A program made the translations under genes and the position numbers. Below, in pieces: positions 1 through 64,000 of a stretch of DNA of 64,000 bases (its first letter is position 1; each line of letters opens with the position of its first letter). The stretch lies in NCBI GenBank assembly GCA_900537125.1, contig UNRJ01000005.1, positions 124,001-188,000 of the forward strand. Direction: 5' to 3'. This DNA is from Rhodobacteraceae bacterium Alg238-R152. GTDB taxonomy: Bacteria; Pseudomonadota; Alphaproteobacteria; Rhodobacterales; Rhodobacteraceae. The notes under the pieces are model-generated. The model saw only the letters and a program-made list of their open reading frames with translations, did not search any database and had not been told where the DNA came from.

Positions 1-191
1 TCCCCCGCCGCCACCATCGCAGCGATCGCGCCCGCCTCCGCACATGTGCCTTCTGGATAAGCGATATTCTCAACGTTGCAGCCCGCATAGATAGTGCCAT
101 CTTCCGAGCGGATCGCAGCGCCAACTTTGAAGTTCGAATACGGTGCATAAGCGTTTTCGCGCACCGCAAAGGCGGATTTTTCCAAACTCAT
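1..191 (-). CDS. cdd: Cytidine deaminase, 3' part cut off by the window edge
   Basis: Reading the minus strand from 191 gives MSLEKSAFAVRENAYAPYSN and onward, then a CNVEN motif and TCAEAGAI. These are the substrate-binding and zinc/proton-shuttle (CAE) signatures of cytidine deaminase, which turns cytidine or deoxycytidine into uridine or deoxyuridine in pyrimidine salvage. About 63 residues are present; the second zinc motif lies beyond the window. The ATG overlaps the stop codon of the upstream cupin gene (ATGA, 188-191), so the two are probably one transcript with coupled translation. Family assignment is firm, the operon is inferred. Confidence 0.93.
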   Translation of the reverse strand, partial: MSLEKSAFAVRENAYAPYSNFKVGAAIRSEDGTIYAGCNVENIAYPEGTCAEAGAIAAMVAAG

Positions 192-1279
192 GTCTCTGTC
201 ACTTTCGTAGTAAACGCCCCTGGCAACGTGACCTCGAGCAATTCGATGTCCGCACTGGGATTGGAGTAGCGGGTTTTCATTCCAGGTGGGATGACAAAGG
301 CGTCGCCAGCTTCCAAAGCAAACGGATCGCGACCGTCACCTTCCAAAACCATCGTGCCCTTCATCACAAAGGTAAAGTGGATATCTGCATCGTGATACGC
401 CCATTGCGGCGTGCCTTCGCCCCGTCGGATCACCTGCACGCCCGCCACGTCCTTGGTGTTGGCGGCAATGGTCGTGTCTCGGCAAACAAACCCAGGCAGC
501 CGAAAATTACCCCAAGCTGCCCCTTCGGACAAATTGTGCACAAACCGCTGACCATCCCATTCGCGCTCTGGTCGCTCCTGTTGTGTTGGCAAAGCCATCT
601 CATGATCAATCTCTGTCACGTGATCCGCAGGCACACCAATCTCGATCACTTGCAGATCATCACTTGCCTCACAAACACGATGGCGAATTTCTGGTGGCTG
701 AATAAAGCAATCACCTGCATTGAGCCGCCGCATCTCACCTTGATCTTCATAGAGCACATCAACCCAACCGTTGACGCAAAAAATCAACTGAAACCCCACC
801 TTATGGTAGTGCACCATATCCGGCACCGGCCCACCGTCGGGGATACGGATATGGCTCGCTATCATGGCCCCGCCAAGTCGATCAGGCACAAGGTCGCGAT
901 AATGCATGCCTGCGCGGCCGATCACCCAGGGCGCCTGATCCGCCAACCGACGCACCACAAAGGAATGCTGCACCTCTGGCAACACCAACGGCGGGTTCAA
1001 TTCCTCTATTTCAACTTTGGTTCCATTAGGCGCGGTCAGACGTCGCTCACCATCGGCAAAACCCTCCGGATCATCTGTCAGGATGCGAATGCTGCCCGGT
1101 GCCTCGCCTGCGCTTTTCTCAATGCGCACCCGCAGTCCATGGCCAGAGAACACCGCAACCGTCGGGTCATCCGCCGGATAAATCATGTCCATGCGCATTT
1201 TGAGCACTTTGGTGTAAAAGGGGATGTCATCGCGCAGTTCCTGCGTCGGCAACCGCACTTCTGCTCTAATCTTTTCCAT
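188..1279 (-). CDS. Two-cupin-domain protein with an N-terminal VOC-like segment
   Basis: 363 residues. The first roughly 100 residues resemble a glyoxalase/VOC half-domain (PFYTKVLKMRMDMIYPADDP). Two cupin barrels follow, one near residues 130-210 with HYHKVGFQ as the metal-type motif, and one near 270-350 with HDADIHFTFVMKG and PPGMKTRYSN. The start at 1279 has a strong GAGGAGAGGG ribosome site. It lies directly upstream of cdd with a 4-nt overlap, which points to nucleoside or pyrimidine salvage rather than sugar metabolism. The substrate is unknown to me. Divergent from maeB across 198 bp. Confidence 0.85.
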   Translation of the reverse strand: MEKIRAEVRLPTQELRDDIPFYTKVLKMRMDMIYPADDPTVAVFSGHGLRVRIEKSAGEAPGSIRILTDDPEGFADGERRLTAPNGTKVEIEELNPPLVLPEVQHSFVVRRLADQAPWVIGRAGMHYRDLVPDRLGGAMIASHIRIPDGGPVPDMVHYHKVGFQLIFCVNGWVDVLYEDQGEMRRLNAGDCFIQPPEIRHRVCEASDDLQVIEIGVPADHVTEIDHEMALPTQQERPEREWDGQRFVHNLSEGAAWGNFRLPGFVCRDTTIAANTKDVAGVQVIRRGEGTPQWAYHDADIHFTFVMKGTMVLEGDGRDPFALEAGDAFVIPPGMKTRYSNPSADIELLEVTLPGAFTTKVTET

Positions 1280-1477
1280 TCCCTCTCCTCACTGCGCTTC
1301 AAATGCAGAATTTTCCGAGAATGTAACCAAATGGTCAAAAACTCAACGGCGAAATTCACACGCTTTCCACCAAGGTACATTTGCCCATTCCCACGGGAGA
1401 AAAACTAGTTTAATGCTGAACCAAATTTCGAACACCCCACAAACCGCCGCTGCGCCCCGCGCACTATGAGGTCCGCC

Positions 1478-3757
1478 ATGTCCGACAACCGCAACCAATC
1501 TCTGCGCGACGCCGCCCTGTTTTATCACGCCAACCCTAAGCCGGGGAAACTGGAGATCCGCGCGACCAAGCCACTGGCCAACGGCCGCGACCTCTCCCGC
1601 GCCTATTCACCCGGTGTGGCAGAGGCTTGTTTGGAAATCAAAGACGACCCTGCCAACGCAGCGCTTTATACAGCCCGCCAAAACCTTGTGGCGGTGGTCT
1701 CCAACGGATCTGCGGTTCTCGGCCTTGGCAATATCGGCGCACTGGCTTCCAAGCCGGTGATGGAGGGCAAGGCCGTGCTCTTCAAAAAATTTGCCAACAT
1801 TGACTGTTTTGACATCGAGCTGGACGAGGCGGACCCAGAAAAACTTGCGGACATCGTCTGTGCCATGGGGCCAACCTTTGGCGCGATCAACCTCGAAGAC
1901 ATCAAAGCACCGGAGTGCTTTATCGTTGAGAAACTGTGCCGCGAGCGCATGAACATCCCTGTGTTTCACGATGACCAGCACGGCACCGCCATTGTTGTGG
2001 GCGCAGCTGCCACCAACGCGCTTCAGGTGGCTGGTAAAAACTTCGAAGACATCAAAATTGTCTCCACTGGCGGCGGTGCGGCAGGCATCGCCTGCCTCAA
2101 CATGCTGCTCAAACTGGGCGTGAAGCGTGAAAACGTTTGGCTCTGCGACATTCACGGCTTGGTCTATGAAGGCCGCGAAGAGGACATGAACCCGCAGAAA
2201 GCGGAATTTGCCCAGAAGACCGACCTGCGCACCCTCGAAGACGTGATCGACGGCGCTGACATGTTCCTTGGCCTCTCCGGCCCTGGTGTCCTTAAGCCCG
2301 AGCTGGTGGAAAAAATGACAGCGCAGCCGATCATCTTTGCGCTTGCCAACCCAACACCAGAAATCATGCCCGACGCCGCACGCAAAGTTGCGCCAGATGC
2401 GATCATCGCCACGGGCCGCTCCGACTTCCCAAACCAAGTCAACAACGTCCTGTGTTTCCCGTTCATCTTCCGCGGCGCGCTGGATGTGGGCGCCACAGAA
2501 ATCAACGACGAAATGTGCGTGGCCTGCGTGAACGGCATTGCCGAACTGGCCCGCGCGACCACCTCTGCAGAAGCTGCTGCCGCTTACAAAGGGGAACAGC
2601 TCACCTTCGGCGCGGAATACCTGATCCCAAAACCGTTTGACCCACGCCTGGTGGGCGTTGTCTCCGCCGCCGTGGCCAAAGCCGCCATGGACAGCGGCGT
2701 TGCCACTCGCCCAATTAAGGACATCGACGCCTATGTCCACACCCTCAACCAATCAGTCTTCAAATCCGCGCTACTTATGCGCCCGGTGTTTGAAACCGCA
2801 CGCAAGGCCGCGCGACGCATTGTCTTTTCCGAGGGCGAAGACGAACGTGTGTTGCGTGCAGCGCAGGCTATCCTCGAAGAAACCACAGAAACACCTATCC
2901 TGATTGGTCGCCCCGAAGTCATCGAGGCCCGCTGTGAGCGCGCCGGACTGTCTATTCGCCCAGGTCAGGACTTCCAGATCGTGAACCCGGAAAACGACCC
3001 ACGCTATTACGATTATTGGAACAGCTACCACGAGTTGATGGAGCGCGAAGGGGTGACGCCTGATCTCGCCAAGGCCATCATGCGCACTAACTCCACTGCG
3101 ATTGGCGCAATTATGGTACACCGCGAAGAAGCCGACAGCCTGATCTGCGGCACGTTTGGCGAATACCGCTGGCACCTGAACTACATCACACAGGTTTTGG
3201 GCAACAAGTCCCTGTCGCCCCACGGCGCGCTTTCGCTGATGATCCTCGAAGACGGCCCCCTGTTCATTGCGGACACGCAAGTGCATGAGTTGCCCAGCCC
3301 CGAAGACATCGCGCGCATCACGATTGGGGCCGCGCGCCATGTGCGCCGCTTCGGCCTGGAGCCCAATATTGCGCTCTGTTCGCAAAGCCAGTTTGGCAAC
3401 CACCGTCAAGGCTCTGGCAAACGCTTGCGGGAAGCCATCGAAATTCTAGACAGCCGCCCACGTGACTTTGCCTACGAGGGCGAAATGAACGTCGACACAG
3501 CTCTGGACCCTGACCTGCGCGCCCGCGTCTTCCCACGCACCCGATTGGAAGGCGCCGCTAATGTGTTGATCTTTGCCAACGCCGACGCCGCGTCTGGCGT
3601 GCGCAACATCCTGAAAATGCGTGCGGATGCGTTGGAAGTGGGGCCAATCCTCATGGGCATGGGCAACCGCGCCCATATTGTCAGCCAATCCATCACAGCT
3701 CGAGGCCTGCTCAACATGGCGGCCATCGCGGGCACCCCAGTGACCCAATACGGCTAA
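1478..3757 (+). CDS. maeB: NADP-dependent malic enzyme with C-terminal phosphotransacetylase-like domain (MaeB)
   Basis: 759 residues from the second ATG (MSDNRNQSL), chosen because GAGG at 1468-1471 is well placed for it; an in-frame ATG at 1466 has no such site. Residues about 20-430 are the malic enzyme: [29 protein letters not shown] and the [10 protein letters not shown] nucleotide fold. Residues about 440-755 are a phosphate acetyl/butyryl transferase-like domain, usual for proteobacterial MaeB and thought to be regulatory. It decarboxylates malate to pyruvate and makes NADPH. A hairpin terminator follows. Confidence 0.95.
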
Positions 3758-3783
3758 CTGTCTGTTTGCCCATTTTCGAAACC

Positions 3784-3815
3784 AAAAACGCGGCGTGTGA
3801 TTCTCGCCGTGTTTT
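3784..3815 (+). terminator. Rho-independent terminator of maeB
   Basis: Stem ACGCGGCG with CGCCGTGT (one G-T pair) around a 9-nt loop, preceded by AAAA and followed by TTTT, 27 bp after the maeB stop. Confidence 0.7.
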
Positions 3816-3835
3816 GCACATTGAGACTTAGCAAG

Positions 3836-3926
3836 TTTGCAAACCCACCCGCATTCTTCAGCAACTCTTAGGCAAACTCGCTTCTTTGCAAAAATTTGCA
3901 GACCTGAGGCGCTCAGACTTGCAAAT
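3836..3926. promoter_or_regulatory. Cluster of TTTGCAAA-type sites upstream of prpE
   Basis: The gap between maeB and prpE has TTTGCAAA at 3836-3843 and 3885-3892, TTTGCA again at 3895-3900 (exactly one helical turn from the previous one) and TTGCAAAT at 3919-3926. As I recall, the ScfR-family short-chain acyl-CoA regulators (PccR of Rhodobacter sphaeroides, RamB-like) bind paired TTTGCAAA boxes in front of propionate genes. Spacing here differs from the paired consensus, so this is a candidate. No such regulator gene is in the window. Confidence 0.45.
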
Positions 3927-4018
3927 TTTCCGCGTTAATCTGCCACGCCCAACACGCCGAGACTTGCCGCATAGGCAGCGCCTCCTCTATCCAGTTGGGT
4001 AAGAATGAGGAGGACCCC

Positions 4019-5911
4019 ATGTCATATCAGGACGTCTACAACCGTTGGAAAAATGATCCCGAAGCTTTCTGGATGCAGGCAGCAGACGCAATCGACTGGG
4101 ACACCCCGCCCAGCAAGGCTCTCACTGACAAGGGAGACCATATGTATGAGTGGTTTGCCGACGCCAAGGTCAACACCTGCTGGAACGCTGTGGACCGCCA
4201 CGTCGAAGCAGGCCGCGGCGAACAGACTGCCATCATCCACGACAGCCCAATCACCCACTCCAAGCGCGAAATCTCCTATGTAGAACTGCGCAATCGCGTC
4301 GCCTCCCTCGCAGGTGCCCTGCGCGCCAAAGGAGTGGAAAAAGGCGATCGCGTCATCATCTACATGCCGATGATCCCCGAGGCGCTGGAAGCCATGCTGG
4401 CCTGCGCCCGTCTCGGCGCCATCCACTCGGTGGTGTTTGGTGGCTTTGCTGCCAACGAATTGGCTGTGCGCATTGACGACGCCAAACCCAAAGCCATCAT
4501 TGCTGCTTCTTGCGGTTTGGAACCCGGCCGCGTGGTGCACTACAAGCCACTGCTGGACGGCGCCATTGACGTCGCCACCCACAAGCCCGATTTCTGCGTG
4601 ATCTTCCAGCGTGAACAAGAAGTGGCGCAGCTGGTTGAAGGCCGCGATTTCAACTGGCACGGCTTCCAATATGGCGTGGAACCTGCGGAATGTGTACCTG
4701 TCGAAGGCAACCATCCGGCCTACATCCTCTACACGTCCGGCACCACTGGCCAACCCAAAGGTGTGGTGCGCCACACCGCTGGCCACTTGGTTGCCTTAAA
4801 CTGGACTATGAAAAACGTCTTCAACGTCGACCCCGGCGACGTCTTCTGGGCCGCGTCTGATGTGGGCTGGGTTGTGGGCCACAGTTACATCACCTACGCG
4901 CCGCTAATCCACGGCAACACCACCATTGTGTTTGAAGGCAAACCCGTGGGCACACCGGATGCTGGCACGTTCTGGCGGGTGATTTCCGAACACAAGGTCA
5001 AAACCTTCTTCACCGCCCCCACAGCCTTCCGTGCCGTGAAACGCGAAGACCCAAAAGGCGAATTTGTGAAGAAATACGACCTCTCTTGCATGGACCAAGT
5101 GTTCTTGGCAGGTGAGCGCGCTGATCCCGACACCATTATGTGGGCGCAGGATCAACTGCAAAAGCCAATCATCGACCACTGGTGGCAGACAGAGCTGGGG
5201 TACCCGGCGATCTGCAACCCGGTTGGCATTGAACTCTTGCCGGTGAAACTAGGCAGCCCGTCGCTGCCAATGCCGGGCTATGACATGAAGGTACTGGACG
5301 AAGGCGGCAACGAACTGCCTCCGGGCGAGCTTGGCGCAATTGTGAGCAAACTGCCCCTGCCTCCGGGTACGCTGCCCACATTGTGGAACGCCGAAGACCG
5401 CTTCAAGAAGTCCTATCTGACCAACTTCCCCGGCTACTATGAAACCGGCGACGCGGGCATGATTGATGAGGACGGCTACGTCTACATCATGGCGCGCACA
5501 GATGACGTGATCAACGTCGCAGGCCACCGCCTGTCTACTGGCGGCATGGAAGAGGTGCTCGCGGGTCACCCGGATGTGGCCGAATGCGCGGTGATCGGCG
5601 TCGCGGATCAACTCAAAGGCCAAACGCCGGTGGGCTTCCTCTGCCTCAACGCGGGTGCGGATCGCGACAACGCTGAGGTGGTGAAAGAAGTTGTGAAACT
5701 GGTGCGAGAGAAAATCGGCCCGGTGGCCGCCTTCAAACTGGCTGTTGTGGTGGATCGTCTGCCCAAAACCCGCTCTGGTAAAATCCTGCGCGGCACCATG
5801 GTGAGCATCGCGGATGGCACAGAGTGGAAAATGCCTGCCACGATTGATGATCCGATTATTCTGGATGAAATCACCGAAGCCCTACAAAGCCTCGGCTACG
5901 CCACAGCCTAA
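4019..5911 (+). CDS. prpE: Propionate-CoA ligase (acyl-CoA synthetase)
   Basis: 630 residues starting MSYQDVYNRW, with GAGGAGGA just upstream; an earlier in-frame start at 3995 would overlap this ribosome site. An AMP-forming acyl-CoA synthetase: P-loop-like YTSGTTGQPKG near residue 245, WWQTE, YETGD and the C-terminal catalytic lysine motif KTRSGKILRG. N-terminal ACS domain, AMP-binding domain, then the swivelling C-domain. Overall wording matches the PrpE branch rather than Acs. It activates propionate to propionyl-CoA, feeding the methylmalonyl-CoA route. TTTGCAAA boxes upstream fit control by acyl-CoA. Confidence 0.9.
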   Translation: MSYQDVYNRWKNDPEAFWMQAADAIDWDTPPSKALTDKGDHMYEWFADAKVNTCWNAVDRHVEAGRGEQTAIIHDSPITHSKREISYVELRNRVASLAGALRAKGVEKGDRVIIYMPMIPEALEAMLACARLGAIHSVVFGGFAANELAVRIDDAKPKAIIAASCGLEPGRVVHYKPLLDGAIDVATHKPDFCVIFQREQEVAQLVEGRDFNWHGFQYGVEPAECVPVEGNHPAYILYTSGTTGQPKGVVRHTAGHLVALNWTMKNVFNVDPGDVFWAASDVGWVVGHSYITYAPLIHGNTTIVFEGKPVGTPDAGTFWRVISEHKVKTFFTAPTAFRAVKREDPKGEFVKKYDLSCMDQVFLAGERADPDTIMWAQDQLQKPIIDHWWQTELGYPAICNPVGIELLPVKLGSPSLPMPGYDMKVLDEGGNELPPGELGAIVSKLPLPPGTLPTLWNAEDRFKKSYLTNFPGYYETGDAGMIDEDGYVYIMARTDDVINVAGHRLSTGGMEEVLAGHPDVAECAVIGVADQLKGQTPVGFLCLNAGADRDNAEVVKEVVKLVREKIGPVAAFKLAVVVDRLPKTRSGKILRGTMVSIADGTEWKMPATIDDPIILDEITEALQSLGYATA

Positions 5912-5919
5912 ACGTCAGA

Positions 5920-5953
5920 GCGGGGGCCAGCCCCCCGCACCCCCGGGATATTT
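5920..5953 (+). repeat. Hairpin plus GGATATTT intergenic motif, copy 1
   Basis: GCGGGGG and CCCCCGC form a hairpin at 5920-5938, followed at once by CCCCCGGGATATTT (GGATATTT at 5946-5953). The same architecture recurs at 52053 and 57496 in this window, always in an intergenic space and in the same orientation. Confidence 0.6.
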
Positions 5954-5971
5954 CCGGACAATGAATGAGAG

Positions 5972-6002
5972 GCGCGCGCCGCACATGTGGCGCGCTTTCG
6001 TT
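5972..6002 (+). terminator. Probable terminator between convergent prpE and nadK
   Basis: GC-rich imperfect hairpin (GCGCGC...CAC / GTG.GCGCGC with a 2-nt bulge) followed by TTTCGTTTT. It ends at the nadK stop codon and could serve prpE. Confidence 0.55.
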
Positions 6003-6764
6003 TTAGACAAACTGTTCGCGAATAAGCCGCTCTTCGAGACCATGACCGGGATCAAACAGAATGCGGTGCGCGATACTCTCGTCCGATCGGATTTCAACCG
6101 CAGCAACATTCTCAATTGACCGGCTGTCCGCATGCGCCATCACCGGACGCTTGTGACTTTCCAACACCTCAAACGTTACCGTTGCCAACTTTGGCACCAA
6201 CGCCCCCCGCCAACGACGCGGGCGGAATGGTGCAATGGCCGTGAGCGCCAAGACATCTGAGCCAATTGGCAAAATTGGGCCATGTGCTGAATAGTTATAG
6301 GCGGTGGAGCCCGCAGGTGTACTGATCAGTGCGCCATCACAGACAAGTTCTTCCATGCGCAACCGACCATCAATCTTAATGCGTAACTTGGCCGCCTGCG
6401 GCCCCGCCCGCAACATCGACACTTCATTGATCGCCAGCGCCTCATGCACGGAGTCATCCACACAGGTCGCCCGCATCGCCAGCGGATTGAGCTTTTCTTC
6501 TTCGGCCGCCGCCAGCCGCTCTGGCAAATCGCTTTCGGAGTAGGTATTCATCAAGAAGCCAACCGTACCCCGGTTCATGCCATACACCGGCGCGGGCACT
6601 GCCTGTGTGTCATGCAAAATTTGCAGCATAAAACCGTCACCACCCAGCGCAACAATCACATCCGCGTCTTCCGGTACAACATTGCCATAGCGCCCGATCA
6701 ACGCCGCGCGTGCGGTCTGCGCCACTGGCGCGTTGCTGGCCATAAAGGCGATTCTTTCGGACAT
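6003..6764 (-). CDS. nadK: NAD kinase
   Basis: 253 residues from the ATG at 6764; a TTG three codons upstream is less likely because GGAG would be too close to it. The GGDG motif ([10 protein letters not shown]) and the NEV...[15 protein letters not shown] block identify an ATP-NAD kinase, making NADP from NAD. Length is short but normal for alphaproteobacterial NadK. Convergent with prpE and divergent from glyA. Confidence 0.93.
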
Positions 6765-6958
6765 GCCGCCCAAACTCCGTTCTGCTCAACAGCAGGTTTC
6801 CCCGCCCCGCCAAAGGTTTCCTATGGCGTCATATGTTTATCCCCTGCACCATCTTCGGCGGTCAGGCAAGGTTTTGCGTCGCTTTGAGACCTTTCAACAC
6901 ATCACCCTTTCCTTTAGGAACCGCAGCAACGCGAACCCCTGATCTGGAGCACATGCCC

Positions 6959-8251
6959 ATGTCCACCACCCGTGATGCTGGCTTTTTCACTGAATCTCTT
7001 GCTTCCCGCGACCCAGAGCTGTTTGGATCGATCACTGATGAGCTGGGCCGCCAGCGCGACGAGATCGAACTGATCGCCTCTGAGAACATCGTGTCCGCTG
7101 CCGTGATGGAAGCGCAGGGCACCGTGCTGACAAACAAATACGCCGAGGGCTACCCAGGTCGTCGCTACTATGGTGGCTGCCAATATGTGGACGTGGCTGA
7201 AAACCTCGCCATCGACCGCGCCAAAGAGCTGTTTGGCTGTGAGTTTGCCAACGTGCAGCCAAACTCCGGCTCCCAAGCCAACCAAGGTGTGTTTCAGGCG
7301 TTGATCCAACCCGGCGACACCATCCTTGGTATGGACCTGGCGTCCGGCGGTCACCTGACCCACGGTGCCCGCCCAAACCAATCCGGCAAATGGTTCAACG
7401 CCGTCTCTTACGGTGTGCGCCGCGACGACAACCTGATCGACTATGATCAGGTCGAAGCCCAGGCCAAAGAGCATCAACCCAAGATGATCATCGCCGGAGG
7501 TTCCGCCATTCCACGTCAAATCGACTTTGCCCGCTTCCGTGAGATTGCGGACATGGTTGGCGCCTACCTGCTGGTCGACATGGCACACATCGCTGGTCTG
7601 GTTGCCGCTGGTGAACACCCCTCGCCGTTCCCACACGCCCATGTTGCCACAACCACCACGCACAAAACTCTGCGCGGCCCCCGCGGCGGCATGATCCTGA
7701 CCAACGACGCGGACATCGCCAAGAAACTGAACTCGGCCATCTTCCCAGGCATCCAGGGCGGCCCGCTGATGCACGTCATCGCCGCCAAAGCTGTGGCCTT
7801 TGGTGAAGCGCTGCGTCCAGAGTTCAAAGACTACCAAAAACAGGTGCGCGCCAACGCGGTGGCTCTGGCGGATCAGCTGATCAAAGGTGGCCTGGACATC
7901 GTCACCGGTGGCACCGACACCCATGTGATGCTGGTGGATCTGCGCCCCAAAGCTGTGACCGGCAACATCGCTGACAAGGCCCTGGGCCGCGCCCACATCA
8001 CCACCAACAAAAACGGCATCCCGTTTGACCCGGAAAAGCCAATGGTGACCTCTGGTTTGCGCCTTGGCACCCCTGCGGGCACCACGCGTGGCTTTGGCGA
8101 AGATGAGTTCCGCGCAATTGCTGACATGATTGTCGAAGTGGTCGATGGCCTCGCCGCCAACGGCGAAGAGGGCAATGCCGAGGTGGAAGCCTCTGTGCGC
8201 GCCAAAGTGGCCGCGCTCTGCGCGCGCTTCCCGCTCTACCCAAACCTGTAA
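6959..8251 (+). CDS. glyA: Serine hydroxymethyltransferase
   Basis: 430 residues from MSTTRDAGF. Of two nearby ATGs (6953, 6959) the second has GGAG at a 9-nt distance. The PLP lysine lies in [14 protein letters not shown] (K236), and [20 protein letters not shown] and [10 protein letters not shown] are diagnostic. It interconverts serine and glycine, loading tetrahydrofolate with a C1 unit. The 194 bp between nadK and glyA show no riboswitch I can recognise. A strong terminator follows. Confidence 0.96.
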
Positions 8252-8269
8252 GGTTGCCCTAAAAAAACG

Positions 8270-8308
8270 AAGGCCGTCGCTGGACATTTCAGCGGCGGCC
8301 TTTTCTAT
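8270..8308 (+). terminator. Terminator of glyA
   Basis: Thirteen-base stem AAGGCCGTCGCTG with CAGCGGCGGCCTT (one G-T pair) around 7 nt, ending in a T-rich tract. Confidence 0.88.
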
Positions 8309-8341
8309 TTTGGCAGCGAAACTGGCGTGAGGAGGAAGTGC

Positions 8342-9043
8342 ATGAGTGACGGATGGGACGCATCTGCAGAGGCGTGGATCACCTCCCAAGGTGCAGACGG
8401 CGACTTCAGCCGCCAACACGTGTTGGACGCTCCGATGCTGGACCGCATTCAGGCAGCCATGCCAAAGGCCATCCTGGATCTGGGCTGTGGCGAGGGACGT
8501 TTCTGTCGCAGGCTGGCCCCGTTGGTGGAGCGTGTTGTGGGTATCGATCCCACCGAGCCACTGATCTCACACGCGCAGGCCTTGGGCGGCGCTGACTATG
8601 TGATCGCCGGTGCTGAAAACATACCTTTTGCCGATCACAGCTTTGATATGATTGTCAGCTACCTGTCCATGATCGATATTCCTGACGTGCCCCGCGCATT
8701 GCAAGACTGCCATCGTGTGCTGCGACCGGGCGGACGCCTGCTGATCGCCAATCTAAATCCATGGACCACAGCGAGCCAGGCGCACGGGTATCCGGAGGTG
8801 AAGCCTGACGGCACCACAACCCTGATCATGGACCGCTATTTGAATTGCTTCGCAAGCTGGGCCGAATGGAGCGACATTCGCATTCAAAACTGGCACCGCC
8901 CGCTGTCTTTCTACATGCAAACTTTGCTCACAGCGGGGTTTCAGCTCACGCATTTTGACGAGCCCAAAGCCACAGGTGGCGCGCGGGCGGAGAGTTACAA
9001 CCGCGCGCCTTATCTGCACATCATGGAATGGCAGAGACCGTAG
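8342..9043 (+). CDS. Class I SAM-dependent methyltransferase
   Basis: 233 residues from MSDGWDASAE; GAGGAGG lies 7 nt upstream, so a GTG at 8327 is unlikely to be used. Motif I ILDLGCGEGRF, the acidic loop VVGIDPTE, and motif IV SYLSMIDIPD followed by LRPGGRLLIANL give a Methyltransf_11/25 fold. The substrate cannot be told from sequence; small molecule or quinone-like acceptors are typical. It follows the glyA terminator and probably has its own promoter. Confidence 0.85.
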   Translation: MSDGWDASAEAWITSQGADGDFSRQHVLDAPMLDRIQAAMPKAILDLGCGEGRFCRRLAPLVERVVGIDPTEPLISHAQALGGADYVIAGAENIPFADHSFDMIVSYLSMIDIPDVPRALQDCHRVLRPGGRLLIANLNPWTTASQAHGYPEVKPDGTTTLIMDRYLNCFASWAEWSDIRIQNWHRPLSFYMQTLLTAGFQLTHFDEPKATGGARAESYNRAPYLHIMEWQRP

Positions 9044-9056
9044 CCTCCAGCGCCAT

Positions 9057-9248
9057 TCACCATCCAAACAGTTTTGGACGCGCGCTTTCAGCGGCCTGCT
9101 CCAGCGCACTTTGGGGGGCAAAGCGCTCGCGCCGGTCCTCACGCCAATGGGTTTGCAGTTTCCCCTCAGCCTGTGGAGCGGCATCTTTGTCGCTCCAATG
9201 TCCCTGACGGGTGGCGACCTGAAAGCTATTTGAAAGAATTCCCAACAT
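9057..9248 (-). CDS. Small conserved-looking protein of unknown function
   Basis: 63 residues from an ATG at 9248 with AAGGAG at the right distance; a GTG at 9257 would collide with that site. No signal peptide or membrane segment; charged, with WREDRRERFAP in the middle and an aromatic end (PKLFGW). I do not recognise a family. It is divergent from the LysR gene at 9346, which is a common arrangement for a regulator and its target. Confidence 0.6.
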   Translation of the reverse strand: MLGILSNSFQVATRQGHWSDKDAAPQAEGKLQTHWREDRRERFAPQSALEQAAESARPKLFGW

Positions 9249-9345
9249 ATCTGACACTCCTTGTGTTGATCTGTTCCAAACATGGTGGACTCTGACACCA
9301 AAAGCGATTCAATACGGATTTTGATATGTAAGTTGAGGTTACAGT

Positions 9346-10221
9346 ATGGATTGGTCCACCCTCCCCTCGCTTGCGGCCCTTCGAGCTTTTGAAGCCGCAG
9401 CCCGTCACCAGAACCTAAGCGCTGCCGCGCGGGAGTTGAACGTGACCCATGCCGCGATTGCCCAACACGTGCGCACATTGGAAGCGGATCTTTCCACCCC
9501 TCTGCTGTTTCGCTCTGGCCGCGGCGTTGCCCTCACGGAAGACGGGCGTCACCTTGCACATCATCTCACCGAAGGATTTGAAACAATCTCTGAGGGCGTC
9601 TCTGCTCTCCAGCGCACCAAAGAAGACCGCCCGCTCAGCGTCAGCGTCACACCATCGTTTGCTGCCAACTGGCTGATGCCGCGCATTGGTGGTTTCTGGC
9701 AGGCTCACCCTGAAGTCTCTCTCAGCATCAATCCCAGCGTGCATTTGATCGACCTGCGTCGCGATGGTTTTGACATGGCGATCCGCTTTGGCAATGGGCA
9801 ATGGCCGGGAGTGTCCGCCGAATTGCTCACCTCTGGCGAATTTTGGGTGGTTGGCGCCCCCAAGCTGCTCAAAAATCCGGAGAATATCAGCCTGTCCGAT
9901 GCTGGTGACTACCCTTGGTTAATGGATCTGCACATGTTGGAGTGGCGACAGGTTGTCGAAGACGCAGGCCTGGATCTGAACACGGTCAACATGACATCAC
10001 TTGAAACCAATGAATTGGTGCTCTCCGCCACAGTGGCCGGCCTCGGCGTTTCTGTGCATCCAAAATCATTGGTTGAGCGGGAAGTAGCCTTTGGTACGCT
10101 TGTGCAGATTTCCAGTCTGCCCCGAACCGACCTTGGCTATCATTTGGTTACGCTCCCGCGCCCGCTCAGCGCCAAGGAACGTGCCTTTCGCAAGTGGCTT
10201 ATGGCAGAGGCCAAAGCCTAG
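9346..10221 (+). CDS. LysR-type transcriptional regulator, GcvA-like
   Basis: 291 residues. N-terminal winged helix (LPSLAALRAFEAAARHQNLSAAARELNVTHAAIAQHVRTLE) with the LPS.LRAFE opening typical of the GcvA subgroup, then a LysR substrate domain from about residue 90 (PLSVSVTPSFAANWLMPRI). GAGG precedes the ATG. Divergent from the 63-residue gene at 9057-9248. The inducer is unknown. Confidence 0.88.
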   Translation: MDWSTLPSLAALRAFEAAARHQNLSAAARELNVTHAAIAQHVRTLEADLSTPLLFRSGRGVALTEDGRHLAHHLTEGFETISEGVSALQRTKEDRPLSVSVTPSFAANWLMPRIGGFWQAHPEVSLSINPSVHLIDLRRDGFDMAIRFGNGQWPGVSAELLTSGEFWVVGAPKLLKNPENISLSDAGDYPWLMDLHMLEWRQVVEDAGLDLNTVNMTSLETNELVLSATVAGLGVSVHPKSLVEREVAFGTLVQISSLPRTDLGYHLVTLPRPLSAKERAFRKWLMAEAKA

Positions 10222-10280
10222 TCTCAAACACCGACACCCGAGCAAATACTCGGGTGCCTCCAAAAATATCGTGCGATGTG

Positions 10281-10565
10281 TTACGCGTTAGGCTTGCTGT
10301 CCAAAAGCGCCTCTTCCAGCATTTTTTCGTCACGCACTTCTTCGATGCGGCGAATACGATCATCACGCTGCTGGTTGTCAAAACGGTACTTCACAACATT
10401 GATCAGGCTGATGGTGAGAAGCACAATACCCATGCCCCAGTAGCCTTTTGTGGACAGCGGCACGTCTGTGGACATCCAAAGGGAAATGCCAAGCAAAATA
10501 TACGCCAGGGCCACACCGGCCATGTTGAGCATTACGATGGTGGAATTGTCATTACGATCGGTCAT
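10281..10565 (-). CDS. YiaA/YiaB-type two-helix membrane protein
   Basis: 94 residues with two hydrophobic helices (about residues 10-30 and 42-60) joined by STDVPLSTKGYWGMGI, and a basic-acidic cytoplasmic tail. The LS.KGY.....L...S pattern between helices fits the YiaAB two-helix domain. It lies 62 bp downstream of pspA on the same strand and may be cotranscribed, placing it in a membrane-stress module. Function unknown. Confidence 0.65.
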   Translation of the reverse strand: MTDRNDNSTIVMLNMAGVALAYILLGISLWMSTDVPLSTKGYWGMGIVLLTISLINVVKYRFDNQQRDDRIRRIEEVRDEKMLEEALLDSKPNA

Positions 10566-10627
10566 TTTGGGTCTCTCTCTTTAATCTATGAGGTGTAAGT
10601 TGAAGGAAGTTTAAGGCGATTTTGCGA

Positions 10628-11305
10628 TCAATTTTCGCCTTTAAGGCGATCAAGCACGGAATTTGCTGTGGCTTTGCTCGGCGCGCCAAACCCCGCGTCC
10701 GCCATCCGGCCAGCAATATCACCGTGGTTCAGGCCGCTATCAATTTCGCGTAGGATTTCCCCCTGTTCAAAGGGATCGTCTCCGCCCATCACCCGTGAAA
10801 TCAACGCCTCAGCTTCTTCAAACGGGCTGTCTCCTGCCAGATGGCGGTTCATGGACCGCTGAATGCCCTGCTCTTTGCGTATGGCGCGGGCGGTCACCGC
10901 GCCCTGCTTCAAATCAATGATGCGGCGATGGGCCGCTTCGACGGATTGGCGCAGCTGCATGATGCGCGCTTCCAATCGTGCTTGAGTTTGTTGGCGCCCC
11001 GCCAATTCATTCTCCAGATCCGCAATCGCTTGCGCTGCTTGCTGCGCCAGATCTTCCCGGCCCTCCGCAAGAGCCTGTTTGGCACGTGCCAGCAGATCCA
11101 CAATGCGGCCTTCCAGCGTCTCAATCTGCCGCTGCTCGCCCCGTTCTCGCTGGATCAAACCAGCCAGGGCCACCTTTGCTGCCTTTAGGTTCGCGCTCGC
11201 CTCGCGAATTTTTTGATCAATCAGCTCAATGGCATAGACGTCACGCACCTGTTCTTCGGCCCGGGCGTTTGCCCCTACAATCAATGTTTTTAAAGTTCCG
11301 AACAT
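10628..11305 (-). CDS. pspA: PspA/IM30 family membrane-stress protein
   Basis: 225 residues from MFGTLKTLIVGANARAEEQV, a start supported by GGAG 6 nt upstream; longer in-frame starts would add 22 residues not found in the family. Almost wholly alpha-helical and coiled-coil (about residues 25-190), the usual length for PspA/Vipp1, which coats and protects stressed inner membrane. No PspF or sigma-54 box is visible. Instead the gene follows a TetR gene, and two 13-bp palindromes sit 53-88 bp upstream of the start. Confidence 0.85.
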   Translation of the reverse strand: MFGTLKTLIVGANARAEEQVRDVYAIELIDQKIREASANLKAAKVALAGLIQRERGEQRQIETLEGRIVDLLARAKQALAEGREDLAQQAAQAIADLENELAGRQQTQARLEARIMQLRQSVEAAHRRIIDLKQGAVTARAIRKEQGIQRSMNRHLAGDSPFEEAEALISRVMGGDDPFEQGEILREIDSGLNHGDIAGRMADAGFGAPSKATANSVLDRLKGEN

Positions 11306-11357
11306 CTGTCGCTCCATTTCTTGAACATCGTTCACAAGTAGAGTGATAGAGCTTTCC

Positions 11358-11393
11358 TGAACGGTGTTCAAGTAAATTATTGAACGCCGTTCA
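11358..11393. promoter_or_regulatory. Paired TGAAC-N3-GTTCA operators upstream of pspA
   Basis: Two 13-bp palindromes, TGAACGGTGTTCA at 11358-11370 and TGAACGCCGTTCA at 11381-11393, start 23 bp apart. The AT-rich spacer between them could hold the pspA -10 region. The same half-sites recur in front of the adjacent tetR gene at 12039-12051. Confidence 0.75.
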
Positions 11394-11425
11394 TATGTTT
11401 TACAAGAGACTGATTTTACTTAGAT

Positions 11426-12025
11426 TTACACCGCGACTTCCGGACCAATTCGGGACAGAACCTGTGCAATCATCATGCGAATATGCTCCGGCGGCACACC
11501 TGAGATGCGATTCTCCAACCCCAGAAGCACGATTCCATGCACCGAGGAGAACATCGCACGGGTCATCAGCCCCAACTCCTCTTCGCCCATTTCCGCATAA
11601 AGCTCCGACAGTGGTGTGCGAATATTGGCAAACAACGCCCCCAACGACGACAGGTACCACTCCGGCACCTCGCCACCCTCTGTCATCTCCACGTCAAACA
11701 ACGCCCGCCACAGTTTCGGATGTTCCGCGGCAAACTCTAGATAAGCATTGGACATAAGAATGAGCCGTTGGCGTGGGCTTTCACCGCCATCATAGGACGC
11801 CGACACAGCCGCGCCGAGTTTCTTGAACGTGCGGCCGTTCACCTCAAGCACCAGATCATGCAGATCGTCAAACACGTTGTATATCGCCCCAACGGCACAC
11901 CCCGCGCCTTTCGCCAACTCCCGCGCCTTAAGCGACGACATGCCACCCGCTGAAATCTGCTCCTCTGCCAGCTCTATCAACTTTAGACGTAACGCCGCGC
12001 GCCGCTCTGCCACCTTGCCTGCCAT
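11426..12025 (-). CDS. TetR-family repressor next to pspA
   Basis: 199 residues from [20 protein letters not shown], preceded by AAGG. The first 60 residues are the TetR helix-turn-helix ([32 protein letters not shown]); the rest is a ligand domain with the [13 protein letters not shown] segment typical of TetR_C_33-like proteins. Same strand as pspA, 120 bp upstream of it. A 13-bp palindrome 14 bp upstream of its start matches two in front of pspA, so it probably represses both itself and pspA-yiaAB. Confidence 0.88.
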
Positions 12026-12038
12026 ATCACCCACCTTA

Positions 12039-12051
12039 TGAACCGCGTTCA
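12039..12051. promoter_or_regulatory. TGAAC-N3-GTTCA operator upstream of tetR
   Basis: TGAACCGCGTTCA sits 14 bp before the repressor's start codon and shares both half-sites with the pair in front of pspA. Confidence 0.7.
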
Positions 12052-12143
12052 TGCCTATCCGCGATGACAGGAAATGCCAAGTCCTCACCTCCACGCCGCA
12101 AAATGTTCTTTCTTTGTTCGACCTCTTCGCCTAGCGTGCGCCC

Positions 12144-13322
12144 ATGAGTTTCCGCATTTCAAACCGTGACGCCCGCCGCCTTTGGCTCTCTCTGCAAGGC
12201 CTATCTAGCACCCCCACCGGTCCCGCCGACCCACGCGCGATTATTCAACAGCTTGGCTTTGTGCAACTGGACAGCATTCAGGTCTTATCGCGCGCGCACC
12301 ACCACATCCTTTGGTCGCGCAACCAAAACTATCGCGAGCCGATGTTGAACAAACTTCTGGCCGAAGACCGCACGGTGTTTGAGCATTTCACCCATGACGC
12401 CAGCGTCTTGCCAATCGAGACCTACCCCTATTGGCAGGCGCAGTTTAACCGGCGCAAATCCCGTATGGATCAGAAAGGCTGGTTCAAAACCGCCCTCGCC
12501 AAAGTCAGCACCGAGGACATCAAGTCCCGCATCGCAGACGAAGGCGCGCTGTCCACTGAAGCCTTTGACACCAAAATCGAAGGCCCCAAAGAAATGTGGT
12601 CCCGCCCACCCCACAAACAGGCCTTGGATTACCTGTGGTACGCCGGAGAGCTGGCAACGTGCTACCGCCACAACTTCAAGAAGTTCTACAACCTGCCAGA
12701 GCGCGTCATTCCCGACGCATTGCGCGAGGCACAGTTTGACCACGCTGATCAGATCAACTGGCTTTGCACCCAAGCGGTCGATCGACTTGGCTTTGCCACC
12801 TCTGGCGACATCAAACGCTTCTGGGAGGCCGTGGATACCGCAGATGTCAAAGACTGGATGGCAAAGACCAATCTGATCGACATCGAGGTGCAAACTGCCA
12901 ACCGCCAATGGCTGCCCATGCAAGCCCCTTCAGACATCGCCCAGCGCTTGGAACAGCTCACAGTTCCCACATCACGCCTGCGCATCCTCAACCCGTTTGA
13001 CCCGGTAATCCGCGACCGCGACCGGCTTTCGCGCCTGTTTGGTTTTGACTACCGCATCGAAATCTTTGTACCCGCTGCCAAACGCCAGTGGGGTTACTAT
13101 GTCTACCCACTTTTGGAAGGGGATCGCTTTGTTGGCCGCCTGGAAGCCAAGGCCAACCGCAAAAAGGGTGAAATCACCGTCACGCAACTTTGGTCTGAGC
13201 CCGGTGTGCGCTGGACCGACGCGCGCGCCACCAAACTGGACGCCGAACTCACCCGTATGGGCCGCTTCATTGGCGCGCCAAGCATCCAATGGGACTGCTC
13301 ACAAACGCCAAAATCCAGTTAA
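12144..13322 (+). CDS. YcaQ/AlkZ-like (AlkX) DNA glycosylase, winged-helix protein
   Basis: 392 residues. Tandem winged-helix protein of the YcaQ family (HTH_42), with the family's QxD catalytic motif visible as Q41-L-D43 in GFVQLDSIQVLSRAHH, and later LNPFDPVIRDRDRLSRLFGFDYRIEIF. Escherichia coli YcaQ (AlkX) unhooks DNA interstrand crosslinks and removes N7-alkyl purines. There is no clear Shine-Dalgarno; TAGCGT ends 6 nt before the ATG, so the mRNA may be leaderless. Confidence 0.82.
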   Translation: MSFRISNRDARRLWLSLQGLSSTPTGPADPRAIIQQLGFVQLDSIQVLSRAHHHILWSRNQNYREPMLNKLLAEDRTVFEHFTHDASVLPIETYPYWQAQFNRRKSRMDQKGWFKTALAKVSTEDIKSRIADEGALSTEAFDTKIEGPKEMWSRPPHKQALDYLWYAGELATCYRHNFKKFYNLPERVIPDALREAQFDHADQINWLCTQAVDRLGFATSGDIKRFWEAVDTADVKDWMAKTNLIDIEVQTANRQWLPMQAPSDIAQRLEQLTVPTSRLRILNPFDPVIRDRDRLSRLFGFDYRIEIFVPAAKRQWGYYVYPLLEGDRFVGRLEAKANRKKGEITVTQLWSEPGVRWTDARATKLDAELTRMGRFIGAPSIQWDCSQTPKSS

Positions 13323-13368
13323 CCAGAGCAACCTTGTGCGCGCATTGCTTGATGGATATTCACCTTGA

Positions 13369-14292
13369 ATGACAACAGTTTCCAATCGCCCACAGTCCCC
13401 AACCCGCAAACTTGAGCGCCATCTCGGCGACTGGATGCGCGCGCGCCTGCCCTTTGCGGTGGCCGAGCTTGTCATGTTCCTTTTGAAAATGGGTTGGGCG
13501 TCGCTGTTTGGCGCTTTGCTGTTGGTGGCTATGATTGTCACCAATCAAATCTGGCAGGACAACTGGCCAATAGCACGCTATGACGCCTTGCTGGCTTATG
13601 CGCTGGCACTGCAAGCGCTCTTCCTCATCCTGCGCATGGAAAGCTGGCGCGAGGCGCGGGTGATCTTACTATTTCACATCACTGGCACCGTGATGGAGAT
13701 CTTTAAGGTGAACGCGGGCAGCTGGGCATACCCTGGCGACGGGCTGATCAAGCTTGCAGGCGTGCCTTTATTTTCCGGCTTCATGTATGCCGCTGTCGGT
13801 TCCTTTATGGCCCGCGCCATCCGGCTCTTTGACATGCGGTTTGCTCCCTATCCGCCGTTCTGGAGCACGATGCTTCTGGCGATTGCGATTTATGTGAACT
13901 TCTTTGCCCACCACTTTCTGCCGGATATCAGGATGGCGCTCTTCGCCATGACAGTTGTGTTGTTCTTACGTACTCGTGTCTGGTTTCACATCGGCGACAC
14001 GTGGTACTGGATGCCACTGACCCTCGCCGCCTTTTTATCCAGCGGGTTCCTCTGGCTTGCCGAAAATGTCGGCACCGCCACAAAGATTTGGTTGTATCAC
14101 GGACAATCTGCCTCCGATTGGGTCAGCCTTTCCAAAATGGGGTCTTGGTATTTGCTGCTCTTTGTGAGCTTCACCACAGTGACTGTGGTGTTTCGCGACG
14201 TGCTCATGCGCTGCGCTTGGAAACCGACGACTAAACCAGCCCCCGCCAGCGCAACACAAGGATCACCAGCACCACAACCACCAACAGGTTGA
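13369..14292 (+). CDS. DUF817 integral membrane protein
   Basis: 307 residues with about eight hydrophobic helices between residues 30 and 275 and a Pro/Ala-rich C-terminal tail. Phrases such as HITGTVMEIFKVNAGSWAYPGDGLIKLAGVPLFSGFMYAAVGSF match the DUF817 (YoaT-like) family. Function unknown. Its 3' end overlaps the convergent gene at 14231-14605 by 62 bp. Confidence 0.82.
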   Translation: MTTVSNRPQSPTRKLERHLGDWMRARLPFAVAELVMFLLKMGWASLFGALLLVAMIVTNQIWQDNWPIARYDALLAYALALQALFLILRMESWREARVILLFHITGTVMEIFKVNAGSWAYPGDGLIKLAGVPLFSGFMYAAVGSFMARAIRLFDMRFAPYPPFWSTMLLAIAIYVNFFAHHFLPDIRMALFAMTVVLFLRTRVWFHIGDTWYWMPLTLAAFLSSGFLWLAENVGTATKIWLYHGQSASDWVSLSKMGSWYLLLFVSFTTVTVVFRDVLMRCAWKPTTKPAPASATQGSPAPQPPTG

Positions 14293-14605
14293 AGCTGAGC
14301 GCTGCCCCTAGGTTGAGCATCGCCCCTTTGCGCCGATCTGTGACATCAATTGCTTCCAAATGTGCGACGATCTCGTCAAAGGCTTTCTTTACGGCGACAG
14401 CATCCACTTGCATCATCAGCTTTGGATGCCCGCCCAACCGCTGCGCAGCAACCAACACCTCGGCCTGGCGATGCAGCCGCGCTGGTACACGTCGCCCAAT
14501 CTTCTTCATCGCCCGGCCCAACGTTTTGGCCCGCACGCCAAATTTTTCTTTGGCCAGTTCCAAAAGTCGCGCCTCTTGGGCCTGAATGTCCTGCATCATC
14601 ATCAT
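14231..14605 (-). CDS. Hypothetical protein with a C-terminal membrane anchor
   Basis: 124 residues. Basic, helical cytoplasmic part followed by one hydrophobic segment near residues 97-118 (LGAALSFNLLVVVVLVILVL) and a short WRGLV tail, so a tail-anchored topology is likely. Four consecutive ATG codons open the frame and no clear ribosome site chooses among them. Overlaps the end of the DUF817 gene tail to tail. No family recognised. Confidence 0.65.
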   Translation of the reverse strand: MMMMQDIQAQEARLLELAKEKFGVRAKTLGRAMKKIGRRVPARLHRQAEVLVAAQRLGGHPKLMMQVDAVAVKKAFDEIVAHLEAIDVTDRRKGAMLNLGAALSFNLLVVVVLVILVLRWRGLV

Positions 14606-14678
14606 GCGCGCACCATAGACTGCGCCCGCACAACACTCAACTCTGGAACCCGCCTGCCCAGCGCGCTATCACACCGCC

Positions 14679-15449
14679 ATGTTGAACCTGATCGAACATG
14701 GCACCGCCTCCGCTGAACCCGACCTTCTCATTGTGCACGGACTGTTTGGCTCCGGCCGCAATTGGGGCGCCATTGCCAAACGGCTGTCCGCCACCCGCCG
14801 CATTCTTTGTGTAGACCAGCGCAACCACGGCCTCAGCCCCTGGTTTGATAGTCATTCTTACGAGGACATGGCGGCTGACCTTGCCGAAGTCATTCAGGCG
14901 CAAGGCAAACCAATGGACGTGCTCGGCCACTCCATGGGGGGCAAGGCTGCTATGCTGCTCGCTCTCATCCGTCCGGAGTTGGTCAATCGCCTGATTGTGG
15001 CTGACATCGCCCCTGTGGCGTATGGCCACGATCAAAACCAAAACATCCAAGCCATGCGCGCCGTGGATCTCACCAAAGTCACCAAACGCTCCGACGCAAC
15101 CGCTCAGCTAGCGCAACATTTGGACGACACCACGCTGCAAACCTTCTTCACCCAATCTCTGGACGTGAAAGAACAACGTTGGCGTCTCAACCTCGATGTG
15201 CTCGATCGCGAGATGCCCAAAATCCTGGACTTCCCGGATGTTGGTGGTCTCTACGGTGGTCCCACACTGTTCTTGTCCGGCGCCACCTCAGATTACGTCA
15301 CCCATGAGCACCGCCCGACAATCCGCGCGAAGTTCCCCAAGGCCCGCTTTGCGAAGATAACTGGCGCAGGCCATTGGCTACACGCGGAAAAACCACGCGA
15401 GTTCATCGCATCCGTGCAGGCCTGGCTCGATTTGGATCAGCGCGCGTAA
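14679..15449 (+). CDS. Alpha/beta hydrolase, YbfF-like esterase
   Basis: 256 residues. Oxyanion motif HGLFGSGRNW, nucleophile elbow GHSMGGK (S85), and a C-terminal GAGHWLH histidine make a complete catalytic triad in an alpha/beta-hydrolase fold of the YbfF acyl-thioesterase/esterase type. No Shine-Dalgarno is seen; TATCAC ends 6 nt before the ATG, again consistent with a leaderless message. The 3' end overlaps a small convergent gene by 13 bp. Confidence 0.85.
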   Translation: MLNLIEHGTASAEPDLLIVHGLFGSGRNWGAIAKRLSATRRILCVDQRNHGLSPWFDSHSYEDMAADLAEVIQAQGKPMDVLGHSMGGKAAMLLALIRPELVNRLIVADIAPVAYGHDQNQNIQAMRAVDLTKVTKRSDATAQLAQHLDDTTLQTFFTQSLDVKEQRWRLNLDVLDREMPKILDFPDVGGLYGGPTLFLSGATSDYVTHEHRPTIRAKFPKARFAKITGAGHWLHAEKPREFIASVQAWLDLDQRA

Positions 15450-15619
15450 AGCGCCTGCGCCACTTTCCAGCTCACCGGGAAACCAATCAAAAAGCCGGCC
15501 AGCGCAATAAGAAACAACCCCATTCCGGTGTTCACGCCAGTCACCAGCGCCGCGATCACGCCAACCCCGGCCAAAGTGGACCCGATAAACAGGTGTAAAA
15601 TTGATGCCAAGCGCAGCAT
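15437..15619 (-). CDS. Small two-helix membrane protein
   Basis: 60 residues, almost wholly two transmembrane helices (about 5-27 and 33-55) ending PVSWKVAQALYAR. AAGGAG lies 7 nt before the ATG, so translation is credible. Proteins of this length and pattern in roseobacters are often labelled 'CTP synthetase' in databases, which the sequence does not support. An FNR-like half-perfect site lies 57 bp upstream. Confidence 0.72.
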   Translation of the reverse strand: MLRLASILHLFIGSTLAGVGVIAALVTGVNTGMGLFLIALAGFLIGFPVSWKVAQALYAR

Positions 15620-15675
15620 GGGTCGTCTCCTTCAGTTTCTGAGCACAGCTTTGACAAAGATTCGCACCATCAGCT

Positions 15676-15689
15676 TTGATTTGGATCAG
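15676..15689. promoter_or_regulatory. Possible FNR/FnrL-type site
   Basis: TTGATTTGGATCAG matches the TTGAT-N4-ATCAA consensus in 9 of 10 fixed positions. It lies 57 bp upstream of the small membrane protein gene at 15437-15619. Confidence 0.35.
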
Positions 15690-15710
15690 CCCTCGGTCAC
15701 ATGTGCCGCG

Positions 15711-16454
15711 TCATTGAGCCATCAATTGCATCACCACAGCGCCGTCCGCATCAAGCAACACCGTGTATCCGTCGCGCACGCCAAACGCGGTCACGTTCGA
15801 CACGGCTTTGAAGAAGTCGATTTCCTGCTGCCCAAGCGCATCTGGACAAGCCATTCGCGTTGTGGCCAGTGGACCAAACTCTAGCCTGCTGCCTCGTTCG
15901 GTATAGCTGCCTGTAAAGCGGTTACACCCGCTGGTGCCGCTAACCCGACCATCTCGATCAAAATCCAGCTCCGGAACTTTTGCGCTCTGCACCTCTGCCC
16001 CGTTCATCCGGACAACCAACCAATGGCTGTCACTCAAGGTAACTTCAGATCTCTCAACCATGCGCTCCACCAAAACGTCTACGGTGTCCGGCGCATCACC
16101 GGTCAAAGCTGGAAAACTTTGCGTGCTGCGCCACAATACATCCTCGCCAACCCGGATCACCGCCCGCACCGAATACTGGCCACGATCTTCGACCATTGCA
16201 TCGTCATAGCTGAGTTGAAACGCCACTGGCACCTGCCCGGTGGGCTTCAGCGTCTGACTGGCCAACACGGTGGACTTCACGTCCATTTTGCTGACGTCTT
16301 CCAAGGTGACTTCCACCATCGCCTCCGGTGGCAACGCAATCTTTTCCCGATAGAGAACAGACCCATGCAGCTCTTGAAAATCGGCCATTGCGCTTCCGGC
16401 ACCGAGGCACACCGCCAACACAATGCCAGCGCTCAAACTCTTGGATCTCTTCAT
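15711..16454 (-). CDS. Secreted YbaY/META-domain protein
   Basis: 247 residues from MKRSKSLSAG, with a clean signal peptide cleaved after GAGSAMA. Residues about 20-120 look like the YbaY (lipoprotein/secretin-pilotin-like) domain: LHGSVLYREKIALPPEAMVEVTLEDVS. Residues about 140-245 are a META/HslJ domain with GTSGCNRFTGSY and RMACPD. HslJ proteins are linked to antibiotic and stress tolerance at the envelope. There is no lipobox, so it should be a soluble periplasmic protein. Confidence 0.82.
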   Translation of the reverse strand: MKRSKSLSAGIVLAVCLGAGSAMADFQELHGSVLYREKIALPPEAMVEVTLEDVSKMDVKSTVLASQTLKPTGQVPVAFQLSYDDAMVEDRGQYSVRAVIRVGEDVLWRSTQSFPALTGDAPDTVDVLVERMVERSEVTLSDSHWLVVRMNGAEVQSAKVPELDFDRDGRVSGTSGCNRFTGSYTERGSRLEFGPLATTRMACPDALGQQEIDFFKAVSNVTAFGVRDGYTVLLDADGAVVMQLMAQ

Positions 16455-16618
16455 TGTACTCACCATGTTTCTGTTCTCGAATTTGCAGCCCATGCTGCAT
16501 ACTTCTACCTAAGCGGGCAGCCTAGTCTCACCAAGGGGGAAACATCGCTTCGGCAACTCCCCGCCAAAACGCAGATCCCAAAAGAAGGTCTCCCAGAAGA
16601 TTAAGACCTTTGGCCCCC

Positions 16619-16646
16619 TTGGCCTACATGCCTGCTCTGCTAGTCT
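16619..16646 (+). promoter_or_regulatory. Candidate promoter for the response regulator gene
   Basis: TTGGCC and TAGTCT separated by 16 bp. The -10-like box ends 6 nt before the ATG at 16653, so transcription would begin at or near the start codon (leaderless). Confidence 0.45.
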
Positions 16647-16652
16647 GCCTTT

Positions 16653-17339
16653 ATGTCTAGCGATACTATATCCCCAATATTGAAACGGTTTTCCCACGCG
16701 CTTGTGGTAGATGACCACCCGCTGTTCTGTGATGCTCTGGTTATGACCTTGCAGGCAATTGCGCCCCTGACCAATGTGGCAACAGCGCCTTGTTTGGCCG
16801 ACGCGCTGGTATGCCTCGAGAAAGGCCCGCAACCCGATTTGGTGGTTTTGGATCTAAATTTGCCGGACGTAGACGGGTTTGAGGGGCTCCTGGGCCTACG
16901 CAAAGTCACCACTGCCAAAGTGCTTGTGGTCTCCTCGATGGCCGACACGCGTATCATCAACGCCGCCCTGAATGCCGGGGCCTCAGGTTTTGTCCCAAAG
17001 CATAGCCAGCGCGACATGTTTCGTCGCGCTCTGGAAGCCCTTGCAGAAGATCGCAGCTTTGTCCCCGAAGACCACGTGCCCGCTTGCGACGAAGACAAAA
17101 CAGGTCACGATGCCGTCGCCCGCCTGGCCAGCCTGACCACCCAGCAAGCCCGCATCCTCGACCTGATCTGCGAAGGTAAACTTAACAAGCAAATCGCCTA
17201 TGAACTGTCCATTGCCGAGACCACCGTGAAGGCCCACGTCACAGCCATTATGCGCAAACTTGGGGTGCACTCCCGTACGCAAGCCGTTCTCGTAGCCAAA
17301 GAAACCAGTTTTGAGGGGCACTTGCGCAGCGGCGGATAG
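16653..17339 (+). CDS. LuxR/NarL-type response regulator
   Basis: 228 residues. Receiver domain at about 15-130 with D20-D21 acidic pair, phospho-acceptor D67 (VVLDLNLPD), and SS and K of the signalling face. NarL/FixJ helix-turn-helix at about 155-215 (LTTQQARILDLICEGKLNKQIAYELSIAETTVKAHVTAIMRKLGV). It opens the cluster with the FIST protein and hybrid kinase and is likely the kinase's output. No Shine-Dalgarno; see promoter. Confidence 0.92.
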   Translation: MSSDTISPILKRFSHALVVDDHPLFCDALVMTLQAIAPLTNVATAPCLADALVCLEKGPQPDLVVLDLNLPDVDGFEGLLGLRKVTTAKVLVVSSMADTRIINAALNAGASGFVPKHSQRDMFRRALEALAEDRSFVPEDHVPACDEDKTGHDAVARLASLTTQQARILDLICEGKLNKQIAYELSIAETTVKAHVTAIMRKLGVHSRTQAVLVAKETSFEGHLRSGG

Positions 17340-17351
17340 GCAGCCTAGTCT
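17322..17351 (+). promoter_or_regulatory. Candidate promoter for the FIST-kinase genes
   Basis: TTGCGC, 18 bp, TAGTCT. The 13-base string GGCAGCCTAGTCT at 17339-17351 is repeated exactly at 16516-16528, upstream of the response regulator gene. Confidence 0.4.
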
Positions 17352-17392
17352 ACTACGGGCAGTTCGAGGAGAACTGCAGGAGGACCGCCAGC

Positions 17393-18547
17393 ATGGATGC
17401 CAGCACACCCCAGATCGGGTCACATATCGTGCGCACGGGTTTTGCCGTGTGTGATGCTCCGGATGCCGTTGACCAATTGGTCGCGGCTTTGGGGCCGGAC
17501 CCATTTGCATTGGTCATCCTGTTCGTGTCCTCGCACACGGATTTGGGACATTTTGTATCGCAGCTTAATGGCAAGTTTGGCGCAGCACAGGTTGTTGGGT
17601 GCACAACCGCCGGCGAACTCGCCTCAAGCGGATACACCGAAGGCGAGATCGTGGCCATCGGCCTACCCGAAGCCCATTTTTCCGCACGCACACTTTTTGT
17701 CGACGACCTATCAAACATCAACGCCGACGCCCGCATTGCGGAAATGATCCACAACCGGAATGCCCTGGCAACCGGCCATCCGCATTGGTCGTCGGAGTTT
17801 GCTTTCCTGATGGTCGACGGCCTGTCTACACGTGAAGATGCTCTGGCGGCGGACCTCTCTTTGGGGCTTGGCCCGGTGCCTTTGTTTGGCGGATCAGCCG
17901 GGGACGGAGATGACTTCGAACAAACCCATGTGCTGTATCAATCGACCTTTCACAGCAACGCTGCTGTGCTGGTACAGCTTCGCTCAAACTGCCCGGTTCA
18001 TGTTTTTAAAACCGACCACTTACAGCCAACAGAACAGCGCATGGTCGTGACCGGCGCCAACCCGGCCACGCGCCGTGTCTATGAAATCAATGCAGAGCCC
18101 GCGGCACGGGAGTATGCGCGCATTTTGGGCAAAGACCCCGAGCAGCTCTCAACCTTCACGTTTGCAGCCCATCCAGTGGTTGTGCGCATTGGAGAGCAAA
18201 CACATGTGCGCGCCATTCAGCGCGTTGCACAGAACGGCGACCTCCAATTCTTCTCTGCCATCGACGAAGGGGTCGTGCTCACCCTCGCGGAACCTGACGA
18301 CATGGTTGCCCACTTGGATCGCGAGCTCAGCGCACTGGGTGACCACCAAACCCCTGAAATGATTTTAGGCTGTGATTGCGTATTGCGCCGGGTCGAGGCC
18401 ACACAGAAACAAATCACAGGTGACATCTCCCGCGTTCTGGCCAAACACAAGGTTGTGGGTTTCTCCACTTACGGAGAACAGGTCAATTCGATGCATGTCA
18501 ACCAAACCTTCACCGGCGTCGCCATCTACCCGCCGCAAACGGACTAA
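17393..18547 (+). CDS. FIST-domain sensor protein (NosP-like)
   Basis: 384 residues. FIST_N at about 30-215 with VGCTTAGELASSGYTEGEIVAIGL, and FIST_C at about 225-365 with AAREYARILGK and VGFSTYGEQV. FIST proteins sense small ligands. The NosP subgroup binds haem, responds to nitric oxide and is encoded beside the histidine kinase NahK. Here a NahK-like kinase starts 7 bp downstream. GGAGG precedes the ATG. NO sensing is inferred from context; the haem ligand cannot be proved by eye. Confidence 0.85.
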   Translation: MDASTPQIGSHIVRTGFAVCDAPDAVDQLVAALGPDPFALVILFVSSHTDLGHFVSQLNGKFGAAQVVGCTTAGELASSGYTEGEIVAIGLPEAHFSARTLFVDDLSNINADARIAEMIHNRNALATGHPHWSSEFAFLMVDGLSTREDALAADLSLGLGPVPLFGGSAGDGDDFEQTHVLYQSTFHSNAAVLVQLRSNCPVHVFKTDHLQPTEQRMVVTGANPATRRVYEINAEPAAREYARILGKDPEQLSTFTFAAHPVVVRIGEQTHVRAIQRVAQNGDLQFFSAIDEGVVLTLAEPDDMVAHLDRELSALGDHQTPEMILGCDCVLRRVEATQKQITGDISRVLAKHKVVGFSTYGEQVNSMHVNQTFTGVAIYPPQTD

Positions 18548-18554
18548 CGCCCCG

Positions 18555-20753
18555 ATGACAAACGCCACGTTGATCAACCCCAAGGACTCACTGGAACGCC
18601 AGAACCAGAAACTTCTCAAGATTGTCGACACCCTCATGCGCCGGGCAGAAGCCAGCCCTGATACCACCGGTGTGGCCTACGCCCAGTTTGAGCGCGCGGT
18701 GATGCTTGAAGCAGAGGTTCAAACCCGCACCCGTGAGCTGGAACACGCGCTTGACCTGCTCAACACCTCCAACGCGTCACTCGCCCAAGCCAACGCAGAA
18801 GCAGAAGCCGCCCGCGCCAACCTCGCCAACGCCATAGAGACCGTACAAGAAGGCTTCGCGCTGTTTGACGCTGACGAAAAATTGGTGCTTTGCAATGCGC
18901 GCTTTGGCAAACACATGCGCGACATCTACCCTTTGTTCAAACCGGGCCTGCCGTTTGCAAACTACGTCGACATTGTTTCCCAAAGCGCCTTTTTGGAACT
19001 GCCAGACGGCATGAACGCCACCCAATGGGCCACTCAGCGTTTACTGCGCCACAAGGAGCAGCATGTGGTGTTCAATGCCCGCCTAGCCGGAGACAAGTGG
19101 ATACAGGTCTCCGAACATCGCACCCGTGACGGTGGCACCGTGGTCTTACAAACCGATGTCACCGACATGATGCTGATTGAACGGCAGGAACGCGAACGAT
19201 TGCTCGATGATCAGGCTCGGCTGATCAAAGCCACTCTGGAACATCTCGATCAAGGTGTCGGCATCTTTGACCGCGAGGCGCGCTTGGTTGGTTGGAACCG
19301 CCGCCTGGGCGAACTGCTCTCTATCCCGCTGCGCCGCTTTCACCTTGGCCTGCCCTTTGCCACGATATTTGAGCAACTCTCCCGCAAGCTGGCCTTCCTG
19401 CACACCGCTGATGCCGAAGCACTGGCCAACTGGGCCGCCCACGACGGGCGGCGTGCGCCTCTTTCCTTCGAAGTTGAACTTGGCGAAGACCGCATTCTTG
19501 CTGTTTTTGCCCAACACATGCCCGATGGCGGATTTGTGATTTCCTTCACAGACATCACAACAGAACGCGGCGCCCTGCGTGCCATTTCACAGGTCAATGA
19601 AACGCTCGAGCGTCACGTCCAAGAACGCACGTTGGAGCTGCAGGACGCTCTGGCCGAGGCGGAGCGCGCCAATGCCTCCAAATCCCGGTTTGTGGCCGCA
19701 GCTAGTCACGACCTCCTGCAACCCTTATCGGCAGCCAAGCTCTACATGGCCTCGTTGGAAACCGACTTGGAGCACCCGGACCAACGTGAACGCCTGACCA
19801 AGGCAACCTCTGCCCTACAAAGTGTGGAACATATTTTGGGCGCCCTCCTGGACATCTCCCGACTCGACAGCGGTCGCGCCACGGTTCATGACACTCAAAT
19901 TCCACTGGGGGCGCTTCTTGCACAGCTTCATGATGAGTTTGCCCCTATCGCGCGAGACAAAGGTTTGCGCTTTGATCTGCGCCCTTGCAACGTCGTTGTC
20001 GACTCCGACGCAACCTATTTGCGCCGCATATTGCAAAATCTGATCGCAAATGCGCTGCGCTATACGGAGCGCGGAAGAGTGCTTGTTGCTGCTCGCCGGC
20101 GGGCAGACACAATCGTTGTTGAAATTTGGGACACCGGTCCGGGAATTCCCATAGAACAACAAGCCAAAGTTTTTGACGAATTCCATCGGGTCAACGCGGC
20201 CGCCAGCCCCGCAGAAGGTCTTGGCCTCGGATTGGCCATCGTAGAGCGCGCCTGCCGCCTGCTCGCCCACCCCATGCAGATGCAGTCCACACCCGGACGC
20301 GGCACCCGCTTTTGCATCACGTTGCCCATACACACCGAACAGACCGCGCCGAATGACATAACCCACCCCATGCGCAAAGCATCTGCGCCATTGGCGCACC
20401 GCATCGTGCTCCTAGTTGAAAACGATACCGAACTGAGAAACGCCATCTCAATGACGCTTGAAAATTGGGGAGCAGACGTGTTGGCGTGTGGTAGCGACAT
20501 CGAAGCCGTTGAGCTGTTACGCGAGATCGATATCGCACCGGACATGGTGTTGGCGGATTATCAATTGGACAACGACGCCACAGGGACGGACCTTGTCATC
20601 CAACTGCGTGAGACATACGGCCCTCTGCCAGCATGTATCATAAGTGCCAACCGGGATCCTGCACTCACCGCATTGTGCAAAACCCAAAACGCCACGCTTC
20701 TGCACAAACCTCTAGATCTGGATCGGCTGCGCACAGTCCTTGCCGGGTCGTAA
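18555..20753 (+). CDS. Hybrid sensor histidine kinase, NahK-like
   Basis: 732 residues from MTNATLINPKD, 7 bp after the FIST gene. N-terminal coiled coil (LERQNQKLLKIVDTLMRRAE), two PAS domains near 95-210 and 225-340, a second coiled coil, HisKA with H385 in AASHDLLQPLSAAKLYM, HATPase_c (NLIANALRYTERG, DTGPGIP, GLGLGLAIV) and a C-terminal receiver with D668 (VLADYQL). No membrane segment, so it is cytosolic. Order and wording match NahK, the partner of NosP. The receiver may return or buffer phosphate, and the upstream LuxR-type regulator is the probable target. Confidence 0.9.
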   Translation: MTNATLINPKDSLERQNQKLLKIVDTLMRRAEASPDTTGVAYAQFERAVMLEAEVQTRTRELEHALDLLNTSNASLAQANAEAEAARANLANAIETVQEGFALFDADEKLVLCNARFGKHMRDIYPLFKPGLPFANYVDIVSQSAFLELPDGMNATQWATQRLLRHKEQHVVFNARLAGDKWIQVSEHRTRDGGTVVLQTDVTDMMLIERQERERLLDDQARLIKATLEHLDQGVGIFDREARLVGWNRRLGELLSIPLRRFHLGLPFATIFEQLSRKLAFLHTADAEALANWAAHDGRRAPLSFEVELGEDRILAVFAQHMPDGGFVISFTDITTERGALRAISQVNETLERHVQERTLELQDALAEAERANASKSRFVAAASHDLLQPLSAAKLYMASLETDLEHPDQRERLTKATSALQSVEHILGALLDISRLDSGRATVHDTQIPLGALLAQLHDEFAPIARDKGLRFDLRPCNVVVDSDATYLRRILQNLIANALRYTERGRVLVAARRRADTIVVEIWDTGPGIPIEQQAKVFDEFHRVNAAASPAEGLGLGLAIVERACRLLAHPMQMQSTPGRGTRFCITLPIHTEQTAPNDITHPMRKASAPLAHRIVLLVENDTELRNAISMTLENWGADVLACGSDIEAVELLREIDIAPDMVLADYQLDNDATGTDLVIQLRETYGPLPACIISANRDPALTALCKTQNATLLHKPLDLDRLRTVLAGS

Positions 20754-20770
20754 TCTCCTGTTGTCACACA

Positions 20771-20830
20771 CCAAATATGCACCTCCGCAAAACAGCCGTG
20801 ATACAGACGTAATACCGACGCGATTTTTGC
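20771..20830 (-). repeat. 60-bp dispersed repeat, copy A
   Basis: Read on the minus strand this aligns without gaps to 51383-51442 on the plus strand, 48 of 60 positions identical, including the unbroken 19-mer CAAAAATCGCGTCGGTATT. It holds two RCGTCKGTATY units 11 bp apart. It lies upstream of the DUF4202 gene, with the CGATTTTTG end 63 bp from the start codon. Confidence 0.75.
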
Positions 20831-20892
20831 CCCTTTTCGTGAACCGATACAGCACCTAAAAACACGCCATACACCTAGCTCGGAGCCCACCT

Positions 20893-21462
20893 ATGACCCG
20901 TCTTCAGATCGCCTTGGATGCCATCGACGCCGCCAACACCAACCACCCAAATCGTGAAGATGGACAGCCAGAAGCGCTGCTCTATGGTCATCGCATGACT
21001 GCAGAGTGTAATCGCCTTTTTCCCAATGCTTCCGAAGCCTTACAGATTGCGGCACGGGGCCAGCACATCGAACGCTGGGTGCTCAAACGTGTCGACTATC
21101 CGGAGGGGCGTGCGGGCTATCTGAAGTGGCGCCGTGATCTCGGATTACATCATGCCAGCCGTGTGTGTGAAATCATGACGGATGCCGGGTATGATGAAGA
21201 GGACGTTCTCGCTGCGGGCGCCATGTTGCGCAAAGAGGGCATTAAGCGGAATGACCAAGTGCAAGCCCTTGAAGACATTATCTGTTTTGTTTTTGTAAAA
21301 TGGTATTTTGCGCCTTTTGCAGCGAAGCACTCTCCGGAAAAAATTCTCCGCATAGTCGAAAAAACCGCGCGCAAGATGTCGCAAAGTGCCCGCACCCGCG
21401 CGCTGGCTGAATTTGATCTGCCCGAAGACCTCGCAGCAGCATTTGAAGCCCCCTCTGCATGA
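20893..21462 (+). CDS. DUF4202 family protein
   Basis: 189 residues, soluble. The opening LQIALDAIDAANTNHPNRED and the core IERWVLKRVDYPEGRAGYLKWRRDLGLHHA match DUF4202. The biochemical role is unknown. CGGAG lies 8 nt before the ATG. Its stop overlaps the next gene's start (ATGA), coupling it to the CbiX-like chelatase and hinting at a link with sirohaem, nitrite or sulfite metabolism. A 60-bp dispersed repeat lies just upstream. Confidence 0.8.
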   Translation: MTRLQIALDAIDAANTNHPNREDGQPEALLYGHRMTAECNRLFPNASEALQIAARGQHIERWVLKRVDYPEGRAGYLKWRRDLGLHHASRVCEIMTDAGYDEEDVLAAGAMLRKEGIKRNDQVQALEDIICFVFVKWYFAPFAAKHSPEKILRIVEKTARKMSQSARTRALAEFDLPEDLAAAFEAPSA

Positions 21463-22160
21463 CCCGCGCACCGCGCGAAGCCTTGATTGTGGCCCACGGT
21501 CAACCTTCGGCTCCCAAGCCGCCGGAGTTGTGGCTACAAGGCTTCGCCGCTGCGGTGAACCATCACCTACCCGACTGGAATATTCGCGCAGCCACCCTTG
21601 CAATGCCGGGGTCACTGGAGCGTCAAGCCTCTGAAATTGCTCCGGGTTCTCCGGTGTTTCCAATGTTCATGGCGGACGGTTTCTTTGTTTCAAAGCTCCT
21701 ACCAGCACGGTTGGGCCCGGCGACGCTTTCCATTTTGCCACCACTTGGATTTTGTAGCACATTGCCAGACCTGGCTGCCGTTGGGGTGAAAACGGCCCTC
21801 AGAAAACGCGGCTGGACAGAGCGCGAAGGTCACCTTTTTTTGGCAGCGCACGGCTCCGCAAAAGGCCAAAAGGCGGCCGAATCGGCCTATGCTTTCCGAA
21901 ACGCGCTTTCAAAACGGTTCGACGGCCTAAAAATCTCAGTTGGTTTTGTAGAAGAAACACCCTTTCTGGCAGAGGCCGCCAGAACCCTTCCGAAACAAAG
22001 CATATGCCTGCCTTTCTTCGCTTTGAGAGGCGATCACTGCCGACTTGATATTCCTGAGGCTCTTGAAAAGGCTCGGTTTTCCGGGGATATCCTCCCCCCG
22101 CTGGGCACTTGGCCAGAGATTGCAAAGTTGACAGCCGAAGCCATTTCGCAAAGCCGCTAA
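21459..22160 (+). CDS. CbiX-like sirohydrochlorin chelatase domain protein
   Basis: 233 residues. Two CbiX-type halves: an N-terminal AHGQPSAPKP...FPMFMADGFFVSKLLPARLG block and a C-terminal LFLAAHGSAKGQKAAESAYAFRNAL block, each with the family's His-Gly active-site turn. Family members insert cobalt, nickel or iron into sirohydrochlorin. Whether this divergent member keeps activity is unclear. Translationally coupled to the DUF4202 gene; its end overlaps the convergent lacI gene by 4 bp. Confidence 0.75.
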   Translation: MTRAPREALIVAHGQPSAPKPPELWLQGFAAAVNHHLPDWNIRAATLAMPGSLERQASEIAPGSPVFPMFMADGFFVSKLLPARLGPATLSILPPLGFCSTLPDLAAVGVKTALRKRGWTEREGHLFLAAHGSAKGQKAAESAYAFRNALSKRFDGLKISVGFVEETPFLAEAARTLPKQSICLPFFALRGDHCRLDIPEALEKARFSGDILPPLGTWPEIAKLTAEAISQSR

Positions 22161-23155
22161 AGCGACTGCCCCATTGTCACCACCGGCTCCAACTTCATCA
22201 CTTGCGCGGGGCACTCAGGTACTTGTGATGCGAGGATAATTTCCGCTGCTTTTTGCCCAATCTCAAAGCGATGCGCATCCGTTGTCGCCAGAGACAACGG
22301 CAATCCCTTAAGCAAATTCAGGTTGTTAAAGCCCGCGATCGCCAGATCTTTGGGCACTGAAAGCCCTTTGGAAAGACAATACATATAGGCCCCAATTGAG
22401 AGCACATCGCTGGAGAAATAGATGCACTCAAGCTCAGGCGATCGTTGCGTCAACATCTCTGTCAACTTGTTCCCAGTTTCGATCGAGGACACCCCCGAAT
22501 AGAGTTCTTGATCAAACAGCGACACGCCTGCTTCCTGGAGCTCCAACTCAAATCCATTCAGGCGTTTCTCGGCACGGAAATCTTGTGGCATCTTGGTGCC
22601 TACAAAGCCCACTTTCTGATACCCAGCCTTCAATATCGTTCGCGCCATCTTGCGCCCCGCCTCTAGGTGGGAAATTCCAACGCAGTGTTTGACCGGATCG
22701 CCATCTACATCCATGACTTCCACAATCGGGCAATCGGCATTGGCCAACATTCTGCGCGCGGCCTCGTTGTGTTCCAACCCGGCAATCACAACGCCAGTGG
22801 GGCGCCAGCTCAACATTTCGCGGATAACCTCTTCTTCTTCCCGCAAATCATATCCAGTGACACCAATCACCGGCTTCAGTGGTGTGGCTTTCAGCGTGGA
22901 ACTAATTCCCGAAAGCACCTCTGGAAAAACTGAAGAGTTCAAGCTCGGAACGACCACTCCAACAAGGTTCACATTCTTAGACGCAAGCGCACCCGCGATG
23001 CGATTCGGAACGTACCCAACGTCGCGCGCGATCTGTTCGACCTTTTGGCGGGTGGACTCGGACACATCCTGCGCCCCACGCATCGCACGCGACGCGGTCA
23101 TTTCACTAACACCGGCCAATTTGGCGATGTCCTTGAGAAGAAGCTTTTTTCCCAT
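22157..23155 (-). CDS. LacI-family repressor of the adjacent Entner-Doudoroff operon
   Basis: 332 residues from MGKKLLLKDIAKLAGVSEMT; an in-frame start 23 codons upstream adds sequence outside the family. LacI helix-turn-helix at 5-55 (VSEMTASRAMRG, YVPNRIAGALASKN), then a periplasmic-binding-like ligand domain (FNNLNLLKGLPLSLATTD). Resembles gluconate-type (GntR) repressors. Divergent from gap-zwf-edd-eda, with GCGC-centred palindromes between; the ligand is probably a sugar-acid or pathway intermediate. Confidence 0.88.
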   Translation of the reverse strand: MGKKLLLKDIAKLAGVSEMTASRAMRGAQDVSESTRQKVEQIARDVGYVPNRIAGALASKNVNLVGVVVPSLNSSVFPEVLSGISSTLKATPLKPVIGVTGYDLREEEEVIREMLSWRPTGVVIAGLEHNEAARRMLANADCPIVEVMDVDGDPVKHCVGISHLEAGRKMARTILKAGYQKVGFVGTKMPQDFRAEKRLNGFELELQEAGVSLFDQELYSGVSSIETGNKLTEMLTQRSPELECIYFSSDVLSIGAYMYCLSKGLSVPKDLAIAGFNNLNLLKGLPLSLATTDAHRFEIGQKAAEIILASQVPECPAQVMKLEPVVTMGQSL

Positions 23156-23255
23156 GCGCAGATCGTCTGCCACAACCAAAGCCAAAGCAACCCCGAAAGC
23201 GGTTGTGTAGGAAGTTAATTCCAACCCTTGATTCTCGTTGCAATTGGCTGTAGCG

Positions 23256-23288
23256 ATAGCGCTAACGGTGGCGCTACCGAAAGCGCCA
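23256..23288. promoter_or_regulatory. Array of GCGC-centred LacI-type operators
   Basis: TAGCGCTA (23257-23264, perfect palindrome), GGTGGCGCTACC (23267-23278, near-palindrome) and AAGCGCCA are centred 12 and 13 bp apart between the lacI gene and gap. Central CG dyads of this sort are typical LacI-family operators. Confidence 0.6.
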
Positions 23289-23310
23289 ATTTGCGTGTTG
23301 GGAGAAAGAC

Positions 23311-24318
23311 ATGACTATTAAGATAGCCATCAACGGGTTTGGGCGTATCGGCCGAGGCGTGCTTCGCGCATTGATCGAAAGTGGCATGAAGGACATTCAA
23401 GTTGTTGCAATCAATGACCTTTCTCCGAATGATCACCTTGTTCACCTGCTGAAATACGACAGCGTTCACGGACGGCTAAACGCCGATGTCACCCTTGAAG
23501 GCGACATCATGAAAGTCGCGGATCAGGAGATCCGACTGACCGCTATCCGCGACCCACAGGACTTGCCTTGGTCCGACGTTGATGTCGCTTATGAATGCAC
23601 AGGGATCTTCACAGCTAAGGACAAAGCAGAACTGCTGCTGAAGTCGGGCGCCAAGCGCGTTTTGATTTCAGCCCCCGGTAAAGACGCAGACAAAACAGTG
23701 GTTTACGGTGTGAACGATGCGGAGCTGACAACGGATGACATCATTGTATCCAACGCCTCTTGCACCACAAACTGTCTCGCGCCTATCGCCAAAGTGCTGG
23801 ACGACACCTTTGGTCTCAAAACGGGCTACATGACCACGATCCACGCTTATACCGGTGATCAGCCAACCCATGATACCAACCACAAAGACCTCTACCGCGC
23901 CCGCGCCGCTGCCCTGTCTATGATCCCGACATCCACTGGTGCAGCCCGCGCAATTTCTCTTGTTTTGCCATACCTTAAAGGCAAGTTGGAAGGCTCTGCA
24001 GTGCGTGTACCTACCGCCAATGTCTCCATGGTAGACTTAGTGATTGCCACTGAAAAGCCGGCAACAGTTGAGGCTATCAACGAAGCAATGAAGGCGGCCT
24101 CAGAGGGCGCGCTCAAAGGTGTGCTTGGCTATGAAGAAGCACCTTTGGTCTCTGCAGATTTCAACCACGATCCGCACTCTTCGGTGTTTGCTCCTGCCCA
24201 AACAAGTGTCACCGAGGAAGGGCTCGTGCGTGTGATAAGCTGGTATGACAATGAGTGGGGGTTCTCAAACCGTATGCTCGACACCGGCTGCCGTATGGGC
24301 GCCCTACTGAAAGGCTAA
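23311..24318 (+). CDS. gap: Glyceraldehyde-3-phosphate dehydrogenase, type I
   Basis: 335 residues. NAD-binding INGFGRIGRGVLRA, catalytic C151 in SNASCTTNCLAP, THDTNHKD, and the C-terminal SWYDNEWGFSNRM. Oxidises glyceraldehyde-3-phosphate to 1,3-bisphosphoglycerate. Being first in an operon with zwf, edd and eda, it handles the triose made by KDPG cleavage. The genome may have another gap copy elsewhere. Confidence 0.96.
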   Translation: MTIKIAINGFGRIGRGVLRALIESGMKDIQVVAINDLSPNDHLVHLLKYDSVHGRLNADVTLEGDIMKVADQEIRLTAIRDPQDLPWSDVDVAYECTGIFTAKDKAELLLKSGAKRVLISAPGKDADKTVVYGVNDAELTTDDIIVSNASCTTNCLAPIAKVLDDTFGLKTGYMTTIHAYTGDQPTHDTNHKDLYRARAAALSMIPTSTGAARAISLVLPYLKGKLEGSAVRVPTANVSMVDLVIATEKPATVEAINEAMKAASEGALKGVLGYEEAPLVSADFNHDPHSSVFAPAQTSVTEEGLVRVISWYDNEWGFSNRMLDTGCRMGALLKG

Positions 24319-24324
24319 GCAGTT

Positions 24325-25779
24325 ATGGTTGCTCGCGTAATTCCGGTAAAACCATTTGACCTGGTGATTTTTGGCGCCACAGGTGATCTCGCCCGTCGCA
24401 AAATCCTACCGGGTCTGTTTCAGCGGTTTCGCGCAGGCCAAATGCCAACTGAAGCAAGTATCATTGGCTCGGCGCGTTCTGACATCGACAGCGCCGAGTT
24501 TCGAAACCTAATAGCTGCAGCGCTCTCCGAGTTCATTGAAGAGGCGCAGCGGCCTGCCGAATTGGTCGCTGAATTTCTCGACCGCCTGAGCTACGTCCAT
24601 ATAGATGCCATGGGTGACACCGGTTGGCCCGAGCTCAAGCAAGCCTTGCGGCCAGATACAATTCGAACGTTTTATCTCTCTGTATCTCCCTCTCTGTTTG
24701 GTGCCATTGCGGAACGGTTGAGCCTCAACGACATCGCCACAGACGAAAGCCGGATTGTGGTGGAAAAGCCCTTCGGCCACGATCTGGAAAGTGCGCAGGC
24801 CCTTAACAAAGACCTGTTGAAACATTTCGACGAGCAACAGATTTACCGCATCGACCATTACCTTGGCAAAGAAACCGTGCAGAACCTCATGGCGCTGCGC
24901 TTTGCCAATTCGTTGTTTGAGCCTCTGTGGAACTCCACACACATCGACCATGTGCAAATCACTGTCGCAGAAAGCATCGGTGTGGCTGGTCGCGGGGGCT
25001 ATTATGATCAATCAGGGGCCATGCGAGACATGGTGCAAAATCACCTGATGCAGTTGCTTTGTTTGATAGCAATGGAGCCCCCAAGCAAATTCACTTCAAA
25101 TTCGGTTCGAGATGAAAAAGTCAAAGTAATTGAGGCTTTGGAACCGGTCGCCTTGGCTGACATTGTACGAGGCCAATACCGAACAGGGCGCGACAACCAA
25201 AGTTATTTTGATGACGTCGAGAACCCAAGCAGCCGCACCGAAAGCTACATCGCGATGAAACTGGCAGTGGGAAATTGGCGTTGGGCAGGTACGCCCTTCT
25301 ATCTGCGTACAGGCAAACAACTGCGCGATCGGGCGTCTGAAATTGCCGTGATTTTCAAAGATCCCCCCCACAACATCTTCCCCAATAAAATGGAAGGCCG
25401 CAAAGGCAACGCCTTGATCATTCGTCTGCAGCCTGACGAGGGAATTACCCTGCGCACCACAATCAAGGAACCTGGCCCCGGCGGCATGCGCCTAACCGAA
25501 GTCGATATGGATATGTCCTTTGCTGATGCGCTTGGCGACGACCTAATGTCACAAGATGCTTATGAACGGCTCATCATGGACGTCATCCGTGGCGACCAGA
25601 CGCTGTTCATGCGCGGCGACGAAGTTGAGGCCGCTTGGGCCTGGGCAGATCCGCTGATAGCCGCTTGGGAAGAGGCTGGACAACGTCCAGTGCCCTATGA
25701 TCCCGGCAGCTCTGGCCCCGAAGAAGCTCTCATGCTGATGCATCAAGGCGGGCGCCGCTGGCGCCCCATCGGCGACTAA
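24325..25779 (+). CDS. zwf: Glucose-6-phosphate 1-dehydrogenase
   Basis: 484 residues. N-terminal nucleotide motif FGATGDLARRKILPGL and the substrate signature RIDHYLGKETVQNLMALRFAN. Makes 6-phosphogluconolactone plus NADPH. Six bp after gap. No lactonase (pgl) or pgi gene lies in the operon, unlike the common zwf-pgl arrangement, so hydrolysis must be served from elsewhere or be spontaneous. Confidence 0.96.
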   Translation: MVARVIPVKPFDLVIFGATGDLARRKILPGLFQRFRAGQMPTEASIIGSARSDIDSAEFRNLIAAALSEFIEEAQRPAELVAEFLDRLSYVHIDAMGDTGWPELKQALRPDTIRTFYLSVSPSLFGAIAERLSLNDIATDESRIVVEKPFGHDLESAQALNKDLLKHFDEQQIYRIDHYLGKETVQNLMALRFANSLFEPLWNSTHIDHVQITVAESIGVAGRGGYYDQSGAMRDMVQNHLMQLLCLIAMEPPSKFTSNSVRDEKVKVIEALEPVALADIVRGQYRTGRDNQSYFDDVENPSSRTESYIAMKLAVGNWRWAGTPFYLRTGKQLRDRASEIAVIFKDPPHNIFPNKMEGRKGNALIIRLQPDEGITLRTTIKEPGPGGMRLTEVDMDMSFADALGDDLMSQDAYERLIMDVIRGDQTLFMRGDEVEAAWAWADPLIAAWEEAGQRPVPYDPGSSGPEEALMLMHQGGRRWRPIGD

Positions 25780-25817
25780 GCCTTTCAATCACGCCCCAAC
25801 TAGGAAGGATGGTTCTG

Positions 25818-27626
25818 ATGCCACTCCACCCAGCCGTCGAAAAAGTCACGGAACGTATCATCAAACGGTCCAAACCGCACCGAGACGGTTATCTAGAGCG
25901 CATGGCAAAGGCCGCTAGCCAGGGCCCGGCGAGGGCTCATCTGAGCTGTTCTGGCCAAGCCCACGCTTATGCGGGCGCAGGCGATGACCAGTCTACCCTA
26001 GCCACAGGTTCGGCTGGCAACCTCGGTATTGTAACCGCTTACAATGACATGCTTTCGGCGCACCAGCCGTTTGAGCGCTACCCGACTTTGCTGCGCGACG
26101 CCGCACGCGCGGCGGGCGGCACCGCTCAAGTCGCGGGCGGCGTACCAGCGATGTGTGACGGTGTCACCCAAGGTGAAGCCGGTATGGAGCTTTCCCTTTT
26201 TTCACGAGACGTAATCGCCCTCGCAGCCGCGGTCGCGCTCAGCCACAACACGTTTGATGCCTCCGTCTACCTCGGCGTCTGTGATAAAATTGTACCCGGC
26301 CTCGTGATCGCAGCGCAAAGCTTTGGCCACCTGCCCGCGGTTTTCCTCCCTGCTGGCCCAATGAGCACCGGTATCTCCAACGATGACAAAGCCAAGGTTC
26401 GTCAGCGCTTTGCCGCTGGCGAAGCGGATCGTGCCGAATTGATGGCGTCTGAAATGTCCGCCTACCACGGTCCAGGCACCTGCACGTTCTATGGCACAGC
26501 CAATACCAATCAGATGCTGATGGAGTTTATGGGTCTGCACCTGCCTGGTTCCAGCTTTGTGTCTCCGAACACCGATTTACGTGACGCCCTGACCGAAGAA
26601 GGCGCGCGCCGTGCGCTTTCGCTCTCGGCCCTTGGCAACAACTACACGCCGACTTGTGACATTTTGGACGAGAAAGCCTTTGTAAACGGCATCATCGGCC
26701 TCAATGCCACTGGCGGTTCCACAAACTTACTGATCCACCTAATCGCCATGGCACGCGCTGGTGGCATCGTGTTGACGTGGGAAGATTTTGCGGAGCTATC
26801 GGATATAACCCCGCTTTTGGCGCGGGTGTATCCCAACGGCCTGGCCGATGTGAACCACTTCCATGCCGCTGGTGGCCTGGGTTACATGATTGGTGAATTG
26901 CTCTCTGCGGACCTGTTGCATCCAGACACCAAAACGGTCGCCGGTGAGGGTCTCAACAACTACACCCACGAGCCAAAGCTTCTGGATGGTGCGCTGACTT
27001 GGCAACCAGGCACCAAGACATCGCTCAATGACAAGATTGTCCGCCCTGCAACCGACCCGTTTGCGCCCACAGGTGGCCTTGCCCGCTTGTCCGGAAACCT
27101 TGGCACTTCGGTCATGAAAATTTCCGCAGTGGCTCAGGAACACCGCCTCGTTGAAGCGCCTGCACGCGTGTTCCATGATCAGGACGAGGTCAAGGCCGCT
27201 TTCAAAGCCGGTGAATTGACCGAAGATGCGGTAATCGTCGTGCGGTTCCAAGGCCCTAAAGCCAACGGTATGCCTGAGCTTCATAGTCTCACTCCACTGA
27301 TGTCAATCATGCAAGGCAAGGGGCTCAAAGTCGCCTTTGTCACCGATGGTCGTATGTCCGGAGCCTCAGGTAAGATCCCAGCGGCGATCCATGTCTCTCC
27401 AGAAGCGCTGGACGGCGGTCCAATCGCCAAACTGCGTGATGGCGATATGGTGCGCGTTGACGCCGAGGCTGGCACTTTAGAAGTGCTGGTCGTAGACTTT
27501 GACAACCGTCCACTGGCCTCCGCTGATCTCAGCTCATATCAACACGGCACAGGTCGCGATCTTTTTGCGACCTTCCGTAACGCGGTCGGTCCCGCCACAA
27601 CCGGCGCCTCCATTTTTGAAGGGTAA
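25818..27626 (+). CDS. edd: Phosphogluconate dehydratase
   Basis: 602 residues from MPLHPAVEKV; GGAAGG lies 9 nt upstream of this ATG and directly abuts an earlier one at 25809. IlvD/Edd family with [4Fe-4S] cysteines in MCDGVTQGEAGMELS, YLGVCDKIVPG and GTCTFYGTANTNQM, and C-terminal VTDGRMSGASGKIPAAIH. Converts 6-phosphogluconate to KDPG. Confidence 0.96.
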   Translation: MPLHPAVEKVTERIIKRSKPHRDGYLERMAKAASQGPARAHLSCSGQAHAYAGAGDDQSTLATGSAGNLGIVTAYNDMLSAHQPFERYPTLLRDAARAAGGTAQVAGGVPAMCDGVTQGEAGMELSLFSRDVIALAAAVALSHNTFDASVYLGVCDKIVPGLVIAAQSFGHLPAVFLPAGPMSTGISNDDKAKVRQRFAAGEADRAELMASEMSAYHGPGTCTFYGTANTNQMLMEFMGLHLPGSSFVSPNTDLRDALTEEGARRALSLSALGNNYTPTCDILDEKAFVNGIIGLNATGGSTNLLIHLIAMARAGGIVLTWEDFAELSDITPLLARVYPNGLADVNHFHAAGGLGYMIGELLSADLLHPDTKTVAGEGLNNYTHEPKLLDGALTWQPGTKTSLNDKIVRPATDPFAPTGGLARLSGNLGTSVMKISAVAQEHRLVEAPARVFHDQDEVKAAFKAGELTEDAVIVVRFQGPKANGMPELHSLTPLMSIMQGKGLKVAFVTDGRMSGASGKIPAAIHVSPEALDGGPIAKLRDGDMVRVDAEAGTLEVLVVDFDNRPLASADLSSYQHGTGRDLFATFRNAVGPATTGASIFEG

Positions 27627-27629
27627 TCT

Positions 27630-28280
27630 ATGATGTCCATCACTCCGCAAGAAGCCAGCGCACAGGCGCGAGAAATCTGTAATGCAGCGCCAATCGTGCC
27701 GGTCCTGGTTGTTGATAATGTAGCGCATGCAAAGCCTCTGGCTGAAGCCTTGGTCGCAGGAGGCTTACCAGCGCTTGAGGTGACCCTGCGCACGCCCGCA
27801 GCTCTGGACGTGATACGTGCGATGGCGGCTGTGCCCGGCGGCATGGTTGGTGCAGGCACGTTGCTGACCCCCGCAGACGTGAAAGCGGCTAAGGACGCCG
27901 GAGCAACTTTTGGCGTCTCACCAGGCGCAACGGATACGCTTCTGGCAGCATGTGAAGAAGAAGGCCTCCCCCTCTTGCCTGGTGCGGCTTCCGCAAGCGA
28001 AGCGATGGCGCTGCTAGAGCGTGGTTACAACATGCTCAAATTCTTCCCGGCCGAGGCCGCGGGCGGCGCCAAATTCCTTGGATCTTTGGCAAGCCCCCTG
28101 CCCCAAATCAGCTTCTGCCCTACTGGCGGCGTGAACCCACAAAACGCCACTGATTACCTGTCTCTGCCAAATGTGGTCTGCGCTGGTGGCAGCTGGGTTG
28201 CACCTTCCAAATTGGTCAAAGAAGGCGCATGGGATCAGATTGAGGCACTGGCCAAAGAGGCTTCCTTGCTTCCCCGCTAA
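27630..28280 (+). CDS. eda: KDPG aldolase
   Basis: 216 residues. Class I aldolase with LEVTLRTPAALDVI, VGAGTLLTP, and the Schiff-base lysine K137 in MLKFFPAEAAGG. Splits KDPG to pyruvate and glyceraldehyde-3-phosphate. Three bp after edd; its stop is one base from the stop of the convergent MATE gene. Confidence 0.95.
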   Translation: MMSITPQEASAQAREICNAAPIVPVLVVDNVAHAKPLAEALVAGGLPALEVTLRTPAALDVIRAMAAVPGGMVGAGTLLTPADVKAAKDAGATFGVSPGATDTLLAACEEEGLPLLPGAASASEAMALLERGYNMLKFFPAEAAGGAKFLGSLASPLPQISFCPTGGVNPQNATDYLSLPNVVCAGGSWVAPSKLVKEGAWDQIEALAKEASLLPR

Positions 28281-28281
28281 A

Positions 28282-29670
28282 CTACCAGTTGCGGCGCCCG
28301 CTGATGTGATGCAGCGTGCTCTCTTCAGCAAACGGATCAACCGGTTCAGGGCGACTGAGCCGGTTGATTGTTTTTACGGCCATCACTACGCCAATCGCCG
28401 CAAACAACGCCCCGCCTACCGCTTGCCCCAGCAACACACCAGACGCGCCCCAATAAACGCCGCCCAACAGCGCGAGAGGTAAGGTGCCAACCGTGTGCCG
28501 CCCCCAATTCACGTAAGTTGAGTAAATCGGGTGCCCAAGATTGTTGAAACAGGCGTTGCACACAAAAATCACGCCATTGAAGAACTGCAAAAGCGCGATT
28601 GGCCCGCAAAACAGATAGATCAAGGTCCGCATTTCGCCTTCAGCATCGAAGGTATCCGCAATCAGGCCTCGTGCCAGATACAAAATCACTGCGGACAGCA
28701 GTGTATAGGCAAACAGGAACTGCAACCCAGCTTTGAGGGTACCACGTACGCGATCAAACATCCCTGCCCCGAAGTTCTGGCCCACGATTGGGCCAATCGC
28801 GCCAGACAGCGCAAATACCACGGCAAAAGCGACCGGCATCAATCGGCCAATCACGGCCATCGCAGCCACGGCATCAGTGCCGTATCGCGCCATCTCTCGT
28901 GTGATGATTGCCGCGCCAACTGGCGAGGCCACATTTGTAAGGATCGCAGGTCCGGCAATGCCACTGATCGCTTTGGCATCCCGTTTGAGCTGGCCTATTG
29001 CAGGGCGTGCATATCCTTTGTGAATCCGTACAACACACAGGACCGCGTAGGCACACATGATTACCCGCGCTGTGACAGATGCATAGGCGGCTCCGTCCAA
29101 GCCCAAATCCAATCCAAAGATCAACACCGGGTCTAACGCCGCATTGACGGCTCCGCCCAGAACCGTACCCATCATGGATCTGCGCGCATCTCCATGCGCC
29201 CGCAGAACCGCCATACTCACCATCGCAAGAGACATAAAGGGCATAGTTGGGATCACAATCCATACGTACCGTTTCGCAAGCGCCAACGTGTCGCCTTCAG
29301 CGCCCAACCAAGACAAGATCGTATCAAGAAACACCAGAACGGCAATTGGAATGGCCACACCAGTGAGCAATCCCAAAATAGCAACGGACGTTGCAGTCTC
29401 GCGGGCCTTTTGCGGGTTTTCTGCCCCAATGGAACGCGCGGCCAACGATCCCGCCGAAATCGACAGGCCAATGTTGATTGCATTGGTGAAGAACAGCAGA
29501 GTCCCCGCATAGCCCACTGCCGCAGCAAGCGCCTTATTTCCAAGCATGGAAATGAAAATCATGTCGACAAAATCAACCGCGAAAATCGCCATCAATCCCA
29601 CCGAAGATGTCAGCGACATCACGGCAACATGGCGCATCAACGCACCTTGCAAGAACACTGCTTTAGCCAT
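28282..29670 (-). CDS. MATE-family efflux transporter
   Basis: 462 residues from MAKAVFLQGALMRHVAVMSL; the frame opens 17 codons earlier without support. Twelve hydrophobic helices in two halves, with GLSISAGSLAARSIGAENPQKARE and GPIVGQNFGAGMFDRVRG as the paired MATE signatures. Cation-coupled export of drugs or metabolites from the inner membrane; substrate unknown. Transcribed toward eda. Confidence 0.88.
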   Translation of the reverse strand: MAKAVFLQGALMRHVAVMSLTSSVGLMAIFAVDFVDMIFISMLGNKALAAAVGYAGTLLFFTNAINIGLSISAGSLAARSIGAENPQKARETATSVAILGLLTGVAIPIAVLVFLDTILSWLGAEGDTLALAKRYVWIVIPTMPFMSLAMVSMAVLRAHGDARRSMMGTVLGGAVNAALDPVLIFGLDLGLDGAAYASVTARVIMCAYAVLCVVRIHKGYARPAIGQLKRDAKAISGIAGPAILTNVASPVGAAIITREMARYGTDAVAAMAVIGRLMPVAFAVVFALSGAIGPIVGQNFGAGMFDRVRGTLKAGLQFLFAYTLLSAVILYLARGLIADTFDAEGEMRTLIYLFCGPIALLQFFNGVIFVCNACFNNLGHPIYSTYVNWGRHTVGTLPLALLGGVYWGASGVLLGQAVGGALFAAIGVVMAVKTINRLSRPEPVDPFAEESTLHHISGRRNW

Positions 29671-29761
29671 CAGGTTACCTGTTCGCTTTTTGGTTTCCAG
29701 AGGCGCGCACCCTGCCACCACGGCGCTATGAGGCCAACCAGATTTTATGCGCTACAAAAGA

Positions 29762-29790
29762 AAACGCCGCTCAAAATGAGCGGCGTCTTC
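29762..29790 (-). terminator. Terminator of the nqr operon
   Basis: Ten-base perfect stem ACGCCGCTCA/TGAGCGGCGT with a 3-nt loop, followed on the minus strand by a T-rich tract, 20 bp after the nqrF stop. Confidence 0.85.
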
Positions 29791-29807
29791 TGTTTGAGTT
29801 TCTGTGG

Positions 29808-31031
29808 TCAACCGCCAAAGTCATCGAGCATGATGTCTTCGCGATCCACGCCCAGATCAAGCAACATGTTGATCACGGACTGGTTCATGATGGGCGGACC
29901 ACACATGTAGTACTCGCAGTCTTCAGGTGCGGGGTGATTCTTGAGGTATTCCTCAAACAGAACGTTGTGGATAAAGCCGGTGTAGCCGCCCCAATCGTCT
30001 TCAGGGAGCGCATCAGACAGCGCCACGTGCCAGTCGAAGTTGTCAAACTCCGCGGCCAAACCATCAAAATCTTCGACAAAGAACATCTCGCGTTTGGAAC
30101 GCGCACCATACCAGAAGGAGATCTTTCGATCGCGGTTCTGCAACCGCTTGAGCTGATCAAAGATATGACTACGCATTGGCGCCATACCAGCACCACCACC
30201 GATGAAGACCATCTCTTTGTTGGTATCACGTGCAAAGAATTCACCAAACGGACCGGAGATCGTCACCTTGTCACCTGGCTTCAGGTTAAAGATGTAAGAC
30301 GACATTTGGCCCGGAGGAATACCCTGGCTGCCGGGAGGTGGCGATGCCACACGCACGTTCAGCATGATAAGACCTTTTTCGTCTGGGTAGTTTGCCATCG
30401 AGTAGGCACGTTCAACCGGTTCAGCGACCGCAGACTCATACTGCCACAGGTTAAACTTGTCCCAGTCTTCCTTATACTCTTCCTCAATCGCGAAGTCCTT
30501 ATAGGACAACTTGTGCGCAGGCGCTTCGATCTGAATGTAGCCACCAGCGCGGAAGTTCACATCCTCGCCTTCGGGCAGTTCTAGAACCAAGTTCTTGATG
30601 AAGGTCGCGACGTTTTCGTTGGAGCGCACCGTGCACTCCCACTTCTTCACGCCAAACACTTCTTCAGGCACTTCGATGTCCATGTCCTGCTTCACAGCCA
30701 CCTGACAAGACAACCGGTCGCCACATGCAGCCTCACGCTTGGTGATGTGGCTTTCTTCGGTGGGCAAGATCGAGCCGCCACCAGCATGCACACGCACCTT
30801 ACACTGGGCACAGGTACCACCACCGCCACAGGCAGACGGCACAAACAATTTCTGTTCTGCCAAGGTTTGCAAAAGCTTGCCACCAGCCGGCACCGAAATG
30901 GTCTTTTCGCCGTTGATGGTGATTTCGACGTTGCCGGTGCTCACCAGTCGGGACCGCGCCACCAGAATGATGGTCACCAGTGCCAGAACTATTAGGGTGA
31001 AGAGAACGACACCTAGTGTAAATGTTTCCAT
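29808..31031 (-). CDS. nqrF: Na+-translocating NADH:quinone reductase subunit F
   Basis: 407 residues. One N-terminal membrane helix (about 5-25), a plant-type 2Fe-2S domain with [10 protein letters not shown] and a later cysteine in LSCQV, then FAD- and NADH-binding reductase domains ([28 protein letters not shown]). Entry point for electrons from NADH in the sodium pump. Last gene of nqrABCDEF, 13 bp after nqrE. Confidence 0.97.
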
Positions 31032-31044
31032 CTCGCCTGCCCCC

Positions 31045-31653
31045 TTACAGTTTCACGCCGGAGAAGGACATGAAGGCCAATGCCATCAGACCTGCGGTGA
31101 TAAAGGTGATGCCCAGGCCCTGTAGACCATCGGGAATGTCGGAATACTTCAGCTTCTCGCGCACACCGGCCATTGCGGTGATCGCAAGCGCCCAACCAAA
31201 GCCGGAGCTCAGACCATAAGTCACGCTTTCGGCGATGTTGTAGTCACGTTCCACCATAAACAGCGACCCACCCAAGATGGCGCAGTTCACGGTGATCAGC
31301 GGCAAGAACACACCAAGCGCGTTGTAAAGCGGCGGGAAGAACTTATCGAGCACCATCTCGAGGATCTGAACCATCGCCGCGATCACGCCGATGTAGCAGA
31401 TCAGACCAAGGAAGGTCAGGTCAACGTTCGGGAAGCCTGCCCATGCCAGCGCGCCTGGCGCCAGCAGATAGGTGAGAAGCAGGTTGTTGGTGGGAACCGT
31501 AATGGCCTGTACCAGCATCACGGAGATGCCCAGACCAAGCGCGGTCGAAATCTTCTTCGAAACGGCAATGAAAGTACACATGCCGAGGAAGAAGGAGAGC
31601 GCAAGGTTCTCAACAAAGACGGCCTTTACGGCCAGAGAGAGAAGCCCTTCCAT
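31045..31653 (-). CDS. nqrE: Na+-NQR subunit E
   Basis: 202 residues, six membrane helices, with [17 protein letters not shown] and [19 protein letters not shown] carrying the conserved cysteines that ligate the intramembrane iron centre shared with NqrD. Its ATG overlaps the nqrD stop by one base. Confidence 0.96.
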
Positions 31654-32306
31654 TAGTGGCCCTCCACAACTTGAATTTTATATTCACGCTCTTCCACCTG
31701 TTCAGGTTTCCAGGCACGCACCGCCCAGATCAGCAAACCGATGATGAAGAACGCCGAAGGTGGCAGCAGCAACATACCGTTTGGCACATACCAACCACCG
31801 TTGTTCACGGTTGGCAGGATGGTGACGCCAAACAGACTGCCCGCGCCAAACAACTCACGAATGAATCCCACAACGAGCAACAGCGCACCATAACCGAGGC
31901 CGTTGCCAACCCCGTCAATGAAGCTGTCGATTGGTGGGTTTTTCATCGCAAACGCTTCCGCGCGGCCCATCACGATACAGTTGGTGATGATCAGGCCCAC
32001 AAACACCGACAGCGTCTTGGAGACGTCATAAGCATAAGCTTTCAAAACCTGATCCACGATGATCACCAAAGACGCGATGATCACCATCTGCACGATAATT
32101 CGGATCGAACCCGGAATCTGGTTGCGCAGCACCGAAATGAACATCGAGCTGAAGCCTGTAACCGCTGTCACCGCGAGCGCCATAACAAAGGCAACTTGAA
32201 GCGAGGAGGTCACCGCCAGCGCAGAACAGATGCCCAGCACCTGCAGCGTGATCGGGTTGTTGTCGACAAGCGGGTCGACCAGAAGGTCTCTTTTTGTCTG
32301 AGCCAT
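31653..32306 (-). CDS. nqrD: Na+-NQR subunit D
   Basis: 217 residues, six membrane helices, pseudo-symmetric with Nqr[15 protein letters not shown] and [16 protein letters not shown] carry the paired cysteines. The start codon overlaps the nqrC stop by one base (TGATG). Confidence 0.96.
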
Positions 32307-33115
32307 CAGATCTCTCCTGCTTTGAGGTTTTCAAGGAACGGGCCAAAGCCAGCTTCGCCCATCCAGAACCGCACAAGGTTGTCGACACCAACAGACGTCA
32401 ACGTTGCCCCAGCAAGCGCATCAACATGATAATCAGCACCGGCAGGCGGCACAGACTTGGCAACCGTGATCTGTAAGCTGCCGTCTTCATCAGCCAGTTT
32501 TTTACCACCCCACAGCGTTTTCCAACGCGGGTTGTCCACTTCGGCACCGAGGCCAGGTGTCTCACCGTGGTCGTAGAACTGTAGACCAAAGATGTCGTTG
32601 CCGTTTTCTTCAAGCGCGATGAAACCATAAAGCGTAGACCAAAGGCCATAGCCATGGATCGGCAGGATCACTTTATCGAGAGAGCCGTCGTCATTGCGCA
32701 GCAAGTAGACCGTTGCGAATTTTGTCTGACGGCCAATGCCTGCCGGGTCGTTACTTAGGCGCACGGACAGCTCAGGGTCAGTTGCCGCAGCGCGGTCATC
32801 AAAGGTTGCCGCGTCAAACGCATCGGTGAATGTGCCAGTTTCCAGCTCAACCACCTGAGGTTCAAACACGCTGAACCCTTCCAGCACGTCCATGCCCGGC
32901 TCAAAAAGACCCGCCACCTGAAGAACGTTGGCCTGTTTGTCTTTGAGTTTGTTCTGCTCCTGCAGTGGACGTAGCGCCACAGACACAGCAGACACAATCA
33001 TCGAAGCCACAAGGCACAGGCTGACGGCGATGAAGACCGTCTTACCAACACTGTCTGGCGGAGCCGCCAGAAAGCGGGCAATGGGCCCTTTGTTTTGGTT
33101 GGGAGCGTCAGACAT
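32306..33115 (-). CDS. nqrC: Na+-NQR subunit C
   Basis: 269 residues from [15 protein letters not shown]. One N-terminal helix (about 28-48) and a periplasmic FMN-binding domain. The flavinylation motif reads [10 protein letters not shown], with alanine where serine or threonine is usual before GAT, but the FMN-bearing threonine is present. The C-terminus [19 protein letters not shown] is typical. Overlaps the end of nqrB by 8 bp. Confidence 0.95.
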
Positions 33116-34307
33116 TACGACGGGCCCTCCGTTTGATATTTGCTTGCACAACAAAGTAGTCGATCAGCGGTGCAAAAACGTTGCCGAAGAGGATTGCGAG
33201 CATCATGCCTTCCGGGAAGGCTGGGTTGATCACGCGGATCATGACAACCATGAACCCAATCAGTGCCCCGTAGATGTAGCGGCCCATATTGGTGTGGGAT
33301 GCGGACACCGGTTCGGTGACCATAAACACCATGCCGAAGGCAAATCCGCCGACAACAAAGTGCCAATACCAAGGCATTGCAAACATTGGGTTGGTGTCAG
33401 AACCAATCACGTTAAGCAGCAATGAGAAGCCGATCATGCCAGCCATACATCCGACCACAAGGCGCCAATTGGCAATCTTGGTGATCAGAAGGAATGCCAA
33501 ACCGATCAGACAAGCCAATGCGGACACTTCACCGATAGACCCTTGGACAGTCCCGACAAAGGAGTTCATCCAATTCATGCCGTTTGCGGCCAGTTCCTGA
33601 TAGCCTTGCGATGCGCCAACCGAAAGCGCAGTCGCGCCAGAGAAGCCGTCCACCGGTGTCCAGATGGTGTCGCCAGACATATTCGCGGGATACGCAAAAT
33701 AGAGGAAGGCCCGCCCTGTCAAAGCAGGATTGAGGAAGTTTTTGCCAGTGCCGCCAAAGACTTCTTTGCCAATCACAACACCAAAGCTGATGCCGAGCGC
33801 CACCTGCCACAATGGGGCAGCTGGCGGCATGATCAGCGCGAAAAGCATCGAGGTTACAAGGAAACCTTCGTTGACTTCGTGGCCACGCACCGTTGCAAAC
33901 AGCACTTCCCAAATACCACCCACCACTAGTGTGGTGATGTAGATGGGTAAGAAATACAGCAATCCATGGGCAAAGTTTGCCAGCGGATTGGACGCGTCAA
34001 AACCGATTCTCAGCGCGGAGATGATCCATGCACGCCACCCGGTTGGGTCAATTGTCTCATATGCCGAGTTGACCTGAAGACCGACGTTATACAGCCCCAT
34101 GATGATACAGGGGATGGTCGCGATCACGACGTAGGTCATGATACGTTTCATATCGACATAAGACCGCGCATGTGGCGCGGCTTTGGTCACCGTTTTTGGC
34201 GTATAGATGAAGCTCTCGACCATTTCATAGATCGGGAACAGTTTTTCGTATTTGCCGCCTTTAACAAAGTGCGGTTCAATACGATCAAAGAAGTTGCGCA
34301 ACCCCAT
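33108..34307 (-). CDS. nqrB: Na+-NQR subunit B
   Basis: 399 residues, about ten membrane helices. The covalent FMN site is DGFSGATALS, a good ApbE substrate motif. N-terminal MGLRNFFDRIEPHFVKGGKYEKLFPIYEM is characteristic. The main sodium channel subunit. Two bp after nqrA. Confidence 0.97.
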   Translation of the reverse strand: MGLRNFFDRIEPHFVKGGKYEKLFPIYEMVESFIYTPKTVTKAAPHARSYVDMKRIMTYVVIATIPCIIMGLYNVGLQVNSAYETIDPTGWRAWIISALRIGFDASNPLANFAHGLLYFLPIYITTLVVGGIWEVLFATVRGHEVNEGFLVTSMLFALIMPPAAPLWQVALGISFGVVIGKEVFGGTGKNFLNPALTGRAFLYFAYPANMSGDTIWTPVDGFSGATALSVGASQGYQELAANGMNWMNSFVGTVQGSIGEVSALACLIGLAFLLITKIANWRLVVGCMAGMIGFSLLLNVIGSDTNPMFAMPWYWHFVVGGFAFGMVFMVTEPVSASHTNMGRYIYGALIGFMVVMIRVINPAFPEGMMLAILFGNVFAPLIDYFVVQANIKRRARRNV

Positions 34308-34309
34308 GG

Positions 34310-35659
34310 TTAACCCTCCCTCTCAATCTTGGTCAGGCTATCGCGGAGTGCTTCGCCATATTCATATTTTGCAGGACAGGAGAAACCAACAAGACCAAGG
34401 TCTTCCTCGTCCAGTTCGAGCGCTCCCAGCTTTTGTGCTTCGTCGGTGTCCATCACCAACAAGGCCCGCAACAGTTGTGTCGGCAGGAAATCCTGCGGCA
34501 TCAGCTCTTCGAAGGTACCCAACGGCACCATCGCGCGGCGGCCACCGTTCAAATTGGTGCTTAGGGGGTAAAGCTTCTTGGAAAAGGCCGAGCCGAGAAC
34601 TGGCAAAAGGCTATATTTCGACGGCATCGGCCGTATCCACCCCATTGGGATCTGCTTGTGATCCTCTTCCATGATGGTCACTTGGCGCGCATACCGCCCT
34701 AGGAACGTCACAACCTCTTCGCCAGCCTTACCGCTCAAAACTGAACCGGACACCAAACGTACCGGAAGGTCAGAGGATATCTCCCCTTTGGTCAGTTCGA
34801 GCAGCGAAGCTCCTTCCACAGTACGCACCAAACGTGGCTTGTCGCAGAGCGGGCCGCTCAGAGCTATTACCCGACTGGCGTTAATCTTGCCGGTCTCCAG
34901 CAAGCGGCCAATAGCGATCACGTCTTGGTAACCAACGGTCCACACGGTTTTGGACGCTGACGGTGGCTCCAAGAAATGCATATGTGTACCAGCCAGGCCC
35001 GCAGGATGCGGACCAGAGAAGGTCGCCACGGTCACACCATCGGCACTTGGAACCTTGGCACCCTGTGCGTGGCAAAGATACGTCGCGCCGTCGGTCAGCT
35101 TGGTGATTGCAGCCAAGCCTTGAGCGAAGGCATCTCCAGCATCGGCAATCACAACCGCAGGATCCCCCGCCAAAGGCTCGGTATCCATTGCGTTTACATA
35201 GATCGCAGCAGGCGCAGCATCCGGTGTCGGAACCTTGGAATAAGGCCGCGTGCGGAACGAGGTCCATAGGCCTGCGGCACAAAGCCGCTCCGCCAGACCT
35301 GCCCGGGTAGACACATCGCCCACAGCTGCAAAGTCTTTTGGCTCGACCGCTGAAGAATCAACTTCGATTTCCACACTGAGCAAAACCCGCCGTGGGCCGC
35401 GGTTGATCGCCTTCACACGGCCAGACACAGGAGAGACGACTTTCACGTCCATTGTGTCCTTATGTGCAAGGAGTGGATCCCCTGCGGCCACCACATCTCC
35501 TTCTGATACGGAGATACGCGGCTTCAGTCCTATATAGTCGCCTCCCAACACGGCCACGGTTTTCACCGGGGCGGCGTCGTGTATCTCTTCCGAGGCCGGC
35601 GCGCCGGTGATCGGAAGATTCAGGCCTTTTTTGAGCGCAAAATGCTGCACGTCAATCAC
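34310..35659 (-). CDS. nqrA: Na+-NQR subunit A
   Basis: 449 residues with a GTG start (MIDVQHFALKKGLNLPITGAP). Soluble cytoplasmic subunit with a biotinyl-like fold (VSEGDVVAAGDPLLAHK) implicated in quinone access. First gene of the operon; divergent from apbE across 218 bp. The GTG has only a weak ribosome site, so a slightly longer form cannot be excluded. Confidence 0.94.
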   Translation of the reverse strand: MIDVQHFALKKGLNLPITGAPASEEIHDAAPVKTVAVLGGDYIGLKPRISVSEGDVVAAGDPLLAHKDTMDVKVVSPVSGRVKAINRGPRRVLLSVEIEVDSSAVEPKDFAAVGDVSTRAGLAERLCAAGLWTSFRTRPYSKVPTPDAAPAAIYVNAMDTEPLAGDPAVVIADAGDAFAQGLAAITKLTDGATYLCHAQGAKVPSADGVTVATFSGPHPAGLAGTHMHFLEPPSASKTVWTVGYQDVIAIGRLLETGKINASRVIALSGPLCDKPRLVRTVEGASLLELTKGEISSDLPVRLVSGSVLSGKAGEEVVTFLGRYARQVTIMEEDHKQIPMGWIRPMPSKYSLLPVLGSAFSKKLYPLSTNLNGGRRAMVPLGTFEELMPQDFLPTQLLRALLVMDTDEAQKLGALELDEEDLGLVGFSCPAKYEYGEALRDSLTKIEREG

Positions 35660-35877
35660 ATCCCGTCGTTTCTGGTTCGTCTTCGATTTTTTGATCTGTC
35701 GCGCATGCCTATACGCGTTCCACGCGTGCGCAACCAGCCCTTAAACTGCCACTTTTCTATTGTTTCTCCCCCTTGAGAGCAATAAAGATTGTCACCAACA
35801 GCGCGGATGCTCCGCTGCCCAAGTGATCTGGGCCGCGGCCCGGATTTGTTGCCCCAACTCACAGAGAATTTCTTGAA

Positions 35878-36903
35878 ATGACCGTTCTCTCTCGACGCAG
35901 CTTTATCTTCATGACGTTGGCGCTTGCGGCATGCAAACGCGGCGCAGCAGACCTGTTGCTGAGCGGTCAGACAATGGGCACAACTTACACCATTGTTGCC
36001 GTTGAGCCGCGCACAGGCCTTGATGAGCAAGCCTTGAAAGCAGCAATTGATATAGCATTGACGGACGTTGATCATAAGATGTCCAACTGGAACACCACCT
36101 CTGAGATTTCGAAAATTAACGCCCTCTCGTCCAACGCACCCCACACATTGAGCGCAGACATGCTGACGCTCATGAAGGCCGCCAATGAGGTGCACAAAGC
36201 CAGTGATGGTCAATTTGACCTGACTTTGGGGCCACTGATAGATCTCTGGGGGTTTGGCACTCAGAAACCAACCGGCCGCGTACCCAGCGACAGAGACGTG
36301 GCCACAGCCATGCAATCTGTGGGGCAAACCGCCGCCATTTCACTGGAAGCGAACACGCTGACAAAGTCACATGACAGCACCCAGATGTATTTGTCCGCCA
36401 TTGGAAAAGGCTTTGGTGTGGACCGTCTGGGGGAAACGTTGCGCGCGTTTGGCGTCACCGACTTCATGGTGGAAATTGGTGGTGACATCATCACCTCAGG
36501 CCAAAATGCAGAAGCGGTGCCGTGGCAAATCGCCATTGAAACACCCGACGCGCGACAGCGCAGCTTCCTCAAAGTACTCAGCGTTTCCGACCTTGGTATG
36601 GCCACATCCGGCGATTACCGGAATTACTTTGAACAAGATGGCATCCGCTATAGTCACATTCTCGATGCAAAAACCGGACGCCCCGTCACGCACGCGACCG
36701 CCTCTGTTACAGTTCTGACCCGCAGTGCCATGCTGGCGGACGCCTGGGCGACGGCCCTGCTGGTGCTTGGCCGAGAACATGGTATGGAGATCGCCAAGCG
36801 ACAAAATCTCGCGGCCTTGTTTATCGACCGTGAGGTCACATCTGGTAAGATACATTTCGAAACTTACGCCACCGATCAATTCACCAGCATTCAACACAGC
36901 TAA
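35878..36903 (+). CDS. apbE: FAD:protein FMN transferase
   Basis: 341 residues. Signal sequence RRSFIFMTLALAAC with a lipobox ending at C19, so an exported lipoprotein. GQTMGTTYTI, SAIGKGFGVDRL, and the metal-binding VSVTVLTRSAMLADAWATALLVLG match ApbE. It attaches FMN to threonines of NqrB and NqrC, whose operon is divergent. Followed 22 bp later by nqrM. Confidence 0.94.
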   Translation: MTVLSRRSFIFMTLALAACKRGAADLLLSGQTMGTTYTIVAVEPRTGLDEQALKAAIDIALTDVDHKMSNWNTTSEISKINALSSNAPHTLSADMLTLMKAANEVHKASDGQFDLTLGPLIDLWGFGTQKPTGRVPSDRDVATAMQSVGQTAAISLEANTLTKSHDSTQMYLSAIGKGFGVDRLGETLRAFGVTDFMVEIGGDIITSGQNAEAVPWQIAIETPDARQRSFLKVLSVSDLGMATSGDYRNYFEQDGIRYSHILDAKTGRPVTHATASVTVLTRSAMLADAWATALLVLGREHGMEIAKRQNLAALFIDREVTSGKIHFETYATDQFTSIQHS

Positions 36904-36925
36904 CCTCTTCAAAGGACACCAAGCG

Positions 36926-37168
36926 ATGGAAACCTTTATGCTCACTTTTGTATTGTTGCTTTTGGTGACGCTTGGCATGGCCGTCGGGGTGATGTTTCGC
37001 GGTCGCACAATAAAAGGCTCGTGCGGTGGCCTTAACGCAATTAGCGGTGCAGACAAATGTGTGGTGTGCAGCAAGGATATCGACCCGGACAGCCCTTTGC
37101 GCGAACGGCTACAATGCCCACGTGCCAAAAAGATGATGGAACAGATGCAGGAAGAAGACCGCGCCTAA
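36926..37168 (+). CDS. nqrM: NqrM, assembly factor for Na+-NQR
   Basis: 80 residues from METFMLTFVLLLLVT. One membrane helix then four cysteines (GSCGGL, KCVVC, LQCPRA). NqrM is needed for iron delivery and maturation of the NqrD/E site. The open frame extends much further upstream across apbE, but the match to the family begins here. Confidence 0.9.
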   Translation: METFMLTFVLLLLVTLGMAVGVMFRGRTIKGSCGGLNAISGADKCVVCSKDIDPDSPLRERLQCPRAKKMMEQMQEEDRA

Positions 37169-37192
37169 ACTCCCACAATCTACTAAATTCAA

Positions 37193-37215
37193 AAGGCGTC
37201 TCTATGGGGCGCCTT
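37193..37215 (+). terminator. Weak terminator after nqrM
   Basis: AAGGCGTC and GGCGCCTT pair (one G-T) around 7 nt; the T-tract is poor, so confidence is limited. Confidence 0.45.
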
Positions 37216-37387
37216 ATCCGTTTGTGGAAAGTGGCACCAAACCTACAACTAAAAGGCAAAGTGCAGCGGTCAGACCAAACAACCAGAGTTGCCAACGTGG
37301 CCCCTCCTCTTTCCACACTCGTCGGTATCTGTGACCAGCCAAACACGCCAACACAAACAGCACAGTGGCAAGCAACGGCGAAAGCAT
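37214..37387 (-). CDS. Small two-helix membrane protein
   Basis: 57 residues from the ATG at 37387 (a TTG at 37414 would give 66). Two membrane helices (about 3-18 and 34-52) flank a basic-aromatic loop HRYRRVWKEEGPRWQLWL. No clear ribosome site. It fills the space between nqrM and the CBS gene, tail to tail with nqrM, so it is a plausible real gene. Confidence 0.5.
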   Translation of the reverse strand: MLSPLLATVLFVLACLAGHRYRRVWKEEGPRWQLWLFGLTAALCLLVVGLVPLSTNG

Positions 37388-37478
37388 AACGTCAGGCAAA
37401 AGAAAAATCCCCAAAACCAGATTCTGCGGCTAGGCTGGACACATACTGACAGAAAATTTTGTACGCAAGGAGCCTCAG

Positions 37479-38000
37479 ATGCCCAGTTCCTATCAAGCCC
37501 CCAACCGCAAATCAGAGGAGAAATCCAAAACCATGAGCCAGTCCATGGACACCAACACCTCCTCCGACACGGCAACTGTCCAAAAGGTACTGGATCAAAA
37601 AGGCAGTGACGTCTTTTCAATTCGCCCTCAAGACACACTTAGAGATGCGGTCAAAGTACTCAAAGAACGTCGTATTGGCGCGCTGTTGGTGACAGATGCA
37701 AACGGCACGCTACAGGGCATTCTGTCGGAGCGTGACATCGTTCGCAAACTTGCGGAAACACCAGGCCAAACCCTACCGAAGCAGGTTTCGGAAGTTATGA
37801 CAACGTCAGTACAAACCTGCACGCAGGATGAGCCCATGGTTTCGGTATTGCGTCGCATGAATGAAGGTCGGTTCCGACACATGCCGGTCACAAATGACAC
37901 CGGGCTCATGGGCATGGTCACAATTGGAGATTTGGTGAACTATCGACTCACCGAGCTTGAACACGAAGCATTGCAGCTCAAACAGTTGATCGTTGGCTAG
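37479..38000 (+). CDS. Paired CBS-domain protein
   Basis: 173 residues; AAGGAG sits 8 nt before the ATG at 37479, though a second ATG at 37533 also has GGAG. Two CBS motifs at about 45-100 and 110-165 (GALLVTDANGTLQGILSERDIVR, FRHMPVTNDTGLMGMVTIGDLV) form one Bateman module. Such stand-alone modules bind adenine nucleotides and adjust a partner protein; the partner is unknown. Confidence 0.88.
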   Translation: MPSSYQAPNRKSEEKSKTMSQSMDTNTSSDTATVQKVLDQKGSDVFSIRPQDTLRDAVKVLKERRIGALLVTDANGTLQGILSERDIVRKLAETPGQTLPKQVSEVMTTSVQTCTQDEPMVSVLRRMNEGRFRHMPVTNDTGLMGMVTIGDLVNYRLTELEHEALQLKQLIVG

Positions 38001-38063
38001 TGCAAGGTCGGGCCTAGTTGCTCAAGTAACAATCTTCAGGGGCTGGTCAATCGGCCCTTGATA

Positions 38064-38078
38064 CTCAAATCATTTGAG
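38064..38078. other. 15-bp palindrome
   Basis: CTCAAATCATTTGAG, a perfect palindrome in its arms, lies 6 bp from the 3' end of the tRNA-Leu gene. It could act in termination of the tRNA transcript, but has no T-tract. Confidence 0.35.
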
Positions 38079-38083
38079 AGATT

Positions 38084-38170
38084 TGGTGCGGTCGAGAAGA
38101 CTCGAACTTCCACGGGTGTTACCCCACAGCGACCTCAACGCTGCGCGTCTACCAATTCCGCCACGACCGC
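38084..38170 (-). tRNA. tRNA-Leu (anticodon GAG)
   Basis: 87 nt with encoded CCA. Acceptor GCGGTCG pairs with CGACCGC; the anticodon stem CAGCG/CGCTG encloses TTGAGGT; there is a long variable arm (TGGGGTAACACCC) as expected for leucine, and the T arm carries GTTCGAGTC. Confidence 0.95.
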
Positions 38171-38371
38171 ACTTGTCCTGGTAAGTGTGGGGCTAATACC
38201 GCCGCTGATTGGGGATGTGAAGCGAAAAGTGAAAACCGTTCAGACTTTTTTCTCGCTTCCTGCCTTTAGGCCATTTCGACAATAATTTGCCCCTTCAGAG
38301 CGCACAGAGATTGCACCCACTTCAAGAGAGGCTTAGGTCACGAAGAGACATGCAGCGATACGAGGCCCAAT

Positions 38372-39025
38372 ATGGTGGAATGGATTCAATCCGACACTCT
38401 GGTCGATTATGACGAAGCCCTATCCTTTATGGAAAATCGCGTTGAAGCCATCGCGCGCGGAGAGGCGGAAGAATGCGTTTGGCTCCTAGAGCATCCGCCG
38501 CTTTACACCGCAGGCACATCCGCCAAACGCGAAGACCTAACCGACCCTGACAGGTTTACGGTTTATGAAGCCAAACGAGGTGGTCAATACACGTATCATG
38601 GGCCCGGACAGCGCGTTGTGTATGTCATGTTAGACCTCAACAAGCGCGGAAAGGACATTCGCGCCTTTGTGAAGCAGCTTGAAGCATGGGTGATTGCAAC
38701 GCTCCAAGACTTCAACGTCACCGGCGCAATCCGTGACGGTCGCGTAGGCGTTTGGATCGCGCGCGATGACAAACCTAGGCAAACCAATGGAGAACTGGCG
38801 GAGGACAAAATCGCTGCCATTGGTATTCGGCTTAGGCGTTGGGTGAGTTTTCACGGGATATCCATCAATGTGGAACCCGACTTGAACCACTTCAACGGCA
38901 TCGTTCCCTGCGGGATCACGGAGCACGGCGTGACGTCTCTGGTCGATTTGGGGCTACCGGTCACACTGGACGACGTAGATGTGGCGCTACGCAACCAATT
39001 CATCAGCGTATTCGGCGACCATTAG
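38372..39025 (+). CDS. lipB: Octanoyltransferase of lipoate synthesis
   Basis: 217 residues. [12 protein letters not shown], catalytic lysine K146 in [22 protein letters not shown], and C180 in PCGITEHG. Transfers octanoyl from ACP to lipoyl domains of pyruvate and 2-oxoglutarate dehydrogenase and GcvH. Single gene. Confidence 0.95.
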
Positions 39026-39197
39026 CCAACAGGGAAGGTTCTGATTTCCCCTTCAGCGAAGATAGGCATCCTTCGGCAAGAAATTGTTAACCAAATGCCT
39101 CCAAAATCGGGAAAGTAAGGTGCCTGCTTTTGCTGCCCAACTATGGCATGACCCTCGTGCCAAGCAAGGTGCCTACCGATCCAAAGGTGGTCTATCT

Positions 39198-39692
39198 ATG
39201 CTGATGTCGCGACCAGTTCTCGCCTTTTCCGTGATGGCGCTTGCCACACTCTCAGGGACCGCTTCAGCGGAGGAGACCGTCACCAGACTGAGTAGCACGT
39301 TCCTAAACGGGTTCGGCTCTTTGGAAGCAGGCCTCGGAGCTCGCGTTACCACCAGCGCTATCAGTCCCTCCTATTCCATCGACGAAAACACAGCGGCCTC
39401 GGGAGATCAGTTGGCGCTCCAGCCAGCAGCCAGCAGCACCAAAAAGACCTTCCGCGATCGAATGCGAATCGAGCTCCAGACCTCCGCAGTCTATGGCGTG
39501 TTTTCCGGAAACAGCGCTCCCTCTTCAGAGCGCGCAACAAACGACGGTGTTGTTGGAGTGGGAATAGAAACCCCGCTCAATAGAGGTCTCGCCTTAAATT
39601 TTGAGGTGTTTCAACATATTTCCAAGGCAAAGCGCTCCGGTGCCCCAGAAGACCACACCAAAGCCGCCCTCAAGCTGCACTTTCGGTTTTAA
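39198..39692 (+). CDS. Exported protein, possibly a small outer-membrane protein
   Basis: 164 residues from MLMSRPVLAFSVMALATLSG, with a signal peptide ending SGTASA. The mature part is Ser/Thr/Ala-rich, has alternating patterns late on (GVVGVGIETPLNRGLALNFEVFQHIS) and ends KLHFRF with a terminal phenylalanine, as outer-membrane beta-strands do. No family recognised. The frame is open for 38 codons upstream but the signal peptide fixes the start. Confidence 0.65.
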   Translation: MLMSRPVLAFSVMALATLSGTASAEETVTRLSSTFLNGFGSLEAGLGARVTTSAISPSYSIDENTAASGDQLALQPAASSTKKTFRDRMRIELQTSAVYGVFSGNSAPSSERATNDGVVGVGIETPLNRGLALNFEVFQHISKAKRSGAPEDHTKAALKLHFRF

Positions 39693-39863
39693 CTTCTGCT
39701 TCTACGCAATCGGCATGCTCAAAGGGGCGCGCCCGATCGTCGCGCCAACGGTCCATTCGTACAATTCTGCCAGAAATTGATTTGCACATTGCGCACCTTT
39801 GCCCGAAAATCCCCGCGAGGATATACGCGCGAAGATTTTTGAACACCTAACGAGGAATCTCTC

Positions 39864-40295
39864 ATGAAGTTTGTTGTTGCAGCAGCCACGGCGGCCCTAC
39901 TCGTCGCTTCGCCCGCCACTGCGGAAGGCGACGTCGAAGCCGGCGAAAAGGCTTTCAAAAGGTGCAAAGCGTGCCACTCTGTTGTGAACCCGGATGGCGA
40001 AGTTCTCTACAAAGGCGGCAAAACCGGTCCGAACCTATATGGTATTGTTGGCCGTGTTGTTGGCTCTGAGGACTTCAAATATGGCGCAGGCCTTTTGGAA
40101 GCCAAGGACGCCGGCGTGGTTTGGACCGAAGAGATGTTGGCAGCCTATGTTGTTGATCCCAAAGCATGGCTTAGCGACAACGGCTACGCCACAAAATCCA
40201 AGATGTCCTTTAAGCTGAAAAAAGGCGGCGAGGATGTGTTTGCATACTTGGCATCTTTGGCACCTGCTGCAGAAGCAGAGGAAAAATCCGAGTAA
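39864..40295 (+). CDS. Periplasmic c-type cytochrome, cytochrome c2-like
   Basis: 143 residues. Signal peptide cleaved after PATA (residue 20), single haem motif CKACH (C34-H38), TGPNLYGIVGR, and axial methionine M114 in KSKMSFKL. Class I soluble cytochrome, likely a carrier between the bc1 complex and a terminal oxidase or other acceptor. The acidic tail AEAEEKSE is unusual but harmless. A strong terminator follows. Confidence 0.9.
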   Translation: MKFVVAAATAALLVASPATAEGDVEAGEKAFKRCKACHSVVNPDGEVLYKGGKTGPNLYGIVGRVVGSEDFKYGAGLLEAKDAGVVWTEEMLAAYVVDPKAWLSDNGYATKSKMSFKLKKGGEDVFAYLASLAPAAEAEEKSE

Positions 40296-40316
40296 GGCTT
40301 AGACCTTTCGAAAAGG

Positions 40317-40352
40317 AAAGCCCCATGCATTTGCTCTGCATGGGGCTTTTTT
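40317..40352 (+). terminator. Terminator of the cytochrome c gene
   Basis: AAAGCCCCATGCA and TGCATGGGGCTTTTTT form a 12-bp perfect stem with a short loop and T-tract. Confidence 0.92.
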
Positions 40353-40394
40353 GTGCCTTCGAAAGTGCGCGCCCATTGTCTGGGCGCGGTTTTG

Positions 40395-43300
40395 CTATTC
40401 GAATTCGATCAACAGATCTTTGGCATCAATTTGACCACCGGCAGCAGTGTGCAGAGCTTTGACCGTTGCGTCGCGCTCCGCATGGATACCGGTCTCCATC
40501 TTCATGGCTTCAATTGTCAGCAGGAGGTCGCCTTCCTTGACCTGCGCACCAGCCGTCACCGCCACAGAGGCAACAACACCCGGCATTGGCGCCCCAATGT
40601 GATTAGGGTTCCCCACCTCGGCTTTTGGCCGCACTGCGGTGCTGGATTTCACCAAGCGGTTGGGTACTCGGATCACCCGTGGCTGACCATTGAGTTCAAA
40701 AAAGACTTTTACTTCGCCGTTTTCATCGGTTTCACCTAGTGCCTGCAAACGAATTTCCAGGGTCTTACCCGGATCGATTTCTGCGGTGATTTCTTCACCG
40801 GGCTCCATGCCGTAGAAGAAGGTTTTCGTCGGCAGGGCCCGCACGGGGCCATACTGGCGGTGACGACCCATGTAGTCCAAGAAAACCTTCGGATACATCA
40901 GATAGCCATTCAGGTCTTCATCATCGACCTCAAAGCCTTCTAGCAACGCGGAAACTTCGGCACGGGCCTCCTCCAGATCCACCGGATCAAGATGTTTGCC
41001 CGGACGTTCTGTATTGGGCTTCTCCCCTTTGAGAACCTTGCCGATGATTGCAGACGGGAAACCTCCATGCGGTTGGCCAAGGTTGCCGCGCATCATATCA
41101 ACCACAGACTCCGGGAAGGCCAAATCTGTTTGTGGATCTTCGACCTCTTCGCGGGTCAGTCCTTGCGACACCATCATCAGGGCCATGTCACCGACGACTT
41201 TAGAAGACGGCGTTACTTTCACGATATCGCCGAACATCTGATTTACATCCGCATAGGTCTGCGCCACTTCATGCCAACGCTCCTCCAGGCCAAGGCTACG
41301 CGCCTGGGCTTTGAGGTTGGTGAACTGGCCACCAGGCATTTCGTGCAGATACACCTCTGATGCAGGCGCCGCCAGGCCGCTTTCAAACGCTGTATATTGC
41401 GCGCGCACACCTTCCCAGTAGTCGCTGACCTCACGCACCGCCTTGATTTCCAAACCAGTGTCGCGGTCGGTGTTGCGTGTGGCCTCGACAATCGAGCCCA
41501 GGCACGGCTGGCTGGTGCCACCGGAGAAAGCATCCATCGCGGCATCCACCGCATCCACACCCGCATCCGCCGCCGCCAAAATGGTCGCGCCAGCAATCCC
41601 GGAGGTGTCATGGGTGTGGAAGTGGATCGGCAGACCAACCTCTTCTTTCAGGGCTTTGATCAGCGCACGCGCCGAGGCGGGCTTCAACAGACCTGCCATG
41701 TCCTTGAGGCCAAGAACATGAGCGCCAGCGGCTTCCAGTTCTTTTGCCATGGAGACATAGTAATTGATGTCATATTTGGCGCGGTTGGGGTCCAAAAGAT
41801 CGCCGGTGTAACAGATTGTGCCCTCACAAACCTTGCCACTCTCAACCACGGCATCCATCGCAACACGCATGTTTTCAACCCAGTTAAGGCTGTCAAACAC
41901 GCGGAACACATCCACACCGGTTTCGGCGGCTTGCCGGACAAATTCCTGAACAACATTGTCAGGGTAGTTGGTGTAACCAACGCCATTGGAAGCGCGTAGC
42001 AGCATCTGTGTCATAACGTTTGGCATGGCGGCGCGTAAGTCACGCAGGCGCTGCCACGGGCATTCCTGCAAAAAGCGATAGGCTACGTCAAAGGTCGCCC
42101 CGCCCCAGCACTCCACTGAGAACAAATCGGACAAATTGGCCGCATAAGACGGCGCAACTTTAATCATGTCGATGGAACGCATACGGGTCGCAAGCAAAGA
42201 CTGGTGCCCATCCCGCATTGTTGTGTCGGTCAAAAGCAGCTTCTTTTGCGCTTTCATCCAATCAGCCACGGCCTGTGCGCCCTGCTCTTCCAACAGATTA
42301 CGAGTGCCCGGCTTGATTGCGCCATGTTTTGCAGGTGCTACCGGCGCCTTCAAATCGGCATGAGGCAGTGGACGGTCGGTGGTTTCCGGATGTCCGTTCA
42401 CAGAAATATCGGCAATATAGGTCAGCACCTTTGTGCCCCGATCACGCCGTTTCGCAAAGTCAAACAATCCCTCAGTCTCATCAATAAACTTTGTGGTGTA
42501 TTGATTGTTGAGGAATGTCGGATGTTTCAGCAGGTTTTCCACAAACGCAATATTGGTGGACACACCCCGCACTCGGAATTCACGCAGTGCGCGGTCCATA
42601 CGTGCAATGGCCTTCTCCGGCGTTGGCGCCCAAGCGGTCACTTTGGTCAAAAGACTGTCATAGTACCGGGTGATCACGCCACCCGCATAGGCTGTCCCGC
42701 CATCCAGACGAATGCCCATACCAGTGGCCGAGCGGTAGGCCGTGATGCGACCATAGTCAGGAATGAAGTTGTTTTGCGGGTCTTCCGTTGTCACGCGTGT
42801 TTGCAACGCGTGTCCGTTCAACCGGATGTCGTACTGACTGGACTTCCCGGTCGCCTCAGACAGAGATTTGCCTTCTGCAATCAGGATTTGCGCCTGCACA
42901 ATATCGATACCAGTGACCTCTTCGGTTACCGTATGCTCCACCTGCACGCGTGGGTTCACTTCGATGAAATAGAATTTGCCGCTTTCCATATCCATCAGAA
43001 ATTCGACGGTACCGGCGCATTCATAGTTCACATGGGCACAAATCTTGCGACCAAGTTCGCAAATCTCTTCCCGCTGCGCCTCCGACAAATACGGCGCAGG
43101 AGCACGTTCGACGACTTTCTGGTTGCGGCGCTGTACCGAACAATCCCGCTCATACAAGTGGTAGATGTTGCCTTTGGTGTCGCCAAGGATTTGCACTTCG
43201 ACGTGACGCGCACGGGTGATCATCTTTTCGAGATAACCTTCACCGTTGCCAAACGCCGCTTCGGCCTCGCGACGGCCTTCGAGCACCTTCTCCTCTAACT

Positions 43301-43835
43301 CATCTTCGCCAAAGATCGGGCGCATGCCGCGCCCTCCGCCGCCCCAAGAGGCCTTGAGCATTAGCGGATACCCAACTTCAGCGGCCTCCGCTTTGATGGC
43401 CGTCATGTCATCGCCGAGCACATTGGTGGCCGGAATGACGGGCACACCCGCCTCAACCGCCACCTTGCGTGCAGAAGCTTTGTCGCCCAACGCGCGCATA
43501 GTTGCAGCTTTGGGGCCAATGAAGGTGATCCCATTTGTGGCACAGGCGTCGACAAAATCCGGGTTCTCAGAGAGCAGACCATATCCTGGATGAATCGCAT
43601 CCGCGCCGCACTCTTTTGCAACACGAATGATTTCATCGATACTCAGGTAGGCAGCAACAGGGCCCATGCCTTCGCCGATACGGTATGCTTCATCCGCTTT
43701 GAAGCGGTGTAAACCCAATTTGTCTTCCTCTGCAAAGACCGCCACGGTCTTCTTACCCATCTCATTGGCAGCACGCATCACACGGATCGCGATCTCGCCA
43801 CGGTTGGCAATTAGGATTTTGGAAAATTCAGGCAT
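40395..43835 (-). CDS. pyc: Pyruvate carboxylase
   Basis: 1146 residues from MPEFSKILIANRGEIAIRVM, the usual family length; the frame runs 102 codons further upstream without homology-like sequence. Biotin carboxylase at 1-450 (GGGGRGMRPI, FIEVNPRVQVEH), carboxyltransferase at about 530-1060 (TTMRDGHQSLLATRMR, FHTHDTSG), and biotinyl domain with K1112 in EAMKMET. Replenishes oxaloacetate, an important anaplerotic route in roseobacters. Confidence 0.97.
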   Translation of the reverse strand: MPEFSKILIANRGEIAIRVMRAANEMGKKTVAVFAEEDKLGLHRFKADEAYRIGEGMGPVAAYLSIDEIIRVAKECGADAIHPGYGLLSENPDFVDACATNGITFIGPKAATMRALGDKASARKVAVEAGVPVIPATNVLGDDMTAIKAEAAEVGYPLMLKASWGGGGRGMRPIFGEDELEEKVLEGRREAEAAFGNGEGYLEKMITRARHVEVQILGDTKGNIYHLYERDCSVQRRNQKVVERAPAPYLSEAQREEICELGRKICAHVNYECAGTVEFLMDMESGKFYFIEVNPRVQVEHTVTEEVTGIDIVQAQILIAEGKSLSEATGKSSQYDIRLNGHALQTRVTTEDPQNNFIPDYGRITAYRSATGMGIRLDGGTAYAGGVITRYYDSLLTKVTAWAPTPEKAIARMDRALREFRVRGVSTNIAFVENLLKHPTFLNNQYTTKFIDETEGLFDFAKRRDRGTKVLTYIADISVNGHPETTDRPLPHADLKAPVAPAKHGAIKPGTRNLLEEQGAQAVADWMKAQKKLLLTDTTMRDGHQSLLATRMRSIDMIKVAPSYAANLSDLFSVECWGGATFDVAYRFLQECPWQRLRDLRAAMPNVMTQMLLRASNGVGYTNYPDNVVQEFVRQAAETGVDVFRVFDSLNWVENMRVAMDAVVESGKVCEGTICYTGDLLDPNRAKYDINYYVSMAKELEAAGAHVLGLKDMAGLLKPASARALIKALKEEVGLPIHFHTHDTSGIAGATILAAADAGVDAVDAAMDAFSGGTSQPCLGSIVEATRNTDRDTGLEIKAVREVSDYWEGVRAQYTAFESGLAAPASEVYLHEMPGGQFTNLKAQARSLGLEERWHEVAQTYADVNQMFGDIVKVTPSSKVVGDMALMMVSQGLTREEVEDPQTDLAFPESVVDMMRGNLGQPHGGFPSAIIGKVLKGEKPNTERPGKHLDPVDLEEARAEVSALLEGFEVDDEDLNGYLMYPKVFLDYMGRHRQYGPVRALPTKTFFYGMEPGEEITAEIDPGKTLEIRLQALGETDENGEVKVFFELNGQPRVIRVPNRLVKSSTAVRPKAEVGNPNHIGAPMPGVVASVAVTAGAQVKEGDLLLTIEAMKMETGIHAERDATVKALHTAAGGQIDAKDLLIEFE

Positions 43836-44061
43836 CGGCAGGGTCCCCTCTTTGGCACTGTCGGTGTTTGCGACAATTGCTACAGGCATGCCGCATCGCA
43901 GCGCAATACCCACTGACCCTGATTTTGAAATATTTCTGTTACATTTTGTACCCGAGTTGTTTCCGAACGGAATAAAACTACTGTGATTGGCGCTTTTGCA
44001 CAGTTGAATTGCGCAAAATCTCCCACCAAGGTCCTGACAGTCAAAAAATGGAATGTGGAAA

Positions 44062-44523
44062 ATGCTGACCCGTCGTTGCCTCGTCACCGCCATTTGCGCG
44101 GCCCCTTTGGTGCCCAATCTGTCTTTCGCAAGCGCAACCACGCTAACCGCAAAAGACGCCTATGCCCGCATGCAGGCGGGCGAACTCATATTAATTGACG
44201 TCCGTACACCGCAGGAGTGGCAAGACTCTGGTGTGGCTGACGGGGCATGGCCACTCGATTTGCGCGAGGAAGGTTTTGGCATCTGGATAGCCGCAGCACT
44301 TGAGCGCAACCCTGATCATCAGATCGCAATTATCTGTCGCTCAGGAAACCGCAGCGGGCGGCTTATGCAGATGTTTGCGCAAAACGGCATCGAAGGGGTC
44401 CTAGATGTTTCCGAGGGCATGTTAGGCGGACCGCACGGCAAGGGATGGATTTCCTCCGGCCTGCCAATTGTCTCAGCGGCTGAGGCTTATGGCTCAATGC
44501 CAAAAGACCTGACAGCTAACTGA
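44062..44523 (+). CDS. Exported rhodanese-like sulfurtransferase
   Basis: 153 residues from MLTRRCLVTA (an ATG three codons earlier is possible). Signal peptide through NLSFASA, then a single rhodanese domain: LILIDVRTPQEW and the active-site loop with C92 in CRSGNRS. Periplasmic; physiological acceptor unknown. The 3' end overlaps the convergent lldD-like gene by 8 bp. Confidence 0.85.
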   Translation: MLTRRCLVTAICAAPLVPNLSFASATTLTAKDAYARMQAGELILIDVRTPQEWQDSGVADGAWPLDLREEGFGIWIAAALERNPDHQIAIICRSGNRSGRLMQMFAQNGIEGVLDVSEGMLGGPHGKGWISSGLPIVSAAEAYGSMPKDLTAN

Positions 44524-45664
44524 CACCCGTCATTGGAGGCAGCTTGGCGGGTACATCTTTCAGATCCCGCAAACCAAGCTGTCCCATATTGGCGATCAAA
44601 TCTTTTTTAAGCACATCGACCAAATGTGCCGGACCGTTTTGCCCAAGCGCGGCAAGCGCATAATGGAACCCGCGCCCCATCATCACAAAATCCGCACCAA
44701 GCGACAGCGCCCGCAGAATATCCAACCCGGTTTCGAACCCGCTATCCACAATAAGCGGTACGTTTGCAGCTGCACGAATTTTGGGCAAGACTTCTGTTGG
44801 CGCCGGAGCGGCATCAAACTGGCGGCCCGCATGATTGGACAGCCAAAGTGCATCCACCCCAATGGCCTCTAGTCGCGCCGCATCTTCACTACGCAAAACA
44901 CCTTTTACCACAAAGGGCCCCTCCCAATGATCTCGCAGCCACTGTACGTAGTCCCAATTCGGTGACGTGCGCAGCAAGTATCCAGCGTGGGCCGTCGAAC
45001 TTAGCCCGGAAACATTGCCGGCGTAATCATCAATCAATTTCATACGTGGCATACCGGCCCTTGCGCTTGCCAAAGCCCATGCCGGACGCAATGCAACCTG
45101 GGCCAACAAGCGTGGCGTCAATTTGGGAGGCGTCGTGAGGCCCGAACGCAATTGCCGCTCGCGGCGACTCGCAGTCGGGACATCAACCGTTAGCACCAAC
45201 GTAGAAAATCCGGCTGCTTTGGCACGCCTAAGAAGATCCAACCTAATCTCTTCATCACGAGGAGGGTAGAGTTGGAACCAGCCGTTCCCACCCACATACG
45301 ACGTGAGATCCTCAGGTGTCTGCGTCGCAACCGTACTTAGTGTGTATGGAATATTGGATGCGGTCGCAGCGCTGGCCAGTTGTTTCTCCGCCCCCGGCCA
45401 AATCAGGCCTGACATGCCTACAGGCGCAATTCCCACCGGGATGTCATAGGTTTGCCCCAGCAACGGAACCGACACATCTGGCGCGATTTCGCCATGAAGA
45501 ATGGAAGGTAAAAACAAGATCTCATCGAGTTTTTTACGGTTACGGGCCTTGGTACGCTCTTCGCCAGTGGCGCTATTGAGATACTCCCAAACAAATTTTG
45601 GAATGCGTTTCTGTGCGCGCGAACGCAAATCACTCAGAGCGGGATATTGGGCATGCAAATCCAT
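44516..45664 (-). CDS. lldD: FMN-dependent alpha-hydroxy-acid dehydrogenase, LldD-like
   Basis: 382 residues of the glycolate oxidase/L-lactate dehydrogenase family: PVGIAPVGMSGLIWPGAE, GWFQLYPPRD, TVDVPTASRRERQ, FVVKGVLRSEDA (lysine) and SNHAGRQ with the catalytic His and Arg. The usual SNHGGRQ reads HAGRQ, and DSGFETGLDI lacks the arginine pair often seen there, so substrate preference may differ from L-lactate. Ends tail to tail with the rhodanese gene. Confidence 0.82.
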   Translation of the reverse strand: MDLHAQYPALSDLRSRAQKRIPKFVWEYLNSATGEERTKARNRKKLDEILFLPSILHGEIAPDVSVPLLGQTYDIPVGIAPVGMSGLIWPGAEKQLASAATASNIPYTLSTVATQTPEDLTSYVGGNGWFQLYPPRDEEIRLDLLRRAKAAGFSTLVLTVDVPTASRRERQLRSGLTTPPKLTPRLLAQVALRPAWALASARAGMPRMKLIDDYAGNVSGLSSTAHAGYLLRTSPNWDYVQWLRDHWEGPFVVKGVLRSEDAARLEAIGVDALWLSNHAGRQFDAAPAPTEVLPKIRAAANVPLIVDSGFETGLDILRALSLGADFVMMGRGFHYALAALGQNGPAHLVDVLKKDLIANMGQLGLRDLKDVPAKLPPMTGVS

Positions 45665-45789
45665 GGATTGACCGTCATATGGCCGGCCAAAAATGTCCAG
45701 CGCGACGTGATTGACATGCCCACAACCAGTGATGGAACATAAGAAGAACAGGCTTTTGCCTGCCAGCGCTTTGCGTTAAGTTAGCACCC

Positions 45790-48231
45790 ATGAGCAGTTT
45801 TGACGAATTTGACGCCTTTGATGGTGCCTCCCTGTCGGCGCGGGCCATGGCCCCACGCCCGATGCCTTATCTTGACGAACTCAACCCGGCGCAACGCGAG
45901 GCGGTTGAAACACCGGATGGTCCGGTTTTGATGTTGGCAGGCGCAGGCACTGGAAAAACCAAGGCTTTGACGGCCCGGATTGTGCATTTGCTCAATACCA
46001 ACCGAGCACGCCCAAACGAAATTTTGGCCGTGACCTTCACCAACAAGGCCGCGCGGGAAATGAAAAACCGTGTTGGCAACATGTTGGGGCATCAAATCGA
46101 AGGCGTGCCGTGGCTGGGCACCTTCCATGCGATCTGTGTCAAACTACTGCGCCGCCATGCGGAGCTGGTTGGTCTGAAATCCAATTTCACAATTCTGGAC
46201 ACGGATGACCAATTACGGCTGCTTAAGCAGTTGGTTTCCGCAGCCAACATCGATGACAAACGCTGGCCTGCGCGGCAATTGGCATCCCTGATCGATGGCT
46301 GGAAGAACCGTGCACTGACACCGGGGAAACTGCCTGCTGCGGATGCGGGAGCGTATAATCACATGGGGGGACAGCTGTACGCGCAGTATCAGACCCGCCT
46401 AAAAGAACTCAATGCAGTGGATTTTGGCGACCTGCTTTTGCATATGGTCACCATTTTTCAGGACCACCCCGATATTTTGTCCAACTATCAACGTTGGTTC
46501 CGATACATCCTTGTGGACGAGTATCAAGATACCAACGTGGCGCAGTACCTGTGGCTGCGATTGCTGGCTTCGGCACATAAAAACATCTGCTGTGTGGGCG
46601 ATGATGACCAGTCAATCTATGGCTGGCGCGGCGCCGAAGTCGGCAACATCCTGCGGTTTGAAAAGGATTTTCCCGGTGCGCATGTGGTGCGGCTGGAACA
46701 GAACTATCGCTCTACCGGCAACATCCTCGCTGCCGCCTCCAACGTTATTCGCGGCAATGAAAACCGTCTTGGCAAAGAGCTTTGGACCGAAGCTGACATG
46801 GGCGAGAAGGTACGCCTGATTGGTCATTGGGACGGCGACGAAGAAGCCCGCTGGGTAGGTGAAGAAGTTGAGGCCTTGCAGCGAGGCACGCGTGGCAGCA
46901 ACCCCAAGTCGCTGGAAGACATGGCGATTCTGGTGCGGGCCTCCCACCAGATGCGCGCGTTTGAGGACCGGTTCCTCACCATTGGCCTACCCTACCGTGT
47001 GATTGGCGGACCGCGTTTTTATGAGCGTTTGGAAATCCGTGACGCGATGGCCTACTTCCGCGTGGTGGTCAGCCCGGACGATGACTTGGCGTTTGAGCGC
47101 ATCGTGAACACGCCCAAACGTGGCCTTGGCAATGTGGCCCAGCAGAAAATCCAGACCTGTGCGCGGGCCAATGGGGTGAGCCTTGTGGAAGGCGCCCGTA
47201 TTCTGTTGGACGAAAAGGGCATTGGCGGCAAAGGCGCCAAAGAGCTTGGCATTTTGATTGACGGAATAGACCGTTGGCGCAAACAGGGCACCGCGCCTGT
47301 TATCGAGGTGCCGCTGGATGACGACGACGTCATTGATGATGGCGTCACGCAAACCTCCATGCGGCTTCAGGAAGGCCATGCCGAGTTGAACCATGTTGAA
47401 TTGGCACAGGTGATTCTGGATGAGGCCGGCTACACAGCGATGTGGCAGAACGACAAAACTCCCGAAGCCCCCGGACGGTTGGAAAACCTCAAGGAACTGG
47501 TCAAAGCACTGGAAGGATTTGACAATCTGCAAGGCTTCCTCGAGCACGTCAGCCTGATCATGGACAATGAAAGCGAGGATGCGGAGCAGAAGATTTCAAT
47601 CATGACGCTGCACGCTGCCAAAGGGTTGGAGTTCCCGGCGGTGTTCCTGCCCGGGTGGGAGGATGGGCTATTTCCCTCTCAGCGCTCTATGGATGAGACC
47701 GGCATCAAGGGCCTCGAGGAGGAACGACGGTTGGCTTACGTGGGCATCACGCGAGCCGAAGAGATTTGCACAATTTCCTTTGCTGGAAATCGACGTGTGT
47801 TTGGCCAATGGCAGAATCAAATGCCAAGTCGGTTTATTGATGAACTCTCTGACGAAAATGTCGAAGTCCTCACCCCGCCCGGCCTCTATGGCCACAGCGG
47901 AGGGGCGCGTGATTCTGGCGGTGGCTTTGGCCAGTCAGGGTTGGAAAGCTCTGCTATGAAAGCAGACGGGTACAACTCACCGGGCTGGAAACGCTTGCAA
48001 TCGCGTGCCGGGCAATATGGCACCAGCCAACCCAAAGAGAGCAAAGCTGCCGCGATTGATCTGACCGCGATGAGCAGCTTCACAGTTGGGGACCGCGTGT
48101 TCCACCAGAAGTTTGGCTATGGTGCGGTGACTGGCATTGAAGGTGACAAACTGACCATCGACTTTGAAAAAGCGGGAGAAAAGAAGGTTGTCGCGCGTTT
48201 CATCAGCGCATCTGATGACATTCCGTTCTGA
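45790..48231 (+). CDS. uvrD: UvrD/PcrA-type DNA helicase
   Basis: 813 residues. Superfamily 1 motifs in order: LNPAQREAV, Walker A AGAGTGKT, FTNKAAREMKNRV, DEYQDTN, GDDDQSIYGWRGA, LEQNYRST, MTLHAAKGLEFPAVFLPG and YVGITRAEE. A glycine/serine-rich linker near 700-730 leads to a C-terminal Tudor-like fold (VGDRVFHQKFGYGAVTGIEGDKLTIDFEKAGEKKVVARFI). Acts in nucleotide-excision and mismatch repair. No Shine-Dalgarno is visible; possibly leaderless. Confidence 0.94.
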   Translation: MSSFDEFDAFDGASLSARAMAPRPMPYLDELNPAQREAVETPDGPVLMLAGAGTGKTKALTARIVHLLNTNRARPNEILAVTFTNKAAREMKNRVGNMLGHQIEGVPWLGTFHAICVKLLRRHAELVGLKSNFTILDTDDQLRLLKQLVSAANIDDKRWPARQLASLIDGWKNRALTPGKLPAADAGAYNHMGGQLYAQYQTRLKELNAVDFGDLLLHMVTIFQDHPDILSNYQRWFRYILVDEYQDTNVAQYLWLRLLASAHKNICCVGDDDQSIYGWRGAEVGNILRFEKDFPGAHVVRLEQNYRSTGNILAAASNVIRGNENRLGKELWTEADMGEKVRLIGHWDGDEEARWVGEEVEALQRGTRGSNPKSLEDMAILVRASHQMRAFEDRFLTIGLPYRVIGGPRFYERLEIRDAMAYFRVVVSPDDDLAFERIVNTPKRGLGNVAQQKIQTCARANGVSLVEGARILLDEKGIGGKGAKELGILIDGIDRWRKQGTAPVIEVPLDDDDVIDDGVTQTSMRLQEGHAELNHVELAQVILDEAGYTAMWQNDKTPEAPGRLENLKELVKALEGFDNLQGFLEHVSLIMDNESEDAEQKISIMTLHAAKGLEFPAVFLPGWEDGLFPSQRSMDETGIKGLEEERRLAYVGITRAEEICTISFAGNRRVFGQWQNQMPSRFIDELSDENVEVLTPPGLYGHSGGARDSGGGFGQSGLESSAMKADGYNSPGWKRLQSRAGQYGTSQPKESKAAAIDLTAMSSFTVGDRVFHQKFGYGAVTGIEGDKLTIDFEKAGEKKVVARFISASDDIPF

Positions 48232-48309
48232 CCTTGCGTCGATGCCTGAGCGCGTGGTTGACAGTCTTCCGCCAGCTTCGTTGACTGGAGCTCCAGACAG
48301 GAGGACCTC

Positions 48310-48939
48310 ATGATTTTCTATGATTGCGCGACAGCGCCCAGCCCGCGACGGGCACGGATGTTTATTGCCGAAAAGGGACTGGAGATCGAAACGCGGCAAG
48401 TGGACCTGCGCAATGATGGCCACCGCGCGCCTGAATTTCTGGCTCTGAATCAACACGGTACGGTGCCTGTGCTGACGACAGACGAAGGGCTGTACCTGAC
48501 CGAGAACATCGCGATTGCAGGCTATCTCGAGGCGATGCATCCGGAACCACCTTTGATGGGCACAACACCGGACGAAAAGGGCGCGGTGCTCATGTGGAAT
48601 GCGATCTGTGAGTTTCATGGCGGCATGTCGATTGCCGAAGCGCTGCGCAATGCCTCCCCTGCCCTCAAGGGCCGCGCGCTGCCTGGAGCTGTCAACTATG
48701 ACCAAATCCCTGAGCTGGCCACCCGGGGCGCCAAACGCCTGCAATTGTTCTTCGCCACATTGGAAAAACGCTTACAAGAAAGCCCTTGGCTCGCAGGCGA
48801 CAGTTTCACCATGGCAGACATCACTGGCTACGTGTTTTGCGACTTTGCGCGAATCGTGAAGATGATCCCACCAGAAAAAAACACCGCGACGCAGGCCTGG
48901 CTCGCCAGAATCGCGGCCCGCCCCAGCGCGCAAGCGTAA
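48310..48939 (+). CDS. Glutathione S-transferase family protein
   Basis: 209 residues. N-terminal thioredoxin-like domain (ATAPSPRRARMFIAEKGLEIE, GTVPVLTTDEGLYLTENIAI) and all-helical C-terminal domain (SPWLAGDSFTMADITGYV). AGGAGG precedes the ATG. Substrate unknown. Followed by a terminator that also ends the small-RNA locus on the other strand. Confidence 0.88.
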   Translation: MIFYDCATAPSPRRARMFIAEKGLEIETRQVDLRNDGHRAPEFLALNQHGTVPVLTTDEGLYLTENIAIAGYLEAMHPEPPLMGTTPDEKGAVLMWNAICEFHGGMSIAEALRNASPALKGRALPGAVNYDQIPELATRGAKRLQLFFATLEKRLQESPWLAGDSFTMADITGYVFCDFARIVKMIPPEKNTATQAWLARIAARPSAQA

Positions 48940-48957
48940 GGCCACCATAAACCCACT

Positions 48958-48988
48958 CAAAAGGCGCTCTTTGGAGCGTCTTTTTTGT
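48958..48988. terminator. Bidirectional terminator between the GST gene and the small-RNA array
   Basis: AAGGCGCTC and GGAGCGTCTT pair around a 3-nt loop, with TTTTTT on the plus strand and TTTTGAG on the minus strand. Confidence 0.85.
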
Positions 48989-49018
48989 TGTGCATCAGTG
49001 TTTTGGAGAGAGAAGGCA

Positions 49019-49087
49019 GCGGCGACATCAGGGAGGAGGAGAGATGTCGCCGCGCTTCACACAAAGCACTCAGGGAGGAGCGAGTGC
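49019..49087 (-). ncRNA. CcsR-type small RNA, unit 4 (distal)
   Basis: Two hairpins on the minus strand. The first (49066-49087) has stem GCACTC/GAGTGC and loop CGCTCCTCCCT. The second (49019-49053) has an 11-bp perfect stem GCGGCGACATC/GATGTCGCCGC and loop TCTCCTCCTCCCT. The loop strings are complementary to the Shine-Dalgarno sequence, the hallmark of CcsR/cuckoo RNAs. Probably released by processing of the upstream DUF1127 transcript. Confidence 0.85.
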
Positions 49088-49127
49088 CTTGATACCGGTG
49101 ACCCCGCGACGGGATCGAATTTCAAGT

Positions 49128-49202
49128 GCGACGGTGCCAGGGAGGAGGAGAGGCACCGTCGCTCTAGTTTCAAGTGCCCTCAGGGAGGAGCGAGGGCGCT
49201 TG
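49128..49202 (-). ncRNA. CcsR-type small RNA, unit 3
   Basis: First hairpin 49171-49202, stem CAAGTGCCCTC/GAGGGCGCTTG with a G-T pair, loop with CTCCTCCCT. Second hairpin 49128-49162, 11-bp perfect stem GCGACGGTGCC/GGCACCGTCGC, loop TCTCCTCCTCCCT. Linked to unit 4 by a spacer hairpin at 49100-49116. Stem bases differ from unit 4 while pairing is kept. Confidence 0.85.
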
Positions 49203-49233
49203 ATACCGTTGGGCCGTTTGGCCCGAATTATGT

Positions 49234-49308
49234 GCGACGACACCAGGGAGGAGGAGAGGTGCCGTCGCTATTTCAAGTCACCCCAGGGAGGAGGAGAGGA
49301 GCAACTTG
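49234..49308 (-). ncRNA. CcsR-type small RNA, unit 2
   Basis: First hairpin 49274-49308 is the weakest of the eight: CAAGT/ACTTG closes it and inner pairs are broken by mismatches, with the long loop form TCTCCTCCTCCCT. Second hairpin 49234-49268 has stem GCGACGACACC/GGTGCCGTCGC, loop TCTCCTCCTCCCT. A spacer hairpin GGGCC/GGCCC at 49211-49224 separates it from unit 3. Confidence 0.82.
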
Positions 49309-49342
49309 AGCTCGTTGGACCGTTCTGGTCCTGTGTTCGCTA

Positions 49343-49410
49343 CGACGACACCAGGGAGGAGGAGAGGTATCGTCGCAGTAGTGGAAGGCCTGAGGGAGGA
49401 GCGGCCTTCC
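49343..49410 (-). ncRNA. CcsR-type small RNA, unit 1 (proximal)
   Basis: First hairpin 49383-49410 begins 6 nt after the DUF1127 stop codon, stem GGAAGGCC/GGCCTTCC, loop containing GCTCCTCCCTCA. Second hairpin 49343-49375, stem CGACGACACC/GGTATCGTCG, loop TCTCCTCCTCCCT. A spacer hairpin GGACC/GGTCC at 49317-49331 follows. Position directly behind the DUF1127 gene is as in Rhodobacter sphaeroides CcsR1. Confidence 0.85.
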
Positions 49411-49416
49411 GAATTC

Positions 49417-49632
49417 TTATGCCTCGCGGCTTGCTTCGATCGCCAAACGGCGGATCATGGAGCGGCTCAGACCCAAGTCGGCCAGTTCGCGGTCAGAAAG
49501 CTGGTTCAGCTCATTGTACGTCGCGCGGTAGACGCGGTACTGACGGAAGCGTTCTGCTGCGCTTGCGAAAAAAACCGAAAGGCCGGGGGCTTTAGGTGCT
49601 GCCACATTGGTATGGTTTGCTACATATGCCAT
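49417..49632 (-). CDS. ccaF1: DUF1127 small protein, CcaF1-like
   Basis: 71 residues. A variable N-terminus, then FFASAAERFRQYRVYRATYNELNQLSDRELADLGLSRSMIRRLAIEASREA, the arginine-rich DUF1127 helix pair. In Rhodobacter sphaeroides the matching protein (RSP_6037, CcaF1) is an RNA-binding protein involved in maturation of the CcsR small RNAs encoded right behind it. The same layout is seen here, with four CcsR-like units starting 6 nt downstream. A heat-shock-like promoter lies upstream. Confidence 0.9.
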   Translation of the reverse strand: MAYVANHTNVAAPKAPGLSVFFASAAERFRQYRVYRATYNELNQLSDRELADLGLSRSMIRRLAIEASREA

Positions 49633-49681
49633 TGTCGTTTCTCTCAGTCTGGTAGAGTGTCTATTCGCTGTTGTGTTGGTG

Positions 49682-49708
49682 ATATAGGGTAATGCTGCAT
49701 CTGCACAA
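49682..49708 (-). promoter_or_regulatory. Candidate RpoH-type promoter of ccaF1-CcsR
   Basis: On the minus strand TTGTGC, 13 bp, then CCCTATAT, which matches the sigma-32 -10 element CCCCATNT in 7 of 8 bases; the -35 keeps only TTG of CTTGAAA. About 50 bp upstream of the DUF1127 start. Confidence 0.5.
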
Positions 49709-49878
49709 TAGCTGGCTTCGCAAAGCAGTTATGCGTCGGGCGAATACCAGACGTTACGTAAAGGTAAACTGCCCAAAAATTAACCAAGGTGCGGAATTGG
49801 TTGAATAAATGTAAACAGATTCTTACGTGGAATCTTTAATTGTGCGCACATTGTGCACTTGCAGCATAGGAGTTGTGC

Positions 49879-50955
49879 ATGTCCGTCAGCAAAGAAGACG
49901 TACAGGAAGTATTGCAAAAAATAGCCCTGCCCGACGGAGGCGATTTAATCTCACGCGACTTTGTGCGCGCATTGAACATTCGCGAAAACACAGTGCAATT
50001 TGTCATCGAGGCACCCAGCCCTGATATAGCACGTCTCATGGAGCCATTGCGCAAAATGGCCGAAGCGGCCGTTGCGAAGATGGACGGTGTCGACTCGGTA
50101 CAGGTTGCATTGACGGCGCATGAGAGCGCCCCTGCGCCCAAATCAGCTCCCCCTAGCCTGAAGATTGGCGGCCACCCGAAGCCTCAAGCGGGACCGATGA
50201 AAGTGGCCGGAGTGGATCGCATCCTGGCCGTTGGATCCGGGAAAGGCGGCGTAGGCAAATCGACGGTGTCTTCCAACCTTGCTGTGGCGCTTGCGAAACA
50301 AGGTCGCAAGGTCGGTCTGCTGGATGCGGATATCCATGGTCCCAGCCAGCCTCGAATGATGGGCGTGAACAAACGCCCAGCAAGCCCCGATGGGAAAACC
50401 ATTATTCCCCTGCAAGCGCACGGGGTTACGATTATGTCGCTGGGTTTCATGTTGGACGACGACAAGCCCGTCATATGGCGCGGGCCAATGTTGATGGGCG
50501 CGCTGCAACAGATGTTGACACAAGTGCAGTGGGGCGATCTGGACGTGCTGATCGTGGACTTACCACCAGGCACGGGCGACGTGCAGCTGACCCTGTGTCA
50601 GAAAACCGACCTGACCGGCGCGATTGTTGTGAGCACACCGCAGGATGTGGCGCTGCTCGACGCGCGAAAAGCCCTTGGCATGTTTGACCAGCTCAAAACC
50701 CCAGTGCTGGGACTCATTGAAAACATGAGCCTTTTCCACTGTCCAAAGTGTGGACACGAGAGCCATATCTTCGGCCATGGCGGGGTGGCGGCGGAGGCTG
50801 AAAAGCTGGGTGTGCCGCTGCTGGGAGCATTGCCAATTGATCTGGATACACGGCTGGCAGGAGACGGCGGCACACCCATTGCCGCCGGAGACAGTGATAT
50901 GGCGCAGGCCTATGCGCAAATTGCCAGTGGGTTGGTGCGGGGCGGGATGGCGTAA
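49879..50955 (+). CDS. mrp: Mrp/ApbC-type P-loop ATPase, Fe-S cluster carrier
   Basis: 358 residues from MSVSKEDVQEV, with AGGAG 6 nt upstream. N-terminal MIP18-like (DUF59) domain to about 85, a proline-rich linker, then a deviant Walker A GSGKGGVGKST, DADIHGPSQPRMMG, VDLPPGTGDVQLTL, and a C-terminal CPKC pair that bridges the Fe-S cluster. Delivers clusters to apoproteins in the cytosol. Divergent from ccaF1. Confidence 0.94.
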   Translation: MSVSKEDVQEVLQKIALPDGGDLISRDFVRALNIRENTVQFVIEAPSPDIARLMEPLRKMAEAAVAKMDGVDSVQVALTAHESAPAPKSAPPSLKIGGHPKPQAGPMKVAGVDRILAVGSGKGGVGKSTVSSNLAVALAKQGRKVGLLDADIHGPSQPRMMGVNKRPASPDGKTIIPLQAHGVTIMSLGFMLDDDKPVIWRGPMLMGALQQMLTQVQWGDLDVLIVDLPPGTGDVQLTLCQKTDLTGAIVVSTPQDVALLDARKALGMFDQLKTPVLGLIENMSLFHCPKCGHESHIFGHGGVAAEAEKLGVPLLGALPIDLDTRLAGDGGTPIAAGDSDMAQAYAQIASGLVRGGMA

Positions 50956-50973
50956 GCCCCCTCCCCTATGGTT

Positions 50974-51282
50974 TCAGTCGTAGATTTCTCCAATCAGGAT
51001 CTGCGGCTGCACATTTGTGAAGTTGGGAATGTCTGCCATGACTGGCCCTGCGGCTTTCATGGCAGCGCCCATAGCCTCTTGATCCGCAAAAGTAATTGTC
51101 GCGATCGCGTGGAACGGTGCCGGGGTGTCTGGACCACCGGCCAGCCCCTTGGAGGCCTGTGCACTGGTGATATGTGCGCCCATATACTCGCCGACCAATC
51201 CCATGTGGGTGGTCGCGTAATAGGCGTGGTCAAAAGTGGTGCCGTCGCCCACCGGATACAGCACTTGTAAGGTTACAGCCAT
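50974..51282 (-). CDS. EthD-family protein
   Basis: 102 residues. Dimeric ferredoxin-like alpha-beta fold expected; VLYPVGDGTTFDHAYYATTHMGLV and the C-terminal PQILIGEIY match EthD. GGGGAG precedes the ATG. EthD proteins are small and their role is unclear. The second copy of the 60-bp dispersed repeat lies 102 bp upstream. Confidence 0.82.
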   Translation of the reverse strand: MAVTLQVLYPVGDGTTFDHAYYATTHMGLVGEYMGAHITSAQASKGLAGGPDTPAPFHAIATITFADQEAMGAAMKAAGPVMADIPNFTNVQPQILIGEIYD

Positions 51283-51382
51283 GATGTTCTCCCCAACTCT
51301 GGCGGTGTGGAAAGCAGCCTAACAGGCAAAAGCACATGACGCAAAATGGGGCTGTTAACCTGTGCACCGCTGCGGGACACAG

Positions 51383-51442
51383 CCAAAAATCGCGTCGGTA
51401 TTGCGTCGGTATCCTGACTGTTTTCCACCGGTGCGTATTTTG
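51383..51442 (+). repeat. 60-bp dispersed repeat, copy B
   Basis: Aligns without gaps to the minus strand of 20771-20830, 48 of 60 identical. Here the tandem is clearer: GCGTCGGTATT followed directly by GCGTCGGTATC. Relative to the EthD gene it has the same orientation as copy A has to the DUF4202 gene. Confidence 0.75.
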
Positions 51443-51515
51443 ACGTTCACGTCACCTGGCGATTCGCCCCAAATATGAAAGCAGCGGCCGCGCAACGGTC
51501 CGCCCCGCAACACAC

Positions 51516-52016
51516 TCAGGGTTGCGGCGTGGCCTGTGTCCTCAGAAAATCATCCAGCTCGACATAGAGCTGCTTGCGCTCATCTTCGCTGAGGAAACTG
51601 CCGATCTCCACGGTGCGGCCATTGCCGGTGAGGGTCACGTAGTTGGGCACTGGGCCGCCGTGTGCATGCAGCTCGGCGCGGGTCCAGTAGATGTTACACG
51701 CCCAACCTTTGGCAGCGCCGCGCGCGGGTGTGTGGCGCAGATGCAGGATATCGTCGGCCAAAGTCAGTTCTTCGAGAATCTCACCGTCTTTGTAAGAGCG
51801 CTCCAGCCCCCACCAGAGCCCGCCGACCATCACAAGGACAAACGGCAAGATGCCCCAGAGGGCTACCGAGCCCAGCAAACCGTAGAGCGGGATGGTCCCC
51901 ATGGTGAAGGCAAACAGAATCATCGCCGCAAAGCCCCGGCGCGGCAATGAGCGGTGTGGCCAGAGGGTCAGGACGGGGTGATCCGGGGATGGGGGCGAAG
52001 TCCAGCGGTAGGGCAT
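51516..52016 (-). CDS. DUF2244 membrane protein
   Basis: 166 residues. PHRSLPRRGFAAMILFAF opens two adjacent membrane helices (about 30-52 and 55-75), followed by a soluble beta-rich domain with CNIYWTRAELHAHGGPVPNYVTLTGNGRTVEIGSFLSEDERKQL. This is the DUF2244 layout, often found near haem-copper oxidase genes in Rhodobacteraceae; ctaD is 0.8 kb away. Function unknown. Confidence 0.85.
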   Translation of the reverse strand: MPYRWTSPPSPDHPVLTLWPHRSLPRRGFAAMILFAFTMGTIPLYGLLGSVALWGILPFVLVMVGGLWWGLERSYKDGEILEELTLADDILHLRHTPARGAAKGWACNIYWTRAELHAHGGPVPNYVTLTGNGRTVEIGSFLSEDERKQLYVELDDFLRTQATPQP

Positions 52017-52052
52017 CAGTCAAGCCTTGCGTCAGGAAGGGACCAGCCCCTC

Positions 52053-52087
52053 TTGCGCGCGGGCGCGCAATTCACCCCGAGATATTT
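52053..52087 (+). repeat. Hairpin plus GATATTT intergenic motif, copy 2
   Basis: Perfect hairpin TTGCGCGC/GCGCGCAA with a 2-nt loop at 52053-52070, then CACCCCGAGATATTTGGAG. Lies between the DUF2244 and methyltransferase genes. Confidence 0.6.
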
Positions 52088-52122
52088 GGAGAATGTGAAT
52101 GGGACGTTTTGGCTTGTGTGGG

Positions 52123-52752
52123 TCATGTCGCGCCCTTGCCGCGGGCCAAAAGAACATAGCGGCCCAGGACAGTGGGGTCGTTGGCGGTGTAGATGATCTC
52201 GGCAAAGCCCGCGGCTTGAAGGGTGTCGAGGTATTCGGTTGGGGACAGGCTGCCGTGATACACCGGTTCACCCGCCACCGTGCCGGTAACCTCACCCTCG
52301 TCATCGCCCACGGTCAGCAGAAGGTGTCCACCGGGTTTGAGGTGTTTCAGGATCACTGGTAGGGTCGCGCGTTGCTCCTCTGGGCTGAGGTGAAAAAATG
52401 CGTCCCAGCTTAGGATGGCGTCAAAACTGTGGCTCAGTGCGAGGTGGCGCATATCTGTGACCTGAAAACGCGCGTTGGGGACATTGGATTGCGCCCGCTG
52501 GATCATCGCTGCACTGGAATCCACGCCAGTGACCTCATGGCCCAGGTCCGACAGATACCCACCCAGCGGCTGGCCTGACCCACAGCCCAAATCCAACAGC
52601 GCTGAGGGCGTTGGTAGACCGCAGAGCCAACGGGTGAGCCAGTCCTTTTCCCGCAACGAGCGGTCGCGCGCCTTATCCCATGCCGTGGCATTGCGATCAT
52701 ACACGCCCGCCATTCCTTGTTTGATGGTGGTGAAGTCCGAAGAAGACGTCAT
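52123..52752 (-). CDS. Class I SAM-dependent methyltransferase
   Basis: 209 residues. YDRNATAWDKARDRSLREKDWL, motif I LLDLGCGSGQPLGGYL, acidic GVDSSAAMI, DAILSWDAFFHLSPEEQ and LKPGGHLLLTVG. The wording is of the Methyltransf_25/UbiE-like group; substrate unknown. Sits between DUF2244 and the ctaD terminator on the same strand. Confidence 0.85.
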   Translation of the reverse strand: MTSSSDFTTIKQGMAGVYDRNATAWDKARDRSLREKDWLTRWLCGLPTPSALLDLGCGSGQPLGGYLSDLGHEVTGVDSSAAMIQRAQSNVPNARFQVTDMRHLALSHSFDAILSWDAFFHLSPEEQRATLPVILKHLKPGGHLLLTVGDDEGEVTGTVAGEPVYHGSLSPTEYLDTLQAAGFAEIIYTANDPTVLGRYVLLARGKGAT

Positions 52753-52773
52753 TGAGAAGGCCTCGAATAATAA

Positions 52774-52810
52774 GAAAAGGCCCCGACGCTGTGCTGCGCC
52801 GGGGCCTCTT
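52774..52810 (-). terminator. Terminator of ctaD
   Basis: On the minus strand GGCCCCGGCGC pairs with GCGTCGGGGCC (one G-T pair) around 6 nt, followed by TTTTCTTATT. Confidence 0.9.
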
Positions 52811-52836
52811 TGATCTGTTACCTGAGAGGCCTCACC

Positions 52837-54510
52837 TTAGTGAGAGTGGCCTTTGTCCCAGTCTTCCTGCTTAGGCAGGATTTCGAAGGTGTGCTCTGGT
52901 GGTGGGCATGGAAGAGTCCATTCCAGAGTATCCGCGTACTCGTTCCAGTAGTTGTTCTCGGTCACTTTCGCGCCACGGAACAGCGAGTAGATCACCACGC
53001 CGAAGAAGAACAGGAAGGAGGCAAAGGACAGGAACGCGCCGTAGGAGCTGATCTTGTTCCAGTATGCGAAGGCTTCCGGATAGTCGATGTAGCGGCGTGG
53101 CATGCCCTGACGGCCCAAGAAGTGCTGTGGGAAGAAGGTCAGGTTTGCGCCGATGAAGAACATCCAGAAGTGCAGCTTGCCCGCCCATTCTGGGTAGTGG
53201 CGACCGGTCATCTTGCCGAAGTAGAAGTAGATACCGGCAAAGATGGCAAACACGGCACCGAGGCTCATCACGTAGTGGAAGTGCGCAACCACGTAGTAGG
53301 TGTCGTGGTAGTAGCGGTCCACAGCAGCTTGGGACAGCACGATGCCGGTCACACCACCTGCGGTGAACAGGAACAAGAAGCCAAAGGCCCAGAGCATTGG
53401 TGTTTTGAACTCGATGGAGCCGCCCCACATTGTGGCGATCCAGCTAAAGATCTTAACGCCAGTCGGAACCGCGATGACCATGGTTGCCAGCATGAAGTAA
53501 GACTGCTGCGTCAGCGACATACCCACCGTGTACATGTGGTGTGCCCACACAACAAAGCCCAGTGCGCCAATTGCGATGATCGCCCAGACCATTGGCAAGT
53601 AGCCAAACACCGGTTTGCGCGAGAACGTCGCAATCACGTGGGAGATGATGCCAAAGCCCGGCAGGATCACGATGTACACTTCCGGGTGTCCGAAGAACCA
53701 CAGGATGTGCTGATACAGGATCGGGTCGCCGCCACCAGCTGGATCAAAGAACGTGGTGCCGAAGTTACGATCGGTCAGCAACATGGTGATGGCGCCTGCG
53801 AGAACTGGCAGTGCGAGAAGGATCAACCATGCGGTTACAAAGATGGACCAAGAAAACAGAGGCACTTTGAACAGGGTCATGCCAGGGGCACGCATGTTCA
53901 GGAAGGTGGTGATCATGTTGATCGCGCCGAGAATGGATGACGCGCCGGAGACGTGCACCGCAAAGATCGCAAGATCCATCGACATGCCGCCTTCACTGGT
54001 CGAGAGCGGCGGGTAGAGCACCCACCCCACACCGGAGCCAAGCTGATCATTGCCGCCCGGTGACAACATGGAAGCGACACCCAGCAGGGTACCCGCCACA
54101 TAGAGCCAGAAAGACAGGTTGTTCATGCGTGGGAACGCCATATCCGGCGCGCCAATCTGCAGCGGCATGAAGTAGTTGCCAAAACCGCCAAACAGCGCTG
54201 GGATAACCACGAAGAACATCATCAGAACACCGTGGTAGGTGATCAGCACGTTCCACAGGTGGCCGTTTGGCGTACAGGGGCCGTCACCACCGCCAAAGAA
54301 GCGCGCGCCTTCCAGACACATGTACTGCACACCTGGATCCATCAGCTCCATGCGCATCAGCACCGTGAAGAAAACGGAGATCAAACCGGCCAGAGCCGAA
54401 ATGACCAGATAAAGGATGCCAATGTCCTTATGGTTTGTCGACATGAACCAGCGGGTGAAAAAGCCGCGCTCGTCATGATGGTCGTGGCCTTGAATGGCTG
54501 CGTCTGCCAT
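52837..54510 (-). CDS. ctaD: Cytochrome c oxidase subunit I, aa3 type
   Basis: 557 residues, twelve membrane helices. [25 protein letters not shown] (haem a ligand histidine), [21 protein letters not shown] (CuB His with the Tyr crosslink), [10 protein letters not shown], and [17 protein letters not shown] (haem ligands) are all present. AGGAGG precedes the ATG. Subunits II and III are not adjacent. An FNR-type site lies 101 bp upstream. Confidence 0.97.
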
Positions 54511-54611
54511 GCGTTGCCTCCTGTTGATTTGTATCTGGGCGCGCGGATTCCCGCTTACGCCTGGTTCCCGGTCGTTTTAGGGTGCCGCGCGCGCGGTCGC
54601 AATCTCCGTAA

Positions 54612-54625
54612 TTGACCTAGATCAA
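54612..54625. promoter_or_regulatory. FNR/FnrL-type site upstream of ctaD
   Basis: TTGACCTAGATCAA fits TTGAY-N4-RTCAA, the Rhodobacter FnrL consensus. It is followed by an A-rich run and lies 101 bp before ctaD and 107 bp before the divergent PEP-mutase-family gene, so either could be the target. Confidence 0.6.
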
Positions 54626-54731
54626 AAAAAATTGTCGCAGGGGGGCGCGGAAAGCGGCAAATGACGTGTTTTTCGTTCGTTATTTGTTCCCATTTCACGC
54701 TAGAGTGGCGGCTCACAGAGGGAAGCGGACC

Positions 54732-55568
54732 ATGCGTAGAGATCAGAAATACACCACATTTTTGGAGTTACATAAGGGCAAAAGCGCCTTTGTGATGCCC
54801 AATCCGTGGGATGCAGGCAGTGCGCGGGTATTGGCGGCGGAGGGATTCGGCGCTTTGGCAACCACCAGCGCAGGCGCTGCGGTGACGCAGGGGCTTCGGG
54901 ACGGGGCGGCCAGCATGACCCGCGCAGCGATTCTCTCCAATGCGGCGGAGATTGTCGCGGCCACTGACCTGCCGGTTTCAGCGGATTTGGAAGACGGATT
55001 CGGGTTGGCACCGGAGACCTGTGCCAAAACAATTGTGATGGCGGCTGAGGTTGGTCTGGTGGGCGGCTCGATCGAAGATGCCACCAGCGAGGAAGACGCC
55101 GGCATTATGGACATGGGGCTGGCAGTGGAGCGAATTGCAGCAGCGGCGGAAGCGGCCAAGACACATCAATTTGTGCTGACCGCGCGATCAGAGAATTACC
55201 TGCATGGGCGGCCAGACCTAAAGGACACAATTGCGCGGTTGCAGGCGTTTGAAACAGCGGGGGCCGATGTGCTCTATGCGCCGGGATTGCCGGATCTGGA
55301 CGCAATCCGCGCTGTGTGTTCCGAAGTTGGCAAACCGGTGAATGTGGTGATGGGGCTGCGACCGCCGTTTTTCACGGTTCAGGAGTTGTCCGAAGCTGGC
55401 GTAAAGCGGGTGAGTGTGGGCGGCTCTTTGGCGCGATTGGCTTATGGCGCTGTGCAGCAGGCGATGCGGGCGGTTCTGCAAGACGGCGAATTTGCCTATG
55501 CGGACAAAGCCATGCCGGGAGCAGAGCTCATGGGACTGATGCGCGCGGCGCCTACCTCTCGGGTGTAA
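54732..55568 (+). CDS. Isocitrate lyase/PEP mutase family protein
   Basis: 278 residues from MRRDQKYTTFLELHK. LVMPNPWDAGSARVL-like opening (FVMPNPWDAGSARVLAAEGF), LPVSADLEDGFG with metal-binding acidic residues, GGSIEDATSEED and FVLTARSENYL. This is the PEP mutase/ICL barrel (carboxyvinyl-carboxyphosphonate phosphorylmutase-like) that cleaves or rearranges C-C or C-P bonds in small acids. It lacks the KKCG motif of true isocitrate lyase. Substrate uncertain. Confidence 0.85.
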   Translation: MRRDQKYTTFLELHKGKSAFVMPNPWDAGSARVLAAEGFGALATTSAGAAVTQGLRDGAASMTRAAILSNAAEIVAATDLPVSADLEDGFGLAPETCAKTIVMAAEVGLVGGSIEDATSEEDAGIMDMGLAVERIAAAAEAAKTHQFVLTARSENYLHGRPDLKDTIARLQAFETAGADVLYAPGLPDLDAIRAVCSEVGKPVNVVMGLRPPFFTVQELSEAGVKRVSVGGSLARLAYGAVQQAMRAVLQDGEFAYADKAMPGAELMGLMRAAPTSRV

Positions 55569-55573
55569 CGAAG

Positions 55574-55604
55574 AAACGCCCGCATTGGGGTGCGGGCGTT
55601 TCAG
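55574..55604 (+). terminator. Terminator of the PEP-mutase-family gene
   Basis: AAACGCCCGCA and TGCGGGCGTTT, an 11-bp perfect stem with a 6-nt loop; the T-tract is short. Confidence 0.7.
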
Positions 55605-55675
55605 GTTCCGTAGGGTGCAGCGCAGGGACATATGCACTGGGGTGTCACCCCACGAAATACCGCGTGCAGCGCGAC

Positions 55676-56575
55676 CTAGCGCGGACGGCGCTTTTGAAAG
55701 CTGTTGTCCGGTGTGCCTTTGTGGCAGCGCGGGATCACCGGGAAGGCGTCGGTGAGGAAATAGGCGTAGGTGCCCTGAGGATAGGCAGCGGTTTTCACAA
55801 AGGCACCGTTGCAGTCATCCAAACTCCCGGCTCCGGCGATATACCTATAGTCCTGTACAAAGGTGCCATCGTGACGACCCGACGGCCCGTTGCCGGTGCG
55901 GTTCCCCGGCTTGAGTCGGTAAGAGCTGGTCATTTGGGTAACGGCTCCGTTCACTTTTGCCGTAATGGCATAGATAGGAAAGCCGTCTGCCGCGTAGCCG
56001 ATCAATGGCGACTCGACCTGGCGTGACCAACCAAGTTGCTGCATCAAACCCACTGGCAGGCCATGATAGTGATACGCACCGGTGGGCTGCACATGGGCAT
56101 AGTTGGCATCCAGCCCCAAAGGCACCGCGCCGCCCAAGGCTTCATATTGCCAACCGGACCGCGGATTGCCCCGCCAGAATTCCGCCGCACCGGGATCAAA
56201 AGGCACGCCATTTACCCCAACGCCAAAGGTGCCAAGACGGCCCTGGGTACTGCGTGCGGTTTTCCGCGGACTAAGCGTCACCGTGAACGTGTAGTTCCGC
56301 GCCTTAATGCGGTTGGGATTTCCGCTGTTGGGAAAGCGACCAACCTTATGAGCGGGGATGCCGTTGGAGGTGATCACCCGCTTAGTGCCTTTCTTATATA
56401 TACTGACCTTACTGCGACCTGCATTTTTGTTGGCCTTCACAAGCCGTAAATGTTCCGTTTCTGTGGCGGTATGTTGGCGCATCGGCGGCCGTCCCTGCGC
56501 GTCACCAACGGCCGCGGTGCCCACAACAATGGCCACGGCCAAGATGCCGAGCTTCACGTTCTCCAGCAAAATCAT
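55676..56575 (-). CDS. Exported YHYH-domain protein
   Basis: 299 residues. Signal peptide MILLENVKLGILAVAIVVGTAAVGDA. The name-giving motif appears as GAYHYHGLP, with IGYAADGFPIY, LDDCNGAF and YAYFLTDAFPVIPRCHKG. Basic segments near residue 50 and the C-terminus (KRRPR). YHYH proteins are secreted and of unknown function, possibly metal-binding through the histidines. Last gene of a pair with the Tat-type protein 20 bp upstream. Confidence 0.82.
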   Translation of the reverse strand: MILLENVKLGILAVAIVVGTAAVGDAQGRPPMRQHTATETEHLRLVKANKNAGRSKVSIYKKGTKRVITSNGIPAHKVGRFPNSGNPNRIKARNYTFTVTLSPRKTARSTQGRLGTFGVGVNGVPFDPGAAEFWRGNPRSGWQYEALGGAVPLGLDANYAHVQPTGAYHYHGLPVGLMQQLGWSRQVESPLIGYAADGFPIYAITAKVNGAVTQMTSSYRLKPGNRTGNGPSGRHDGTFVQDYRYIAGAGSLDDCNGAFVKTAAYPQGTYAYFLTDAFPVIPRCHKGTPDNSFQKRRPR

Positions 56576-56595
56576 GTCTTCCCTCCATAAAGCCC

Positions 56596-56970
56596 CTACG
56601 GCATGACGGTCACGGGCCCCTGCCCGTCTTCGCCAAAGTCCAACAACAAGGTGAAAATTCCGGGCACCGCTTCCTCAAAACGCAGGGTCAGCTTTTGCTC
56701 AACAAGCCCGCCTGCGGGCACATTGAACGGTAAGGACTGCCCCGTCATATTGGCGACGTCTGTCGAGATCGCCGCTAGGGTCATGGGCTGTGTGCCAGCG
56801 TTGTAGAATGTCAGCACCAAATCCAGACGGCGTTTGCGGCGACGTGTGATTGTTGAGGTCACCGTCAGATGGCTCATGCCATGGCCCGCGTGGGCCAGCG
56901 CCCCTGCGGGGGCCAGCATCAAAGCGGTCAGAAAACCGCGACGGGTGAATGTCAGTTTGGTGTCTGTCAT
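56596..56970 (-). CDS. Exported protein with Tat-like signal, partner of the YHYH gene
   Basis: 124 residues from MTDTKLTFTRRGFLTALMLA. Twin-arginine signal (TRRGFLTALM) cleaved near ALAHA, then AGHGMSHLTV and an immunoglobulin-like beta domain (DLVLTFYNAGTQPMTLAAISTD, LPFNVPAGGLVEQKLTLRFEE). The His/Met-rich mature N-terminus and fold are loosely like copper chaperones, but the PCu(A)C motif is absent. No clear ribosome site. Confidence 0.65.
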   Translation of the reverse strand: MTDTKLTFTRRGFLTALMLAPAGALAHAGHGMSHLTVTSTITRRRKRRLDLVLTFYNAGTQPMTLAAISTDVANMTGQSLPFNVPAGGLVEQKLTLRFEEAVPGIFTLLLDFGEDGQGPVTVMP

Positions 56971-57099
56971 GGGAGGTTGTACGCGCCTTGTTGTGGGTTC
57001 CGTCGGTGAAAAATCAAAAACCACATTTTTTTCTGCGAGGCGACATTTTCCGCTTGCAGCCCACCGTAACTCTTTATATTCCACGCCTCACCCAAGGAA

Positions 57100-57174
57100 G
57101 CGGGCGTAGCTCAGGGGTAGAGCATAACCTTGCCAAGGTTAGGGTCGGGCGTTCGAATCGCCTCGCCCGCTCCA
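57100..57174 (+). tRNA. tRNA-Gly (anticodon GCC), copy 1
   Basis: 75 nt with encoded CCA. Acceptor GCGGGCG/CGCCCGC, anticodon stem TAACC/GGTTA with loop TTGCCAA, T arm GTTCGAATC. Followed by a terminator. Confidence 0.97.
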
Positions 57175-57199
57175 ATATCTCCCTCGTGGAGAGAGTGAA

Positions 57200-57226
57200 C
57201 AAGGCGCGGATTTATCCGCGCCTTTT
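57200..57226 (+). terminator. Terminator after tRNA-Gly copy 1
   Basis: AAGGCGCGGA and TCCGCGCCTT with a 4-nt loop, then TT. Confidence 0.85.
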
Positions 57227-57342
57227 CGCGTTTCTGGGTCGTACATCTCTCTTAAAAGTTTCTGCGCGATTGTGTGGATTTCCTGCGATTTGGGGGTTGC
57301 GCACCGTCATGGGGAGCGCTAAATCACGGCCATCCAAACGGT

Positions 57343-57417
57343 GCGGGCGTAGCTCAGGGGTAGAGCATAACCTTGCCAAGGTTAGGGTCGGGCGTTCGAA
57401 TCGCCTCGCCCGCTCCA
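57343..57417 (+). tRNA. tRNA-Gly (anticodon GCC), copy 2
   Basis: Identical over all 75 nt to the copy 243 bp upstream, but with unrelated flanks and its own terminator, so it is a separate transcription unit. Confidence 0.97.
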
Positions 57418-57431
57418 TTTGGATCAAACGC

Positions 57432-57468
57432 AAAAAGGCGCCAGGGCTTCCCGGCGCCTTTTGTTTTT
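57432..57468 (+). terminator. Terminator after tRNA-Gly copy 2
   Basis: AAAAGGCGCC and GGCGCCTTTT around a 10-nt loop, ending TTTTGTTTTT. Confidence 0.9.
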
Positions 57469-57495
57469 ACACATGTTCTGAGTGGCTTGCGGTGA

Positions 57496-57526
57496 CGGGC
57501 GCTAAAAGCGCGCCCGCCGGATATTT
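57496..57526 (+). repeat. Hairpin plus GGATATTT intergenic motif, copy 3
   Basis: CGGGCGC/GCGCCCG hairpin at 57496-57516 followed by CCGGATATTT (GGATATTT 57519-57526), 4 bp before the stop of the convergent amidohydrolase gene. Confidence 0.6.
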
Positions 57527-57529
57527 GCC

Positions 57530-58879
57530 TTAGAGCGCCTCAGCCAATTGAGTGGCCAGCGTATTCTGTCGTTGAATCACCGCGCCGAGATTGATGCTGG
57601 CCATATGACCGTCACGCACGATCTGACGCCCTTCGACAAAGAGGTCGCGAACGGTGGTTGGCCCGGCGAGAAGAATCGCCGCCTGATCCCAGCTGCCCGC
57701 GCTGTGCACGCCAGTCACATCCCAAATGGCGATGTCGGCCCGCTTTCCCACAGCGATTTGGCCACAGTCATGGCGCCCCAGCACCTCTGCCCCGCCCCGC
57801 GTGGCAATTTCAAGCGCTTCGCGCGGGGACATAGCATCCGCGCCCAAAGCGACTCGCTGCAACAACATGGCTTGGCGCGCCTCCGCCACCAAATTGCCCG
57901 CGTCGTTGGAGGCGGAGCCATCCACCCCAAGGCCCACTGGCACGTTGGCGTCGCGCATGGCGCGCACGGGGGCGATGCCGCTGCCAAGGCGACAATTGGA
58001 GCAGGGACAATGAGCGACACCGGTCTTGGTGCGGGCAAAGAGATCAATTTCGCTTTGATCAAGTTTCACACAATGCGCGTGCCAGACATCTTCGCCCACC
58101 CAGCCCAGTTCTTCGGCGTATTGGCCGGGGCGGCAGCCGAAGTTTTCTAGAGAATAAGCAATGTCTTCGTCATTCTCTGCCAAATGGGTGTGCAGCATCA
58201 CGCCTTTGTCACGCGCTAAAATGGCAGCATCACGCATCAGGTCACGGGTCACGGAAAATGGCGAGCACGGAGCAACGCCAACGCGCACCATGCTGCCATC
58301 GCGGGCGTCGTGGTGCGTGTCGATCAGGCGAATGGCGTCTTTCAGAATGGCGTCTTCCTTTTCAACCAGCGAATCCGGCGGCAGGCCACCGCCGCTTTCG
58401 CCAATGCTCATCGCGCCACGGGTGGGATGGAAACGCATGCCCACTTCTTTGGCAGCCTCGATGGTGTCATCCAGACGCGAGCCGTTTGGGTAGAGATAGA
58501 GGTGGTCAGAGGTCAGCGTGCAGCCGGAGAGCGCCAGCTCTGCCAAGCCAATTTGCGCGGAGATGTTCATCTCCTCCGGGCCAAAGCGCGACCAGATCGG
58601 ATACAGCCGTTGCAGCCAGCCAAACAACAGCGCGTCTTGCCCTCCCGGCACAGCACGGGTCAGGGTTTGATAAAGATGGTGGTGGGTGTTCACCAAGCCG
58701 GGTGTGACCACACAACCATTGGCAAAGACGGTCTCGCCGCCCGTGGTGAGGTTTTCACCAATCTCGGCGATCACACCATCTTTGATGCGGATGTCATGGG
58801 TCGCCAGTTCGCGGCGGTCATCATCCATGGTCAGAACAGTCTGAGCGGATTTGATCAGAGTTTCAGAGGCTTGTGCCAT
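57530..58879 (-). CDS. 8-oxoguanine/guanine deaminase type amidohydrolase
   Basis: 449 residues from MAQASETLIKS, with AAGGAA 7 nt upstream. Metal site TPGLVNTHHHLYQTLTRA, MLHTHLAEND, HAHCVKL and LGVDGSASNDAGN place it in the ATZ/TRZ-type amidohydrolases. The HHHLYQTLTR and SNDAGNL wording is that of 8-oxoguanine deaminase/hydroxyatrazine hydrolase-like enzymes. Probable role in purine salvage or clearance of oxidised guanine. Confidence 0.82.
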   Translation of the reverse strand: MAQASETLIKSAQTVLTMDDDRRELATHDIRIKDGVIAEIGENLTTGGETVFANGCVVTPGLVNTHHHLYQTLTRAVPGGQDALLFGWLQRLYPIWSRFGPEEMNISAQIGLAELALSGCTLTSDHLYLYPNGSRLDDTIEAAKEVGMRFHPTRGAMSIGESGGGLPPDSLVEKEDAILKDAIRLIDTHHDARDGSMVRVGVAPCSPFSVTRDLMRDAAILARDKGVMLHTHLAENDEDIAYSLENFGCRPGQYAEELGWVGEDVWHAHCVKLDQSEIDLFARTKTGVAHCPCSNCRLGSGIAPVRAMRDANVPVGLGVDGSASNDAGNLVAEARQAMLLQRVALGADAMSPREALEIATRGGAEVLGRHDCGQIAVGKRADIAIWDVTGVHSAGSWDQAAILLAGPTTVRDLFVEGRQIVRDGHMASINLGAVIQRQNTLATQLAEAL

Positions 58880-59013
58880 ATGCGCATTCCTTGGGCCAAA
58901 AGAGGGCCCGATTCGGTTGCGATATGAGGCACAGCGACAGAATGCGGGCAAAGGACTCGCGGTGCCCGGCAATCATAGCGAAATGAAGGGGCTGCAATCA
59001 AGGGCGGCGCAAG

Positions 59014-59805
59014 TTACCTCTGCTGTAGAAGCGCCAGCGCCTGTGCGTGCAGCGCCTTGTTGGCGGCGGCGAGCACTTGTCCACCGTCATGCACAGGGCC
59101 ACCTTGCCAATTGGTGACCACACCGCCTGCAGCCTCGATCACCGCGATCGGTGCCTGAATGTCATAGGCATTGAGACCTGCCTCAACCACCAGATCAATT
59201 TGCCCCGCCGCCAAAAGTGCATAAGCGTAACAATCCATGCCATAGCGGGTGAGCTTGGTTTGTGCAGCGACACGCTCAAAGCCAGCGCGCTCCGCTTCGC
59301 TGCCCACTTCGGGGAATGTTGTGAAAATGACTGATCCCGCCAAAGTGGCAGTTCCACGCGTTTTCAGCGGCATTACACCATGCGGGCCATCGGCTTCAGC
59401 CACACCAAAGCCACCTTTGAAGCGCTCCCCAATGTAAGGTTGATCCACCACGCCGTAGATCGGCCCGTTTTCATCAGACAAAGCAATCAACACCCCCCAG
59501 GTTGGGGTGCCGGAGATAAAGGCGCGCGTGCCGTCAATTGGGTCCAATACCCAGGTCAGCCCGCTGCTGCCCTCAGTTTTGCCAAATTCTTCGCCAAAAA
59601 TGGCGTCCTCTGGGCGACGCTCTGCCAACACCGCGCGCATCGCCTGTTCTGCGGCGCGATCCGCCACGGTCACAGGATCAAACCCCTCAGACAGTTTGTT
59701 GTCTGCGGTCAGAGAGGCGCTGCGAAAATGGGGAAGAATGGCCGCGCGGGCCGCGTCTGCCATGGCGTCCGCCACGGCGATCAGGTCATTCTGTTCTGGT
59801 GTCAT
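59014..59805 (-). CDS. hisN: Inositol-monophosphatase-family histidinol-phosphatase
   Basis: 263 residues. Metal-binding FGEEFGKTEG and DPIDGTRAFISGTPTWGVLIAL; C-terminal YDIQAPIAVIEAAGGVVTNWQGG. The RAFISG...WG wording fits the HisN branch, which dephosphorylates histidinol phosphate in organisms lacking the HisB/PHP enzyme, though inositol or PAP phosphatase activity cannot be excluded. Confidence 0.82.
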   Translation of the reverse strand: MTPEQNDLIAVADAMADAARAAILPHFRSASLTADNKLSEGFDPVTVADRAAEQAMRAVLAERRPEDAIFGEEFGKTEGSSGLTWVLDPIDGTRAFISGTPTWGVLIALSDENGPIYGVVDQPYIGERFKGGFGVAEADGPHGVMPLKTRGTATLAGSVIFTTFPEVGSEAERAGFERVAAQTKLTRYGMDCYAYALLAAGQIDLVVEAGLNAYDIQAPIAVIEAAGGVVTNWQGGPVHDGGQVLAAANKALHAQALALLQQR

Positions 59806-59862
59806 CGGTCACAGTCTCCGCTCTGGCGTTCGCGCCATGGCTAGACCAGAGCGGGAGTGGAC

Positions 59863-60231
59863 TCAAGCGACGTCGGACAACACGCGGGCGAGCTCAAACA
59901 GGCGCCGACGTTGGTTTTCTGGAATGGCATAGTAGCTGCGGATCAGATCCAGAGCTTCTTTATCTGCCATGATGTCAGCCGGCACGCTGCCAGAGCTTGC
60001 ACCATCGCTGTCGCTTTCCAGACCTTCAAAAAAGAAGCTCACGGGCACGTCCAACGCATCCGAGATATCCCAAAGGCGGGAAGCACTGACACGGTTTGCC
60101 CCAGTTTCATACTTTTGAATTTGTTGAAACTTAATGCCAACCTGCTCTGCGAGTTGCTGCTGAGTCATCCCCGTCAGCCACCGGCGTTGGCGGATTCTTT
60201 TGCCAACATGCACGTCCACTGGATGTGTCAT
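59863..60231 (-). CDS. XRE-family transcriptional regulator
   Basis: 122 residues from MTHPVDVHVGKRIRQRRW, with GGAGGAGA before the ATG. Helix-turn-helix at about 10-65 (MTQQQLAEQVGIKFQQIQKYETGANRVSASRLWDISDAL), then FFFEGLES and a C-terminal helix (DLIRSYYAIPENQRRRLFELARVL). A common alphaproteobacterial layout with a short sensing tail. A 10-bp inverted repeat lies 83-111 bp upstream of its start. Confidence 0.9.
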   Translation of the reverse strand: MTHPVDVHVGKRIRQRRWLTGMTQQQLAEQVGIKFQQIQKYETGANRVSASRLWDISDALDVPVSFFFEGLESDSDGASSGSVPADIMADKEALDLIRSYYAIPENQRRRLFELARVLSDVA

Positions 60232-60313
60232 CCCACGTCTCCTCCGAATGTAATATCGGGGCGCAGCCAAAGACTATGCAGTCGCTCAGCAGCGTCACCA
60301 ACTCGTTTAGTGA

Positions 60314-60342
60314 AGTTATCGCGCATCCCTTTCGCGATAACT
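60314..60342. promoter_or_regulatory. Inverted repeat between the XRE gene and the quinone oxidoreductase gene
   Basis: AGTTATCGCG and CGCGATAACT, perfect 10-bp arms with 9 bp between. The spacing suits a dimeric repressor. It may be the operator of the XRE regulator; a hairpin role is also possible. The rest of the 332-bp gap shows nothing I recognise. Confidence 0.5.
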
Positions 60343-60563
60343 CACCTTAGCAGTTTTCGCCTTATAATCAAGGGCAAGAATATGTCTTACCCCTTCTGGA
60401 TAGAGTGGTTCATACAATCGGGGATTGTTGTTTCGCCTTCATGACGCACAAACCAAAGCTCTGCCAGAGGGTGACGTCGTGTCGCAATCCTCTGTTTTCA
60501 AGGGATCAGCTTTGACTTGTTTGCGATTGGCTGTGTATTCGAATCTCAGACAGGAGATTCAGA

Positions 60564-61526
60564 ATGCGCGCTTTTCAAGTTACATCCCACGATTCCGCCC
60601 CATCGTTGGTGGAGATCACCAAGCCGGAACCCGGTCCCGGCGAGATTCGGGTGAAGATCAAAGCCTGCGCGCTGAACTTTGGCGATCTATTGATGATCAA
60701 GGGCACCTATCAAGCCACACCACCGGTGCCGTTTACCCTGGGTATGGAGGTGGCCGGCGTCGTGGATGCGTTGGGACCGGATGCGGTAGGCCCCGCCGTG
60801 GGGACAGATGTGTTGGTGTTTGGCGGCAGTGGTGGGCTCGCCGAATACGGCGTCTACCCGGCCAAGAGTGCGGTGCCGCTGCCCAACAGTATGAGTTATG
60901 AAGATGCGGCCGCCTTCCCTGTGGCTTATGGCACCAGCCATGTGGCGCTGGACCACCGTGCGCGACTGAAACCCGGTGAAAACCTCTTGGTTCTGGGCGC
61001 GGCAGGCGGCGTTGGCCTGACGGCTGTTGAGCTGGGCAAGCTGATGGGGGCCAATGTCATCGCCTGCGCACGTGGTGCGGACAAGCTGAAGGTGGCCAAA
61101 GCCGCAGGGGCGGATCATCTGATTGACGCGACGGACGCGGATATTCGCGCAGAGGTGAAGGCGCTTGGTGGGGCAGATGTGGTGTATGATCCGGTGGGCG
61201 GCGATCAATTCAAAGCGGCGTTCCGCGCCTGCAATCCCGAAGCGCGACTTTTGCCGATTGGGTTTGCCAGTGGCGATGTGCCCCAAATCCCCGCCAATCA
61301 TTTACTGGTGAAAAACCTCACTGTGATGGGGCTCTATTGGGGGGGATACCTGGCGTTCAAACCAGAAGTGATTAAGAGCAGTATGGGCATCCTGTTTGAC
61401 TGGTATGGCGAAGGAAAATTGAAGCCGCATGTCAGCAATGTTGTGCCGCTGGAACGGTCGGCAGAAGCCTATGAGCTTCTGCGCAGCCGCAAATCCACCG
61501 GCAAAGTGGTTGTCACTATCGACTGA
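60564..61526 (+). CDS. NADPH:quinone oxidoreductase-like protein (MDR superfamily)
   Basis: 320 residues. Medium-chain reductase without structural zinc cysteines: CALNFGDLLMIKGTYQATPPVPFTLGMEVAGVV, nucleotide motif LVLGAAGGVGLTAVELGKLMGANVIA, and DPVGGDQFKAAFR. AGGAG precedes the ATG. Likely NADPH-dependent reduction of quinones or enones in the cytosol. Confidence 0.88.
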   Translation: MRAFQVTSHDSAPSLVEITKPEPGPGEIRVKIKACALNFGDLLMIKGTYQATPPVPFTLGMEVAGVVDALGPDAVGPAVGTDVLVFGGSGGLAEYGVYPAKSAVPLPNSMSYEDAAAFPVAYGTSHVALDHRARLKPGENLLVLGAAGGVGLTAVELGKLMGANVIACARGADKLKVAKAAGADHLIDATDADIRAEVKALGGADVVYDPVGGDQFKAAFRACNPEARLLPIGFASGDVPQIPANHLLVKNLTVMGLYWGGYLAFKPEVIKSSMGILFDWYGEGKLKPHVSNVVPLERSAEAYELLRSRKSTGKVVVTID

Positions 61527-61530
61527 CGGA

Positions 61531-62424
61531 TCAGACAACCACGCCAAGGCGCGGCGGGCTTTCCACCGGTGCATGCATCGGCTGAAAGCTTTTGCGGATC
61601 AGTTCAGCCAGATGGGCGATAACGTCACCTTTGGCCTGCTCTGCTCCATACATGTTGATGTGCTGCTCTCCCAAATCGGGTAGCGCACCGCCGTGGTCAA
61701 TGACTTCCAGATGGCGGGGCTCGGTGCCAAGTAACATCTCGCCCACCCCAAGATCCGCGGCAATCGTGGCCTCAACTGTGCGATCAGATTCGGTCTCCAG
61801 CGCCGAATCCCATTCAATGCCTGCGCGATCCAGCGCCGCAATGGCACGTTGCCGGAACAGACATTGGCGCGCGGAGGCAAACGGAAACGGGCGTCGGCGC
61901 CAGCTGGCTCCACCAGGGGCACCAATCCACACAAGCGGCAAAGTACACAGACCTTCGGCCCCATCTGGCGTGTTGGTCTCCGTCGTCAGGATGAGGTCGA
62001 CTTCCCCTTTGCCAAACAGCTGCTTGAGCTCCAACGTATACGACGAGCACAGGTTCACTTTCACACGCGGGAATGCGGCGGCGAACTGCTGCATGACGCG
62101 CGGAACCGTTGGATAGACAATGTCATGCGGCACACCCAGCGTGACCGAGCCTTCAAACTCATCATGGCTCAGTCGGCGCATGATTTCATCATTAAGCGTG
62201 ACCATGCGACGGGCGTAGCCGAGCATCTGCTCCCCAGCAGGGGTCAGCGCGATACCACGCCCGGAGCGATCCAGCAAAGCCACACCAATCAACTCCTCCA
62301 GACGTTTGAGCTGCATAGAAACCGCCGACTGCGTGAGGTGAAGGAAGCCAGCGGCTTTGGTCACCCCGCCCATATCAGCAACAGCAACGAAGCTTCTGAG
62401 TGTCGTTACATCAAGATTGCGCAT
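61531..62424 (-). CDS. LysR-type transcriptional regulator
   Basis: 297 residues from MRNLDVTTLRSFVAVADMGG, with AAAGGAGA before the ATG. N-terminal helix-turn-helix (VTKAAGFLHLTQSAVSMQLKRLEELIGVALLDRSGRG), then a substrate-binding domain. Divergent from the small DUF1127 gene at 62584; convergent with the oxidoreductase, 4 bp apart. Inducer unknown. Confidence 0.9.
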   Translation of the reverse strand: MRNLDVTTLRSFVAVADMGGVTKAAGFLHLTQSAVSMQLKRLEELIGVALLDRSGRGIALTPAGEQMLGYARRMVTLNDEIMRRLSHDEFEGSVTLGVPHDIVYPTVPRVMQQFAAAFPRVKVNLCSSYTLELKQLFGKGEVDLILTTETNTPDGAEGLCTLPLVWIGAPGGASWRRRPFPFASARQCLFRQRAIAALDRAGIEWDSALETESDRTVEATIAADLGVGEMLLGTEPRHLEVIDHGGALPDLGEQHINMYGAEQAKGDVIAHLAELIRKSFQPMHAPVESPPRLGVVV

Positions 62425-62583
62425 GGCTGTCTCCTTTAATATCACGGCATTTGAACAATCATCATGTTCTGTGATGAAGGCCGTCACAAACATTCGCTTT
62501 CTAAATACACACGGACAGCCATATACATCAAGTAATTTGATGCAGACACCAAGACCAATCGCAAATCAGGAAAGGAACGACCC

Positions 62584-62793
62584 ATGGCCTTCATCACCAC
62601 TTCTTCCGCGAGCTCCCGTGGTTCCAAATTTTCCCTCTCCCGCCTCGTGCAGGCCTTTGCTGTCCAGCGCCAGCGCCGCCAGTTGGCACAGCTGGACGCG
62701 GCTGCCCTGCGCGACATGGGTTTGACCCAAACCGATGTGGACTGCGAATTGAGCCGCTCCGCCTGGGATGTGCCAGCACATTGGCGCGGCTGA
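62584..62793 (+). CDS. DUF1127 small protein, second copy
   Basis: 69 residues. Ser/Thr-rich N-terminus then LSRLVQAFAVQRQRRQLAQLDAAALRDMGLTQTDVDCELSRSAWDVPAHWRG, the DUF1127 helix pair with a longer aromatic tail than the copy at 49417. AGGAAAGGA precedes the ATG. Divergent from a LysR gene. Unlike the other copy, no CUCCUCC hairpins follow it; a 12-bp hairpin at 62815 probably ends the transcript. Confidence 0.85.
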   Translation: MAFITTSSASSRGSKFSLSRLVQAFAVQRQRRQLAQLDAAALRDMGLTQTDVDCELSRSAWDVPAHWRG

Positions 62794-62814
62794 GACAAAC
62801 GTTAACAATGATGC

Positions 62815-62845
62815 GGATTTTCGCCGGTTTTGACGGCGGAAATCC
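62815..62845 (+). terminator. Hairpin after the second DUF1127 gene
   Basis: GGATTTTCGCCG and CGGCGGAAATCC pair at 11 of 12 positions with a 7-nt loop. No T-tract follows, so it may be a stabilising 3' hairpin rather than a terminator. Confidence 0.5.
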
Positions 62846-62873
62846 TTGAATTCACGCCCCTCCTCACCGATAT
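62845..62873 (+). promoter_or_regulatory. Candidate RpoH-type promoter of the BI-1 gene
   Basis: CTTGAAT, 14 bp, ACCGATAT, close to the sigma-32 pattern CTTGAAA-N13-15-CCCCATNT, 63 bp before the start codon. Confidence 0.5.
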
Positions 62874-62935
62874 TCACTGATGAAACCCTCTGAACGTCAG
62901 GTTCTGGGGGCAATAAAGTTAACTCGGAGGCTTTG

Positions 62936-63712
62936 ATGGCTGAATTTGACACGATCCGCGGCACGGCAACAGCCAGCGCGGCTCATATCGACGTGGGTCT
63001 GCGCGCCCACATGAACAAAGTCTACGGCAACATGTCCGTCGGCATGCTGATCACCTTTGCCGCTGCTTGGGCGCTGTCTGGCTTGGCTGTGACATCTGAT
63101 CCATCCGGTGCGGCCGCTCAGATTGGTGCGGACAAATACCTCACGTCCCTTGGCCACGCACTTTACGCATCCCCACTGAAGTGGGTGCTTATGTTTGCTC
63201 CGTTGGCAATGGTGTTTGGCTTTGGCGCCGCAATCAACCGCCTGTCCGCCGCTGGTGCACAGCTGTTCTTCTTTGTCTTTGCCGCACTCATGGGCGCATC
63301 GATCAGCTCGATCTTCCTGGTGTTCACCGGTGAGTCGATCATCCACACCTTCCTGATCACCGCGATCGCCTTTGCGGGTCTGTCGCTCTACGGCTACACC
63401 ACCAAGAAGAACCTGTCCGGTCTGGGCACGTTCCTGATGATGGGTCTGATCGGCCTGATCGTGGCGTCAATTGTGAACATCTTCTTGCAGTCTTCTGCGA
63501 TGGCGTTTGCGATTTCTGCCATTGGTGTTCTGATCTTTGCTGCGCTGACCGCATATGACACCCAGAAGATCAAAAACGACTATATCGCACACGCCCAGCA
63601 CGGCGACAGCGAATGGTTGGGCAAAGCCGCCATCATGGGCGCGCTGACCCTGTATCTGGACTTCATCAACCTGTTCATGTTCCTGCTGCAATTCCTCGGC
63701 AACCGCGAGTGA
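62936..63712 (+). CDS. Bax inhibitor-1/YccA family membrane protein
   Basis: 258 residues from MAEFDTIRGTATA, with CGGAGG 5 nt upstream. Seven hydrophobic helices, HMNKVYGNMSVGMLITFAAAW at the start, and ALTAYDTQKIKNDY near the end, the BI-1 family's acidic pH/calcium-sensing signature. Family members in bacteria interact with FtsH or act as calcium leak channels. A heat-shock-like promoter precedes it. Confidence 0.92.
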   Translation: MAEFDTIRGTATASAAHIDVGLRAHMNKVYGNMSVGMLITFAAAWALSGLAVTSDPSGAAAQIGADKYLTSLGHALYASPLKWVLMFAPLAMVFGFGAAINRLSAAGAQLFFFVFAALMGASISSIFLVFTGESIIHTFLITAIAFAGLSLYGYTTKKNLSGLGTFLMMGLIGLIVASIVNIFLQSSAMAFAISAIGVLIFAALTAYDTQKIKNDYIAHAQHGDSEWLGKAAIMGALTLYLDFINLFMFLLQFLGNRE

Positions 63713-63732
63713 TAACCGCAGGATAGCATTGG

Positions 63733-63765
63733 AAAAGGCCGGTCAATATGACCGGCCTTTTTTGT
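63733..63765 (+). terminator. Terminator between the BI-1 and GNAT genes
   Basis: AAAAGGCCGGTCA and TGACCGGCCTTTTTT form a 13-bp stem with a 3-nt loop; usable by both convergent genes. Confidence 0.92.
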
Positions 63766-63766
63766 G

Positions 63767-64000
63767 TCAGGCGTACTCAGGGGCGCAAAGACTGCGGCGC
63801 ATTTGAATCGCGGGGAAGTGCACGCCAGGGGCCAATGTCAGCTCCACCTCTGAGGTTTCCTCAAAGCCCATGGCCTCATAAAAGGGCCGTGCGGTGTATG
63901 TGCTCATGCAACTCATCTGGCGCATCCCATGTGCCTCAGCGGAAGCCAGCGACACATCAATCAAAGACCGTGCAACCCCGCGACGCAGCCAGTCAGGGCG
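63767..64000 (-). CDS. GNAT-family acetyltransferase, 5' part cut off by the window edge
   Basis: The last 77 residues are present: RRGVARSLIDVSLASAEAHG, the acetyl-CoA-binding signature, then STYTARPFYEAMGFEETSEVEL and a short tail. The frame stays open to the window edge, so the start lies outside. Acceptor substrate unknown. Confidence 0.85.
   Translation of the reverse strand, partial: RPDWLRRGVARSLIDVSLASAEAHGMRQMSCMSTYTARPFYEAMGFEETSEVELTLAPGVHFPAIQMRRSLCAPEYA

Follow-up and report, generated by a model that had tools for sequence, protein, structure and literature searches.

Spacer mini-hairpins and candidate LsrB/VtlR-type promoter sites at a ccaF1-CcsR-type small RNA locus of a Rhodobacteraceae bacterium

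Introduction

The cuckoo RNA family and the CIN1 locus were reportedly described by Reinkensmeier and Giegerich in 2015. Cuckoo RNAs comprise 2-4 hairpins with a conserved loop motif (PMC4504443), and the association of a DUF1127 gene with small RNAs (sRNAs) is labelled the CIN1 locus (PMC10253847); here, as for every PMC accession below, statements are taken from excerpts of the paper. In Rhodobacter (Cereibacter) sphaeroides, the ccaF1-CcsR1-4 locus (RF02791) consists of a 71 aa DUF1127 gene, four tandem two-hairpin RNAs with CCUCCUCCC-type loops and a terminator. RNase E frees the CcsR RNAs, a step in which CcaF1 participates (PMC8625941, PMC7866481). CcsR1-4 are called Hfq-dependent (PMC7866481); further facts on CcsR in this species are given in PMC8307010.

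Comparable anti-Shine-Dalgarno (anti-SD) sRNAs are described in rhizobia. NfeR1 of Sinorhizobium meliloti (alpha-r14, RF02344) has several hairpins with CCUCCUCCC loops, which block the translation start, and its promoter contains the LsrB motif TGCA-N6-GCAT (PMC10746234). AbcR1 and AbcR2 are anti-SD sRNAs that act on transporter and metabolic mRNAs and receive LsrB and RpoH1 inputs (PMC8844928). In Rhizobiales, lsrB is consistently found in an operon with trxB, and LsrB has been called unique to Rhizobiales (PMC11975290).

Here, we analyze a ccaF1-CcsR-type locus within a window of 64,000 nucleotides (the whole stretch of DNA examined, numbered from its first letter) from Rhodobacteraceae bacterium Alg238-R152. 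The locus shares the gene, the four tandem units, the loop type, a terminator-like hairpin at the end and the gene order (PMC10253847) with R. sphaeroides, whereas its stems and spacers differ and its covariance scores fall below the Rfam cut-off. With the cuckoo/CIN1 RNAs it shares variable stems, fixed anti-SD loops and a position beside a short DUF1127 gene; its spacer mini-hairpin is missing from their description in the excerpt of PMC4504443. The upstream motif and the loops recall NfeR1, in which three hairpins form one sRNA. NfeR1 is driven by a sigma-70 promoter and is Hfq-independent; no four-unit array was found in the excerpted NfeR1 description (PMC10746234). AbcR1 and AbcR2 are two tandem sRNAs rather than an array, and their seeds are similar, not identical (PMC10746234).

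Results

Identity and context of the locus

The ccaF1-like gene (Table 1) encodes a 71 aa protein that matches PF06568 with 57.9 bits and is 87-94% identical to copies in the nearest relatives; judged from protein relatives, the nearest named relatives of the organism are Shimia. Six bases separate the ccaF1 stop codon from the first hairpin. Behind the gene, the Rfam CcsR1 model (RF02791) gives four tandem full-length matches, one per unit, with 46.4-53.3 bits and E values from 4.9e-12 to 5.5e-10. All four scores lie below the curated cut-off of 65.3 bits, and both ar14 matches at the array lie below theirs of 58.8 bits; the locus therefore escapes Rfam when it is run with default settings. 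An earlier note on this DNA had read it as a ccaF1-CcsR-type locus, a DUF1127 gene followed by four tandem sRNA units, and had pointed to a covariance search as a check. The PF06568 match, the four CcsR1 matches and the identical published order bear out this identity; the search itself returned full-length matches in every unit, albeit under the curated cut-offs.

Table 1. Features of the locus and its surroundings, in window coordinates
Feature	Coordinates	Strand	Details
ccaF1-like DUF1127 gene	49417..49632	-	from the ORF list
Anti-SD hairpin 1 (unit 1A)	49383..49410	-	short loop GCTCCTCCCTCA
Anti-SD hairpin 2 (unit 1B)	49340..49378	-	long loop TCTCCTCCTCCCT; CcsR1 match 49416-49337
Anti-SD hairpin 3 (unit 2A)	49273..49309	-	long loop
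Anti-SD hairpin 4 (unit 2B)	49234..49268	-	long loop; CcsR1 match 49312-49229
Anti-SD hairpin 5 (unit 3A)	49166..49207	-	short loop
Anti-SD hairpin 6 (unit 3B)	49125..49165	-	long loop; CcsR1 match 49206-49123
Anti-SD hairpin 7 (unit 4A)	49062..49091	-	short loop
Anti-SD hairpin 8 (unit 4B)	49019..49053	-	long loop; CcsR1 match 49095-49014
Spacer mini-hairpin 1	49317..49331	-	GGACC-AGAAC-GGTCC, no anti-SD motif; conserved in relatives
Spacer mini-hairpin 2	49211..49224	-	GGGCC-AAAC-GGCCC
Spacer mini-hairpin 3	49100..49116	-	GATCCCG-TCG-CGGGGTC
Terminator-like hairpin past the array	48959..48984	-	minus-strand site 48978-48965; plus-strand site 48959-48984; consensus scan
-10-like CCTATAT	49682..49688	-	spacing to the palindrome almost constant among relatives
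Palindrome ATTGTGCAGATGCAGCAT	49692..49709	-	contains TGCA-N6-GCAT (49705-49692)
LsrB/VtlR-type box GCATAACTGCTTT	49722..49734	-	exact match to consensus GCAT-N3-TG-N3-T
Second exact palindrome copy	49850..49867	+	11 bases upstream of a divergent Mrp/ApbC-like gene (49879-50955, plus strand)

The locus is widespread in its order. At E 1e-4 or better, 342 of 390 sampled genomes carry CcsR1 matches, 12 of the 390 reach the curated cut-off, and all of the matches listed from this sample belong to the window's family. Within the window's own genome, no further CcsR1 match appeared at E up to 1 among the 150 candidates scored out of 1544. Across the class, the ar14 model matched 6 of 240 genomes, two of them from the window's genus; no hairpin array was seen at the other four loci, so that the comparison stays within the family. 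Because the CcsR1 matches, the order-wide presence and the R. sphaeroides order agree, we consider the array to be of the known kind. At the level of sequence, the CIN1 identity is supported by gene order, DUF1127 identity, the four CcsR1 matches, the terminator-like hairpin and the family-wide presence. We put the probability that the locus is a member of the CIN1/cuckoo (ccaF1-CcsR) kind, its anti-SD mode of action included, at roughly 0.85.

The terminator-like hairpin also faces a convergent glutathione S-transferase-like gene (48310-48939, plus strand), annotated from its GST domains. Elsewhere in the window, two tRNA genes of identical sequence lie 171 bases apart on the plus strand (57100-57171 and 57343-57414). 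The genome contains seven DUF1127 genes, and at one place three of them stand in tandem (L003-L005; G000 C3 240047-241022), with no CcsR1 match reported there.

Anti-SD hairpins with fixed loops and covarying stems

All eight minus-strand hairpins, from 49410 to 49019, carry CTCCTCCCT in or at the loop. The 4.27 Mb genome has 18 copies of this motif, eight of them inside the array, and 6 of its reversed pattern. The 462-nt stretch has a folding energy of -209.9 kcal/mol, against -135.9 +/- 6.4 in 100 dinucleotide shuffles (z -11.6). When 176 non-redundant hairpins from the window and its relatives are anchored on their loops, 1614 of 2112 stem positions (76%) are paired; with one arm slid by 1-3 bases, pairing drops to 37-48%, and several pair types are found at nearly every stem position. 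We regard this stem covariation around a fixed loop as real, judging from the aligned hairpins. The earlier note placed the eight loop-motif hairpins correctly, and its argument that differing stems stay paired, as covariation would have it, holds against the slid-arm control.

The window's layout recurs across 121 distinct arrays. They were obtained from 129 loci, made up of the best 30 loci by CcsR1, the best 80 of 539 protein relatives and 19 loci of the genus, in which 20 of 25 genomes have a ccaF1 match. Drawn as it is from best matches and from the genus, the sample leans towards the window's type, and the hairpin finder requires TCCTCC in the loop, so that variant hairpins are missed. 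Arrays hold 2 to 17 hairpins, and because the number is even in 94 of the 121, two anti-SD hairpins look like the repeating unit. In Limimaricola, Pseudoprimorskyibacter and Rhodobacter sp. NTK016B (L091, L065, L107, L111), a DUF1127 gene is followed by 12 to 17 anti-SD hairpins. In one genus (g117), two loci (L032, L038) have three to four DUF1127 matches each, and in a further one (L034) a DUF1127 match stands between two groups of anti-SD hairpins.

The loops of the window had also been described as alternating between short and long forms, with unit 2 deviating. This is true of hairpins 1-8 in the window (Table 1), but the pattern is not kept within the genus. Among 19 distinct genus arrays, the first hairpin is always short and the others are mostly long; in eight arrays the first is the only short one. 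The nearest relatives (L125, L126) have a short hairpin 5, as in the window, and a long hairpin 7, while in L140, a genus array with 12 hairpins, short and long loops do alternate, in a phase opposite to that of the window. Given this variation, we dropped the alternation as a functional feature.

A covarying mini-hairpin in the spacers

Each of the three inter-unit spacers of the window contains a small hairpin without the anti-SD motif. The earlier note had set the stems and spacers apart from those of R. sphaeroides; both do differ, but the spacers share a covarying mini-hairpin. Among relatives, 282 spacers yielded 250 unique ones after lengths outside 20-60 nt were dropped, and 230 of the 250 form a hairpin of at least 4 pairs, compared with 44% of 474 control stretches. 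The mini-hairpin begins about nine bases past the preceding hairpin, after a linker with 9% G. RNAalifold returned no structure on the unit alignment (0.0 kcal/mol), its fragments cutting through flanking hairpins, and was replaced by an unbiased pair scan. In a structure-free alignment of 126 units, three nested mini-hairpin pairs covary with z 7.7-8.1, being paired in 118/124, 96/124 and 87/100 units.

These pairs also bear on the possibility that the mini-hairpin is a functionless by-product of the amplification of a GC-rich repeat. Units do amplify in tandem, as in one relative with several near-identical units (L014), and the top-scoring column pair of the unbiased scan (columns 48-61, z 8.5) lies outside the mini-hairpin. 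Against this stand the three nested pairs, which emerge without a structural guide, and the folding of the spacers, which beats dinucleotide shuffles with a mean z of -1.90 versus -0.05 in controls (p 0.05 is reached by 53% versus 6%). We therefore consider a by-product unlikely. Because the covarying mini-hairpin sits in so large a share of the spacers, we describe the repeat as a three-hairpin unit. Alignments to the Rfam CcsR1 model span two anti-SD hairpins only, without the mini-hairpin, which also goes unmentioned in the excerpts of the related literature searched, a set that lies outside the main CcsR, CcaF1 and cuckoo papers. By analogy with R. sphaeroides, where RNase E and CcaF1 are involved in freeing the CcsR RNAs, the mini-hairpin may be a processing signal.

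Candidate LsrB/VtlR-type sites upstream of ccaF1

A strongly conserved block lies upstream of ccaF1. The comparison uses 104 upstream regions, since out of 122 arrays, counting that of the window, 18 were dropped for want of an identified start codon. The window's LsrB/VtlR-type box follows the published consensus (PMC7486931, PMC8844928) and lies at about -59 to -47 from the start estimated via the -10 element, while the LsrB box of S. meliloti PabcR1 lies at -61 to -49 (PMC8844928). In its strict form this consensus is found in 20 of the 104 upstream regions versus 0.6 in shuffles; relaxed to A or T at one position, the box is found in 71 and absent from 33. The 15-base VtlR motif quoted in PMC12595884 is present with up to 3 mismatches in 82/104 regions, compared with 2/1040 shuffles and 0/104 for the reversed motif; the window's own copy has 4 mismatches. 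The same search also matched 17 of 258 upstream regions of other ORFs in these loci, 12 of which are the shared ccaF1 promoter site and 5 of which are not.

The palindrome downstream of the box contains TGCA-N6-GCAT, which occurs in 77 of the 104 regions (58/77 after thinning) and is absent from 27; the shuffle mean is 0.26, and 2 of 1410 control windows have it. With regard to an RpoHI/RpoHII promoter, the window has the -10-like CCTATAT, and the spacing pattern TTG-N-CYTAT is found in 51/104 upstream regions versus 1.3 in shuffles. RpoH patterns with CTTG are not enriched (1/104 each), and a consensus scan found no sigma-70 match at the ccaF1 promoter.

The palindrome might instead belong to a regulator other than LsrB, such as PhaR or an iron-sulfur regulator. 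The genome has two exact copies of ATTGTGCANNTGCAGCAT, one upstream of ccaF1; the second exact palindrome copy, which reads ATTGTGCA-N2-TGCAGCAT, stands before the start of the Mrp/ApbC-like gene, and an opposite-strand copy is present in 6/120 relatives' loci, all of the window's genus. Besides this second copy, another regulator is favored by the overlap of the palindrome with the presumed -35 region and, in our reading, by TGC-rich sequences near the PHB regulator gene. Every letter of the S. meliloti LsrB motif TGCA-N6-GCAT is nevertheless present in the palindrome, and 50 of 104 loci have a second LsrB-type box, situated 25-26 bases upstream of it. We consider a regulator other than LsrB less likely than not. 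Genome-wide, near matches to the palindrome with up to 3 mismatches number 68 versus 9 for the reversed pattern; in the 30 loci read, genes nearby are mixed and no clear regulon was found.

A candidate for the preferred regulator, LsrB, is encoded away from the locus: an LsrB-like LTTR of 301 aa (L176), for which no NCBIfam equivalog scored above cut-off. In 83 of 142 genomes of the class, its family is matched with an E value of 1e-40 or better. Among the 30 best loci read, 26 have a TrxB motif beside the family member, whereas trxB was not seen within 1.5 kb of the LTTR in either of the genus genomes read, two in number. Naming the protein LsrB leans partly on this trxB adjacency and partly on what we take to be the start of LsrB. 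No publication joining LsrB to CcsR was found in the excerpts of the literature searched, and in that of PMC12501420 LsrB is named in the reference list only.

An LsrB-type box, GCATAGCTGCCTTGC, lies between a peroxiredoxin-reading ORF and a divergent ORF at another locus (L205 1501-1515), a position that would fit an oxidative-stress regulon. Self-immunity of ccaF1 through a weak SD was considered but found no support, as the ccaF1 leaders pair more strongly (mean energy -4.77 versus -4.09); GGAGG itself is found in 0/104 ccaF1 leaders versus 25/340 control ORFs.

Candidate target genes

GGGAGGA, the sequence exactly complementary to the loop core UCCUCCC, stands 3-9 bases before an ATG at 98 sites genome-wide, versus 5 for the reversed pattern. 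We read 96 of these sites, leaving out an overlapping duplicate and the complement that lies in the array itself. ORFs of 60 aa or more begin at 78 of them, and the 18 sites with shorter ORFs were dropped. By Pfam, solute-binding families (ABC/TRAP) make up about 27-32 of the 78 products, a range of our own as family counts can overlap, whereas a set of 78 random ORFs gave at least 2, and two more solute-binding matches in that set go with LacI regulators. The tallies stop at the 25 most frequent of 93 and 148 families, which may leave single-member families out of either set. Signal-peptide-like starts are found in 33/78 GGGAGGA ORFs versus 8/78 random ORFs. Set against other ribosome-binding sequences, the figures are 31/73 for GGGAGGA, 3/19 for AGGAGG, 5/46 for NAGGAG and 4/68 for weak SDs; the comparison with AGGAGG gives p 0.036 on a small AGGAGG set.

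The list also includes a pyruvate-dehydrogenase-type E1 subunit, CO-dehydrogenase-type subunits and a molybdopterin oxidoreductase, for which pdhA, cox or formate dehydrogenase would be our reading. The gene set is in line with published CcsR and NfeR1 targets as excerpted (PMC8625941, PMC10746234). GGGAGGA starts could also reflect something other than CcsR pairing.

Two other roles for the loops have to be weighed here. Firstly, the loops might compete for the SD sequences of all mRNAs and so form a general translation brake with no defined target class. They do contain CCUCC, which we take to be the anti-SD core of the 16S tail, and relatives have up to 17 hairpins per array; such a brake is nonetheless improbable in our view, as the loop reaches past CCUCC (CUCCUCCC) and its complement GGGAGGA marks a gene set that is skewed relative to other strong SDs. 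Secondly, the array might act chiefly as a sponge that takes up a protein, CcaF1 or Hfq for instance, with the loops as protein-binding sites. Many near-identical loops lie within one transcript, and CcaF1 of R. sphaeroides is an RNA-binding protein with a part in CcsR maturation (PMC10253847), but NfeR1 loop mutants lose target silencing where predicted base pairing is lost (PMC10746234), and we hold a sponge to be very unlikely.

Discussion

Our best reading of the locus is a redox- or heat-induced sRNA array that would block translation of uptake and C1 genes. The gene, the hairpins and their covariation, the spacer hairpins, the motif matches and the loop complementarity are directly visible in the DNA, and from these we infer transcription, processing, LsrB binding and target repression at the locus. 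Blocking or titration of ribosome sites and CcaF1-aided maturation, both put forward in the earlier note, would carry over from relatives by analogy.

In the mechanism we propose, a single stress-induced transcript would comprise ccaF1 and four two-hairpin CcsR-type sRNAs and end at the terminator. An RpoH-type sigma factor would probably govern its transcription, jointly with an LsrB/VtlR-like LysR regulator acting at the two upstream sites. The transcript would then be cut in the G-poor linkers between units, probably by RNase E helped by CcaF1, and each released RNA would expose two CUCCUCCC loops that pair with G-rich SD sequences and block translation. Favored targets would be mRNAs with GGGAGGA starts, which encode ABC/TRAP solute-binding proteins, pyruvate-dehydrogenase-type E1 and C1-type dehydrogenases.

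Extended to the Rhodobacteraceae as a whole, the array may be an output of LsrB/VtlR redox control, through a switch common to rhizobial AbcR1 and NfeR1. It would be built from three-hairpin cassettes in which the mini-hairpin marks the cut, and its GGGAGGA-tuned loops would shut solute uptake and C1/pyruvate oxidation together under stress. Taken jointly, these propositions form a tentative reading to which we give somewhat less than even odds.

The ccaF1-CcsR locus itself is standard equipment of its family. To this the comparison adds three testable points of moderate interest: the spacer hairpin and, as likely features, a redox switch and a set of target genes. If the processing reading is true, the spacer hairpin offers a concrete candidate site for cutting of the array by CcaF1 and RNase E. 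If the regulatory reading is true, LsrB would extend beyond Rhizobiales, and the work on CcsR and CcaF1 in Rhodobacter and that on LsrB/VtlR, AbcR and NfeR1 in rhizobia, which run separately in the literature searched, would describe one conserved stress circuit.
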